Source: Thermoleophilia bacterium | GTDB lineage: Bacteria; Actinomycetota; Thermoleophilia; Solirubrobacterales; 70-9 | Length of the DNA: 37,772 nt | Direction of reading: 5' to 3' | NCBI GenBank assembly: GCA_016650125.1 | Contig: JAENWT010000023.1 | Span: forward strand, 1 to 37,772 | Shown here: positions 1-37,772 of the stretch, piece after piece | Layout of the letters: every line of letters starts with the position of its first letter | Numbering within the stretch: position 1 is the stretch's first letter | Notes under the pieces: generated by a model | Database searches by the model: none | Told to the model about the DNA's origin: nothing | Seen by the model: the letters and a program-made list of their open reading frames with translations, nothing else | Made by a program: the position numbers and the translations under genes

Positions 1-1
1 C

Positions 2-1051
2 GAGTCGCGCGACGAGACCGTGTCGCGCACGATCGACGTGCCCGGCATCGCCACCCTCTCCACAGGCCTCACCACGCTCGTGCTCGCGCTCGTGGAGGGC
101 AACGCCTGGGGCTGGGGCTCGGCCCGGATCGTGGCGCTCCTGGCCGTCGCGCTCGTGGCGCTCCCGGGGTTCGTGCTCGTCGAGCGGCGAGTGAGCAAGG
201 TGCCGATGGTGGACTTCAGCTTCTTCCGCTCGCGCACCTTCCTGGGCGCCAACACGGTCGGCTTCATCGTTTCGTTCGCGATGCTCGCGATGTTCTTCTT
301 CCTCGCGCTCTACATGCAGAACATCCTCGGCTACTCGGCGCTCCAGGCCGGGGTGAGGTTCCTGCCGACAACGCTGGTGATCATGATCACCGCACCCTTG
401 GCCGGTCGCCTCTCCGACCGGATCGGGCCGCGCTGGCCGATCGTCGTCGGCATGTCGGCGGTCGCCCTCTCGCTCTACATGTTTTCCGGAGTTGAAGTCG
501 GCACGACCTTCTCCGGCCTGTGGCTCAGCTTCATGATCCTCGGCTTCGGCATCGGCCTGACCATGTCGCCGATGTCAACCGCGGCGATGAACGCAGTGGC
601 CACGACCAAGGCCGGGGTGGCATCCGGCGTCCTGTCGATGTTCCGAATGATCGGCGGCACCTTCGGCGTGGCCGCCCTCGGGGCGTTCTTCCAGAACCAG
701 GCCCAGGTCACGCTGGACCAGTCGCTTTCCGGTCAGACGGGACTGACCGCCTCCGAACGGGCGGATTTCGCCCATCAGCTGACCGGGGGCGCGCCACACC
801 TCGACGGGATGTCCCAGGCCCAGGCGGCAAAGCTGACCGTGGCCGGCCACGAAGCCTTCGTCTACGGCCTGAGCCACGCCATGGTGCTGTCAGTCGGGCT
901 CGCGGTAATCGGCGTATTCGTAGCTCTGGTGCTGATCCGGGGCCATGGGGCTTCGGTCGACACCGAACCGGTGGCTTCGATCGATGCCGAACCCGCGGCC
1001 GCGCGCCAGGAACCGGACCGCGTTCCCGAAGCGGCAGCATCCGTCGCATAA
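2..1051 (+). CDS. MFS drug-exporter-type permease, DHA2 family (5'-truncated by window edge)
   Basis: This is the C-terminal part of a proton-driven multidrug-type exporter of the inner membrane. The frame is open to the window edge; GTG at 20 is an internal codon (the preceding residues ESRDET look like a DHA2 loop), so the true start lies outside. Visible are about eight hydrophobic segments, including ones around TLSTGLTTLVLALVEG and GFIVSFAMLAMFFFLALYMQ, and the loop motif AGRLSDRIGPRWP, the repeat of MFS motif A. The 'WGWGS' loop followed by 'FFRSRTFLGAN' is typical of EmrB/QacA-type 14-TMS carriers. The tail after the last helix is hydrophilic and rich in E, A and P. Substrate cannot be told from sequence. 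The family assignment is firm; the function as a drug exporter is only by family. Confidence 0.85.
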   Translation, partial: ESRDETVSRTIDVPGIATLSTGLTTLVLALVEGNAWGWGSARIVALLAVALVALPGFVLVERRVSKVPMVDFSFFRSRTFLGANTVGFIVSFAMLAMFFFLALYMQNILGYSALQAGVRFLPTTLVIMITAPLAGRLSDRIGPRWPIVVGMSAVALSLYMFSGVEVGTTFSGLWLSFMILGFGIGLTMSPMSTAAMNAVATTKAGVASGVLSMFRMIGGTFGVAALGAFFQNQAQVTLDQSLSGQTGLTASERADFAHQLTGGAPHLDGMSQAQAAKLTVAGHEAFVYGLSHAMVLSVGLAVIGVFVALVLIRGHGASVDTEPVASIDAEPAAARQEPDRVPEAAASVA

Positions 1052-1137
1052 CCCGTCGTGCCGGAGTGACCGCTGACCGTTCCGGCTATTCTTTGTCGCC
1101 GCCCTCGTCCCCGGGCCAATCATTCAAGGAGATATTC

Positions 1138-2274
1138 GTGCGTCCCCTCACCACCTTCGACTCGTCCCACCGGTTCAGCCGCAAGCTGATTTCCGGCATC
1201 GCCGTTCTGACCGGCATCGTCGCCCTCACTGCCGGCACTGCGACTGCCACGGCGGCCTCGTCGGCCACCCCGCCGGTCGCCAAGTCCAAGGTGGCCATCA
1301 AGCCTTTCGGCCTGAAGCACGGCAAAGCCAAGATCATGGACAAGGTCGCGGTCGGCGGCAACGTGCGTCCGTTCCGGGCCAACCAGCGGGTCCGGGTCTA
1401 TTTCTTCCACAACGGCCACAAGTACCACTCGCGCAGCGTCAAGCTGAAGCGCGGCAAGGGCAACTACGGCACCTTCCGCACCAGTCTGATCACCAAAAAG
1501 GGCGGCAAGTATGCCGTCCAGGCCAAGTACTTCGGCAAGCGCGGCAACGACCCGGTCGGTCGTGATTCGACCGAGCGCAAGTCCTGGGGCGTGCGATATG
1601 TCGCCATTGGACAGGGTTTCTGTGGCCGGATTGTCAAAGGCTTCCGCAAGGCCTTGAACCGGCTCCACCTGGTGCCGTCGCAGGGCAAGTGCTTCGACGG
1701 CCAGATGGACCGGGCCGTGCTTGCCTACCGCAAGCTGAACGACTACGCCAGGAACTCCCGTGCCTCGAAGGGCATCGTCAAGCGCATCTTCAACAGGAAG
1801 GGCGGGTACCACGTGCGCCGTCCCGGGCTCGGCAACCACGGCATCCACGTCGAGGCGCCACTCTCGAAGCAGGTTTTGGTCTTCGCCAAGAAGGGCAAGC
1901 CGACGGCCATCTTCCCGATCGCCAGCGGCAAGTCCTCTACGCCGACGATTCTCGGCACCTTCAGCTTCTACATGAAGGACGCCGGCTACAACTCGCACGG
2001 CATGTACTACTCGTCTTACTTCATCCGTGGTTATGCGACCCATGGTTACGCCGACGTCCCGGACTACCCGGCCAGCCACGGCTGCCTGCGCACCTTCATC
2101 GCCGACCAGCCGCGGATCTACAACATGACCAAGATCGGCATGCCGATCTACGTCTTCGGCAACGCCTTCCGTTCAGCCGATCCGTTCAGTCGGGAGTTGC
2201 CCGGTGGCGGCAACGGCGTCGACCTCGGACCGACCGGCGGACTCGATCCGGCCGCGCCCCACAGCGCGGACTGA
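1138..2274 (+). CDS. Exported L,D-transpeptidase (YkuD domain)
   Basis: Predicted to form 3-3 cross-links in peptidoglycan or attach proteins to it, outside the membrane. The frame is open much further upstream, but GTG at 1138 is preceded by AAGGAGA at good spacing and begins a signal peptide (basic n-region RFSRKLIS, hydrophobic GIAVLTGIVALTAGTATATA), giving 378 residues. Residues about 45-140 are a basic Ig-like segment, and about 155-200 a peptidoglycan-binding-like helical stretch (GQGFCGRIVKGFRKALN). The C-terminal half is the YkuD domain with HGMYYSSYF, the conserved ATHG and the catalytic SHGCLR, whose Cys is residue 316. The last 35 residues are Gly/Pro-rich and probably disordered. 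It is followed by a strong hairpin at 2296-2321. Confidence 0.9.
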   Translation: MRPLTTFDSSHRFSRKLISGIAVLTGIVALTAGTATATAASSATPPVAKSKVAIKPFGLKHGKAKIMDKVAVGGNVRPFRANQRVRVYFFHNGHKYHSRSVKLKRGKGNYGTFRTSLITKKGGKYAVQAKYFGKRGNDPVGRDSTERKSWGVRYVAIGQGFCGRIVKGFRKALNRLHLVPSQGKCFDGQMDRAVLAYRKLNDYARNSRASKGIVKRIFNRKGGYHVRRPGLGNHGIHVEAPLSKQVLVFAKKGKPTAIFPIASGKSSTPTILGTFSFYMKDAGYNSHGMYYSSYFIRGYATHGYADVPDYPASHGCLRTFIADQPRIYNMTKIGMPIYVFGNAFRSADPFSRELPGGGNGVDLGPTGGLDPAAPHSAD

Positions 2275-2295
2275 TTCCGGTTCGACCTGAATCTC

Positions 2296-2321
2296 GACCG
2301 GCCCGGGCAACCGGGCCGGTC
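2296..2321 (+). terminator. GC-rich terminator-like hairpin after the L,D-transpeptidase
   Basis: A perfect 11-bp stem (GACCGGCCCGG / CCGGGCCGGTC) closes on a 4-nt GCAA loop 21 bases after the stop codon. There is no T-run after it, so it would act as a hairpin-only terminator, as is common in high-GC Actinobacteria, or as mRNA 3'-end protection. Confidence 0.6.
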
Positions 2322-2345
2322 CGGCAACGTAGCCAAACGCTGAAG

Positions 2346-2386
2346 TGGCAATGAAAGTCGTGGATAATCGCGCACTTTCATCGCCA
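2346..2386 (+). repeat. 41-nt hairpin, 13-15-13 geometry (possible third family, 'C')
   Basis: Arms TGGCAATGAAAGT and ACTTTCATCGCCA pair at 12 of 13 positions (the mismatch is at arm position 5) around a 15-nt loop CGTGGATAATCGCGC. The geometry and the outer TGGC/GCCA ends are those of the family A hairpins at 5507, 5578, 6735, 6806, 34613 and 34685, but the inner arm and the loop differ, and GGATA sits at a different loop position. It lies 29 nt upstream of the likely yaaA start, and the loop holds a GGATAAT that could be a -10 element. It could therefore be an operator or promoter palindrome of yaaA rather than a member of the repeat superfamily. Confidence 0.5.
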
Positions 2387-2415
2387 GTTCACCGGTGGGC
2401 GGGGGCACGCAGGCC

Positions 2416-3180
2416 GTGCTGATCCTGTTGCCGCCCTCGGAGGGCAAGCACGAGCCAGTGGATGGCCCGCCGCTGGACCTGGGCGGCCTGGCGTTCTCGC
2501 CGGGTCTCGACCGCCCACGCGAGCGCCTGGTCCGGGCGCTCGAGAAGCTCGGCGACCGGCCGGTCAGGAAGGCGATTCAGGTGATGGACATATCGCCGGG
2601 GCTGGCCGGCGACATCGCCCTCAACGCGAAGATCCGTTCGGCGCCGACGGCACCCGCCCGCGAGGTCTATTCCGGGGTGCTCTACGAGCGGCTCGGGCTG
2701 GCCGGCCTGGGCAAGCGCGCATCGCAGCGGGCCGACCGGCACCTGCTGATCAGCAGTGCGCTCTGGGGCATGACCCGGCCCGCCGACCTGATTCCGTATT
2801 ACCGGCTCTCGATGAAGCCGAAACTCGCACGGGTGGGTGGCCTCGGCGCGCTCTGGCGGGAACCGCTGGCGAAGGCCATGGCCGGCAGCGGCTTCGACGA
2901 GCCGGGCGAGATCGTGCTCGACATGCGCTCGGGTTCGTACAGCTCGCTCTGGCGGCCGCGTCACGCCCGGCTGGTTGCCGTGCGTGGCTTCACGGAGACT
3001 GGAGGGCAACGCAAGGCGATCTCGCACATGGCGAAGTCGATCCGTGGTGATGTCGCCAGGGTGGTCCTCGAAGCGGCGAGTCTGCCCGCCGATGTGGACG
3101 GAGTCGCGGACCTCGTCAGCCGTGCGGGAATGCGGGTCGAGACGGGTGATTCGACCCTGGACGTGATCGAGGCCGGATGA
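2416..3180 (+). CDS. yaaA: YaaA/DUF328 family peroxide-stress protein
   Basis: Member of the YaaA (UPF0246/DUF328) family, which in E. coli lowers free intracellular iron under peroxide stress and binds DNA; cytoplasmic. GTG at 2416 gives MLILLPPSEGK, the exact family N-terminus. A GTG at 2395 would add seven residues (GGGTQAV) with no family support. Other family features are SPGLAGD, the tyrosine-rich VYSGVLYERLG region, SSALWGMTRPADLIPYYRLSM and the C-terminal VRGFTETGGQRKAISHMAK, where the conserved K/H cluster lies. Length of 254 residues is normal. The hairpin at 2346-2386 lies directly upstream; 28 bases separate the gene from the downstream hexosaminidase. Confidence 0.88.
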   Translation: MLILLPPSEGKHEPVDGPPLDLGGLAFSPGLDRPRERLVRALEKLGDRPVRKAIQVMDISPGLAGDIALNAKIRSAPTAPAREVYSGVLYERLGLAGLGKRASQRADRHLLISSALWGMTRPADLIPYYRLSMKPKLARVGGLGALWREPLAKAMAGSGFDEPGEIVLDMRSGSYSSLWRPRHARLVAVRGFTETGGQRKAISHMAKSIRGDVARVVLEAASLPADVDGVADLVSRAGMRVETGDSTLDVIEAG

Positions 3181-3208
3181 GGCCCGCCGGACCTTATGAT
3201 CGCTGGAC

Positions 3209-4378
3209 ATGCCCCGCTTGAATCTCAGTCTCGGCAGTAAAGGAACGCGGGTCCGGGCCAACCGGATCAAGGCGCTCGCGGGCGGCTGCGTACTCGTGGT
3301 CATCTCCATGTTCGCGGGGCTGATGGTCGGGTCGGCCTCGAATGCCGATCAGAGCGACCCGGACGCGCAGGTCGCCTTTCTGGTCGACAGGCTGAGCGAT
3401 CACGAGCTGGCCGGGCAGCGCGTCATCGCGACCTTCCATGGCACTTCGGTCCCGCGGGTCATCAAGCGCGGGATCAGGGGCGGACGGCTCGGCGGGGTGG
3501 TGCTCTTCGCCGACAACGTGCCCTCGCGCGCCGCGGCCCGCTCGCTGACCCGCCAGCTCCAGAAGATCAGGCGCCCATCCGGTCTCCGCAAGTACCCGCT
3601 GCCGATCATGATCGACCAGGAGGGCGGGCTGGTGAAGCGCCTGTCCGGGGCTCCTACGGCGTCGGCCGAGGCGATGGGCCGGCGCGGCCCGAGCTTCTCC
3701 CGGACCCAGGGCAAGCGCACCGGAAAGAACCTGAAGAACGCCGGCATCAACATCAACCTGGCGCCGGTGCTCGACGTGGCCCGGCCCGGCGGCGAGATCG
3801 CCGACACCGACCGCGGCTTCGGCAGCACCGCCAAGCGAGTCTCGGCGACGGCGATCCCGTTCGCCCGGGGACTCCAGGCCAAAGGCGTCGCCGCCACCGC
3901 CAAGCACTTCCCGGGGCTGGGATCGGTGACCCTCAACACCGATGACGCCGCTCAGAAAGTCAGGCTTTCAAAGCGCGCGCTGCGCAAGGTCGACGAAGCG
4001 CCGTACCGGCCGTTTGTGCGTGCCGACGGCCAGCTGGTGATGGTCGGCACCGCGATCTACACGGCTTTCGGCGACCGGCCGGCCGCCTTCGAGAAGAAGA
4101 TCGTCACCGGAGAGCTGCGCGACCGGCTCGGCTTCGAAGGCGTTACCGTCACCGATGCGCTCGAGACTGTCGCCGGAAAGGCTTTCGGCGGGTCCAAGCG
4201 GGTCGCGATCGCCGGAGCGAGATCGGGCATGGACCTCTTCCTCTTCACCCACGCGAAAGAGGCGGCCAAGGCGGAAGACGCCCTGGCGGAGCGGCTCCAC
4301 AACGATGGCCTGAAGCGCTCGGAATTCGAAGCTTCGGTCCAGCGGATACTCACGCTGCGCGCCGGCTTCCCCGGCTGA
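3209..4378 (+). CDS. Exported GH3 beta-N-acetylhexosaminidase (NagZ/LpqI-like)
   Basis: Glycoside hydrolase family 3 enzyme expected to release N-acetylglucosamine from peptidoglycan fragments. The N-terminus carries a basic stretch and one hydrophobic segment (GGCVLVVISMFAGLMVG, residues about 28-45) without a clear lipobox, so the enzyme is probably exported or membrane-anchored. Family motifs in order are IDQEGGLVKRL, NINLAPVLDV, DRGFGS, KHFPGLGSV and VTVTDALE, whose Asp (residue 316) is the predicted nucleophile. The proton-donor loop reads NTDDA instead of the Asp-Ser-His of E. coli NagZ. This matches the KHFPGLG...NTD form that I recall for actinobacterial LpqI-type enzymes, so the dyad may be arranged differently. 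Stop codons of this gene and the next, convergent gene are three bases apart. Confidence 0.88.
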   Translation: MPRLNLSLGSKGTRVRANRIKALAGGCVLVVISMFAGLMVGSASNADQSDPDAQVAFLVDRLSDHELAGQRVIATFHGTSVPRVIKRGIRGGRLGGVVLFADNVPSRAAARSLTRQLQKIRRPSGLRKYPLPIMIDQEGGLVKRLSGAPTASAEAMGRRGPSFSRTQGKRTGKNLKNAGININLAPVLDVARPGGEIADTDRGFGSTAKRVSATAIPFARGLQAKGVAATAKHFPGLGSVTLNTDDAAQKVRLSKRALRKVDEAPYRPFVRADGQLVMVGTAIYTAFGDRPAAFEKKIVTGELRDRLGFEGVTVTDALETVAGKAFGGSKRVAIAGARSGMDLFLFTHAKEAAKAEDALAERLHNDGLKRSEFEASVQRILTLRAGFPG

Positions 4379-4381
4379 GCG

Positions 4382-5227
4382 TCAGCGGCCAGTCCAGCGC
4401 GGCTTGCGCTTTTCGCCGAACGCGGTGATTCCTTCGAGGAAGTCCTCGGAGGTGAAACAGGACTCACGGAGGGCGACCAGCTCACTGATCTGGTCTTCGG
4501 AGAGGACCGGGTTCTCGACGATCGTGCCGATCGCCTGCTTGTTGCCTTTCATCGAGAGCGGGGCGTTGTTGGCGATGGCGGCCGCGTAGGCGATCGACTC
4601 GGCCTCGAAGTCGCCTTCGATCACTTCGTTGACCAGGTTGATCTCTGCGGCCCGCTCGGCTGGCAGGTTCCGGCCGGTGAAGAAGAGCTCGCGGGTGCGG
4701 GGGAGGCCGATCGTGCGGACAAAGCGGATCAGGCCGGTGTGACCGTAGATCAGCCCGAGCTTGGCCGGCGGCATACCAATTTTGGCTTGGGGGGCGGCGA
4801 CCCGGAGGTCGCAGGTCACGGCCATCTCAAGGGCACCGCCGAGGCAGTGACCGTTGAGCGCCGCGACGGTCGGCCAGGGGAAGTTTTCGATCGCGTCAAG
4901 GGCGGCGGTGAAGGGGTGAGCGACCAGCGACTCCGCGTCCTTCTCGAAGCTCTCGGCGGGGATCGAGCCGATGTCATACCCGGCAGAGAACATCGGGTCG
5001 ACGCCGGTGATGATCAGGCAGCGGATCTCGATGCCCCGGTCGAGCTGCGGCAGCACACCGGTGATCGCGTCGAGGATCTCGTGGTCGAGTGCGTTCCTCT
5101 TGGCCGGGTTGGAGATCGTCAGCCGGGCGACCGCCTCGGCCGGGAAGTCGAGCAGGAGCTTGTCGCTGCCGGACCCGATCGAGGCAAGGTCCGGGTTCAC
5201 TTCCGGCTCTACCTCAGCACCGCTCAT
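4382..5227 (-). CDS. Enoyl-CoA hydratase/isomerase family protein
   Basis: Crotonase-fold cytoplasmic enzyme acting on an acyl-CoA. It shows FPAEAVARLTISNPAKRNALD at the N-terminal strand, the CoA/oxyanion loop SAGYDIGS, and GHCLGGALEMAVTCDLRVA with the second oxyanion glycine. Of the two acidic residues of canonical hydratases, the first is kept (GGALEMA) but the second position reads PPAKLG instead of PExxLG. Activity may therefore be isomerase, hydrolase or another crotonase reaction rather than simple hydration. At 281 residues it is slightly long because of an acidic N-terminal extension of about 20. The gene sits 8 bases downstream of the small biotin carrier on the same strand, so the two are probably co-transcribed. 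Confidence 0.87.
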   Translation of the reverse strand: MSGAEVEPEVNPDLASIGSGSDKLLLDFPAEAVARLTISNPAKRNALDHEILDAITGVLPQLDRGIEIRCLIITGVDPMFSAGYDIGSIPAESFEKDAESLVAHPFTAALDAIENFPWPTVAALNGHCLGGALEMAVTCDLRVAAPQAKIGMPPAKLGLIYGHTGLIRFVRTIGLPRTRELFFTGRNLPAERAAEINLVNEVIEGDFEAESIAYAAAIANNAPLSMKGNKQAIGTIVENPVLSEDQISELVALRESCFTSEDFLEGITAFGEKRKPRWTGR

Positions 5228-5235
5228 GGTCCTGG

Positions 5236-5448
5236 CTACTCAAGCACGATGAGGACGTCACCTTCGGTGACCGACTGACCCTCTTCGCACTTGATCTCCT
5301 TGACGACACCGTCATCCTCGGATTCGACCGGAATCTCCATCTTCATCGATTCCAGGATCACGACTTCGTCGCCATCCTCGATCGTGTCCCCGACGGCGCA
5401 GGTGATTTTCCAGACGTTTCCTGTGATGTGGGCTTCGATGTTCGCCAT
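5236..5448 (-). CDS. Stand-alone 70-residue biotin carrier protein (biotinyl/lipoyl domain)
   Basis: A free biotin carboxyl carrier domain, as found in mycobacteria and relatives, which shuttles carboxyl groups between a biotin carboxylase and a carboxyltransferase. The whole protein is one biotinyl domain with the attachment site ILESMKMEIP; Lys36 is the predicted biotinylated residue. An acidic C-terminal half (EDDGVVKEIKCEEGQSV) completes the beta barrel. No carboxylase subunit is adjacent. The enoyl-CoA hydratase follows on the same strand, and the carboxyltransferase at 22994 lacks its own carrier, so it is one possible partner (inference). Confidence 0.9.
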   Translation of the reverse strand: MANIEAHITGNVWKITCAVGDTIEDGDEVVILESMKMEIPVESEDDGVVKEIKCEEGQSVTEGDVLIVLE

Positions 5449-5506
5449 AGAGCCGCAACCTTAGCCCAACCAAAGCCACCGCGTCTGGCAATGGCCCGGA
5501 CTCCTT

Positions 5507-5547
5507 TGGCCGCGGTTTCAAGGGCTATCGATAGGAAACCGTTGCCA
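5507..5547 (+). repeat. Family A hairpin A1 (13-15-13)
   Basis: Left arm TGGCCGCGGTTTC, 15-nt loop AAGGGCTATCGATAG, right arm GAAACCGTTGCCA. The arms pair except at stem positions 5-6, where CG faces TT. First of a pair: the next hairpin starts 71 bases downstream after a 30-nt linker. The left arm extended outward to 5504 forms a perfect 16-bp inverted repeat with the far end of the element (6834-6849). Confidence 0.85.
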
Positions 5548-5577
5548 GAGCATGTGGCGGGTCGAGCCATCAATGTC

Positions 5578-5618
5578 TGGCCGCGGTTTCCGTTCTCATT
5601 GATAGGAAACCGCGGCCA
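5578..5618 (+). repeat. Family A hairpin A2 (13-15-13, perfect)
   Basis: Perfect 13-bp arms TGGCCGCGGTTTC and GAAACCGCGGCCA around the 15-nt loop CGTTCTCATTGATAG. It is the second of the upstream pair and has the same orientation as A1, with loop ending GATAG. No open frame runs through it. The 326-base gap between the biotin carrier and the DUF559 gene holds this pair, and I see nothing else in its remaining part (5619-5774). Confidence 0.9.
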
Positions 5619-5774
5619 GGGGGCTTCGGTTGCGGACGCCGTGGTTTCTGCTTCCAGATCACGTTGACCTTTCGTCAGCAATTGCCAGCCATGCTTGAGC
5701 AAGTCCTCGGGAATGTTGGGACATGAAGCCTCCCGGTCCAACGAACCTTCGGCAGCCCATCGGGGTCAAGTCCC

Positions 5775-6689
5775 TTGAATGAGACCGAAACGATGCTGCG
5801 GCTTGCGAAGGCTCAGCACGGTGTTGTTTCCCGTCAGCAGCTGGTGATCGCGGGAATCTCGGGCACGCTCATCGATCAACGGGTTCGGGATTCGAAGTTG
5901 ATTCCGGTGTTCACGGGGGTCTATGGGCTGGGACACGATGTGATCAGCCATCGTGGATGGTGGTGGGCAGCCCTGTTGTCGGGTGGGCCGGGCACGGTTC
6001 TCTCCCACACGAGCGCGGCGGCTTGCTGGGGGTTGATCGCGCCGCGCAACCGGACAGAGATTTTGCGCCGGTATAACCGGGACCGGCTGACCGGAAGTCC
6101 ACCGCGATTGAACGCGAAGCTGCTGACGGTGCACCGGAGTCGTTGCTTGCCTCCTGGGGACTTGACGGTCCACGATGGATTTCCCGTCACCACCGTTGCC
6201 CGAACGATCCTCAATCTCTCGGCTCGCTCCTCACCAGCCGAAGTCGAGTCACTGGTCAGCGAAGCAGACAGGCTGGAGATCCTGGACTGGAAGCAACTGG
6301 AGGAAGCTTCGGAGAGGGGACCAGGGTGGAAGGGAACGCGCGAACTCAAACGAATTCTCGAGGCCTGGGACCCGAGGAACGGCGAAACGAAATCGAGACT
6401 TGAGCGCCGATTCCTAAGCTTCTGTCATCTCCACTCTGTTCCAGCTCCTCTCGTCAATGTGTGGCTCGAAGGATTCCAAGTCGATTGCTTCTGGCCCGGC
6501 AAACGTTTGGTCATCGAACTTGACAGTCGCGGATTTCATGCGGACCTCAAGACGTTTGACAGTGATCGAAGTCGAGATGTAATCCTCAAGAATGCGGGGT
6601 ACGATGTCCGCCGGGTCACCCATCGGCATCTGGTTGAGCAGCCCGGCTTCGTTCTCAGCGAGGTGCTGTCTCCCCTTCGCAACGCCTAG
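5775..6689 (+). CDS. AbiEi-like N-terminal domain + DUF559 (Vsr-like nuclease fold) protein
   Basis: Two-part protein of 304 residues. Residues about 5-60 are a winged-helix AbiEi-antitoxin-type domain (AKAQHGVVSRQQLVIAGIS, then a conserved PVFTGVYGLGH). The middle has the usual SHTSAAACWGL and the ...TTVARTILNLSA motif. The C-terminus (about 230-304) is DUF559, related to Vsr/PD-(D/E)xK nucleases: D237 in FQVDCFW, E248/D250 in VIELDS, then FH and a distal basic GYDVRRVTHRHL. The start is TTG 5775 or ATG 5793; neither has a strong ribosome site. The biological role of this family is not established. In AbiE type IV toxin-antitoxin systems the AbiEi domain binds inverted repeats, and this gene is bracketed by palindromes. 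Confidence 0.8.
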   Translation: MNETETMLRLAKAQHGVVSRQQLVIAGISGTLIDQRVRDSKLIPVFTGVYGLGHDVISHRGWWWAALLSGGPGTVLSHTSAAACWGLIAPRNRTEILRRYNRDRLTGSPPRLNAKLLTVHRSRCLPPGDLTVHDGFPVTTVARTILNLSARSSPAEVESLVSEADRLEILDWKQLEEASERGPGWKGTRELKRILEAWDPRNGETKSRLERRFLSFCHLHSVPAPLVNVWLEGFQVDCFWPGKRLVIELDSRGFHADLKTFDSDRSRDVILKNAGYDVRRVTHRHLVEQPGFVLSEVLSPLRNA

Positions 6690-6734
6690 TTCGCTCCACG
6701 CGGGAGTACCCGACCTCTGCCCCGCCCAACGCCC

Positions 6735-6775
6735 TGGCAGGGATTTCCCGTGCTCTGGATAGGAAACCGTTGCCA
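6735..6775 (+). repeat. Family A hairpin A3 (degenerate left arm)
   Basis: Left arm TGGCAGGGATTTC, 15-nt loop CCGTGCTCTGGATAG, right arm GAAACCGTTGCCA. The right arm equals that of A1. The left arm has drifted so the stem is interrupted in the middle, but the arm and loop lengths are kept. It starts 46 bases after the DUF559 stop codon. Confidence 0.75.
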
Positions 6776-6805
6776 AAGTGTTGCTCGGAGTGGATTCGAG
6801 GATTC

Positions 6806-6846
6806 TGGCCGCGGTTTTCGTTGTCATGGATAGGAAACCGCGGCCA
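6806..6846 (+). repeat. Family A hairpin A4 (13-15-13, near-perfect)
   Basis: Left arm TGGCCGCGGTTTT, loop CGTTGTCATGGATAG, right arm GAAACCGCGGCCA; the only imperfect pair is the innermost T-G. It starts exactly 71 bases after A3, as A2 does after A1. Extended outward to 6849 it is the inverted copy of the outer end of A1. Confidence 0.88.
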
Positions 6847-6910
6847 AAGAGGTGAGGGTGACCCCGTTGACCTTCCCTGCTCTGATTTCGACGGTAGGGT
6901 CAGCTTTGTG

Positions 6911-7624
6911 ATGGTTGCTGATGAGGACAGCGAAGGTTCTGAAGACGACGGCGGGACGTTGGCCGTACTGATCGCGGCGCGGAACGAGGCTGACTCGATT
7001 GCGGCTTCTATCGAGTCGCTGAAGGAGACTTTTCCAGGCGCGGCCCTCTGGGTGGCCGACGATGCTTCCGACGACGGCACCAATGACCTCGCGCTGGCTG
7101 CCGGCGCCCGCGTGATCCGGCGGAGCAAGGCCCACGGCAAGGGTGGCAACATGACCGCTTGTGCCGAGGCGATGCTGTCGGCCCCGGACCTTCCGGAGAC
7201 GGTGCTGCTCTGCGACGCCGACCTCGCAGTCTCGGCGGGCCAGCTGGAGCGCCTTGTCCACGCAGTCGACGACGGGGAATGCGACCTCGCCGTCGCCGCC
7301 TTCGCCCGGCGGCTCGGCGGCGGATTCGGCATCGCCCTCGGCTTCTCCCGCTGGGTCATCGAGAAGCGTTGCGGCTTCGTTGCCGACGCCCCGATCTCCG
7401 GCCAGCGGGCGATGAAGCTCGACGTGCTTCGGGCGGTTCTGCCGTTCGCGCCGGCATTCGGCATGGAGACCGGCATGACGATCGACGCCGTGCGGGCCGG
7501 CTTCCGAATAGGGGAATACGAGCTCCAGCTTGCCCACCGCGCCACCGGCAAGACGCTCGGCGGCTTCATCCACCGCTTCCGCCAGCTGGTCGACTTCGCC
7601 CGGGTCTACGTGGCCCGCAGGTGA
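6911..7624 (+). CDS. Family 2-type glycosyltransferase
   Basis: GT-A fold sugar transferase of 237 residues. ATG at 6911 (GTG 6908 just before it) is preferred. The frame stays open back through hairpins A3/A4, but those residues have no family likeness. Visible are the nucleotide-sugar strand LAVLIAARNEADSIAASI, the ADDASDDGT motif, KAHGKGGNM and the metal-binding CDADL (DxD). A later FGMETGMTIDAVRAG with an ExG-type acidic residue fits the acceptor side. No transmembrane segment is evident, so it is cytoplasmic or peripheral. Glycerol kinase starts 12 bases after its stop, so the two are likely co-transcribed. Acceptor and donor cannot be told. Confidence 0.82.
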   Translation: MVADEDSEGSEDDGGTLAVLIAARNEADSIAASIESLKETFPGAALWVADDASDDGTNDLALAAGARVIRRSKAHGKGGNMTACAEAMLSAPDLPETVLLCDADLAVSAGQLERLVHAVDDGECDLAVAAFARRLGGGFGIALGFSRWVIEKRCGFVADAPISGQRAMKLDVLRAVLPFAPAFGMETGMTIDAVRAGFRIGEYELQLAHRATGKTLGGFIHRFRQLVDFARVYVARR

Positions 7625-7636
7625 GATGCTGACCTC

Positions 7637-9097
7637 ATGATCCTCGCGATCGACCAGGGGACCACCGGCTCCACCTGCCTCGTCTTCGACGGCGACGGGC
7701 ACATCGCCGGGCGCGGCTACGCCGAGTTCGGCCAGCACTTCCCGAAGCCCGGCTGGGTCGAGCACGATGCCGAGGAGATCTGGGAGGTCACCCGCACCGT
7801 GGCGATGCGGGCGTTGGCCGGCGCCGGAATCGACGGCCGTCAACTGGATGCGATCGGGATCGCCAACCAGCGCGAGACCGTGGTCGGCTGGGACCGAAAG
7901 ACCGGCAAGCCGATCCATCACGCCCTGGTCTGGCAGGACCGGCGCGGCGCGGCGCGCTGTGACGAGCTCCGGGAAGCCGGTCACGAGCCCATGATCCGGG
8001 CCCGGACCGGGCTTGTGCTCGACCCGTACTTCTCGGCAACCAAGATCGAGTGGCTGCTCCAGAACGTCGAAGGCGCTACCCAAGCCTGCTTCGGCACCGT
8101 TGACTCCTGGCTGGTCCACAAGCTCTGCGGTGAGCACGCCACCGACTTCTCGAACGCCTCGCGCACGATGCTCTTCGACATCGCCAGGCGGCAGTGGGAT
8201 CCGGAGCTCTGCGATCTCTTCGGCGTGGATCCGGCGACCCTGCCCGAGGCGCGGCCATCGGCGGGAACCTTCGGGACGACCACCGAGTTCGGCGGTGAAG
8301 TGCCAGTGACCGGGATCGCCGGCGACCAGCAGTCGGCACTTTTCGGCCAGGCCTGCCACCAGCCCGGCATGGGCAAGAACACTTACGGAACCGGCAGCTT
8401 CGTTCTGCTCAACTCGGGTGACGAGACACCGGCGCCGGGACCGGGGCTTCTCGGCACGATCGCCTGGGGCATCGGTGAGCGGGTCACCTACGCGCTGGAA
8501 GCCTCGATCTTCGTGACCGGGGCCGCGGTCCAGTGGCTGCGCGACGGCCTCGGAGTGATCGATCGCGCCGACGAGACCGAGGCGCTGGCCGGGTCGCTCG
8601 AAAGCAACGACGGCGTGTACTTCGTGCCGGCCCTGACCGGGCTCGGCTCCCCTTACTGGGATCCGTACGCCCGGGGGACGATCGTCGGCCTGACCCGCGG
8701 GACCGGCCGGGCCCACCTCGCCCGGGCCGCGCTCGAAGCGATCGCGTACCAGACGGTCGATGCCGTTCGCGCCCAGGAGGAATGCTCGGGACAGCGGCTT
8801 GAAGTGCTGAAGGCCGACGGCGGGGCCGTCTCGAACCGCTGGCTGATGCAGTTCCAGGCCGACCTGCTCGGCGCTCCGGTCGTCATCCCGGAGATCCCGG
8901 AGACGACTGCACTGGGCGCCGCCTATCTTGCGGGAGTCGGCGCCGGCACCTGGGACCTCGGCGAGATCGCCTCGATGTGGCGGCCGAGCGAGACCTTCGA
9001 ACCGTGCATGCCCGCCGACGAGGCGGACTCGCTCCTGTCCGACTGGCACCGGGCAGTCGAGCGCTCCCGCGGCTGGGCCGGCGCGGACCCGCAGTAA
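7637..9097 (+). CDS. glpK: Glycerol kinase
   Basis: ATP + glycerol to sn-glycerol 3-phosphate, cytoplasmic, FGGY sugar-kinase fold. The N-terminal ATPase loop is LAIDQGTTGSTC, followed by QHFPKPGWVEHD, IGIANQRETVVGWDRKTG and VWQDRR, and later GIAGDQQSALFGQ, NTYGTGSFVLLN and the FVPALTGLGSPYWDP signature. All are glycerol-kinase specific within the family. Length of 486 residues is normal. It lies between a glycosyltransferase and a lysophosphatidic-acid-type acyltransferase, which fits supply of glycerol 3-phosphate for phospholipid or glycolipid synthesis. Confidence 0.95.
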   Translation: MILAIDQGTTGSTCLVFDGDGHIAGRGYAEFGQHFPKPGWVEHDAEEIWEVTRTVAMRALAGAGIDGRQLDAIGIANQRETVVGWDRKTGKPIHHALVWQDRRGAARCDELREAGHEPMIRARTGLVLDPYFSATKIEWLLQNVEGATQACFGTVDSWLVHKLCGEHATDFSNASRTMLFDIARRQWDPELCDLFGVDPATLPEARPSAGTFGTTTEFGGEVPVTGIAGDQQSALFGQACHQPGMGKNTYGTGSFVLLNSGDETPAPGPGLLGTIAWGIGERVTYALEASIFVTGAAVQWLRDGLGVIDRADETEALAGSLESNDGVYFVPALTGLGSPYWDPYARGTIVGLTRGTGRAHLARAALEAIAYQTVDAVRAQEECSGQRLEVLKADGGAVSNRWLMQFQADLLGAPVVIPEIPETTALGAAYLAGVGAGTWDLGEIASMWRPSETFEPCMPADEADSLLSDWHRAVERSRGWAGADPQ

Positions 9098-9133
9098 CCC
9101 GCGAGCGATTCCGGGGATAGTGTCTTTTACGCC

Positions 9134-9910
9134 ATGTCCGAACTCCCCCCGCAGGTCTACAAGGACCCGAGACCAGCCGAGTACTTCGACCAGTTTCACG
9201 AGCGGGCACGGACCAAGGATCCGAACTTCGTGTACGAGCTGGTGCGGGCCGTTCTCAGCCCGGTCGCGGTCGGCCTTTACCGGACCCGGGCCATCGGAAC
9301 CGAGAACGTTCCAGCGGAAGGCGCGGTCCTGATCACGCCAAACCACTTCAGCCAGATGGACCACTTCTTCGTCGGCGTCTACCTGCGCCGGAAGATGCGG
9401 TTCATGGCCAAGTCCCAGCTCTTCGGCCCGCCGGTCCTGACCCCGATCTTCAGCCACGGCGGAGTCTTCCCGGTTCGACGCGGTTACCGCGACGACGAAG
9501 CCTTCAAGACCGTCGACGCGATCTTCGAGCGCGGCGGTTCGGTACTCGTCTACGCCGAGGGCGGGCGCTCGCGCACCGGCGGACTGGGCGAGCCACGGCC
9601 CGGCATCGGCAAGATCGCGCTCGAGTCCGGAGTGCCGGTGGTGCCGGTGGCGATCTACGCGACCCGGTCGAAACGCCCCTGGAGGAAGTTCACCTTCCCC
9701 AAGGTGACCGTCCAGTTCGGTGAGCCGATCACTTTCCCGCCGGTCGAGGAACCGACCCGCGAGCAGCAGATGGAGATCTCGCGCAATGTCTTCGACCAGG
9801 TCCGGCGCATGTACGACGGACTGAAGGAAAAGGGGGGCCGTCAGGTCAAGCGGGAACTGCGGGAGCAGAAGCGGCTCGGATCCGGCGCGGCCGGATCGGG
9901 CAACGGCTGA
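9134..9910 (+). CDS. 1-acyl-sn-glycerol-3-phosphate acyltransferase (PlsC family)
   Basis: Membrane-associated acyltransferase that would add the second acyl chain to lysophosphatidate, or a relative acting on another acceptor. The catalytic NHxxxxD box is NHFSQMD, the glycerol-phosphate site is VYAEGGRSRTGGLGEPRPG, and a third block GVPVVPVAIYATRS follows. Length of 258 residues is typical. The C-terminal 25 residues are basic (KEKGGRQVKRELREQKR), which suits binding to acidic membrane lipids. The gene starts 36 bases after glycerol kinase and converges on the MBL hydrolase gene with a 3-base gap. Confidence 0.9.
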   Translation: MSELPPQVYKDPRPAEYFDQFHERARTKDPNFVYELVRAVLSPVAVGLYRTRAIGTENVPAEGAVLITPNHFSQMDHFFVGVYLRRKMRFMAKSQLFGPPVLTPIFSHGGVFPVRRGYRDDEAFKTVDAIFERGGSVLVYAEGGRSRTGGLGEPRPGIGKIALESGVPVVPVAIYATRSKRPWRKFTFPKVTVQFGEPITFPPVEEPTREQQMEISRNVFDQVRRMYDGLKEKGGRQVKRELREQKRLGSGAAGSGNG

Positions 9911-9913
9911 TCG

Positions 9914-10819
9914 CTACTCGTATATTTCCGGAGCGTTCTCGTAGAACTCCGGGTCGTGGCCGGGCGTGATCACGGAATTCGGGTACTGGCTGTGGAAGAG
10001 CCGCAGCTCCTGAAGGCTGCGCTTGAAGTTGTGGCGGTCGGTGGTCTTGCCGGGCAGGTCGGAGCCCGGTTCGAGCTGGTTCTCGAGGTAGATGGCGTCG
10101 CCGGCTATCACCATGTCGTTGTCCTTCAGCCTCAAGATGACCGACTGATGGCCCGCCGTGTGCCCCGGTGTGGAGGCGAGCCGGATCGAGCCGTCGCCGA
10201 ATAGGTCGATCGTGCGGCCGAAGCTCGCGTATGAATTGACGTCGTTGCCATCGAAGGAGACGGTGCGGAAATCGAAGGCGTAGTCGAACTGCTGGCGGCG
10301 GTAGCCCTTGGAGAAAGCGAAGGCGCCGGTGGTGGCGGCTTCCCATTCGTTGGCTGTCACGATGAAGGTCGCGTCGGGGAAGTCGGCGATCGCCGAGGCG
10401 TGGTCGATGTGAAGGTGGGTCATGATCACCAGTCGGATCGAGCCGGGATCGACGCCCTTGGCCCGGAGCTGCGACGAGACATCGTCACCGTGGGCCACTT
10501 CCGGCTTGTAGAACCAGGTACCGATCCGGCCGAGGTTCTGGACCGGGTCGCTGGCCATTGACGGATGGAGACCGGTGTCGACCAGGATCGGGCCGACCTT
10601 CGGATGGCGGATCAGAAAGGCGGGGATCGGAGACGGGGTGTTGTCGCCACGGGAGGCCCGCAGCAGCTTGAGCGTGCCAACTTCGCCACCGGCGTTCGCA
10701 TGCAGGATGTCCGGCGACCCGAAGCTGCCGGTGATCATCGGCTCGACCGTGACCGCGGAACCGGGCGCCCCGCCCGGAAGCGGGGTGTCGAGAAGCCGGG
10801 GTTCAGCCTGGACCGACAT
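9914..10819 (-). CDS. Metallo-beta-lactamase-fold hydrolase, N-acyl-homoserine-lactonase-like
   Basis: Di-zinc hydrolase of 301 residues. Metal-binding motifs in order: HLHIDH (HxHxDH, residues 135-140), STPGHTAGHQSV, VIAGDAIYLE and the C-terminal GHDPEFY. The combination of PILVDTGLHPS, MTHLHIDHAS and TPGHTAGHQS is that of AHL-lactonase-like members, which open the lactone ring of quorum signals. Many such proteins act on other lactones or esters, so the substrate is uncertain. No signal peptide is seen. The gene faces the SDR at 10869, sharing a 49-base divergent promoter region. Confidence 0.85.
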   Translation of the reverse strand: MSVQAEPRLLDTPLPGGAPGSAVTVEPMITGSFGSPDILHANAGGEVGTLKLLRASRGDNTPSPIPAFLIRHPKVGPILVDTGLHPSMASDPVQNLGRIGTWFYKPEVAHGDDVSSQLRAKGVDPGSIRLVIMTHLHIDHASAIADFPDATFIVTANEWEAATTGAFAFSKGYRRQQFDYAFDFRTVSFDGNDVNSYASFGRTIDLFGDGSIRLASTPGHTAGHQSVILRLKDNDMVIAGDAIYLENQLEPGSDLPGKTTDRHNFKRSLQELRLFHSQYPNSVITPGHDPEFYENAPEIYE

Positions 10820-10868
10820 TCTGCGACCCTATAGCGGCTGGCCGCGCCGACCGGGTCCGGTGTAAATC

Positions 10869-11717
10869 ATGGGTGAATCCTTACGATCACGAATTTTCCG
10901 CGACAACCTGCTCGAGGGCAGGGTGGTCGTGATCTCCGGGGCTGGATCCGGCCTCGGCCGCGAGGCCGCACTGGAGATGATCAGGCTCGGCGCGACCGTG
11001 GTTGGCTGCGGCCGCCGGACGGAACCGCTCGAGGAGACCGCAGTCCTCGCGGAAGGGCTGCCCGGAAAGTTCGAGCACGCCGCACTCGACATCCGCGAGG
11101 AAGAGAACGTGGACCGGTTCTTCGACGACCTGATCCAGCGACACGGCCGTCTGGACACCCTCGTCAACAACGCCGGCGGCCAGTTTCTCAGCCCGGCCGA
11201 GGCGATCACGCCGAAAGGCTTCCGGACCGTGATCGAGCTGAACATCACCGGCACCTGGCTGATGACCCACGCCGCGGCGACCAAGGCTTTCATTCCCCAG
11301 GGAAGCGGCACCGTTTTGAGCATCACGCTTTCCCCGCACGGCGGCATGCCCGGCATGGTCCATTCCGGAGCGGCCCGGGCGGCGGTCGAGAACATGATGA
11401 AGACGCTGGCGACCGAATGGTCGCGGTTCGGCATCCGTACCTGCGCCATCGCCGCCGGCCAGTTCGCAACCGACACCTTCGTCAACAAGTACCCCAAGGA
11501 GATCGTCGAAGGCGTCCACCGGTCGATCCCCATGGGCCGGGTCGGCGAGTCCGAAGAGATGGCCTGGCTGCTGGCGTTCCTCGCCAGCGACGCGGGCGCC
11601 TTCCACTCTGGTTCGGTGATCACGCTCGACGGCGCACGCGACAACTGGTTCGGCCCGTGGCCGCCGTCGGCGATCGTCGGCGAGAGCGGCGAACCGCCGT
11701 CAGAAGCCCGGAAATGA
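10869..11717 (+). CDS. SDR oxidoreductase resembling trans-2-enoyl-CoA / 2,4-dienoyl-CoA reductases
   Basis: NAD(P)-binding Rossmann enzyme of 282 residues. The nucleotide loop is VVVISGAGSGLGREA, followed by the NNAGGQF motif. At the usual YxxxK catalytic site the sequence is HSGAARAAVENM: the Tyr is Ser and the Lys is Arg. That form is known from the peroxisomal trans-2-enoyl-CoA reductase/dienoyl-CoA reductase branch, where catalysis differs from classical SDRs. The C-terminus, after the conserved ITLDGARDNW, is a Pro-rich tail. The stop codon overlaps the start of the M1 peptidase gene (ATGA), so the two are translationally coupled, although their products act in different compartments. 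Confidence 0.82.
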   Translation: MGESLRSRIFRDNLLEGRVVVISGAGSGLGREAALEMIRLGATVVGCGRRTEPLEETAVLAEGLPGKFEHAALDIREEENVDRFFDDLIQRHGRLDTLVNNAGGQFLSPAEAITPKGFRTVIELNITGTWLMTHAAATKAFIPQGSGTVLSITLSPHGGMPGMVHSGAARAAVENMMKTLATEWSRFGIRTCAIAAGQFATDTFVNKYPKEIVEGVHRSIPMGRVGESEEMAWLLAFLASDAGAFHSGSVITLDGARDNWFGPWPPSAIVGESGEPPSEARK

Positions 11718-13582
11718 AAAAGGCCGTCGTCATATTGGCGGCGGTCCTGGCTGGATGCGTCCTGGTTTTGCCGCAGTCGTCGGCCGCCGCTCCGAAAATC
11801 GCCCTCTCGAAGCTGCATGCGCCGAAGAAGATGACCATCGACAGCCGGTACACCGTCTCGGGGCGGCTGACCAACCGGAAGTCGCGGTCGGTGAAGGGCC
11901 CGGTCAAGGTTTCCTTCTCGACCGTGAACGGCAAGCTCGGTCCGTACATCATCGGCAAGCGCACTTTCAAGGTGAAGAAGAAGTCCAGGCGCCAGTTCAA
12001 AGTCCCGATCACGGCGAAGGCTCCTTACGGGCCCGGGGCCATCCTGGTCGTCGCCTGCTTCAAGGGGTCCTGCAAGACGAAGCGAACCACTCTCGTCGAG
12101 AAGACCGGACCGACCGGACCGACCGGACCGACCGAGCCGCAGGACCCGGGAGCCCCGTTCGTGGTCGGAGCACCTTCTGCCGGTGACGCGCTGTTCCCGG
12201 TCATCGGCAACGGCGGCTATGACGCCACCAACTACGACATCCACCTCGACTACAACCCGATCAGCAATGTGTTCAACCCGGGCACTTACTCGACGATGAC
12301 CGCTACGGCCACCGACGACCTCTGGAAGTTCAGCCTGGACTTCCAGGGTCCCGAGATCGAGAGCGTCGAAGTCAACGGCACGCCGTCGTTTTACGAGCGT
12401 GACGAGACCAAACTGATCGTTGCACCTCCCGATCCGATCAGCGACGGCGATTCATTCGAAGTGACCGTCCATTACGACGGCTACGTGAACCACATCACCG
12501 ATCCAGACGACTCGAGGGAGGGCTGGGTCAGGGCTTGCCGTTCCGGCGATCCGTCCCCGACCCAGACGGACTGCTTCGGTTCCTTCACGGTGAGCGAGCC
12601 GGTCGGCGCCGAGAGCTGGTTCCCGAACAACAACATCCCCGCTGACAAGGCGACCTTCGACACCACTACGAAGGTGCCAACAGAAGCCGGAGCAAACGCC
12701 TGGACCGCGCTCGGCACCGGCGAGTTCATGTCCAAGATCGCAAATGCCGGAACCGGAAAGACCACCTGGAAATGGAGGGAGACGCTGCCAACTTCCACCT
12801 ACCTGACCACGGGTTCCGTGGGGCGCTACTCGTACACAGTCGGCTCGATGATTGATACGTCGAACAACGCCACGATCCCGCTCTACAACGCCTACGACCT
12901 GTCGGCCAATCCCGCCGAGGTACTGTCGATGACCACTGCGTTCGCCGCCCAGTCGCCGATCATCAACCAGTTCTCGTCGCTGTTCGGTCCCTATCCGCTG
13001 AACTCGGGCGGTCTGCTGGGGGCGAAGACGACGGGTGTCGGGTATTACCTCGAGAACCAGGGCAAGATCCATTCACCGAGCCCGTCGATCCCGCTTGATG
13101 TGCTGGCCCACGAGGTCGTCCACCAGTGGTTCGGTGACGCGGTCGGCCCGAAATCCTGGAACCAGATCTGGTTCAACGAAGGCTGGGCACAGTGGGGCGA
13201 GTGGTACTACGGCTCGCCGGCCACGCCGGCCGCCCAGTTCACGCTCATCTACGCAACGGCGGAGGAGTCCGATTGGGACATCCCGCCGGGAACGCTGCTG
13301 AACGATCCGGCGAACCTGTTCGCGGAGTTCCCGACCTACACCAGGCCGGGCATGATGATCGAGGGGTACCGCCAGATCGTCGGCGATACGAAGTTCTTCG
13401 ATTTCGCGAAGCAGCTCCAGACCGCCTTCGCATACTCGACCGTGGACACGTCGGACTTTATCGACCTCGCCCTGATCGAGAGCGGGTTCAGCGGGGCTGA
13501 GCTCACGCTTCTCGGCGACTACTTCGACCAGTGGCTGTTCTCGACTGACAAGCCGACCATCACCCCGGCCAGCTTCCCCTAG
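11714..13582 (+). CDS. Exported M1-family zinc metallopeptidase with N-terminal Ig-like domain
   Basis: Aminopeptidase-type gluzincin of 622 residues acting outside the cell. The ATG at 11714 overlaps the SDR stop and begins a signal peptide (MKKAVVILAAVLAGC) with a possible lipobox LAGC, Cys15, so a lipoprotein is possible; an alternative cleavage site is SSAAAPK. Residues about 30-130 are a basic Ig-like domain, joined by a GPT-repeat linker to the M1 N-terminal beta domain. The catalytic site is HEVVHQWFGD (H466, E467, H470) with the third ligand E489 in IWFNEGWAQWG, i.e. HExxHx18E. The aminopeptidase GxMEN motif is replaced by GYYLENQG, so exopeptidase specificity may differ. Confidence 0.88.
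   Translation: MKKAVVILAAVLAGCVLVLPQSSAAAPKIALSKLHAPKKMTIDSRYTVSGRLTNRKSRSVKGPVKVSFSTVNGKLGPYIIGKRTFKVKKKSRRQFKVPITAKAPYGPGAILVVACFKGSCKTKRTTLVEKTGPTGPTGPTEPQDPGAPFVVGAPSAGDALFPVIGNGGYDATNYDIHLDYNPISNVFNPGTYSTMTATATDDLWKFSLDFQGPEIESVEVNGTPSFYERDETKLIVAPPDPISDGDSFEVTVHYDGYVNHITDPDDSREGWVRACRSGDPSPTQTDCFGSFTVSEPVGAESWFPNNNIPADKATFDTTTKVPTEAGANAWTALGTGEFMSKIANAGTGKTTWKWRETLPTSTYLTTGSVGRYSYTVGSMIDTSNNATIPLYNAYDLSANPAEVLSMTTAFAAQSPIINQFSSLFGPYPLNSGGLLGAKTTGVGYYLENQGKIHSPSPSIPLDVLAHEVVHQWFGDAVGPKSWNQIWFNEGWAQWGEWYYGSPATPAAQFTLIYATAEESDWDIPPGTLLNDPANLFAEFPTYTRPGMMIEGYRQIVGDTKFFDFAKQLQTAFAYSTVDTSDFIDLALIESGFSGAELTLLGDYFDQWLFSTDKPTITPASFP
12103..12135 (+). repeat. 9-bp tandem repeat coding a Gly-Pro-Thr linker
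   Basis: Three exact copies of ACCGGACCG (plus a partial fourth) encode GPTGPTGPT between the Ig-like domain and the catalytic part of the M1 peptidase. A collagen-like, extended spacer; the copy number may vary by slippage. Confidence 0.8.
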
Positions 13583-13689
13583 GCAAGTCGCACCTCGGCA
13601 CCATTTGAGTACGGGGTGTTTACGGACACTCCGAAGTGGGAATCAAGCAGGTAAGTCCTGTCGTCGAATTACGGGTGAGGGGTATCGCG

Positions 13690-16600
13690 TTGAAGAAATG
13701 GCTGATGGCCACGTGTTTCGTCCTTGTGGGAACTTTCAGCGGCATCGCGGCCGCGTCGGCGCGGGATTTCAACGCGCCCGCTTCGAATGATTCTTCGCAG
13801 CAGTTCCCGAACCTGCTGAACCTGCCACCGAACGTCCAACGGGCCGACACGCCGAACGACCCCGGCTACGACCCGGCCGAGCCCGATGACGAAGACGGAG
13901 GCACCGCCACCAACCTCTACGACGAGCGGTTCGACCTCTTCGGCTTCCCGGCGGCGCAGACCAGGTCGACCACGCTCTACCGGCAGGGCCCGAACGCCCT
14001 CAAGGGGATGGTCTCCGGCTTCAACGCCGCCGGCGCCTGGAAGGTGACCCGCGGGCGTCCCGACGTCGGCATCGCCGTGATGGACACCGGCATCAAGTGG
14101 GACAAGGAGAGTGTGCGCCTGCAGATCCGTCTGAATCGCCAGGAGCTGCCCAAGCCGAAGCATTCCGGCGGCGGCGACTGTGTCCAGTACGACTGCAACT
14201 CCGACGCCGCTTTCAACGTCGCCGATTATGTCGACGACCCCCGGGTCAGCCACACCGCGGGGCCGCACGGCTCGGCCCAGATCGACGCCGAGGACCTGAT
14301 CTTCACTTTCTCCACCGGGACCGACGGTGACAGCAACGGCTACATCGACGACATCGCCGGCTGGGACTTCTTCGACAACGACAACAACCCTTACGACGCC
14401 TCGAGCTACTTCGCGGCGGCCGGCCATGGCAGCGGCCGGGCCGAGAACGCGGTCGAGCGCGGCAACGACGGCGCGGGGGAGATCGGCACCTGCCCGAACT
14501 GCCAGGTCCTGCCGATCCGGACCTGGGACACCTTCGTCTCGGACGGCAACACGATCGGTATGGGCATGCTCTACGCGACCGACATCGGCGTCGACGTGAT
14601 CATCGCCGCCAACGGCTCGATCTACCACTCGGCCTTCGCCGAGGCCGCCTCGCAGTACGCGTACGACCACGGCGTCGTCCAGACCTATTCCGGCGACGAC
14701 CTCAACACGGCCAACCACAACTACCCGGCCAACTACGGCCACGCGATGCTGATCCAGGGCGTATCCACTGACACCGAAGGCCTCGGCGCCGACGCCGAGG
14801 ATCTCCGTCCGGCGCTTTGCGGACCGCCGCTTTCGGCGCTCGGTGCCTGCTTCGGCTCGACCCTTCCGGTCGGCACCTACTTCCGCGGGGCCAACACGAC
14901 CCAGTTCGGCGGCAAGAGCTCGATCGCGATGGAAGGGGCGACCGGCTCCGAGAACACCGGCAAGGCCGGTGGCGCCGCGGGCCTGGTTATCAGCGCCGCG
15001 CGCGATCACGGCGTCGATCTCACCCCGGACGAAACGAGGGCGATCCTCGAGCAGACCGCGGAGCGCGTAGTCGGCTCCGCCACCGATCCGGCCAGTAACG
15101 TCGCCGGACTCGGCGTGGCCGATCCCGGCGCCAGTCCGTCTGCTCCGCCGGAGTCGCAGTGGACTCCTCACTTCGGCTGGGGCCGCGCCAACCTCGGTGA
15201 CGCAATCAAGGTCGCGGCTGGCAACGACGTGCCGCCCGAAGCGGCGATCGATTCCCCGGACTGGTACTCGCCTGTCACCGGCGACGAATTACATGTCACC
15301 GGGCTGGCCAAGGCGCGGTTCGCCGACAGCGGCGGCAGCTTCGACTGGAAGCTCGAGTGGGGCGCGGGTCAGGCGCCGGCAAGCTGGAACGCGGTGGCCC
15401 AGGGCAGCTCAACCGGCCCGGTCACGAACTTCGGCACGATCGACCTGGACCAGGTGCGCACGGCGCTCGCTTCGTACACGTCGCCGGTGGATTCGGGCGG
15501 CCCGGTGAATTCGCTGAGTGAAGGCGATCCGCTCCGGCACGAATTCGCGGTCCGGCTGATCGTCACCGGCGACGGCATAAACACCCCCGGGATCGATCGA
15601 CGCGTCTTCACTTCCGCCAAGGATCCCGACCTGCGGAACGGCTTCCCGAAGCGCCTCGGCACGGGTGGCGAGGCGCCGATCCGTTACGCCGACCTGAATG
15701 GCGACAGCACCCAGGAACTGATTGTTCCGACCATGGCCGGAGAGGTCCACGCTTACGAGCCCGACGGCAGCGAACTGCCCGGCTGGCCGGTGCGCACGGA
15801 ACTCATGCGAAACGGCGCGGGCCATGAGGACTCGGCCGGATTCTCCGCTCTGGCTGACGAAACTCCGCCCCGGGAACCGCCTCGCGGCCCGGTTGTGGCC
15901 GACCTCGACGACGATGGCGAGGTCGAACTGATCACCGCGGCCGGGGTCCACATCTACGCCTGGGAGGCCGACGGTTCGCTCCGGTCCGGATTCCCGGTCA
16001 GCTCGGGCCTCAACCGCTGCGACCAGTCGCTGCAGAGCCAGCCGCTCTCGCACCCGAAGTGCGGCTTCATCGCCAGCCCGGCGGTCGCGCGACTGCGCGG
16101 CGAGGACGCACCGCTCGACATCGTCATTCCCGGTCTCGACGGTTATCTCTACGCCTTCACAGGAAAAGGCGAGCCCGTTCCCGGCTACCCGGTGCGGCTG
16201 GTTGACCCGGACGTCCCGGCCAACGAGCAGATGCTCGCCGAGTCGATCAACCCGCCGGCGATCGGCGACCTGAACGACGACGGTCGCGACGACGTCGTCG
16301 TTTCCACCAATGAGACTTACGCCGCTCAGGCGCCGGACTTCACGAGCATCAGCCAGGGATTCCTCGGGGCCGGCCTGACCGACATCCTCGCCAACGCCGC
16401 CGGTGGCTCGACCCGTGTCTACGCGGTCGATTCGCGCGGCACCGGCTTCACCGGCAACGGCGGCAGGGCTTACCTGCCGAACTGGCCGATCAAGCTGAAC
16501 GGGGCGATCCAGACGACCCTCCCGCTGATCGGACCGGGCCAGGATCCGTCGATCGCAACGATCGACGGCGAGAAGCGCATCATCGCGTCGGCGACCGGCT

Positions 16601-17895
16601 CGGCGACGATCGGCGTCTACGGGGTGGACGGCACGCTCAAGCGCGGGATCCAGCAGGGCATCCCTGGAGCAGCTTCGGCCGCCGACGGCGCCTTGCCGGT
16701 CGGCTCGCTCAACCTGTTCGAGTCAGCTTCGCTCGGCAAGCTGATTCCCGGGACGAACCCCAGCGTCGTCAAGTACGGGTTCGGCCTGTCCGGCGTGGTC
16801 AACCTGCTGCTGGTCGGCCAGAACATCCCCTACAACCACCTGATCGGTGCTTACGATCCTTCGACCGGGGTCTCGTTGCCGAGCTTCCCCCGGGTCACCG
16901 AGGACTTCCAGTTCCTGTCCTCGTCGAACATCGCCAACGTCAACGGCAGCAAGGTCTCGAACCAGGTGCTGGCCGGAACCGGGCTGGGCCTGCTCAACGC
17001 CTACGACGGTGTCACCGGGCAGAACGTCGACGGGTTCCCCAAGGTCACCGGCGGCTGGCTCTTCGCACCGGCGGCGCTTTCAAGCGACGGCCGCATGGCC
17101 GCGATCACCCGGGAGGGCCACCTGTTCGAATGGTCGATGCCCGACGTGCCCGAATGCCAGAGCGAGTGGCCGTCCTATCGCCACGACCAGCAGCAGAGCG
17201 GCAACTACGACCGCGACGGATCTCCCCCCGGCCCGCTGGACGGCTTGACCGTGTCATCGACCGGCAAGCTGGGCTTCAAGGCGACCGGCGATGACGCCGC
17301 CTGCGGGACTGCCGATCACTACGACGTCGTGACCTCGGCTGATCCGATCACGGCGAAGAACTTCGCCGACGCCGAGCCGCTGACCGGGGCGTCCGCTCCG
17401 GAAAAGGCCGGCACCCAGGAATCGTTCAGCGTCCCGTCACCGCAGCGGTACGTGGCCGTGCGCGCGGTGGACGAGGCCGGCAACATCGGACCTCCGGCGT
17501 CCGCCGAGAAGTCGACCAGGAAACCGCCGACGACGGGCAAGCCGCCCAAAAACGTCAAGCCGGGTGTCGCCTTCCTCTACCGCGGCAAGCTGTACCTGCG
17601 CGTCAAATGCCCGAAGCGCTTCAAGCCAAGCTGCCGAGTGAAGGCGGTGGTGCTCACCAAGAGGAGCGGCAAGGCGATGACCAAGTCGATCCGCCTGAAG
17701 GTCCGATCGAACCACTTCAGGCGTGCGGCGCTCCAGATCAGGAAGAAGTACCGCGCCCGGCTGGTGAAGCTCTCGGCCGTGAAGCGCAAGACGATCGTGC
17801 TCAGGCTGCGGATCAAGTCGAAGCGGGTGACTCACGGTAAGACTCCTGCGACCGTCTATCACCGCCTCCGGGTCCGAAGGCCCGCCGAGAAGTGA
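13690..17895 (+). CDS. Very large exported subtilisin-like (S8) protease with FG-GAP-type repeats
   Basis: Exported protein of about 1401 residues. TTG 13690 follows GAGGGG at 7 nt and starts a signal peptide (MKKWLMATCFVLVGTFSG); GTG 13675 and GTG 13636 are alternatives. The peptidase domain has Asp132 in IAVMDTGIKW, His246 in AGHGSGRA, oxyanion Asn308 in IIAANGS and Ser420 in GATGSENTGK. The usual GTSMAxPH is thus strongly altered but the Ser is kept. Between about 650 and 1180 are VCBS/FG-GAP-like units (DLNGDSTQELIV, DLDDDGEVELIT, DLNDDGRDDVVV), expected to form a calcium-binding beta propeller. Then comes a Fn3/Ig-like part, and a strongly basic tail (last 120 residues). Target unknown. 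A bidirectional terminator follows. Confidence 0.85.
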   Translation: MKKWLMATCFVLVGTFSGIAAASARDFNAPASNDSSQQFPNLLNLPPNVQRADTPNDPGYDPAEPDDEDGGTATNLYDERFDLFGFPAAQTRSTTLYRQGPNALKGMVSGFNAAGAWKVTRGRPDVGIAVMDTGIKWDKESVRLQIRLNRQELPKPKHSGGGDCVQYDCNSDAAFNVADYVDDPRVSHTAGPHGSAQIDAEDLIFTFSTGTDGDSNGYIDDIAGWDFFDNDNNPYDASSYFAAAGHGSGRAENAVERGNDGAGEIGTCPNCQVLPIRTWDTFVSDGNTIGMGMLYATDIGVDVIIAANGSIYHSAFAEAASQYAYDHGVVQTYSGDDLNTANHNYPANYGHAMLIQGVSTDTEGLGADAEDLRPALCGPPLSALGACFGSTLPVGTYFRGANTTQFGGKSSIAMEGATGSENTGKAGGAAGLVISAARDHGVDLTPDETRAILEQTAERVVGSATDPASNVAGLGVADPGASPSAPPESQWTPHFGWGRANLGDAIKVAAGNDVPPEAAIDSPDWYSPVTGDELHVTGLAKARFADSGGSFDWKLEWGAGQAPASWNAVAQGSSTGPVTNFGTIDLDQVRTALASYTSPVDSGGPVNSLSEGDPLRHEFAVRLIVTGDGINTPGIDRRVFTSAKDPDLRNGFPKRLGTGGEAPIRYADLNGDSTQELIVPTMAGEVHAYEPDGSELPGWPVRTELMRNGAGHEDSAGFSALADETPPREPPRGPVVADLDDDGEVELITAAGVHIYAWEADGSLRSGFPVSSGLNRCDQSLQSQPLSHPKCGFIASPAVARLRGEDAPLDIVIPGLDGYLYAFTGKGEPVPGYPVRLVDPDVPANEQMLAESINPPAIGDLNDDGRDDVVVSTNETYAAQAPDFTSISQGFLGAGLTDILANAAGGSTRVYAVDSRGTGFTGNGGRAYLPNWPIKLNGAIQTTLPLIGPGQDPSIATIDGEKRIIASATGSATIGVYGVDGTLKRGIQQGIPGAASAADGALPVGSLNLFESASLGKLIPGTNPSVVKYGFGLSGVVNLLLVGQNIPYNHLIGAYDPSTGVSLPSFPRVTEDFQFLSSSNIANVNGSKVSNQVLAGTGLGLLNAYDGVTGQNVDGFPKVTGGWLFAPAALSSDGRMAAITREGHLFEWSMPDVPECQSEWPSYRHDQQQSGNYDRDGSPPGPLDGLTVSSTGKLGFKATGDDAACGTADHYDVVTSADPITAKNFADAEPLTGASAPEKAGTQESFSVPSPQRYVAVRAVDEAGNIGPPASAEKSTRKPPTTGKPPKNVKPGVAFLYRGKLYLRVKCPKRFKPSCRVKAVVLTKRSGKAMTKSIRLKVRSNHFRRAALQIRKKYRARLVKLSAVKRKTIVLRLRIKSKRVTHGKTPATVYHRLRVRRPAEK

Positions 17896-17920
17896 GCGGG
17901 CCGGCCGAGTCCCGAAACGA

Positions 17921-17950
17921 AGAGAGCCCGCCGGGTGGCGGGCTCTTTCC
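17921..17950. terminator. Bidirectional intrinsic terminator
   Basis: Perfect 10-bp stem AGAGCCCGCC / GGCGGGCTCT with loop GGGT. It is followed by TTTCC on the plus strand and preceded by GAAACGAAG (a T-rich run on the minus strand). It sits between the convergent subtilase and SDR genes and serves both. Confidence 0.85.
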
Positions 17951-17970
17951 TGACTCGATTCAGGCGTGAC

Positions 17971-18804
17971 TCAGGTGTACATGCCGCCGAACTGACCGCC
18001 GGTCACGTTCAGGACTTGGCCGTGGACGTAATCGGCGAGGCCCGAGGCCAGGAAGAGCACCGGGCCTGACGCCTCTTCCGGCGTCGCCGGACGGCCGAGC
18101 GGGATGATCATCGAGGCCATCGCGCGCATCTGCTCGGGGATGCCGAGCTGAATGTCCTGGCCGTCAGGGCCCTTGACCGTCTCGCCACCTTCTTCCTTGG
18201 CTGCGGTCAGGCGGGTCTCGACGAAGCCGAAGGCGACCGCGTTGACGTTGATCTTGAACTGGCCCCACTCCTTGGCCAGGGTCTTGGTCATGCCGACGAC
18301 GGCGGACTTGCCGGCGCTGTAGTTGATCTGGCCGGCGTTGCCCATCGTCCCCGAGATCGAGGAGATGTTGATCAGTTTGCGGAAGACCTCGCGGCCCTCG
18401 GCAGCTTCGGCCTTGGCGGCCTCGCGCCAGTGGGGGGCGAGGGCACGGGCGACGCGGAAGGGAACGATCGTGTGGATGTCGAGCATTGCCTGGAACTGCT
18501 CGTCGGTCATCTTGTGGGCGACGCCGTCCCAGGTGTAGCCGGCGTTGTTGACCACGATGTCGACCGATCCGAAGGCTTCGTTGGCGGTCGCGACGAGCTC
18601 CTCGGCGGCTTCGGGCTTGGTCATGTCACCGGCGTAGACAGCGGTGTTACCGGTGATCTCCGATGCCGCCTGCTCTGCCGCGTCGCCGTCAAGGTCGTTG
18701 ATCAGCACGTTGGCGCCGTTGGCGGCGAAAATTTCTGCGGTCGCCCGACCGATTCCGCGCGCCGAACCGGTGACGATCGCGCTCTTGCCTTCCAGAAGTC
18801 CCAT
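17971..18804 (-). CDS. SDR oxidoreductase, 3-oxoacyl-(ACP/CoA) reductase-like
   Basis: Classical SDR of 277 residues. The ATG at 18804 is preceded on its strand by AAGGAGAC at ideal spacing and gives MGLLEGKSAIVTGSARGIG. The longer open frame upstream runs into hairpin B1 and is not coding. Motifs: TGSARGIG (NADP loop), NNAGYT, ISSISGT and the catalytic YSAGK. The C-terminal LNVTGGQFGGMYT is complete. It resembles FabG or the hydroxyacyl-CoA dehydrogenase domain of multifunctional beta-oxidation enzymes (it has a long GGETVKGPDGQDIQ insert before the last helix). A TATAGT sequence on the minus strand at 18839-18844 may be its -10 box. Confidence 0.88.
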   Translation of the reverse strand: MGLLEGKSAIVTGSARGIGRATAEIFAANGANVLINDLDGDAAEQAASEITGNTAVYAGDMTKPEAAEELVATANEAFGSVDIVVNNAGYTWDGVAHKMTDEQFQAMLDIHTIVPFRVARALAPHWREAAKAEAAEGREVFRKLINISSISGTMGNAGQINYSAGKSAVVGMTKTLAKEWGQFKINVNAVAFGFVETRLTAAKEEGGETVKGPDGQDIQLGIPEQMRAMASMIIPLGRPATPEEASGPVLFLASGLADYVHGQVLNVTGGQFGGMYT

Positions 18805-18905
18805 CAGATTTGTCTCCTTGTCAGATTGATTCTGCGCACTATAGGTGGAATTGAGCGTCGGCCGCCGCGCCTCGCAAGGCCCGCGCAACGGTCGCGAAGC
18901 AAGAG

Positions 18906-18946
18906 GATCGTCCTTTTTCACTGACTATCGATGGAAAAGGACGATC
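18906..18946 (+). repeat. Family B hairpin B1 (13-15-13)
   Basis: Left arm GATCGTCCTTTTT, 15-nt loop CACTGACTATCGATG, right arm GAAAAGGACGATC; only the innermost pair is not Watson-Crick. The arms are unrelated to family A, but arm length, loop length and the ATCGAT near the loop 3' end are the same as in A1. It lies 53 nt upstream of the decayed DUF559 gene. Confidence 0.88.
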
Positions 18947-18998
18947 TTTTTGGCTTGTTGCACCTTGATGCGCCCGGACTGGCCAAGCTCGGTCCGGC

Positions 18999-19692
18999 AT
19001 GGAAGAGCCCAAGTTTTCACACCGCATGATGATCGAGCTCGGCCGCCCTCAGTTCGGGGTGGTCACACGGCGACAGTTGCTTGCCGCCGGGTTTGGTTCC
19101 GGTCTCATCGACTATCACCTGCGAAATGGACAGCTCTGGCCCGTCTTTCGCGGCGTTTACGCGGTCGGACGATCGGTGGAGCGGCAAAAATCGATCTGGA
19201 TGGCGGCCACCCTCGCAAGCGGCCCTAACCGATCGGCAGTTTGGTGCAGCTGTCGCCGAGGCGAGCCGCCGGGGCTACCTGAACGTCGAAGTGGTCACCC
19301 AGATCCTCGAGTTCGGCTTCGGCATGGAAGGAAGCGCGCGACTCCGCAATGGACTTCGGTGGTGGAGTCCGGAGACGGTAAACGTCCTATCTGTACTTGA
19401 AGGCATGTTCCAGAAGATCTGTCACGAGAATTCGATCGAGATGCCGAAGATCAACCGGCGGGTGTGCGGCCTGAAAGTGGACTTCGTTTGGCCAAAGCAA
19501 AAGGTCGTCGTGGAGACCGATGGGTTCACCTTCCACGGCGATCTCATTTCCTTCAAGCGGGACCATGAGCGTCTGTCGATCCTTGCCCGGGGTGGATACC
19601 TGAGGTTGGCGTTCACTTACTGGCAGATCACGGAAACACCGGAGGAAGTAATAGAGGCAGTGCTGGTCGGCCTGACCACCTGGAGTCCCTGA
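18999..19692 (+). pseudogene. Broken AbiEi-like/DUF559 gene (internal deletion with frameshift)
   Basis: The first frame (from ATG 18999) gives the AbiEi-type winged-helix domain: FGVVTRRQLLAAGFGSGLID, then PVFRGVYAVGR and AATLASGP. Homology then stops, and the DUF559 half continues in another frame from about 19223 (ALTDRQFGAAVAEASRRG ... VDFVWPKQKVVVETDG, FHGD) to a stop at 19690-19692. The central part found in the intact copy at 5775 (about 90 residues with the SHTSAA and ARTILNL motifs) is missing, so a deletion at roughly 19210-19225 explains both loss and frameshift. The predicted nuclease residues VD and ETD are still intact. It is bracketed by hairpins B1 and B2. Confidence 0.8.
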
Positions 19693-19699
19693 TGATCAG

Positions 19700-19740
19700 G
19701 ATCGTCCTTTTTCATTGACCATGGATGAGAAAGAACGATT
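19700..19740 (+). repeat. Family B hairpin B2 (13-15-13, one mismatch)
   Basis: Left arm GATCGTCCTTTTT identical to B1, loop CATTGACCATGGATG, right arm AGAAAGAACGATT. The arms pair with one C-A mismatch and two G-T wobbles. The loop differs from that of B1 at three of 15 places and keeps the YATSGATG end. It begins 8 bases after the stop of the broken DUF559 gene. Confidence 0.82.
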
Positions 19741-19843
19741 CTTTGACGGGTGAACACATGCACTCGGCCGGCCGGTGCTGTCGATTTGGCAGCGGGTGGG
19801 CTGGGTATGGTCGGGTGGCTCGTACAACTTCCCGGAGGTTTTC

Positions 19844-20251
19844 TTGAAGGTTTTGGTTGGTTTCAGAGAGTTCATCGCCAGAGGCAACGTCGTCGATCTG
19901 GCCGTGGCCGTGGTCATCGGCGCCGCGTTCACCGCGCTGGTCACGTCGATGGTCGAGGACCTGATGACGCCGATCATTGCGGCGATCATCGGCGAGCCGG
20001 ACTTCTCGGCGCTCTCCTTCACGATCAACGGGTCCGAGTTCACTTACGGCAACTTCATAAATGCCCTGATCGCGTTCCTCTCGGTGGCGGCCGCCGCCTA
20101 CTTCTTCGTCGTCGCCCCGATGAATGCCTACAAGGAGCACCTCGCCGAAGAAGAGGAGGCGACCCACCGCGACTGCCCCGAGTGCCTCTCGGAGATCCCC
20201 GTGGCGGCCACCCGCTGCGCCCATTGCACCACCCAGCTGTCTCCGGCCTGA
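19844..20251 (+). CDS. mscL: Large-conductance mechanosensitive channel with C-terminal zinc ribbon
   Basis: Emergency osmotic release valve of the inner membrane, a homopentamer. TTG 19844 follows GGAGG by 5 bases and gives MKVLVGFREFIARGNVVDLAVAVVIGAAF, the MscL N-terminal amphipathic helix and TM1. TM2 is ALIAFLSVAAAAYFFVVAPM. Length is 135 residues. After TM2 the usual cytoplasmic bundle is followed by a four-cysteine ribbon (CPEC...CAHC), an addition absent from the E. coli protein. What it binds or senses is unknown; zinc is inferred from the CxxC pairs. Confidence 0.92.
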   Translation: MKVLVGFREFIARGNVVDLAVAVVIGAAFTALVTSMVEDLMTPIIAAIIGEPDFSALSFTINGSEFTYGNFINALIAFLSVAAAAYFFVVAPMNAYKEHLAEEEEATHRDCPECLSEIPVAATRCAHCTTQLSPA

Positions 20252-20283
20252 ACTTCGCGGCCCGGATACGAGCCGGCTCAGAA

Positions 20284-20781
20284 TCAGGGGACCAGCGTCG
20301 AAGGCGAGGCGTCCTTGTCGAGCAGGTTCGCCAGGTAGATCACGATCTTGCCGTCGCCGAAGTTGTTTGCCCGGTGGATCGTGCTGGGCTGCTCGACGAT
20401 CCACTGACCCTCGCGGATCTTGCCGGTCTGGCCGGCCTTGATCTTCCGGACCAGGTCGCCGTCGTCTCCGGGGCCGTCCATCACCTTCACGCCACCATCG
20501 GCGACGGTGTAGGTGAGTGTGCCCTGGTCGATGTATGAGACCTGCGTGCCCTCGTGGTAATGAAGGGGGATCTTCGCGCCGGGCTGGATCACGACCCGTG
20601 ACAGGCCAAGCGCCCGTCCTTTTGCGCCGATCGGGTTGACCGTTCGGGCCAGCGAGTTGTACTTCGGCGCCGGCGGGTCGTCATTGACGGCCGATACAGC
20701 GATCGCTCCGACGCTGCCGCCGACCGCGAAGATCGCGACGGAAGCCAATGAGGCTTTGAACAGACGTGAGCGCTTGGTCAT
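20284..20781 (-). CDS. Membrane-anchored or exported cupin-domain protein
   Basis: 165 residues. An N-terminal basic stretch and hydrophobic segment (ASLASVAIFAVGGSVGAIAVS) suggest export or an anchor. A single cupin barrel follows, with the metal site in PLHYHEGTQVSYIDQGTLTY and a second His in STIHRANNFG. No enzyme-specific signature is seen; the role may be binding or sensing a small molecule outside the membrane. The acyl-CoA dehydrogenase upstream on the same strand ends 100 bases before its start, with a perfect inverted repeat in between. Confidence 0.75.
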   Translation of the reverse strand: MTKRSRLFKASLASVAIFAVGGSVGAIAVSAVNDDPPAPKYNSLARTVNPIGAKGRALGLSRVVIQPGAKIPLHYHEGTQVSYIDQGTLTYTVADGGVKVMDGPGDDGDLVRKIKAGQTGKIREGQWIVEQPSTIHRANNFGDGKIVIYLANLLDKDASPSTLVP

Positions 20782-20808
20782 GAGATTCCCCGATCCACTG
20801 GAAGTTTA

Positions 20809-20846
20809 AGAGTGATGCCCGGGGTCGAATCCGGAGACATCACTCT
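20809..20846 (-). promoter_or_regulatory. Perfect 9-bp inverted repeat between acyl-CoA dehydrogenase and cupin genes
   Basis: AGAGTGATG and CATCACTCT are separated by 20 nt, which themselves contain CCGG...CCGG. It lies after the dehydrogenase stop and 27 bases before the cupin start (minus strand). It could be a terminator of the first gene or an operator of the second. No T-run follows, so the operator reading is as likely. Confidence 0.5.
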
Positions 20847-20881
20847 AGACAGCAAACCACAAACGGTCCGGAAAGTTGCTC

Positions 20882-22081
20882 TTACAGGCCGTAGCTTCGG
20901 CCGATTACCTCGAGCATGATCTCGTCGGTTCCGGCGCCGATGCGGTTCAGGCGCATGTCGCGGTAGTGGCGCTCGATCTCGTATTCCTTCATGTAGCCGT
21001 AGCCGCCGTGGATCTGGATCGCTTCGTCGGCGACTTCACAGGCCATCTGGGAGGCGAGCATCTTCGCCATCGAGATCTCCCTCACCGGATACTCGCCCTT
21101 GTTGACGCGCCAGGCGACCGAGTAGGTGAACTGCTTGGAGGCCTCGATCTTGGTCGCCATCGTGGCGATCTTGTGGCGGATCGTCTGGAACTTGCCGATC
21201 GGGCGGCCGAAGGCCTGGCGGTCCAGGGCGTACTCGATCGTCGTCTCGAGCAGGCGCTCGGCACCGGCGTGCGACCCGGCGGCGGCGACCAGCCGTTCGC
21301 CCTGGAGCTCCCAGCTGATGTGGTAGAAGCCCTTGCCGACCTGGCCGAGGACCGAATCCGCAGGCACGCGGAAATCCTCGAAGGCGAGTTCTCCCGTGTC
21401 CGAGGAGTGCATGCCCATCTTCTCCAGGTTCGAGGTGACCGAGAACCCGGGCAGGTCATTGCCATCTTCGTCGCGGATGTCGATCAGCAGCAGCGTGATG
21501 CCGTCATGCGCCTTGCTGGGATCGGTCTTGACAACAAGCACCATGAACTGTGCGCGGGCGGCGTTTGTGATGAACGTCTTGGCGCCGTTGATCACGTATT
21601 CGTCACCGTCGAGGATCGCCGAGGTGCGGATGCCGGCCACGTCGGAACCGGCGCCGGGCTCGGTGATTCCGAGCGCGCCGATCTTCGTTCCCTGGATTCC
21701 GGGTACGAGGTACTTCTGCTTCTGCTCTTCGGTTCCGAGCAGGTGGACCGGGGGCAGGACCATGTCGGTCTGGACCGCGAAGCCCATGCCGAGTCCGCCG
21801 GATGCGGCGTAACTCAGGGCCTCGGCCCGGACCAGCGAGTAGAAGTAGTCGCCGCCCTGTCCTCCGTACTCCTCGGGGAAGCAGAGGCCGAGGTATCCGA
21901 GCTCGCCGGCACGCTCGATCGCCGAGTCGGGCCACTTGGTTTCTTCCCACTCGTTGCGATGGGGGTAGAGCTCTTTCTTCGCCCACGCCTCCATCGATTC
22001 GCGCAGGTCCTCGTGCTCCTGGGTGAAGATGAAGTGCTTCTGGCTAGCTTCGAAATCGGGCTTGATGACGGTTTCAGTCAC
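20882..22081 (-). CDS. Acyl-CoA dehydrogenase (isovaleryl/long-chain catalytic-base type)
   Basis: FAD enzyme that introduces the alpha-beta double bond into an acyl-CoA. GTG at 22081, with AAAGGAA upstream, is preferred over upstream in-frame starts and gives 399 residues beginning MTETVIKPDFEAS. Features: LGLCFPEEYGGQGGD, the FAD signature ALGITEPGAGSDVAGIRT, AFGRPIGKFQ and IQIHGGYGYMKEYEIERHYRD. At the medium-chain catalytic site (EGT) the sequence is IGAGTDEIM, with Ala. The alternative Glu in helix G (LQGERLVAA) is present, as in isovaleryl-CoA and long-chain dehydrogenases. It is divergent from the enoyl-CoA hydratase operon and likely belongs to the same pathway. Confidence 0.92.
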   Translation of the reverse strand: MTETVIKPDFEASQKHFIFTQEHEDLRESMEAWAKKELYPHRNEWEETKWPDSAIERAGELGYLGLCFPEEYGGQGGDYFYSLVRAEALSYAASGGLGMGFAVQTDMVLPPVHLLGTEEQKQKYLVPGIQGTKIGALGITEPGAGSDVAGIRTSAILDGDEYVINGAKTFITNAARAQFMVLVVKTDPSKAHDGITLLLIDIRDEDGNDLPGFSVTSNLEKMGMHSSDTGELAFEDFRVPADSVLGQVGKGFYHISWELQGERLVAAAGSHAGAERLLETTIEYALDRQAFGRPIGKFQTIRHKIATMATKIEASKQFTYSVAWRVNKGEYPVREISMAKMLASQMACEVADEAIQIHGGYGYMKEYEIERHYRDMRLNRIGAGTDEIMLEVIGRSYGL

Positions 22082-22196
22082 GGTTCGTGGTTCCTTTTGT
22101 CGACGGTACAAAGAAGTTCTGTGAAGGGTAACCTGCATTAGGCAAAGTAGAGAGTAACACTTCTCACTCCTTATTAACTGGTATCTTGCCAAGACC
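22082..22196. promoter_or_regulatory. Divergent promoter region of the acyl-CoA catabolic island
   Basis: 115 bases, markedly AT-richer than the genes, separate the dehydrogenase from the hydratase operon. It holds a 12-base direct repeat with consensus GTRRAGRGTAAC at 22121-22132 and 22147-22158 (26-base period). This is a candidate regulator site, possibly for the MerR protein of the operon, though MerR sites are usually inverted repeats. TATCTT at 22182-22187 could be a -10 for the hydratase; there is no clear ribosome site before its ATG. Confidence 0.5.
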
Positions 22197-22994
22197 ATGA
22201 GCGAACCCAGCCAGTCCTTCGAAAAGATCCGATACGAGGTCGCCGATCACGTGGCCACGATCACCCTCGACGACCCCGAGACGCGCAACGCGCTGTCCGA
22301 CCAGATGCTGTCCGAGCTGCTCTCGGCACTGGCGCTGGCCAAGGACGACTACGCCGTTCGTGTCGTCGTGCTCGCCTCGTCCCACGAGAGCGTCTTCTCG
22401 GCCGGCGGCAACCTGGCCGGCTTCGGGGGAGAGAGCGGCACCGTGGAGAAGTTCACCGGTGCCTCCCTGTTCACCGACGCGTTCAAAGCCTTCGGCGAAC
22501 TCGGCAAGCCTTCGATCGTCGCTGCCCAGGGTCACGTGCTCGCCGGCTCGCTCGGCCTCGCCCTGGCCTGTGACCTGATCCTCGCTTCCGAGGACGCGAC
22601 CTTCGGCACGCCCGAGATCACGGTCGGACTGTTCCCTTTTATGATCATGGCGCTGATCTACCGCAACGTCGGCCGCAAGAAGACCAACGAGATGCTGCTA
22701 CTCGGCGAGCGGATCTCGGCCGAAGACGCCCGCCAGATCGGCATCGTCAACAAGGTGGTCAGGCCGGAACTCTTCGAGTTCAACCTCGACGAATGGACCA
22801 AGCAGCTGGCCGCGAAGTCACCGCTGATCATGCGCATGGGCAAGGACGCAATGTGGCGCCAGATGGACATGCCGCTGGCCGAAGCCCTCGACTACCTGCG
22901 CTCCCAGCTGGCGATCGAACTCTCGACCGAAGACGCGATCGAAGGCGTCAAGGCCTTCTTCGAAAAACGCGAGCCGGAATGGAAGGGACGCTGA
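22197..22994 (+). CDS. Enoyl-CoA hydratase/isomerase family protein
   Basis: Crotonase-fold enzyme of 265 residues, first gene of the island operon. Motifs: VATITLDDPETRNALSD, the oxyanion loop SAGGNLAGFGG, and GHVLAGSLGLALACDLILASEDATFGTPEITVGLFP. The second catalytic Glu is kept (TPEITVGL), but the first position is not acidic (GSLGLAL). This is the reverse of the crotonase at 4382, so the exact reaction is open. In this context hydration of a branched or carboxylated enoyl-CoA is plausible (inference). The stop codon overlaps the start of the next gene by one base (TGATG). Confidence 0.88.
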   Translation: MSEPSQSFEKIRYEVADHVATITLDDPETRNALSDQMLSELLSALALAKDDYAVRVVVLASSHESVFSAGGNLAGFGGESGTVEKFTGASLFTDAFKAFGELGKPSIVAAQGHVLAGSLGLALACDLILASEDATFGTPEITVGLFPFMIMALIYRNVGRKKTNEMLLLGERISAEDARQIGIVNKVVRPELFEFNLDEWTKQLAAKSPLIMRMGKDAMWRQMDMPLAEALDYLRSQLAIELSTEDAIEGVKAFFEKREPEWKGR

Positions 22995-24598
22995 TGTCCG
23001 ACAACGGCGAACAGCCAGAAGCTCCGGTCAACAAGCTGCCCGGCACCGCACCGCTCGCCGAGCTCACAGAGCAGCTCCACGAACGACGCGGCAAGGCGCG
23101 CCTCGGCGGTGGCCTCAAGAAGATCGAGGCCCAGCACGAGCGCGGCAAACTGACCGCCCGTGAGCGCCTCGACCTGCTGGTCGACGAAGGCACCTTCAAC
23201 GAGATCGGCATCCACGGCCGACCGCACTTCTCCCAGGTCGCGCTCAAGGACAAAGAGGCGCCGGCCGACGGAGTGATCACCGGCTGGGGCGACATCGAGG
23301 GCCGCACCTGCGCGGTCGTCGCCTACGACTTCACGGTCATGGCCGGCTCGATGGGCCTGACCGGCGAGACCAAGGTCACCCGCATCCGCGAGATGGCCCT
23401 GCAGAAGCGCATGCCGCTGATCTGGCTGCTCGACTCCGCCGGTGCGCGCATCCAGGAAGCGGCCGGCTCGTTGTTCGCCGGCTCCGGCCACCTCTTTCGC
23501 GAAGAGGTCCAGATGTCCGGCGTCGTGCCGATGGTCGCGGCGATGATGGGTCCCTGCGCCGCAGGCACGGCTTACATCCCCGGTCTCTCGGACTTCGTGC
23601 CGATGGTGGTCGGGCAGGGTGCGATGGCGCTCGCCGGACCGCACCTGGTCAAGGCGGTGACCGGCGAGGACATCGATATGGAGGACCTCGGCGGCGCCAA
23701 GATCCATTGTCGCAAGTCCGGCGTCGGCGACCTCGAGGTCAAGGACGATCCCGAATGCATCGAGTCGATCAAGAAGTACCTGAGCTACTTCCCGTCGAAC
23801 TGCGAGGCAGAAGTGCCGGTCATCGAATGCGACGACCCCGAGGACCGCGGCTCCGACCGCCTGCTCGAGATCATCCCCGAGTCCTCGCGCACCCCTTACG
23901 ACATGTACGAAGTGATCAAGGAAATTGTCGATGACGGTGACTACTTCGACATCAAGCCGAAGTTCGCCAAGTCGCTGATCACCTGCTTCGCCCGTTTCGA
24001 CGGCCAGCCGGTCGGCATCGTCGCCAACCAGCCGAAGCATGTGGGTGGCATCCTCGATGTCGACTCGGCCGACAAGGCCGCACGATTCATCAACCTCTGC
24101 GATGCCTTCAGCATCCCGCTGCTCTTCCTGCAGGACGTGCCCGGCTTCATGGTCGGGTCCAAGGTGGAGCAGCAGGGCATCATCCGCCACGGCGCGAAGA
24201 TGCTCTACGCCGTGTCCAGGGCGACCGTGCCGAAGATCACCGTCCTGGTGCGCAAGGCCTACGGCGCCGGCTACTACGTGATGTGCGGCCGGGCCTACGA
24301 GCCCGATCTGATCGTCGCCTGGCCCGGGGCCGAGATCTCGGTCATGGGGGCCGAGGGTGCGGTCAACATCATCGGCCGCGGCGCGATCGAAGCGTCGGAC
24401 GATCCCGAAGCGACACGCGAAGCGATGCTGAACGCGGTCCGCCAGCAGATCGACCCGTACATCGCGGCCGGCAACGCGATGATCGACGACATCATCGACC
24501 CGCGCGAAACCCGCCAGACGATCATCAACGGCCTGCGCATGTCGAAGGACAAAAAGGTCGAGAGGCCCTGGAAGAAGCATGGAGTGATGCCCGTATGA
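22994..24598 (+). CDS. Acyl-CoA carboxylase carboxyltransferase (beta) subunit
   Basis: Transfers CO2 from carboxybiotin to an acyl-CoA; cytoplasmic, 534 residues with both crotonase-like halves. The N-half has GKLTARERLDLLVD, VAYDFTVMAGSMG and LLDSAGARIQEAAG (acyl-CoA/oxyanion). The C-half has GIVANQPKHVGGILDVDSADKAARF, LFLQDVPGFMVG and KITVLVRKAYGAGYYVMCG, ending in the usual MSKDKKVERPWKKHG tail. It resembles propionyl-/methylcrotonyl-type beta subunits; DFTVMAGSMG differs from the usual propionyl-type DFTVFGGS. No biotin carboxylase or carrier is adjacent; the free carrier at 5236 could serve it. It is coupled at both ends by start/stop overlaps. Confidence 0.92.
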   Translation: MSDNGEQPEAPVNKLPGTAPLAELTEQLHERRGKARLGGGLKKIEAQHERGKLTARERLDLLVDEGTFNEIGIHGRPHFSQVALKDKEAPADGVITGWGDIEGRTCAVVAYDFTVMAGSMGLTGETKVTRIREMALQKRMPLIWLLDSAGARIQEAAGSLFAGSGHLFREEVQMSGVVPMVAAMMGPCAAGTAYIPGLSDFVPMVVGQGAMALAGPHLVKAVTGEDIDMEDLGGAKIHCRKSGVGDLEVKDDPECIESIKKYLSYFPSNCEAEVPVIECDDPEDRGSDRLLEIIPESSRTPYDMYEVIKEIVDDGDYFDIKPKFAKSLITCFARFDGQPVGIVANQPKHVGGILDVDSADKAARFINLCDAFSIPLLFLQDVPGFMVGSKVEQQGIIRHGAKMLYAVSRATVPKITVLVRKAYGAGYYVMCGRAYEPDLIVAWPGAEISVMGAEGAVNIIGRGAIEASDDPEATREAMLNAVRQQIDPYIAAGNAMIDDIIDPRETRQTIINGLRMSKDKKVERPWKKHGVMPV

Positions 24599-25476
24599 GT
24601 CGGTTCGAAGACCCCGTCATCATCAGCAACTCGATCTCCGGGGTGATCGCCAACCGCGACCAGTGCCCGGCGATCCCGTACACGCCCGAGGAGTACGCGG
24701 CCGAGGCCCGGCGGGCGGTCGACGAAGGCGCGGCCCAGATCCACATCCACGCCCGCACCCCCGACGGCACCCCTTCCTACGAGATCGAGGACTTCCAGGC
24801 GATCTCCGACGCGATCCGGTCCGAGTGCCCCGGCGTGATCATCAACTTCTCGACCGGTGCGATCGGCATCCCGATGGAGAAGCGGATCGACTACCTGCGG
24901 GCGGTCAAGCCGGATGTGGCGGCGCTCAACATGAGCTCGATGAACTACGCCAAGTATTCAAGGCGCCGCAAGGACTTCGTCTTCAAGGCCGTCTTCGAGA
25001 ACAGCTTCGACACGATCATCGAATTCATCACCGCGATGAACGAAATCGGCATCCAGCCGGAGCACGAATGCTTCGACGCCGGCCACGTCGCCAACCTCGA
25101 CCCGCTGATCGACATGGGCCTGCTCGAAGGTCCGCTCCAGATCTCCCTGGTCATGGGCGTCACCGGCGGGATCCGGGCGACGCCGCGGAACGTCCAGGTG
25201 ATGGCCGACCAGATTCCCGGTGGTGCCGAAGGTCCGAACAACTGGCAGTGCATCGGCATCTCGAGGGACCAGTGGAAACTGCTCGCCGCGGCGATCGTGC
25301 TCGGCGGCAACGTGCGGGCCGGGGTGGAGGACAACCTGTATCTGCCAGACGGTTCGATGTGCACCTCCAACGGCGACCTGATCGGCAAGGCCCGGCAGAT
25401 GGTCGAAGACACCGGCCGCAAGGTCGCCTCGATCAGCGAGGCCCGGCAGATGCTCAACCTGCCCGAAGCCGCCTGA
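24595..25476 (+). CDS. BKACE-family beta-keto acid cleavage enzyme (DUF849)
   Basis: Zinc enzyme family that condenses a beta-keto acid with acetyl-CoA and splits it into acetoacetate and a new acyl-CoA. The prototype is Kce, 3-keto-5-aminohexanoate cleavage enzyme of lysine fermentation. ATG 24595 overlaps the carboxyltransferase stop (ATGA) and gives 293 residues. Metal ligands are H50 and H52 in QIHIHARTPDG, and E245 in GGNVRAGVEDNLYL. The core INFSTGAIG and SLVMGVTGG motifs are present. The substrate side chain cannot be read from sequence, and lysine-fermentation genes are not nearby. The context suggests a branched or dicarboxylic keto-acid instead (inference). Confidence 0.88.
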   Translation: MSRFEDPVIISNSISGVIANRDQCPAIPYTPEEYAAEARRAVDEGAAQIHIHARTPDGTPSYEIEDFQAISDAIRSECPGVIINFSTGAIGIPMEKRIDYLRAVKPDVAALNMSSMNYAKYSRRRKDFVFKAVFENSFDTIIEFITAMNEIGIQPEHECFDAGHVANLDPLIDMGLLEGPLQISLVMGVTGGIRATPRNVQVMADQIPGGAEGPNNWQCIGISRDQWKLLAAAIVLGGNVRAGVEDNLYLPDGSMCTSNGDLIGKARQMVEDTGRKVASISEARQMLNLPEAA

Positions 25477-25485
25477 GGCGGGGCG

Positions 25486-26739
25486 ATGTTGCAGCCCCTG
25501 GAAGACATCCGCATCCTCGACCTGACCCGGCTCCTGCCGGGCGGTTTCGCCTCACAGTGGCTGGCCGACTTCGGCGCCGACGTGATCAAGGTCGAAGACA
25601 CCGGTGCCGGTGACTACATACGTTTCGCGCCGCCTTATTACGAGGCGGCCCCGGGAGAAGACGAGGCGGAGATCGTGAGTACCCGCTCGGCGCTCTACCT
25701 CTCGCTCAACCGCAGCAAGCGCTCAATCAGGATCGACCTCAAGTCTGACGCCGGACGCGAGGCCTTCCTTCGCCTGGTCGAATCGGCTGATGTGGTGCTC
25801 GAAGGATTCCGCCCCGGCGTCATGGACCGCCTCGGGGTCGGTTACGAAACCCTGCACGAAATCAATCCGGGACTGGTCTACTGCGCGATCACCGGCTACG
25901 GCCAGGACGGCCCGAAGCGCGACCGCGCCGGTCACGACCTCAACTACCTCGGCTCGACCGGACTGCTCGGCCTCACCGGCCAGAAGGACGGCCCCCCGAT
26001 CCAGCCGGCCGCCCAGATCGGTGACCTCGGCGGCGGCGCGATGGCCGCGGCTTTCGGCGTGATGACCGCGCTCTTCGCCAAGCAGCGCACGGGGGAGGGT
26101 CAGATGGTCGACATCTCGATGACCGACGGCGCGATGTCCTGGCTGGCGATGCTCGCCGGTGCCCATTTTGCCGATGGCGACGTTCCGCAGCGCGGCGAGC
26201 TCATGCTCGGCGGCGGGATCGTCTGTTACATGCCGTACGAAGCCGCCGACGGCTGGGTCTCGTGCGGTGCACTCGAGCCCAAGTTCTGGAAAGCATTCTG
26301 CGAGGGCATCGACATGCGGCACCTGATCGAGCACCAGTTCGATCCACCCGGCGGTCCCGGCTGGACCAAGGTCGCCGAGATCTTCAAGTCGAAGACCCGG
26401 GCCGAATGGGAAGCCTTCAACGACGAGCACAACTGCTGCATCGAGCCGATCCTCGATGTGAAGGAAGCTCTCGAATCAGACCTCGCCCGGGAGCGCGGCA
26501 TGGTCGTCGAGATCGACCAGCCCGGGATCGGTCCGGTCCGCCAGGTCGGCAACCCGATCAAGCTCTCCGGGACTCCGGCCGGGGATCCGCGCCCGGCGCC
26601 GGTGGCCGGCGCCGACACGGCTGACGTCCTGGCCGAGGCCGGACTCAGCCAGGAAGAGATCGCCGCATTGCTCGAGGCGGGTGCCGCGGCGGGTCCCGGC
26701 GGCGGTACTTCGTCGGAAGGCATCGGGTTCCGCGCGTGA
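25486..26739 (+). CDS. CaiB/BaiF family protein, alpha-methylacyl-CoA racemase-like
   Basis: Class III CoA-transferase fold of 417 residues. Features are IRILDLTRLLPGGFASQWLADFGADVIKVED, LNRSKRSIRIDLKS and GFRPGVMDRLG, then RAGHDLNYLGSTG and IGDLGGGAMAA. The last two carry the His and Asp that act as acid/base pair in alpha-methylacyl-CoA racemase, which favours racemisation of a 2-methylacyl-CoA over CoA transfer. The gene starts 9 bases after the BKACE stop and overlaps the MerR gene by four bases (GTGA). A racemase fits a route for branched acyl-CoAs. Confidence 0.87.
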   Translation: MLQPLEDIRILDLTRLLPGGFASQWLADFGADVIKVEDTGAGDYIRFAPPYYEAAPGEDEAEIVSTRSALYLSLNRSKRSIRIDLKSDAGREAFLRLVESADVVLEGFRPGVMDRLGVGYETLHEINPGLVYCAITGYGQDGPKRDRAGHDLNYLGSTGLLGLTGQKDGPPIQPAAQIGDLGGGAMAAAFGVMTALFAKQRTGEGQMVDISMTDGAMSWLAMLAGAHFADGDVPQRGELMLGGGIVCYMPYEAADGWVSCGALEPKFWKAFCEGIDMRHLIEHQFDPPGGPGWTKVAEIFKSKTRAEWEAFNDEHNCCIEPILDVKEALESDLARERGMVVEIDQPGIGPVRQVGNPIKLSGTPAGDPRPAPVAGADTADVLAEAGLSQEEIAALLEAGAAAGPGGGTSSEGIGFRA

Positions 26740-27446
26740 CCACGGAAACGAACAGCGGGGCTACCGCCCCCGAAAAGCTGCTCAAGATGTCGGAACTGGT
26801 CGAAGCATCCGGAGTTCCCGGCGCGACGATCAAGCACTACCTGCGCGAAGGCCTGCTGCCTGAGCCGGTCAAGACCAGCCGCAACATGGCCTACTACCGC
26901 CCGGAGACGGTCGAGCGCATCGACATGATCAAGCGCCTGCAGGAGGAACGCTTCATGCCGCTCAAGGCGATCCGTTCGGTGCTCGCCGAAGATCCCGACC
27001 AGGCGCGGGTCCTGCTCGACGTCGAGGACCGCATCCTCGAGCGGGCTCTTGCCAAGGAGCGGACCCGGACCAGCATCGCTGAGGTCCGCCGGACCTATGG
27101 CGTCCCCGAAGATGCGCTGGACCGCCTGGCCGAGATCGGAATCCTCGACCCGAACTCCAGGGGTTACTCGCCCTCCGACGTGGCGATCATCGAAGCCATG
27201 TCCAGGTTCCGCGCGGGAGGCTATGACGAGAAGGTCGGGTTCACCGTTTACGACACCCTTCGGTACAAGCGGGCACTTGAGTCATTGGTGAAAGAAGAGG
27301 TGGACGTGTTGATGGACCGCCTTGAGGGCGAAATGCCTCCGGACAAGGCGGTCGAGCTGATCGAAGCCGGTGCCGAACCCCTCAAGGATTTCATCGCCGC
27401 CCTCCACACGAAGCTGATGGTCCAGGAAGTCGAACGCCGGCGCTGA
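26736..27446 (+). CDS. MerR-family transcriptional regulator
   Basis: DNA-binding regulator of 236 residues and last gene of the island operon; GTG start overlaps the upstream stop. The winged-helix domain (residues about 15-85) reads KMSELVEASGVPGATIKHYLREGLLPEP then SRNMAYYRPETVERID, as in MerR proteins acting on spaced promoters. The effector part is about 150 residues, has no metal-binding Cys cluster and is helical, with a second helix-turn-helix-like stretch around TYGVPEDALDRLAEIGI. It probably controls this operon in response to a CoA ester or acid (inference; liu-type leucine operons in other bacteria also use MerR regulators). Confidence 0.87.
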   Translation: MTTETNSGATAPEKLLKMSELVEASGVPGATIKHYLREGLLPEPVKTSRNMAYYRPETVERIDMIKRLQEERFMPLKAIRSVLAEDPDQARVLLDVEDRILERALAKERTRTSIAEVRRTYGVPEDALDRLAEIGILDPNSRGYSPSDVAIIEAMSRFRAGGYDEKVGFTVYDTLRYKRALESLVKEEVDVLMDRLEGEMPPDKAVELIEAGAEPLKDFIAALHTKLMVQEVERRR

Positions 27447-27483
27447 ATCTCAAGCGGGAGGCCGCTGGCTGCGCTAGATTCAG
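27443..27483. terminator. 8-bp inverted repeat over the MerR stop codon
   Basis: CTGAATCT and AGATTCAG flank 25 nt of GC-rich sequence; the TGA stop is inside the left arm. There is no T-run. It could end the island operon or be incidental. Confidence 0.35.
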
Positions 27484-27524
27484 GGGTATGGGGGGACGGG
27501 AGAAGTTCCAGGGGTTCTGTTGTC

Positions 27525-28001
27525 GTGCGATTTCTGGCGGTTCTTGGCGCGCTGATGCTGTTCGGCGTGGTTGCCGGGCAGGCAGGTGCCACGCCGGCCG
27601 GCATGGTCAAGGATCCGCTCACCGCGACCGCCGCTGACTTCGTCCCGAAGCCGACCGTGATCGACGAACCCGGCAAGGCGGAGCTGGAGCTGAAGCTTCC
27701 GGCGAAGGCCCTCACGGTGAAGGCCGGCAAGATTGCCAGGTTCAAGGGCCGGATCAGCAACGTCGGTGATGCCGCTGCCAGGTCGGTCGTCATCTGCGTC
27801 AAGGGCGGCGGGCAGAAGGTCCCTCACACCTGCAGCATCAGTTCGCCCTTCACCCTCGGTGCCGGCAAGTCCCGGACCGGAACGATGAGTCTCCGGGCCA
27901 AGCGTTCCGCGAAGGAGGGCATGCTGCTGAAGGTGCGGATATCAGTTTGGACCAAAGGCGCGATGACCGTGGCCGGCACTGTGCGAATCAAAGTCAAGTA
28001 G
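27525..28001 (+). CDS. Small exported beta-sandwich protein (CARDB-like)
   Basis: 158 residues from GTG 27525, with AGGGG upstream. There is a clean signal peptide (MRFLAVLGALMLFGVVAGQAGA). The mature part has a single Ig/CARDB-type domain: KALTVKAGKIARFKGRISNVGD, followed by SVVICVKGG and LKVRISVWTKG strands, rich in Lys and with two Cys (VICV and HTCS) that could form a disulfide. No enzymatic residues were recognised; probably adhesion or cell-surface packing. It converges on MscS with two hairpins between. Confidence 0.6.
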   Translation: MRFLAVLGALMLFGVVAGQAGATPAGMVKDPLTATAADFVPKPTVIDEPGKAELELKLPAKALTVKAGKIARFKGRISNVGDAAARSVVICVKGGGQKVPHTCSISSPFTLGAGKSRTGTMSLRAKRSAKEGMLLKVRISVWTKGAMTVAGTVRIKVK

Positions 28002-28010
28002 TCAGAATCA

Positions 28011-28026
28011 GGGCCGGTGTCGGCCC
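28011..28026. terminator. Hairpin between convergent genes (first)
   Basis: Stem GGGCCG / CGGCCC with loop GTGT, ten bases after the stop of the small exported protein; first of two tandem hairpins in this 58-base gap. Confidence 0.5.
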
Positions 28027-28039
28027 CTCCAATGAAACC

Positions 28040-28058
28040 GGGTCAGGCGGGCTGACCC
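28040..28058. terminator. Hairpin between convergent genes (second)
   Basis: Stem GGGTCAG / CTGACCC with loop GCGGG, followed by TT, immediately after the end of mscS (minus strand). Probably a terminator for the MscS gene, or shared. Confidence 0.55.
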
Positions 28059-28059
28059 T

Positions 28060-29040
28060 TCAGGCGTGACCGTGCGGCACGCTGGGCTCGGGATCGGACT
28101 TCGCCGTCTCGAACTCGAAGGTGCCGCGGGTGACCGCGAGGACCTGTTCGGCCAGCCGTGCTCCGTCGGCCGGGTCGACCGGTGTTGCGTTGATCCGCAG
28201 GACCACTTCGTCACGGTCGATCTCGTCCAGCCAGATCGACGGCGGGCGGCGGGTCGGCACGGTGATCGCCTGGGAAAGCATCTCCTGGACCTTGGCCGGG
28301 CTGACATGGCTGTCGAACCGGGCGCGCACGTCGATGCCGTCCGGCTCGATGAGCGGTTCAACCGCGCAGTTGAGGATCACGTTGTTCGGAACCATCATGC
28401 GGTCCTGGCCTTTGAGGATCGAGGTGTAGAAGAGGCCGAGCGAGCTGACCGTCCCTTCGACCGAACCGGCAAGGGGTCCGCCAGTCAGCCGGACCCGCTC
28501 GCCGACCTGGAAGGGCCGGGTGCCCTGCAGCACGACTCCGGCAAAGACGTTGCCGAGGGTCTGCTGGGCGGCGAGTCCGAGGACGACCGCGGTGAAGGCA
28601 CCGCCGACGGCCAGCGTGCTGGTCTTGACCCCGGCGATGTGGAGCGCGACCACGGCGACCACGATGATCGTGACCAGCCGGATCGCGAAGCCGACCGTGC
28701 CGGCCGTGCCGGGGTCCATGCGCTTGAGGATGGTCGGGGTGATCGTGCGGCCGAGGGCGGCGGCGAAGCCCCAGCCGAAGATGAAGAGCAGGAGCGCCGT
28801 CAGGATCCGGCCTTCGGTGTCGTAGTCACCGGCGATCTGCTGGCGGTGACTGAAAGCGATCAGCACGCCGGTGATCAGCAGGGCGAAGAGAATCAGGCGC
28901 GGCCAGGCCTTCCCCTGCCGGGCGGGAATGACTTCATCGCCGAGCCCGGCGTCGCGCCAGGCGTCGGTCCGCGTCTCGAACATCCAGCGGGGCATCTGCC
29001 CGCCGGGCTTCATCTTCGGTTTCTTGACTTTGTCCTTCAT
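28060..29040 (-). CDS. Small-conductance mechanosensitive channel family protein (MscS)
   Basis: Inner-membrane tension-gated channel of 326 residues. The N-terminus is basic and cytoplasmic. Hydrophobic segments lie at about 48-65 (LILFALLITGVLIAF), 80-97 and 118-136. Then comes the pore helix region LAVGGAFTAVVLGLAAQQTLGNVFAGVVL, which carries the Gly/Ala packing pattern and the QxxxGN of MscS. The beta domain follows with PFQVGERVRL and VPNNVILN. The C-terminal alpha-beta domain is complete, ending in a His-containing tail. Divergent from the penicillin acylase family gene. Confidence 0.9.
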   Translation of the reverse strand: MKDKVKKPKMKPGGQMPRWMFETRTDAWRDAGLGDEVIPARQGKAWPRLILFALLITGVLIAFSHRQQIAGDYDTEGRILTALLLFIFGWGFAAALGRTITPTILKRMDPGTAGTVGFAIRLVTIIVVAVVALHIAGVKTSTLAVGGAFTAVVLGLAAQQTLGNVFAGVVLQGTRPFQVGERVRLTGGPLAGSVEGTVSSLGLFYTSILKGQDRMMVPNNVILNCAVEPLIEPDGIDVRARFDSHVSPAKVQEMLSQAITVPTRRPPSIWLDEIDRDEVVLRINATPVDPADGARLAEQVLAVTRGTFEFETAKSDPEPSVPHGHA

Positions 29041-29132
29041 CGGCTTGACAGGCTAGTGCCACGTGTAAGGCCAAGGTAAACGAACGACGGGAAGCCATTA
29101 TTTATCCCAGCTCTCGGTATATGCTGCGACCG

Positions 29133-29164
29133 CTCCTTTTTCACATGGATGTGTTGAAAGGGAG
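29133..29164. promoter_or_regulatory. Imperfect palindrome in the divergent mscS/acylase promoter region
   Basis: CTCC...GGAG outer ends enclose a perfect CACAT-GG-ATGTG core, with T-rich and A-rich flanks that pair with small bulges. It sits 49 bases before the acylase start and is a candidate operator or 5'-UTR hairpin. It looks superficially like the family B hairpins but does not fit their 13-15-13 geometry. Confidence 0.45.
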
Positions 29165-29212
29165 TACAGGGGGTGGCGTGGCCACCGTTGACTCTAGGAG
29201 AGGAACACCGTT

Positions 29213-31744
29213 TTGAAGCTGATTCGACTGCTGGTTGCCGTAATGGCCATGACTTTGGTCTTCGGTGCCGGCGCAGCCAATGCTGATGCCAAGCCCAACT
29301 TCGCCAAGCAGGCGAAGAAGAAGTGCAAGAACAAGAAGGGCAAGGCAAAGAAAAACTGTGTTCGCAAGACCACGAAGCGCCTGAAGGCCAAGGCGAAGCG
29401 TGAGAAGCGGCACGAGTTCAAGACTCCCCGGGTCACGATCCGCACCACCGAATACGGCATCCCCAGGATCGTCGCCGACTCTTACCGTGGCCTCGGCTAC
29501 GGCTACGGCTACTCGCTCGCCAAAGAGAACATCTGCTCGATGGCCGACATCTACACCACCAACCGTGGTGAGCGTTCCAAGTACTTCGGACCCGACGGCG
29601 AGTGGCAGCTGACCGGCAACGGCATCGTCTACAACAACCTCGACGCCGACTTTGCCCACAAGCGCGTAATCGTGGAAAAGACGATCGAGAACCTGCTCAA
29701 GAAGAAGGCGCCCGCTGGCCCGAAGCCCGCAGTGCGTGACGTCGTCGACGGCTACGTCAAGGGTTACAACCGCTGGCTGACGAAGACCGGCGTGAGCAAG
29801 ATCCAGGACACGACCTGCAAGGGCGAGCCGTGGGTCAAGAAGATCAACACGATGGACGTCTACCGACGCTTCTACGAGCTGGGCACCCTGGCCAGCGCCG
29901 GCGCCGCGGTCGACGGAACCACGAACGCCGCACCGCCGGTAGCCCCGGCATCCGCCGGTGGTTCCGCCGCTACGGCCCCTGATGCGACCGCCGCCGACTT
30001 CAAGAAGCTCGGTGACGGACTTGATCCCGAAGTCGGCTCCAATGCCGTCTCGCTCGGATCGGACGCAACGACGACAGGCAAGGGAATGCTGTTCGGCAAC
30101 CCCCACTTCCCGTGGTCGGGCACCGAGCGCTTCTTCCAGTCCCAGTTGACGATTCCGGGCAAGATCAACGTCAGCGGCGCCAGCCTCCTCGGCGCCCCGG
30201 TCGTGCTCATCGGTCACACCCGGAATCTCGCCTGGAGCCACACGGTCTCGACCGCTCGCCGGTTCCTGACCTATCGCGAGACCCTGGTCGAAGGTGACCC
30301 GACCTCGTACATGGTCGACGGCAAACAGGTCAAGATGGATTCGACCGACGTGACCGTCGCCGTCAAGCAGGAAGACGGAAGCCTCGAGAACCAGACCCGG
30401 ACCCTTTACAAGTCCAAGCACGGTCCGATCACCAACTCGATCCAGAAGCAGCCGCTGTTCACCTGGAGCACCCAGTACGCGTACGCGCTGCGGGATCCGA
30501 ACTCGGACGGTCTGCGCTTCATCAACCATTTCTTCGACGCCGACCGCTCGCAGAGCGTCAGCGACATGGTGAAGACGCTGAAGCGGAACCAGGGTGTGCC
30601 GTGGGTCAACACGATCGCGGCCGACTCCAAGGGCAACGCGTTGTACGCCGACATCTCGGTCACCCCGGATGTCACGCCCGAGCGGCTCACCGAGTGCAAC
30701 ACACCCGGACTGGGCGATGCCGCCTGGGCCGCGGCCAGGGTTGCCGTCTTCGAAGGCAGCAACTCGTCCTGTGATCCGCAGCTCCAGCCGGGCGCGGTCG
30801 CCAAGGGCATCCTTTCGCCCAGCCAGATGCCGCTCCAGATCCGCAAGGATTATGGATCGAACATGAACGACAGTTACTGGCTTTCGAACCCGGAGGCCCC
30901 GCTCGAGGGCTTCCCGCCGATCATCGGTGACGAAGGCACTGGCCGGGCACTCAGGACCCGGAACGGCCTCAACCAGATCGAGGAACAGCTCGCCAATGGC
31001 GGCAAGTTCGACCTCGCCCGGGTTCAGGCGTTCACCACCAACAACCGCAACTACGGCGGTGAGCTGCTGGCGGACGACATGGTGACCTACTGCCAGGCCA
31101 ATCCGACCATCAACGCAGTCGACGTGAGTGGCGCCTGCGCCGCACTCGCCGCCTGGGACAGGACCGAGGGACTCGATTCCCCGGGCTCGGTCCTCTGGCG
31201 CGAGGTCTACGGCAACCTGCCGAGCGACAAATACATCAACCTGTTCGACGTGAACAATCCGGTCCACACGCCGAACGGACTCAAGGTCTCGAACCCCGAG
31301 GTGCCGAAGGCACTCTCGGACGCGGTCACCACGCTGAACGGTTACGGCATCCCGCTGAACGCGAGCTACCGCGACTACCAGTACGTGACCAGGAATGGCA
31401 AGGACATCCCGATCCCCGGTGGTTTCGGTGGACACGGCGTGTTCAACGTCATCACCGCGGTCCAGAACGACGACACCGGCAAGTACGACTCGGTCAGGCA
31501 CGGCTCGAGCTTCATCCAGGCCGCGTCGCTCACCGGGGCGAAGTGCCCGCCGGTGAAGACGATCCTGACCTACTCGCAGGCCGCGACCAACGAGAAGTCG
31601 AAGCACTTCTCGGATCAGACCGAGCTGTTCTCGGACGGCAAGTGGGTCAACGACCGGTTCTGCGCCAAACAGCAGAAGAAGTCGCCGGATCTCAAGGTGA
31701 CGAACCTGAACGGCGGCGCCAAGGCCGTCAAGAAGGGCTTTTAA
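29213..31744 (+). CDS. Exported penicillin-acylase-family (Ntn) amidohydrolase, AHL/aculeacin-acylase-like
   Basis: Self-processing N-terminal-nucleophile hydrolase of 843 residues. TTG 29213 follows TAGGAGAGG and starts a signal peptide (MKLIRLLVAVMAMTLVFGAGAANA). A Lys/Cys-rich segment (KKKCKNKKGKAKKNC) precedes the alpha chain, which begins around TPRVTIRTTEYGIPRI. The cleavage site is in EVGSNAVSLG: Ser276 becomes the new N-terminus and nucleophile of the beta chain. GMLFGNPHFPW follows, as in aculeacin A and AHL acylases. Members deacylate lipopeptides, beta-lactams or quorum signals; which one is not readable here. The stop codon TAA is also the left copy of a 3-bp duplication made by the MITE-like insertion. 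Confidence 0.9.
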   Translation: MKLIRLLVAVMAMTLVFGAGAANADAKPNFAKQAKKKCKNKKGKAKKNCVRKTTKRLKAKAKREKRHEFKTPRVTIRTTEYGIPRIVADSYRGLGYGYGYSLAKENICSMADIYTTNRGERSKYFGPDGEWQLTGNGIVYNNLDADFAHKRVIVEKTIENLLKKKAPAGPKPAVRDVVDGYVKGYNRWLTKTGVSKIQDTTCKGEPWVKKINTMDVYRRFYELGTLASAGAAVDGTTNAAPPVAPASAGGSAATAPDATAADFKKLGDGLDPEVGSNAVSLGSDATTTGKGMLFGNPHFPWSGTERFFQSQLTIPGKINVSGASLLGAPVVLIGHTRNLAWSHTVSTARRFLTYRETLVEGDPTSYMVDGKQVKMDSTDVTVAVKQEDGSLENQTRTLYKSKHGPITNSIQKQPLFTWSTQYAYALRDPNSDGLRFINHFFDADRSQSVSDMVKTLKRNQGVPWVNTIAADSKGNALYADISVTPDVTPERLTECNTPGLGDAAWAAARVAVFEGSNSSCDPQLQPGAVAKGILSPSQMPLQIRKDYGSNMNDSYWLSNPEAPLEGFPPIIGDEGTGRALRTRNGLNQIEEQLANGGKFDLARVQAFTTNNRNYGGELLADDMVTYCQANPTINAVDVSGACAALAAWDRTEGLDSPGSVLWREVYGNLPSDKYINLFDVNNPVHTPNGLKVSNPEVPKALSDAVTTLNGYGIPLNASYRDYQYVTRNGKDIPIPGGFGGHGVFNVITAVQNDDTGKYDSVRHGSSFIQAASLTGAKCPPVKTILTYSQAATNEKSKHFSDQTELFSDGKWVNDRFCAKQQKKSPDLKVTNLNGGAKAVKKGF

Positions 31745-31826
31745 GAGCCTATCCCGGTAGGCAGAACTCGCCACCGCACCGCTCCGCGGCACGTTGGCTT
31801 CGCAGCCCTACCGGGATAGGCTCTAA
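31742..31826. mobile_element. 79-bp MITE-like element with TAA duplication
   Basis: Perfect 17-bp terminal inverted repeats (GAGCCTATCCCGGTAGG at 31745-31761, complement at 31807-31823) flank 45 nt of non-coding sequence. TAA directly precedes and follows the element, as expected of a 3-bp target duplication (a TNA type, seen in part of the IS5 family). The left TAA is the acylase stop codon, so the insertion duplicated the stop and left the protein whole. A hairpin-only role (terminator) is the alternative explanation. Confidence 0.65.
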
Positions 31827-31838
31827 GCGATCGAAGTA

Positions 31839-31871
31839 CCGCCCGGACCGGCCTGGTGCCGGTCCGGGCGG
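31839..31871 (+). terminator. Strong 14-bp hairpin, terminator of the acylase gene
   Basis: Perfect stem CCGCCCGGACCGGC / GCCGGTCCGGGCGG with a 5-nt loop CTGGT. If the MITE-like element and one TAA are removed, this hairpin would lie 12 bases after the acylase stop, the usual place of a terminator. No T-run follows it. Confidence 0.65.
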
Positions 31872-31922
31872 CAGCTTCATCCCGGCGCGCGGCGCAACCC
31901 GCATGCTCGGTGGTGGGAGACT

Positions 31923-31950
31923 TATACTGAGACCGATTGACCCGTCAATC
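31923..31950 (+). promoter_or_regulatory. Candidate -10 box and perfect 16-bp palindrome (TetR-type operator)
   Basis: TATACT at 31923-31928 is a good -10 hexamer. Six bases later lies GATTGAC-CC-GTCAATC (31935-31950), two perfect 7-bp arms with a 2-bp centre, ending 8 bases before the nitrilase start codon. The second gene of the operon encodes a TetR regulator, which makes autoregulation through this site likely. No convincing -35 box was found. Confidence 0.65.
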
Positions 31951-31958
31951 AACTCGCT

Positions 31959-32783
31959 ATGAGAGCCGCTGTCGTCCAGATAAACACCACCGCCGATCGC
32001 GATCGCAACCTCGAGGTTGCCGAGCGCCTGGTCCGGGCTGCCGCCGCCGATGGCGCCGGGCTCGTGGTCCTGCCGGAAAAGTGGCCCTGGCTCGCCGCCG
32101 GTGAGCAGCAGGCCGCCGGCGGCGAATCAATCGACGGCCCGGCGATGAGCGCGGCCGGATCCTGGGCCGCCGAGCTCGGCATCAGCCTGCAGGCCGGCAG
32201 CTTCACCGAGGACGGCAATGGCGCGGAGCAGCCGAGCAACACGGCCGTGATGTTTTCGCCCGACGGCGAGGTCACCGCGACCTACCGGAAGATCCACATG
32301 TTCGACGTCGACGTGGCCGGAGTCGAGTACCGCGAATCCGCTTTCGAACGAGCCGGCGACGAGATCATCACGGTGACGGCAGGCGACGCCGAGGTCGGCA
32401 TGACCATTTGTTACGACCTGCGCTTCCCCGAGCTCTTCCGCGCGCTGCTGGACGAAGGCGCCAACACCTTCACCGTTCCTTCGGCCTTCACCGCCGCGAC
32501 CGGACGTGCCCACTGGGAGCCGCTGGTCCGCGCCCGGGCGATCGAGAACCAGTCCTTCGTGCTCGCCGCCGGCCAGGTCGGCAACGCCACCCCCGAACTT
32601 GAATCATGGGGCCATTCGATGATCGTCGACCCGTGGGGCGAGGTCCTCGCTGGAGTCGAGGAGGGCGAAGGGTTCGCCACCGCCGTTCTCGACTACGACC
32701 GGCTCGCGGCGACCCGCGCTTCCCTGCCCGCGGTCGAGCATCGCCGCCCGGGACTCTTCCGCCCGAAGGAGAGGCAGGCCTGA
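31959..32783 (+). CDS. Carbon-nitrogen hydrolase (nitrilase superfamily, Nit-like)
   Basis: Cytoplasmic amidase of 274 residues. The catalytic triad is Glu40 (LVVLPEKW), Lys111 (YRKIHMFD) and Cys151 (MTICYDLRFPEL). The YRKIHMFDVD and CYDLRFPELFR signatures match the Nit1/Nit2 branch, whose members hydrolyse deaminated glutathione or omega-amides of keto acids; actual substrate not determinable here. ATG 31959 is the first in-frame ATG after the palindrome. Its stop overlaps the tetR start by one base (TGATG). Confidence 0.9.
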   Translation: MRAAVVQINTTADRDRNLEVAERLVRAAAADGAGLVVLPEKWPWLAAGEQQAAGGESIDGPAMSAAGSWAAELGISLQAGSFTEDGNGAEQPSNTAVMFSPDGEVTATYRKIHMFDVDVAGVEYRESAFERAGDEIITVTAGDAEVGMTICYDLRFPELFRALLDEGANTFTVPSAFTAATGRAHWEPLVRARAIENQSFVLAAGQVGNATPELESWGHSMIVDPWGEVLAGVEEGEGFATAVLDYDRLAATRASLPAVEHRRPGLFRPKERQA

Positions 32784-33382
32784 TGGCCCGCGAAGCAGCC
32801 ACCGAGCGGCGCCGGCAGATCCTCGACGCCGCGGTCCGGGTCTTCGCCCGCCAGGGCTTTCATTCGACCCGGGTCGCCGACATCGCCGACGAGGCCGACG
32901 TCGCCTATGGCCTCGTCTACCACTACTTCTCCTCGAAGGAGAACGTGCTCAATGAGTTGTTCTCGCAGCGCTGGTCGCTGCTCCTGGAGGCGATCGAGGA
33001 GACCGACCGCAGTTCTTCGACCCCCCAGCAGAAGCTCGGCGTCGTGGCCGGATTCATCATCGATTCCTACCGCTACGACCCCGATCTGATGAAGGTGATC
33101 ATCGTCGAGGTCACCCGGGCCGCCAATTCGTTCGGCCAGACCCACCTCGAGCAGATCAACGCCGCCTACAAGGGGATCGCCAAGATCGTCGCCGACGGCC
33201 AGGCGAACGGCACCTTCCGGCTCGACATCGATGCCGACTTCGCTTCGATGTCCTTTTACGGCGCGATCGAGCAGTTGCTGTCCGGCTGGATCTTCGGCCT
33301 GATCCCCGGCAGCGAGCGTGATTTCGACGAAGCCCAGGAGCTGATCGTCAAGACGATCTGCGAAGGACTCGACAAGCGCTAG
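32783..33382 (+). CDS. TetR-family transcriptional regulator
   Basis: Repressor-type regulator of 199 residues. Residues 8-55 form the TetR helix-turn-helix: RRQILDAAVRVFARQGFHSTRVADIADEADVAYGLVYHYFSSKENVL. The C-terminal ligand domain is helical and resembles FadR/AcrR-type proteins that sense acyl-CoAs or hydrophobic acids. It probably represses the nitrilase operon from the palindrome at 31935-31950. The stop codon lies in a perfect 16-bp palindrome, CAAGCGCT-AGCGCTTG (33373-33388), without a loop. Confidence 0.9.
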   Translation: MAREAATERRRQILDAAVRVFARQGFHSTRVADIADEADVAYGLVYHYFSSKENVLNELFSQRWSLLLEAIEETDRSSSTPQQKLGVVAGFIIDSYRYDPDLMKVIIVEVTRAANSFGQTHLEQINAAYKGIAKIVADGQANGTFRLDIDADFASMSFYGAIEQLLSGWIFGLIPGSERDFDEAQELIVKTICEGLDKR

Positions 33383-33388
33383 CGCTTG
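33373..33388. promoter_or_regulatory. Perfect 16-bp palindrome over the tetR stop codon
   Basis: CAAGCGCTAGCGCTTG is symmetric about 33380/33381 and has no loop, so it is a protein-binding-type palindrome rather than a terminator. It differs from the site upstream of the nitrilase. It may act on the membrane-protein cluster that begins 46 bases downstream, or be incidental. Confidence 0.35.
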
Positions 33389-33434
33389 CGCCACTGTTAT
33401 GCCACCACCTTCGGAGGGTATTGTGAGGTCAGCT

Positions 33435-33569
33435 ATGGACAATGAACTCGTAAGACGACTGACCTGGAGCGGAATGCTGACGATCAGCGGCGCGCTCGCC
33501 ACACTGGTTGCCGCCCGGATTGCCGCGATCGTCTACCGCCGGATCTTCAACGAGGATCCGCCCGAGTAA
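33435..33569 (+). CDS. 44-residue membrane protein, DUF4235-like
   Basis: Short ORF: MDNELVRRLTWSG, then a hydrophobic segment (LTISGALATLVAARIAAIVY) and a charged end RRIFNEDPPE. The layout resembles DUF4235 proteins, single-helix membrane proteins often placed before a holin-like and a DUF3618 gene in Actinobacteria, exactly the order seen here. GAGG lies 6 bases before ATG 33435. GTG 33423, in frame, with GGAGGG 4 bases before it, is an alternative start adding four residues. The next gene begins two bases after its stop. Confidence 0.7.
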   Translation: MDNELVRRLTWSGMLTISGALATLVAARIAAIVYRRIFNEDPPE

Positions 33570-33571
33570 CC

Positions 33572-33994
33572 ATGGCTCCTCCGGATCCCTACAAGCCTCC
33601 GGCCGACAAGACCGTCGGTGAGCTCGTCTTCGAGGTCACCGAGCAGACTTCGGCCCTGATCCGCGAAGAGATCGAGCTCGCCAAGACCGAAGTCAGTGAG
33701 AAGGTCACGGTCCTCGCCCGGGGATCGGCCGTCGGCATCGCCGCCGGGATCTTCGCCTTCCTCGCCCTGATCCTGCTGATGCACGCCTTCGCGCTCGGCC
33801 TGAATTCACTCTTCTTCGAAGGCGAGCCCTGGGCCGGTTACCTGATCGAGGCCGTCATCTTCATCGCAATCGCCGCCGGCGCCGGCTACTTCGCCTACAA
33901 CTCGTTCGAGAAGACCGGTCCCCCGATCCCGACCGAGGCGATCGAAGAGGCGCAGAAAATCAAGGCAACGCTCAATCCGGGAGAAGACGTCTGA
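33572..33994 (+). CDS. Holin-superfamily membrane protein (Phage_holin_3_6-like)
   Basis: 140 residues. An amphipathic N-terminal part (TVGELVFEVTEQTSALIREEIELAKTEVSEK) is followed by two membrane helices, about 48-72 (GSAVGIAAGIFAFLALILLMHAFALG) and 86-108 (YLIEAVIFIAIAAGAGYFAYN). Despite the name, these chromosomal actinobacterial proteins are not part of prophages; a membrane or envelope-stress role is presumed. It is co-transcribed with the genes on both sides: gap of two bases upstream, one-base overlap downstream. Confidence 0.85.
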   Translation: MAPPDPYKPPADKTVGELVFEVTEQTSALIREEIELAKTEVSEKVTVLARGSAVGIAAGIFAFLALILLMHAFALGLNSLFFEGEPWAGYLIEAVIFIAIAAGAGYFAYNSFEKTGPPIPTEAIEEAQKIKATLNPGEDV

Positions 33995-34377
33995 TGGCTG
34001 AAGAAGCCAAAAAGCCGGACGAGAGCAAGCCGTTCGAAGCTGACAAACCTTTCAAGCCCGAAGGAATCGGGCCGGACGCGCCGATCGACACAACGCCGAA
34101 CCCGCGGGTCCCCGCGGAAGGTACACCGGCACCGCCCGCGGGCGTACCGGGATCCCCTTACGCCCCGCCGCCCCCCAAGCGCACCTCGGCCCAGATCCGC
34201 GCCGACATCGAGAATCAGCGCCAGCAGCTCGGGAAGAACGTGGACCACCTGCGGGACCGCGTCACGGAGATCACCGACTGGCGCGGCCAGATCAAGAAGC
34301 ATCAGAAGAAGATCGTCATCGGAGCCGTCGCCACCGGCTTTGTAGTCGGAGGGCTGATGGCCCTCCGTCGCCGCTAG
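33994..34377 (+). CDS. DUF3618 protein
   Basis: 127 residues. A long Pro/Lys-rich, probably disordered N-terminal half (residues 1-65) is followed by the DUF3618 core: RTSAQIRADIENQRQQLGKNVDHLRDRVTEITDWRGQIKKHQKKI. The C-terminal membrane helix is IVIGAVATGFVVGGLMAL, ending RRR. The coiled-coil core could pair with the amphipathic N-terminus of the holin-like neighbour. Function unknown; the gene order with that neighbour is conserved in many Actinobacteria. Confidence 0.82.
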   Translation: MAEEAKKPDESKPFEADKPFKPEGIGPDAPIDTTPNPRVPAEGTPAPPAGVPGSPYAPPPPKRTSAQIRADIENQRQQLGKNVDHLRDRVTEITDWRGQIKKHQKKIVIGAVATGFVVGGLMALRRR

Positions 34378-34394
34378 CGAGCGCTAACCCAGCG

Positions 34395-34514
34395 TCACGC
34401 CGAGGCGGTCGAGACAGCGGCGAAGCCCATGAAGCCGATGACGAAAACGGCCATGACCACCGTGAGGACCCAGAGAGTCGCGAGACTCAATCGTGCATGG
34501 CGCGTCGTTCGCAT
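34395..34514 (-). CDS. Putative 39-residue single-helix membrane peptide
   Basis: ATG at 34514 opens MRTTRHARLSL, a basic n-region, followed by ATLWVLTVVMAVFVIGFMGFAAV and a short STASA end. A GGGGG run lies eight bases before the start on this strand. The hydrophobic profile and the start context support a real gene, but no family is recognised and no neighbour is co-oriented within 200 bases. It could also be chance in an intergenic stretch. Confidence 0.4.
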   Translation of the reverse strand: MRTTRHARLSLATLWVLTVVMAVFVIGFMGFAAVSTASA

Positions 34515-34612
34515 GGATGGATTCCCCCGAATCTCGTTGACTGGACTTAAGGATGGGCGCCGGATAGACAAGAACGTCACGAACGGCCATGTCGACTCAG
34601 CCCAAACGCTTC

Positions 34613-34653
34613 TGGCAACGGTTTCTCGTGGCATGGATATGAAACCGCGGCCA
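34613..34653 (+). repeat. Family A hairpin A5 (13-15-13, solo pair)
   Basis: Left arm TGGCAACGGTTTC, loop TCGTGGCATGGATAT, right arm GAAACCGCGGCCA. The arms pair except at stem positions 5-6, where AA faces CG, the same place as the mismatch in A1. No DUF559 gene is near. Confidence 0.85.
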
Positions 34654-34684
34654 GAGCGCGTGTTCCGCTGATCTCAACGCACTC

Positions 34685-34725
34685 TGGCAACGGTTTGACG
34701 GCCTATGGATAGGAGACCGCGGCCA
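34685..34725 (+). repeat. Family A hairpin A6 (13-15-13, solo pair)
   Basis: Left arm TGGCAACGGTTTG, loop ACGGCCTATGGATAG, right arm GAGACCGCGGCCA. It starts 72 bases after A5 (linker 31 nt), repeating the pair structure of copy A, and again carries the AA/CG mismatch at stem positions 5-6. It ends 7 bases before the ACT-domain gene's stop codon (minus strand), so it could also serve as its 3' hairpin. Confidence 0.82.
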
Positions 34726-34732
34726 AAGATTC

Positions 34733-35266
34733 TTAGAGGGGTTCGGCATCGAGCTCGGCCAGGATCACTTCTACCTCGTGTTCTTCGCCGTACCGGCTCA
34801 GGGCCTCCGTGGCGTCGGCGCGGGCGGAGCCCTCGTCGGGAATCGCGAGCTCCATCATCAGGGTGTAGACCGGTTTGTCCTCGGTTCCGGTCCGCCGGGT
34901 GCGCAGGTCGGTGATGTTGATCTGGCGGGCCGCGAGGCTCTCGGCCACGCCGTGGACGATCCCGGGCTGGTCGGCGCCGTAGACCGTAAGCACGTGAGTG
35001 GCCCGGGGGCCGCGCTCGAGGCTCTCGACCGGGCTGACCGTGATCGCGGCCAGGCCGAACTCGCGGCCGGCCTCTTCGAGCCGGGTCGACAATTCGTCAG
35101 ACGAGGTGTCATCGGGGACCGAAACGATCAGCATCACTGCGAAATGGCCGTGCAGGATTGACATCTGCGAGTCGTCGACGTTGCCGTCCATCTCCAGCAG
35201 CACCGAGGTGATACCGGCGACGATGCCCGGCCGGTCGCGGCCGATCGCCGTGACCGCGAGGTTCAA
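34733..35266 (-). CDS. Two-ACT-domain protein (GcvR-like)
   Basis: 177 residues made of two ACT domains: LAVTAIGRDRPGIVAGITSVLLEMDGNVDDSQMS and HVLTVYGADQPGIVHGVAESLAARQINITDLRTR. The layout resembles the glycine-cleavage repressor GcvR and other amino-acid-sensing ACT pairs, which have no DNA-binding domain and act through partners. TTG 35266 overlaps the DegV stop (TTGA), so translation is coupled. The longer open frame upstream lies inside degV in another frame and is not homologous. No glycine-cleavage genes are in view. Confidence 0.82.
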   Translation of the reverse strand: MNLAVTAIGRDRPGIVAGITSVLLEMDGNVDDSQMSILHGHFAVMLIVSVPDDTSSDELSTRLEEAGREFGLAAITVSPVESLERGPRATHVLTVYGADQPGIVHGVAESLAARQINITDLRTRRTGTEDKPVYTLMMELAIPDEGSARADATEALSRYGEEHEVEVILAELDAEPL

Positions 35267-36147
35267 AACTTGGATCCGACCAGTTCTGTGGGAACGGTGC
35301 CGAGGCCGAGCATGCCCGGGCCGGCGTGGATGCCGAGCACCGCCGACATCTCGTCGAGGAAGGCGCCTTCGCACTGGAAGACCTCGCGGCAGTGGGCGGC
35401 GAGTTCGTCGGCGAGCTCGGGAGCCGCGCTGTGCTGGACGGTCCAGGTGGTCTCGCCGCGCTCGGCGACCTCTGAGGCCGTGTCCTTGAGCCTCTGGACC
35501 GCCCGGGCCTTGGTCCGGACCTTGTCGTACGGTTTCACGGTCTCTTCGAGGGTCACGATCGGCTTGATCTTCAAGGTGCCACCGAACCAGGCCTGGGCAC
35601 TGCCGATGCGGCCGCCCTTGTGGAGGTACTCGAGGGTGTCGATCATGATCCAGGTCTCGACAGCCTCGCGGGCCACCTCGGTTTGCTTGACGGTTTCCTC
35701 GACCGATTTGCCTGCGCTGATCGCGTTTGCCGAGGCCAGTGCGGTCAGGGCGAGGCCGCCGGCGGTGGTCCGGGAGTCGACCACGGTGATGCGTTCGCCG
35801 CCTTTGCCTTCTGACTTCAGGTGGTCGGCAGCCTGACGGGCCGCCTCAACAGTTCCTGAAATTCCCGACGAGATGTGGAGCGAGACGATTTCCTTGCCCT
35901 GCTCGAGCAAAGGCTCGTAGACCGCCATGAAGTCACCGATCGAAGGCTGCGATGTGGTAGTCAGCTCCGGGCTGGCGAGCACCGCCTTGTAGAACTCGGT
36001 GTAGTCGGTGATCTCGTTCTCCGGCCGCTGATCCCCGTTCATGATCACGTAGAGGTTCACGATCTCGATCTGGAGGCGCTCGCGGTCCTCGGCGGTCAGC
36101 GATGCGGTCGAATCGGTGACCAGCGCGATGGCGGGATCATCTGACAC
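35263..36147 (-). CDS. DegV family protein (fatty-acid-binding, FakB-like)
   Basis: 294 residues. DegV/FakB proteins hold a single fatty acid; in Firmicutes they present it to the kinase FakA. Features: IALVTDSTASLT at the start, TSQPSIGDFM, the SSGISGTVEAAR loop that binds the carboxylate, VVDSRTTAGGLA, TLEYLHKGGRIG and the C-terminal HAGPGMLGLG with the conserved His. No FakA-like kinase is adjacent. The gene is coupled to the two-ACT protein. Confidence 0.9.
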   Translation of the reverse strand: MSDDPAIALVTDSTASLTAEDRERLQIEIVNLYVIMNGDQRPENEITDYTEFYKAVLASPELTTTSQPSIGDFMAVYEPLLEQGKEIVSLHISSGISGTVEAARQAADHLKSEGKGGERITVVDSRTTAGGLALTALASANAISAGKSVEETVKQTEVAREAVETWIMIDTLEYLHKGGRIGSAQAWFGGTLKIKPIVTLEETVKPYDKVRTKARAVQRLKDTASEVAERGETTWTVQHSAAPELADELAAHCREVFQCEGAFLDEMSAVLGIHAGPGMLGLGTVPTELVGSKF

Positions 36148-36202
36148 GCCACGGTTGTATCAGACAACGGGCGGACGGGCCGTTTTATTTAGAGTCCACC
36201 CC

Positions 36203-36457
36203 ATGGACATGCCCGTGCTCTACCGCTGCCCGACTCCGACCGACAGCCTCTGTGCCTGCGGCAGTGCGGCCAAGGCCCTCAAGAAGGCAGGGGTCGAGTT
36301 CGAATCGCGCAAGGTGCCGTACTCCAAGTCGAAGCGGCCGGAGATCGTCGAGTTGACCGGCCAGAAGCGGGTTCCCGTGCTGATTGACGGCGACGAGGTC
36401 ATCCACGACTCGAAGCGGATCAAGCAGTACGTTGAGCGCAGGTGGAGCACCCGCTAA
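36203..36457 (+). CDS. Glutaredoxin/GST N-terminal-domain protein
   Basis: 84-residue thioredoxin-fold protein: MDMPVLYRCPTPTDSLCACG, then KALKKAGVEFESRKVPYSKSKRPEIVELTGQKRVPVLIDGDEVIHDSKRI, the cis-Pro (VPVL) and E/D-S glutathione-type signature of GST N-domains. The active site is C-P-T-P rather than CPYC. A second Cys pair follows (CAC), so metal or disulfide chemistry is possible. ATG 36203 is chosen over upstream in-frame starts that lack likeness. It lies 9 bases before the ErpA-like gene, and may act with it in iron-sulfur or thiol metabolism (inference). Confidence 0.82.
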   Translation: MDMPVLYRCPTPTDSLCACGSAAKALKKAGVEFESRKVPYSKSKRPEIVELTGQKRVPVLIDGDEVIHDSKRIKQYVERRWSTR

Positions 36458-36466
36458 CCTTTGGTT

Positions 36467-36841
36467 ATGTCCGATACGCCTGAAGCCGCAATCACCCTGA
36501 CCGAAATCGCCGCCGAGAAGATCGCCGAGATGATCGGTGACCAGCCGGAAGGCGAAGAGCAGGCCCTGCGTGTGGCCGTGCGCGGTGGTGGCTGTTCCGG
36601 GTTCCAGTACGCGCTCGCCTTTGACAACAAGAGCGACGAAGACGATGTCTTCGAACATCGCGGCGTGTCCGTGATCGTCGACAAGACGAGCATGCAGTTC
36701 GTGTTCGGGTCCGAAGTCGATTACGTCGAAGGCCTCACCGGCGCCGGCTTCCAGGTCAACAACCCGAATGTAGTTGCCGCCTGTGGCTGTGGCTCGTCCT
36801 TCCAGGTGAAGGACGAAGAAGAGGTACCTGCCACCGCGTAA
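36467..36841 (+). CDS. Iron-sulfur cluster carrier/insertion protein, ErpA/IscA (HesB) family
   Basis: 124-residue A-type carrier. The three cluster Cys are present: RGGGCSGFQYALAF and the C-terminal ACGCGSSF. NNPNV before the C-terminal pair is typical of the family. ATG 36467 is preferred to TTG 36461, which would add two residues. The acidic tail (KDEEEVPATA) is short. Which apo-proteins it serves cannot be said. No other isc/suf genes are in the window. Confidence 0.93.
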   Translation: MSDTPEAAITLTEIAAEKIAEMIGDQPEGEEQALRVAVRGGGCSGFQYALAFDNKSDEDDVFEHRGVSVIVDKTSMQFVFGSEVDYVEGLTGAGFQVNNPNVVAACGCGSSFQVKDEEEVPATA

Positions 36842-36971
36842 TCGCCGGCTGGTATCAGGTTTTTCACATAAGGTTTTCCAGCTGGTGACATCTGGAAGCT
36901 GAGCAACTCTGAGACTGAGTGCGACCGTGGCAAAGGGCTGCGGTAACGCAAGCTAAGTCAAGGAGACTCAA

Positions 36972-37637
36972 GTGCATATCTTCAAGAGTTTGGACGGGGA
37001 AGGGGGGAGCTGAATCGGGTTTCTTCTCGCCCTGGCTCTCGCAGTAAGTCTCATCGGTCTCTCCATCGTTGCCGGGTCAGCTTCGGCCGGCAGCGTCACC
37101 TGTGGCGGCAACGTCGCCATCAACGAAGAGCATGAAGCCGAGAATTCGCTCGCTTACAGCGTCAAGTGCAGCGAAGACATCTCGAGTTACTCAATCGTCA
37201 GCAACCGCGAGATCAGTTACTTCAGCACTGAAGTGACCGTGTTCGCCGGTGAAGAAATCGCCGAAGGCGAGGCATTCACCTGTGAAGGCACGATCCCCGG
37301 TAACGGCATCGGCTGTTACGGCAAGGCGACCGCGGGCAACACCGCCGTGGGCACCGTCGGCCTGACTGACGAGTTGTGCGAAGCGTTCGTACAGCCCAGG
37401 TTCTGGGTCGTCGCGCAGACCACGCAGCTCAAGAAGGAAGTCCCGTTCCAGCTGACGTCGGAACCGTTCCCGCTCGCGATCCGCTGCGACACGCTGAACG
37501 CGAAGAAGAAGGCCAAGGACAAGGCAAAAAAGGTCTGCGCCAAGGTCAAGTCGGCTGAGCCCGGCAAGGCCAGGAACAAGGCTCGCAAGCGCTGCAAGGC
37601 GGCCCAGGCGGCCAACAAGAAGGCGCAACTGGCCTAG
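36972..37637 (+). pseudogene. Exported Cys/Lys-rich protein gene with an in-frame TGA in the signal peptide
   Basis: GTG 36972 has an ideal AAGGAG six bases before it and opens MHIFKSLDGEGGS, then TGA at 37011-37013. The same frame continues without break: IGFLLALALAVSLIGLSIVAG, a signal-peptide core with SASA cleavage site, then a Cys-containing domain (SVTCGGNV, YSVKCSED, FTCEGTIPGNGIGC) and a Lys-rich tail (KKKAKDKAKKVCAKVK). Reading TGA as TGG (Trp) restores a normal exported protein of 221 residues. A nonsense mutation, a sequencing error or an alternative start after the stop (CTG 37032, or ATC 37014) are all possible. No ATG/GTG/TTG lies in frame before 37233. Confidence 0.7.
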
Positions 37638-37702
37638 ATGAGTAGTTCCACGGCCACACGGCCGCAGGTCGGATCAAAGGTGACATAGGCAGACAGGTCG
37701 AA

Positions 37703-37730
37703 GTCGGCGGTAGCAACCAACACCGCCGAC
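37703..37730. promoter_or_regulatory. 9-bp perfect inverted repeat before the last ORF
   Basis: GTCGGCGGT and ACCGCCGAC with a 10-nt loop, ending just before the AAGGAG of the next ORF. It could be an operator or leader hairpin, or lie in the left end of a mobile element. Confidence 0.45.
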
Positions 37731-37744
37731 CCGAAGGAGCCTCG

Positions 37745-37772
37745 ATGCACGCCGACCTCGACCTGCTGCTTA
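37745..37772 (+). CDS. Start of an unidentified ORF (cut by window edge)
   Basis: AAGGAG lies seven bases before ATG 37745, and the visible residues are MHADLDLLL. Too short to identify. A transposase N-terminus of the IS982/IS5 kind can begin similarly, but that is a guess. Confidence 0.4.

Follow-up and report, generated by a model that had tools for sequence, protein, structure and literature searches.

AbiEi-DUF559 Genes Paired with Private Dispersed Palindromes in a Thermoleophilia Bacterium and Its Relatives: A Likely REPtron-like Two-Part Element

The window analysed here, a stretch of 37,772 nucleotides from a Thermoleophilia bacterium (contig JAENWT010000023.1), contains an AbiEi-DUF559 gene, and we are highly confident that this gene and the palindrome repeated on both of its sides form a cognate pair. 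The locus belongs to a large family of two-part elements found in this actinobacterial order. Computation established that gene and palindrome are paired, that the palindromes are dispersed and genome-specific, that the chromosomal site is vacant in relatives, and that the encoded protein has a conserved active site and two folds. The likely explanation is a REPtron-like two-part element, composed of an AbiEi-EDxHD nuclease and a private palindrome of ~35-50 bp, which would behave as a repeat-spreading or homing-like selfish unit. With slightly less assurance, we favour the view that the nuclease itself is responsible for binding, cutting and spreading the palindromes.

The Window Locus and Its Chromosomal Site

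The gene (5775-6689, plus strand) encodes 304 amino acids from a TTG start at 5775, with an in-frame ATG at 5793 possible as well, and lies in a stretch at 5449-6910 inserted between the divergent genes for BCCP (5236-5448, minus strand) and a glycosyltransferase (from 6911, plus strand). These two genes are its neighbours, and no AbiEii (DUF1814) toxin gene adjoins it at the window locus. On either side stands a doublet of palindrome units on the plus strand, with start-to-start distances of 71, 1157 and 71 nt along the four units. The left doublet comprises unit 1 (5505-5549), a degenerate hairpin (z -1.8) scoring 62.9 bits with the covariance model of the family (R1), and unit 2 (5576-5620), a strong hairpin with a perfect stem of 15 bp (z -7.5; 61.9 bits), separated by a linker (5550-5575) whose sequence differs from that of the linkers in other doublets while the spacing is kept. 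The right doublet likewise consists of a degenerate unit 3 (6733-6777; z -0.3; 56.5 bits) followed by unit 4 (6804-6848), again a strong hairpin (z -5.6; 65.2 bits). These coordinates confirm the claim of the earlier note that two palindrome doublets with a period of 71 nt surround a single AbiEi-DUF559 gene. Its description of the hairpin pairs as identical in geometry holds for the spacing of 71 nt within both doublets and not for the units, since single-strand folding revealed unequal hairpins, the second unit of each doublet being strong and the first degenerate. The outer arms (5504-5519 and 6834-6849) indeed form the perfect inverted repeat of 16 bp that had been noticed, as direct reading of the sequence showed; this repeat exists because the palindrome is copied directly on both sides of the gene, an arrangement that always yields one, and hence it was dropped as evidence of transposon ends. 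The window and ten hairpin loci gave no match to any Rfam family at gathering score. The layout of the locus exceeds chance, because the unit belongs to a genome-wide family of ~31 copies.

Twenty-eight relatives from the order have 46-219 bp between the BCCP and glycosyltransferase genes and no AbiEi-DUF559 gene there, as compared with ~1460 bp here, so that the comparison of orthologous loci with and without the unit, proposed earlier, found the site empty in these relatives. The G+C content of the gene is 59% versus 65% for the window. The simplest reading would be that the gene together with its palindromes came into the window lineage. A second AbiEi-DUF559 copy is present in the window at 19026-19668 (plus strand), broken, with the AbiEi and nuclease parts in different frames and the middle partly missing; judged from these features, it belongs to the same family and has decayed.

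Dispersal of the Window Palindrome in the Genome

Using BLASTN, a pattern scan and the R1 covariance model built from 23 copies, the palindrome of the window was found as ~31 units in 17 places of the 2.83-Mb draft genome, with the consensus TCTGGCmrCGGTTTCCCGTGnCATGGATAGGAAACCGykGCCAGA. The units form mostly doublets or triplets, 71-72 nt apart and in some cases 60-62 nt, with only 2-3 units per cluster, and the linkers between them are constant in length and mostly place-specific in sequence. All 13 places examined are intergenic according to a codon-usage gene call. A second doublet within the window has no AbiEi-DUF559 gene beside it (34611-34727, plus strand, with units at 34611-34655 and 34683-34727 and a period of 72); it lies between two convergent genes, the right-hand one of which ends 5 nt away according to the gene call. 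Four units flank the AbiEi-DUF559 gene and ~27 of the 31 stand alone without it. Thus, hairpins scattered independently of DUF559 genes, which the earlier note had named as the case against its reading, are literally what is seen for most copies, yet each family has one cognate gene. The covariance-model search of the genome and its relatives that the same note had proposed, which returned the ~31 units here, left 231 further genomes from the order without a match at E 1e-6, and among the 40 nearest genomes there was a single weak match of 31 bits. Nor was this palindrome found at the other AbiEi-DUF559 genes of the same genome.

Pairing of the arms within the family is not above that of shuffled alignments in a covariation test (88.8% versus 89.9%). 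A constraint at the RNA or hairpin level is therefore unsupported by covariation and a functional hairpin is not argued for; since covariation is no higher than in shuffles, the hairpin form is not required and a duplex site for a dimer suffices.

Palindromes of Other AbiEi-DUF559 Genes

A second AbiEi-DUF559 gene of the genome (C5:148740-149609), 40% identical to that of the window, is flanked by a different palindrome, TTCTTTGCCGCGTTcgatgcgtataggaccacAACGCGGCAAAGAA, whose left and right copies are 98% identical and which occurs in 25 places of the same genome and is absent from all 20 relatives searched. Beside the third such gene (L119, G000:C3), a very strong palindrome, AAGTGGTGTCGATTTGCACGGGATTTACGTGCAAATCGACACCACTT, with arms of ~20 bp, lies ~85 nt to the left, on one side only.

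The generality of such pairing was assessed by a flank test, in which a repeat had to be common to the left and right flanks of a gene and palindromic on both, with at least 40 bits and a hairpin score of 8; these thresholds were chosen by the analyst and applied equally to the controls, and flanks were extended 100 nt into the gene in test and control alike, which catches families overlapping the end of the reading frame. The sample comprised ~80 AbiEi-DUF559 loci from the order together with matches from the phylum, mostly from draft genomes with one per species, and the final set held 103 genes. Twenty-three of the 103 carry a palindromic repeat of their own on both flanks, versus 4 of 1200 mismatched flank pairs drawn from the same set. 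An earlier version of the test was positive for 13 of 80 AbiEi-DUF559 genes and for 0 of 167 other open reading frames, and among 278 displaced windows 0 had palindromes scoring at least 9 on both sides. Among genes from the genus of the window, 11 of 21 pass the strict test. No clear common flank palindrome is seen at the strict threshold in roughly four fifths of the 103, and these genes may have decayed, one-sided or different palindromes. Between families the arms are unrelated, orthologous pairs excepted. In two species (L179 in G009 and L187 in G012), the right-hand palindromes lie past an extra stretch of several hundred bases adjoining the AbiEi-DUF559 gene, and because this stretch resembles a further gene, the bracketed unit may hold cargo.

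Dispersal was observed in all four families traced genome-wide, namely those of the window and C5, L192 (from G009, in the window's genus; 14 places, absent from 3 of 3 congeners) and L225 (from G028, a complete genome of another taxonomic family; 13 places, likewise in 0 of 3 congeners), so that copy numbers range from 13 to 31 and each palindrome is private among the relatives searched. No gene other than the AbiEi-DUF559 gene has two close copies around it in any of the four. The dispersed copies are intergenic, mostly in convergent or tandem gaps and in divergent ones too, in many cases 5-15 nt past a stop codon, a position that terminator or mRNA-end functions would also fit. One copy called inside a gene (L203) was discarded as a contig-end artefact, the palindrome not being at the presumed position. 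In two families, the similarity between aligned copies stops abruptly at the edge of the palindrome, and no target-site duplication was recognised by eye in the alignments. In several of the G028 copies (L251-L267), another GC-rich stretch (..CACGGAGGACGC..) is conserved ~20-30 nt past the palindrome, which suggests a composite repeat.

Certain rules are common to palindromes that are otherwise unrelated. CATA/TATG is found in the central 18 nt of 15 of 24 families versus 3.2 expected by shuffling (maximum 9); the centre of the window family has CAT and GATAGG and not the exact CATA. Tandem copies have a period of ~68-74 nt in the families of the window, L155, L179 and L187, the last two being orthologues. 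Before the AbiEi-DUF559 gene of L155 (4552-4929, G084), there is a palindrome array with an exact 72-nt period and similar linkers, as in a tandem duplication, and this period matches that of the unrelated window family. Similarity of palindromes tracks that of the proteins (Mantel r 0.34, reached in 0 of 5000 permutations), a correlation driven mainly by the two closest protein pairs, which at 71% and 68% identity keep recognisably the same palindrome. Co-variation of protein and palindrome is what cognate recognition would predict.

The AbiEi and EDxHD Nuclease Domains of the Protein

The window protein matches DUF559 above the Pfam gathering score, MTES_1575 and AbiEi_4 below theirs, and the PADLOC AbiEi models with values down to 1.8e-23. 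In an AlphaFold2 model built from 52 homologues (mean pLDDT 91.5), residues 1-199 (5775-6371, plus strand) comprise a winged helix and a second domain with the fold of AbiEi antitoxins (6y8q, Z 12.9), and residues 205-304 (6387-6686, plus strand) form an EDxHD nuclease domain (I-Bth0305I, 3r3p, Z 12.8; Vsr, 1cw0, Z 10.7); a sequence profile independently matches 3hrl and 3r3p. An AbiEi-type winged helix fused to a DUF559/Vsr-like nuclease, as read from the sequence earlier, is thus borne out by domain matches and fold comparison alike. Residues E210, D237, W240, E248, D250, H255 and D264 (codons within 6402-6566, plus strand) are invariant in the 52 aligned homologues and therefore the nuclease is probably active.

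Proposed Mechanism and Alternative Explanations

Antitoxins of the AbiEi family bind to inverted repeats within the promoters of their own genes (PMC7319586) and I-Bth0305I dimerises on a DNA target nearly 60 bp long (PMC3943268), and for this reason a dimer with winged helices on the arms and the nuclease at the centre would be the natural geometry. Accordingly arranged, such a dimer would read the two arms of the palindrome through its winged helices, as AbiEi proteins and the co-variation suggest, and the nuclease domains would cut or nick near the centre, often at CATA/TATG, to which the fold, the invariant active site and the central motif point. Repair of the break would then place copies of the palindrome in further intergenic sites, now and then together with the gene and the palindromes around it, and the element would work like a REPtron (REP plus RAYT) with unrelated enzymes; such copying by cutting is suggested by the dispersal, the species specificity and the vacant sites. 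A palindrome-recognising and possibly mobile element, resembling REP/RAYT systems with another protein, had been put forward in the earlier note, and it is supported well beyond the window locus by the 23 of 103 genes with their own palindromes, the dispersal in four of four families and the empty sites. Most copies (~27 of 31) stand alone and hence are not mere borders of a unit, and movement, binding and cleavage belong to the proposed part of this reading.

A regulatory explanation, though unlikely, fares best among the alternatives. The AbiEi part would be an autorepressor with the palindromes as its operators, the dispersed copies would represent a regulon or transcript ends, and the nuclease would do another job such as phage defence. 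It would draw on the binding of AbiEi-family antitoxins to promoter repeats (PMC7319586), the N-terminal AbiEi fold, a palindrome upstream of each positive gene and dispersed copies that are intergenic and often near gene ends. However, copies also lie downstream of the gene and far from it, which weakens the autoregulatory operator array offered earlier as an alternative; the dispersed copies occupy convergent, tandem and divergent gaps with no conserved class of neighbour, the families turn over completely between congeneric species, unlike a conserved regulon, and no toxin gene adjoins the window locus.

It is more doubtful still that REP-like palindromes are spread by another enzyme and that AbiEi-DUF559 genes are mobile cargo with a preference for landing there. 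Insertion sequences targeting REPs have been published (PMC1525189), and the window gene is indeed an insertion relative to relatives, but the genes of one genome sit in different palindrome families instead of sharing a REP, orthologues retain the palindrome that belongs to them, none of 167 other open reading frames is bracketed and the genome has no Y1 transposase. That ordinary palindromes such as terminators or GC-rich intergenic hairpins flank the genes by chance or through palindrome-rich gaps is very improbable, since, although hairpins abound in high-GC genomes and 25 of 1200 mismatched pairs pass lax thresholds, if weakly, the mismatched flanks of the same composition and hairpin richness gave 4 of 1200 versus 23 of 103 at the strict ones and the repeats are near-identical multi-copy families.

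Relation to Known Systems and Significance

The two-part element preferred here is closest to REPtrons, which combine GTAG-type REPs with RAYT (TnpA-REP) tyrosine transposases, and to TIRtrons. In these the palindrome on both sides of a gene recurs elsewhere in intergenic regions and a genome can hold several gene-specific families; REPs have family-specific partner genes, form dimers and clusters and are found for the most part downstream of genes or between convergent ones (PMC3733652). As in REPtrons, the window gene is flanked by a palindrome dispersed elsewhere in the genome. The partner differs, as REPtrons have an HUH Y1 transposase where an AbiEi-like winged-helix module and an EDxHD nuclease are found here, and a search for Y1_Tnp (RAYT-type transposase) gave no match in the window genome (a draft, 95% complete) while control genomes matched. 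The repeats differ as well, lacking the GTAG foot (the window consensus runs from TCTGGC to GCCAGA and other families start otherwise), having a central CATA/TATG in many families and numbering 13-31 copies instead of hundreds. Membership among REPtrons was rejected for the folds of the partner, the missing Y1 HUH transposase and the missing GTAG foot. CGTC-tagged REPs are likewise dispersed intergenic palindromes, with a dedicated transposase not known (PMC3733652), but no CGTC tag was seen in the families here.

With the homing endonuclease I-Bth0305I and with Vsr, the protein shares the fold and conserved acidic and histidine residues (E210, D237, H255 and D264 being invariant), and the target of I-Bth0305I, nearly 60 bp, is about the size of the palindromes here (PMC3943268). 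In contrast to homing endonucleases, the DNA-binding part is AbiEi-like and there is no interrupted site of its own, the palindromes as presumed sites being intact on both sides and also dispersed, and the family not being found by the model in relatives with the vacant site. A conventional intron-borne homing endonuclease was ruled out for the window gene, which lies outside any intron or intein. Residues 1-199 have the two-domain AbiEi fold of type IV AbiE toxin-antitoxin systems (6y8q, Z 12.9), but a nuclease domain is added and the palindromes are found downstream and genome-wide too; an AbiE toxin-antitoxin pair was ruled out by the lack of a toxin gene (AbiEii) beside the window gene. 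MITEs and REPINs are short, non-coding, palindromic and species-specific repeats. The palindromes here are also short, palindromic and genome-specific and form doublets of fixed spacing, as REPINs sometimes do (PMC3116915), but no target-site duplication was recognised and the would-be autonomous partner is a nuclease from another superfamily. Linkers of constant length and different sequence recall CRISPR arrays, but clusters in the window family hold 2-3 units.

In the searchable open literature, no description of such an element and no paper on a link between AbiEi and DUF559 was found, and nothing relevant by title or abstract on DUF559 with palindromes or mobile repeats. The kind of element is rated as new, its mechanism being a proposal.

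Dispersed extragenic palindromes are widespread, and a part of them, such as the CGTC class, are without a known mobiliser. To our knowledge, the partner proteins so far described for them are HUH tyrosine transposases. We give an even chance to the broader proposition that AbiEi-EDxHD proteins evolved separately as a second class of enzymes that spread repeats, whose dimers would recognise and cut their own palindromes and seed private families without an HUH transposase, and which would explain at least some 'orphan' REPs. If so, genomes would acquire repeats by a new route, through nucleases of a different superfamily whose genes each have a single private palindrome, a role would be assigned to AbiEi-DUF559, a very common combination of 'unknown function', and dozens of natural protein-site pairs would be at hand for learning the rules by which long palindromic sites are recognised.
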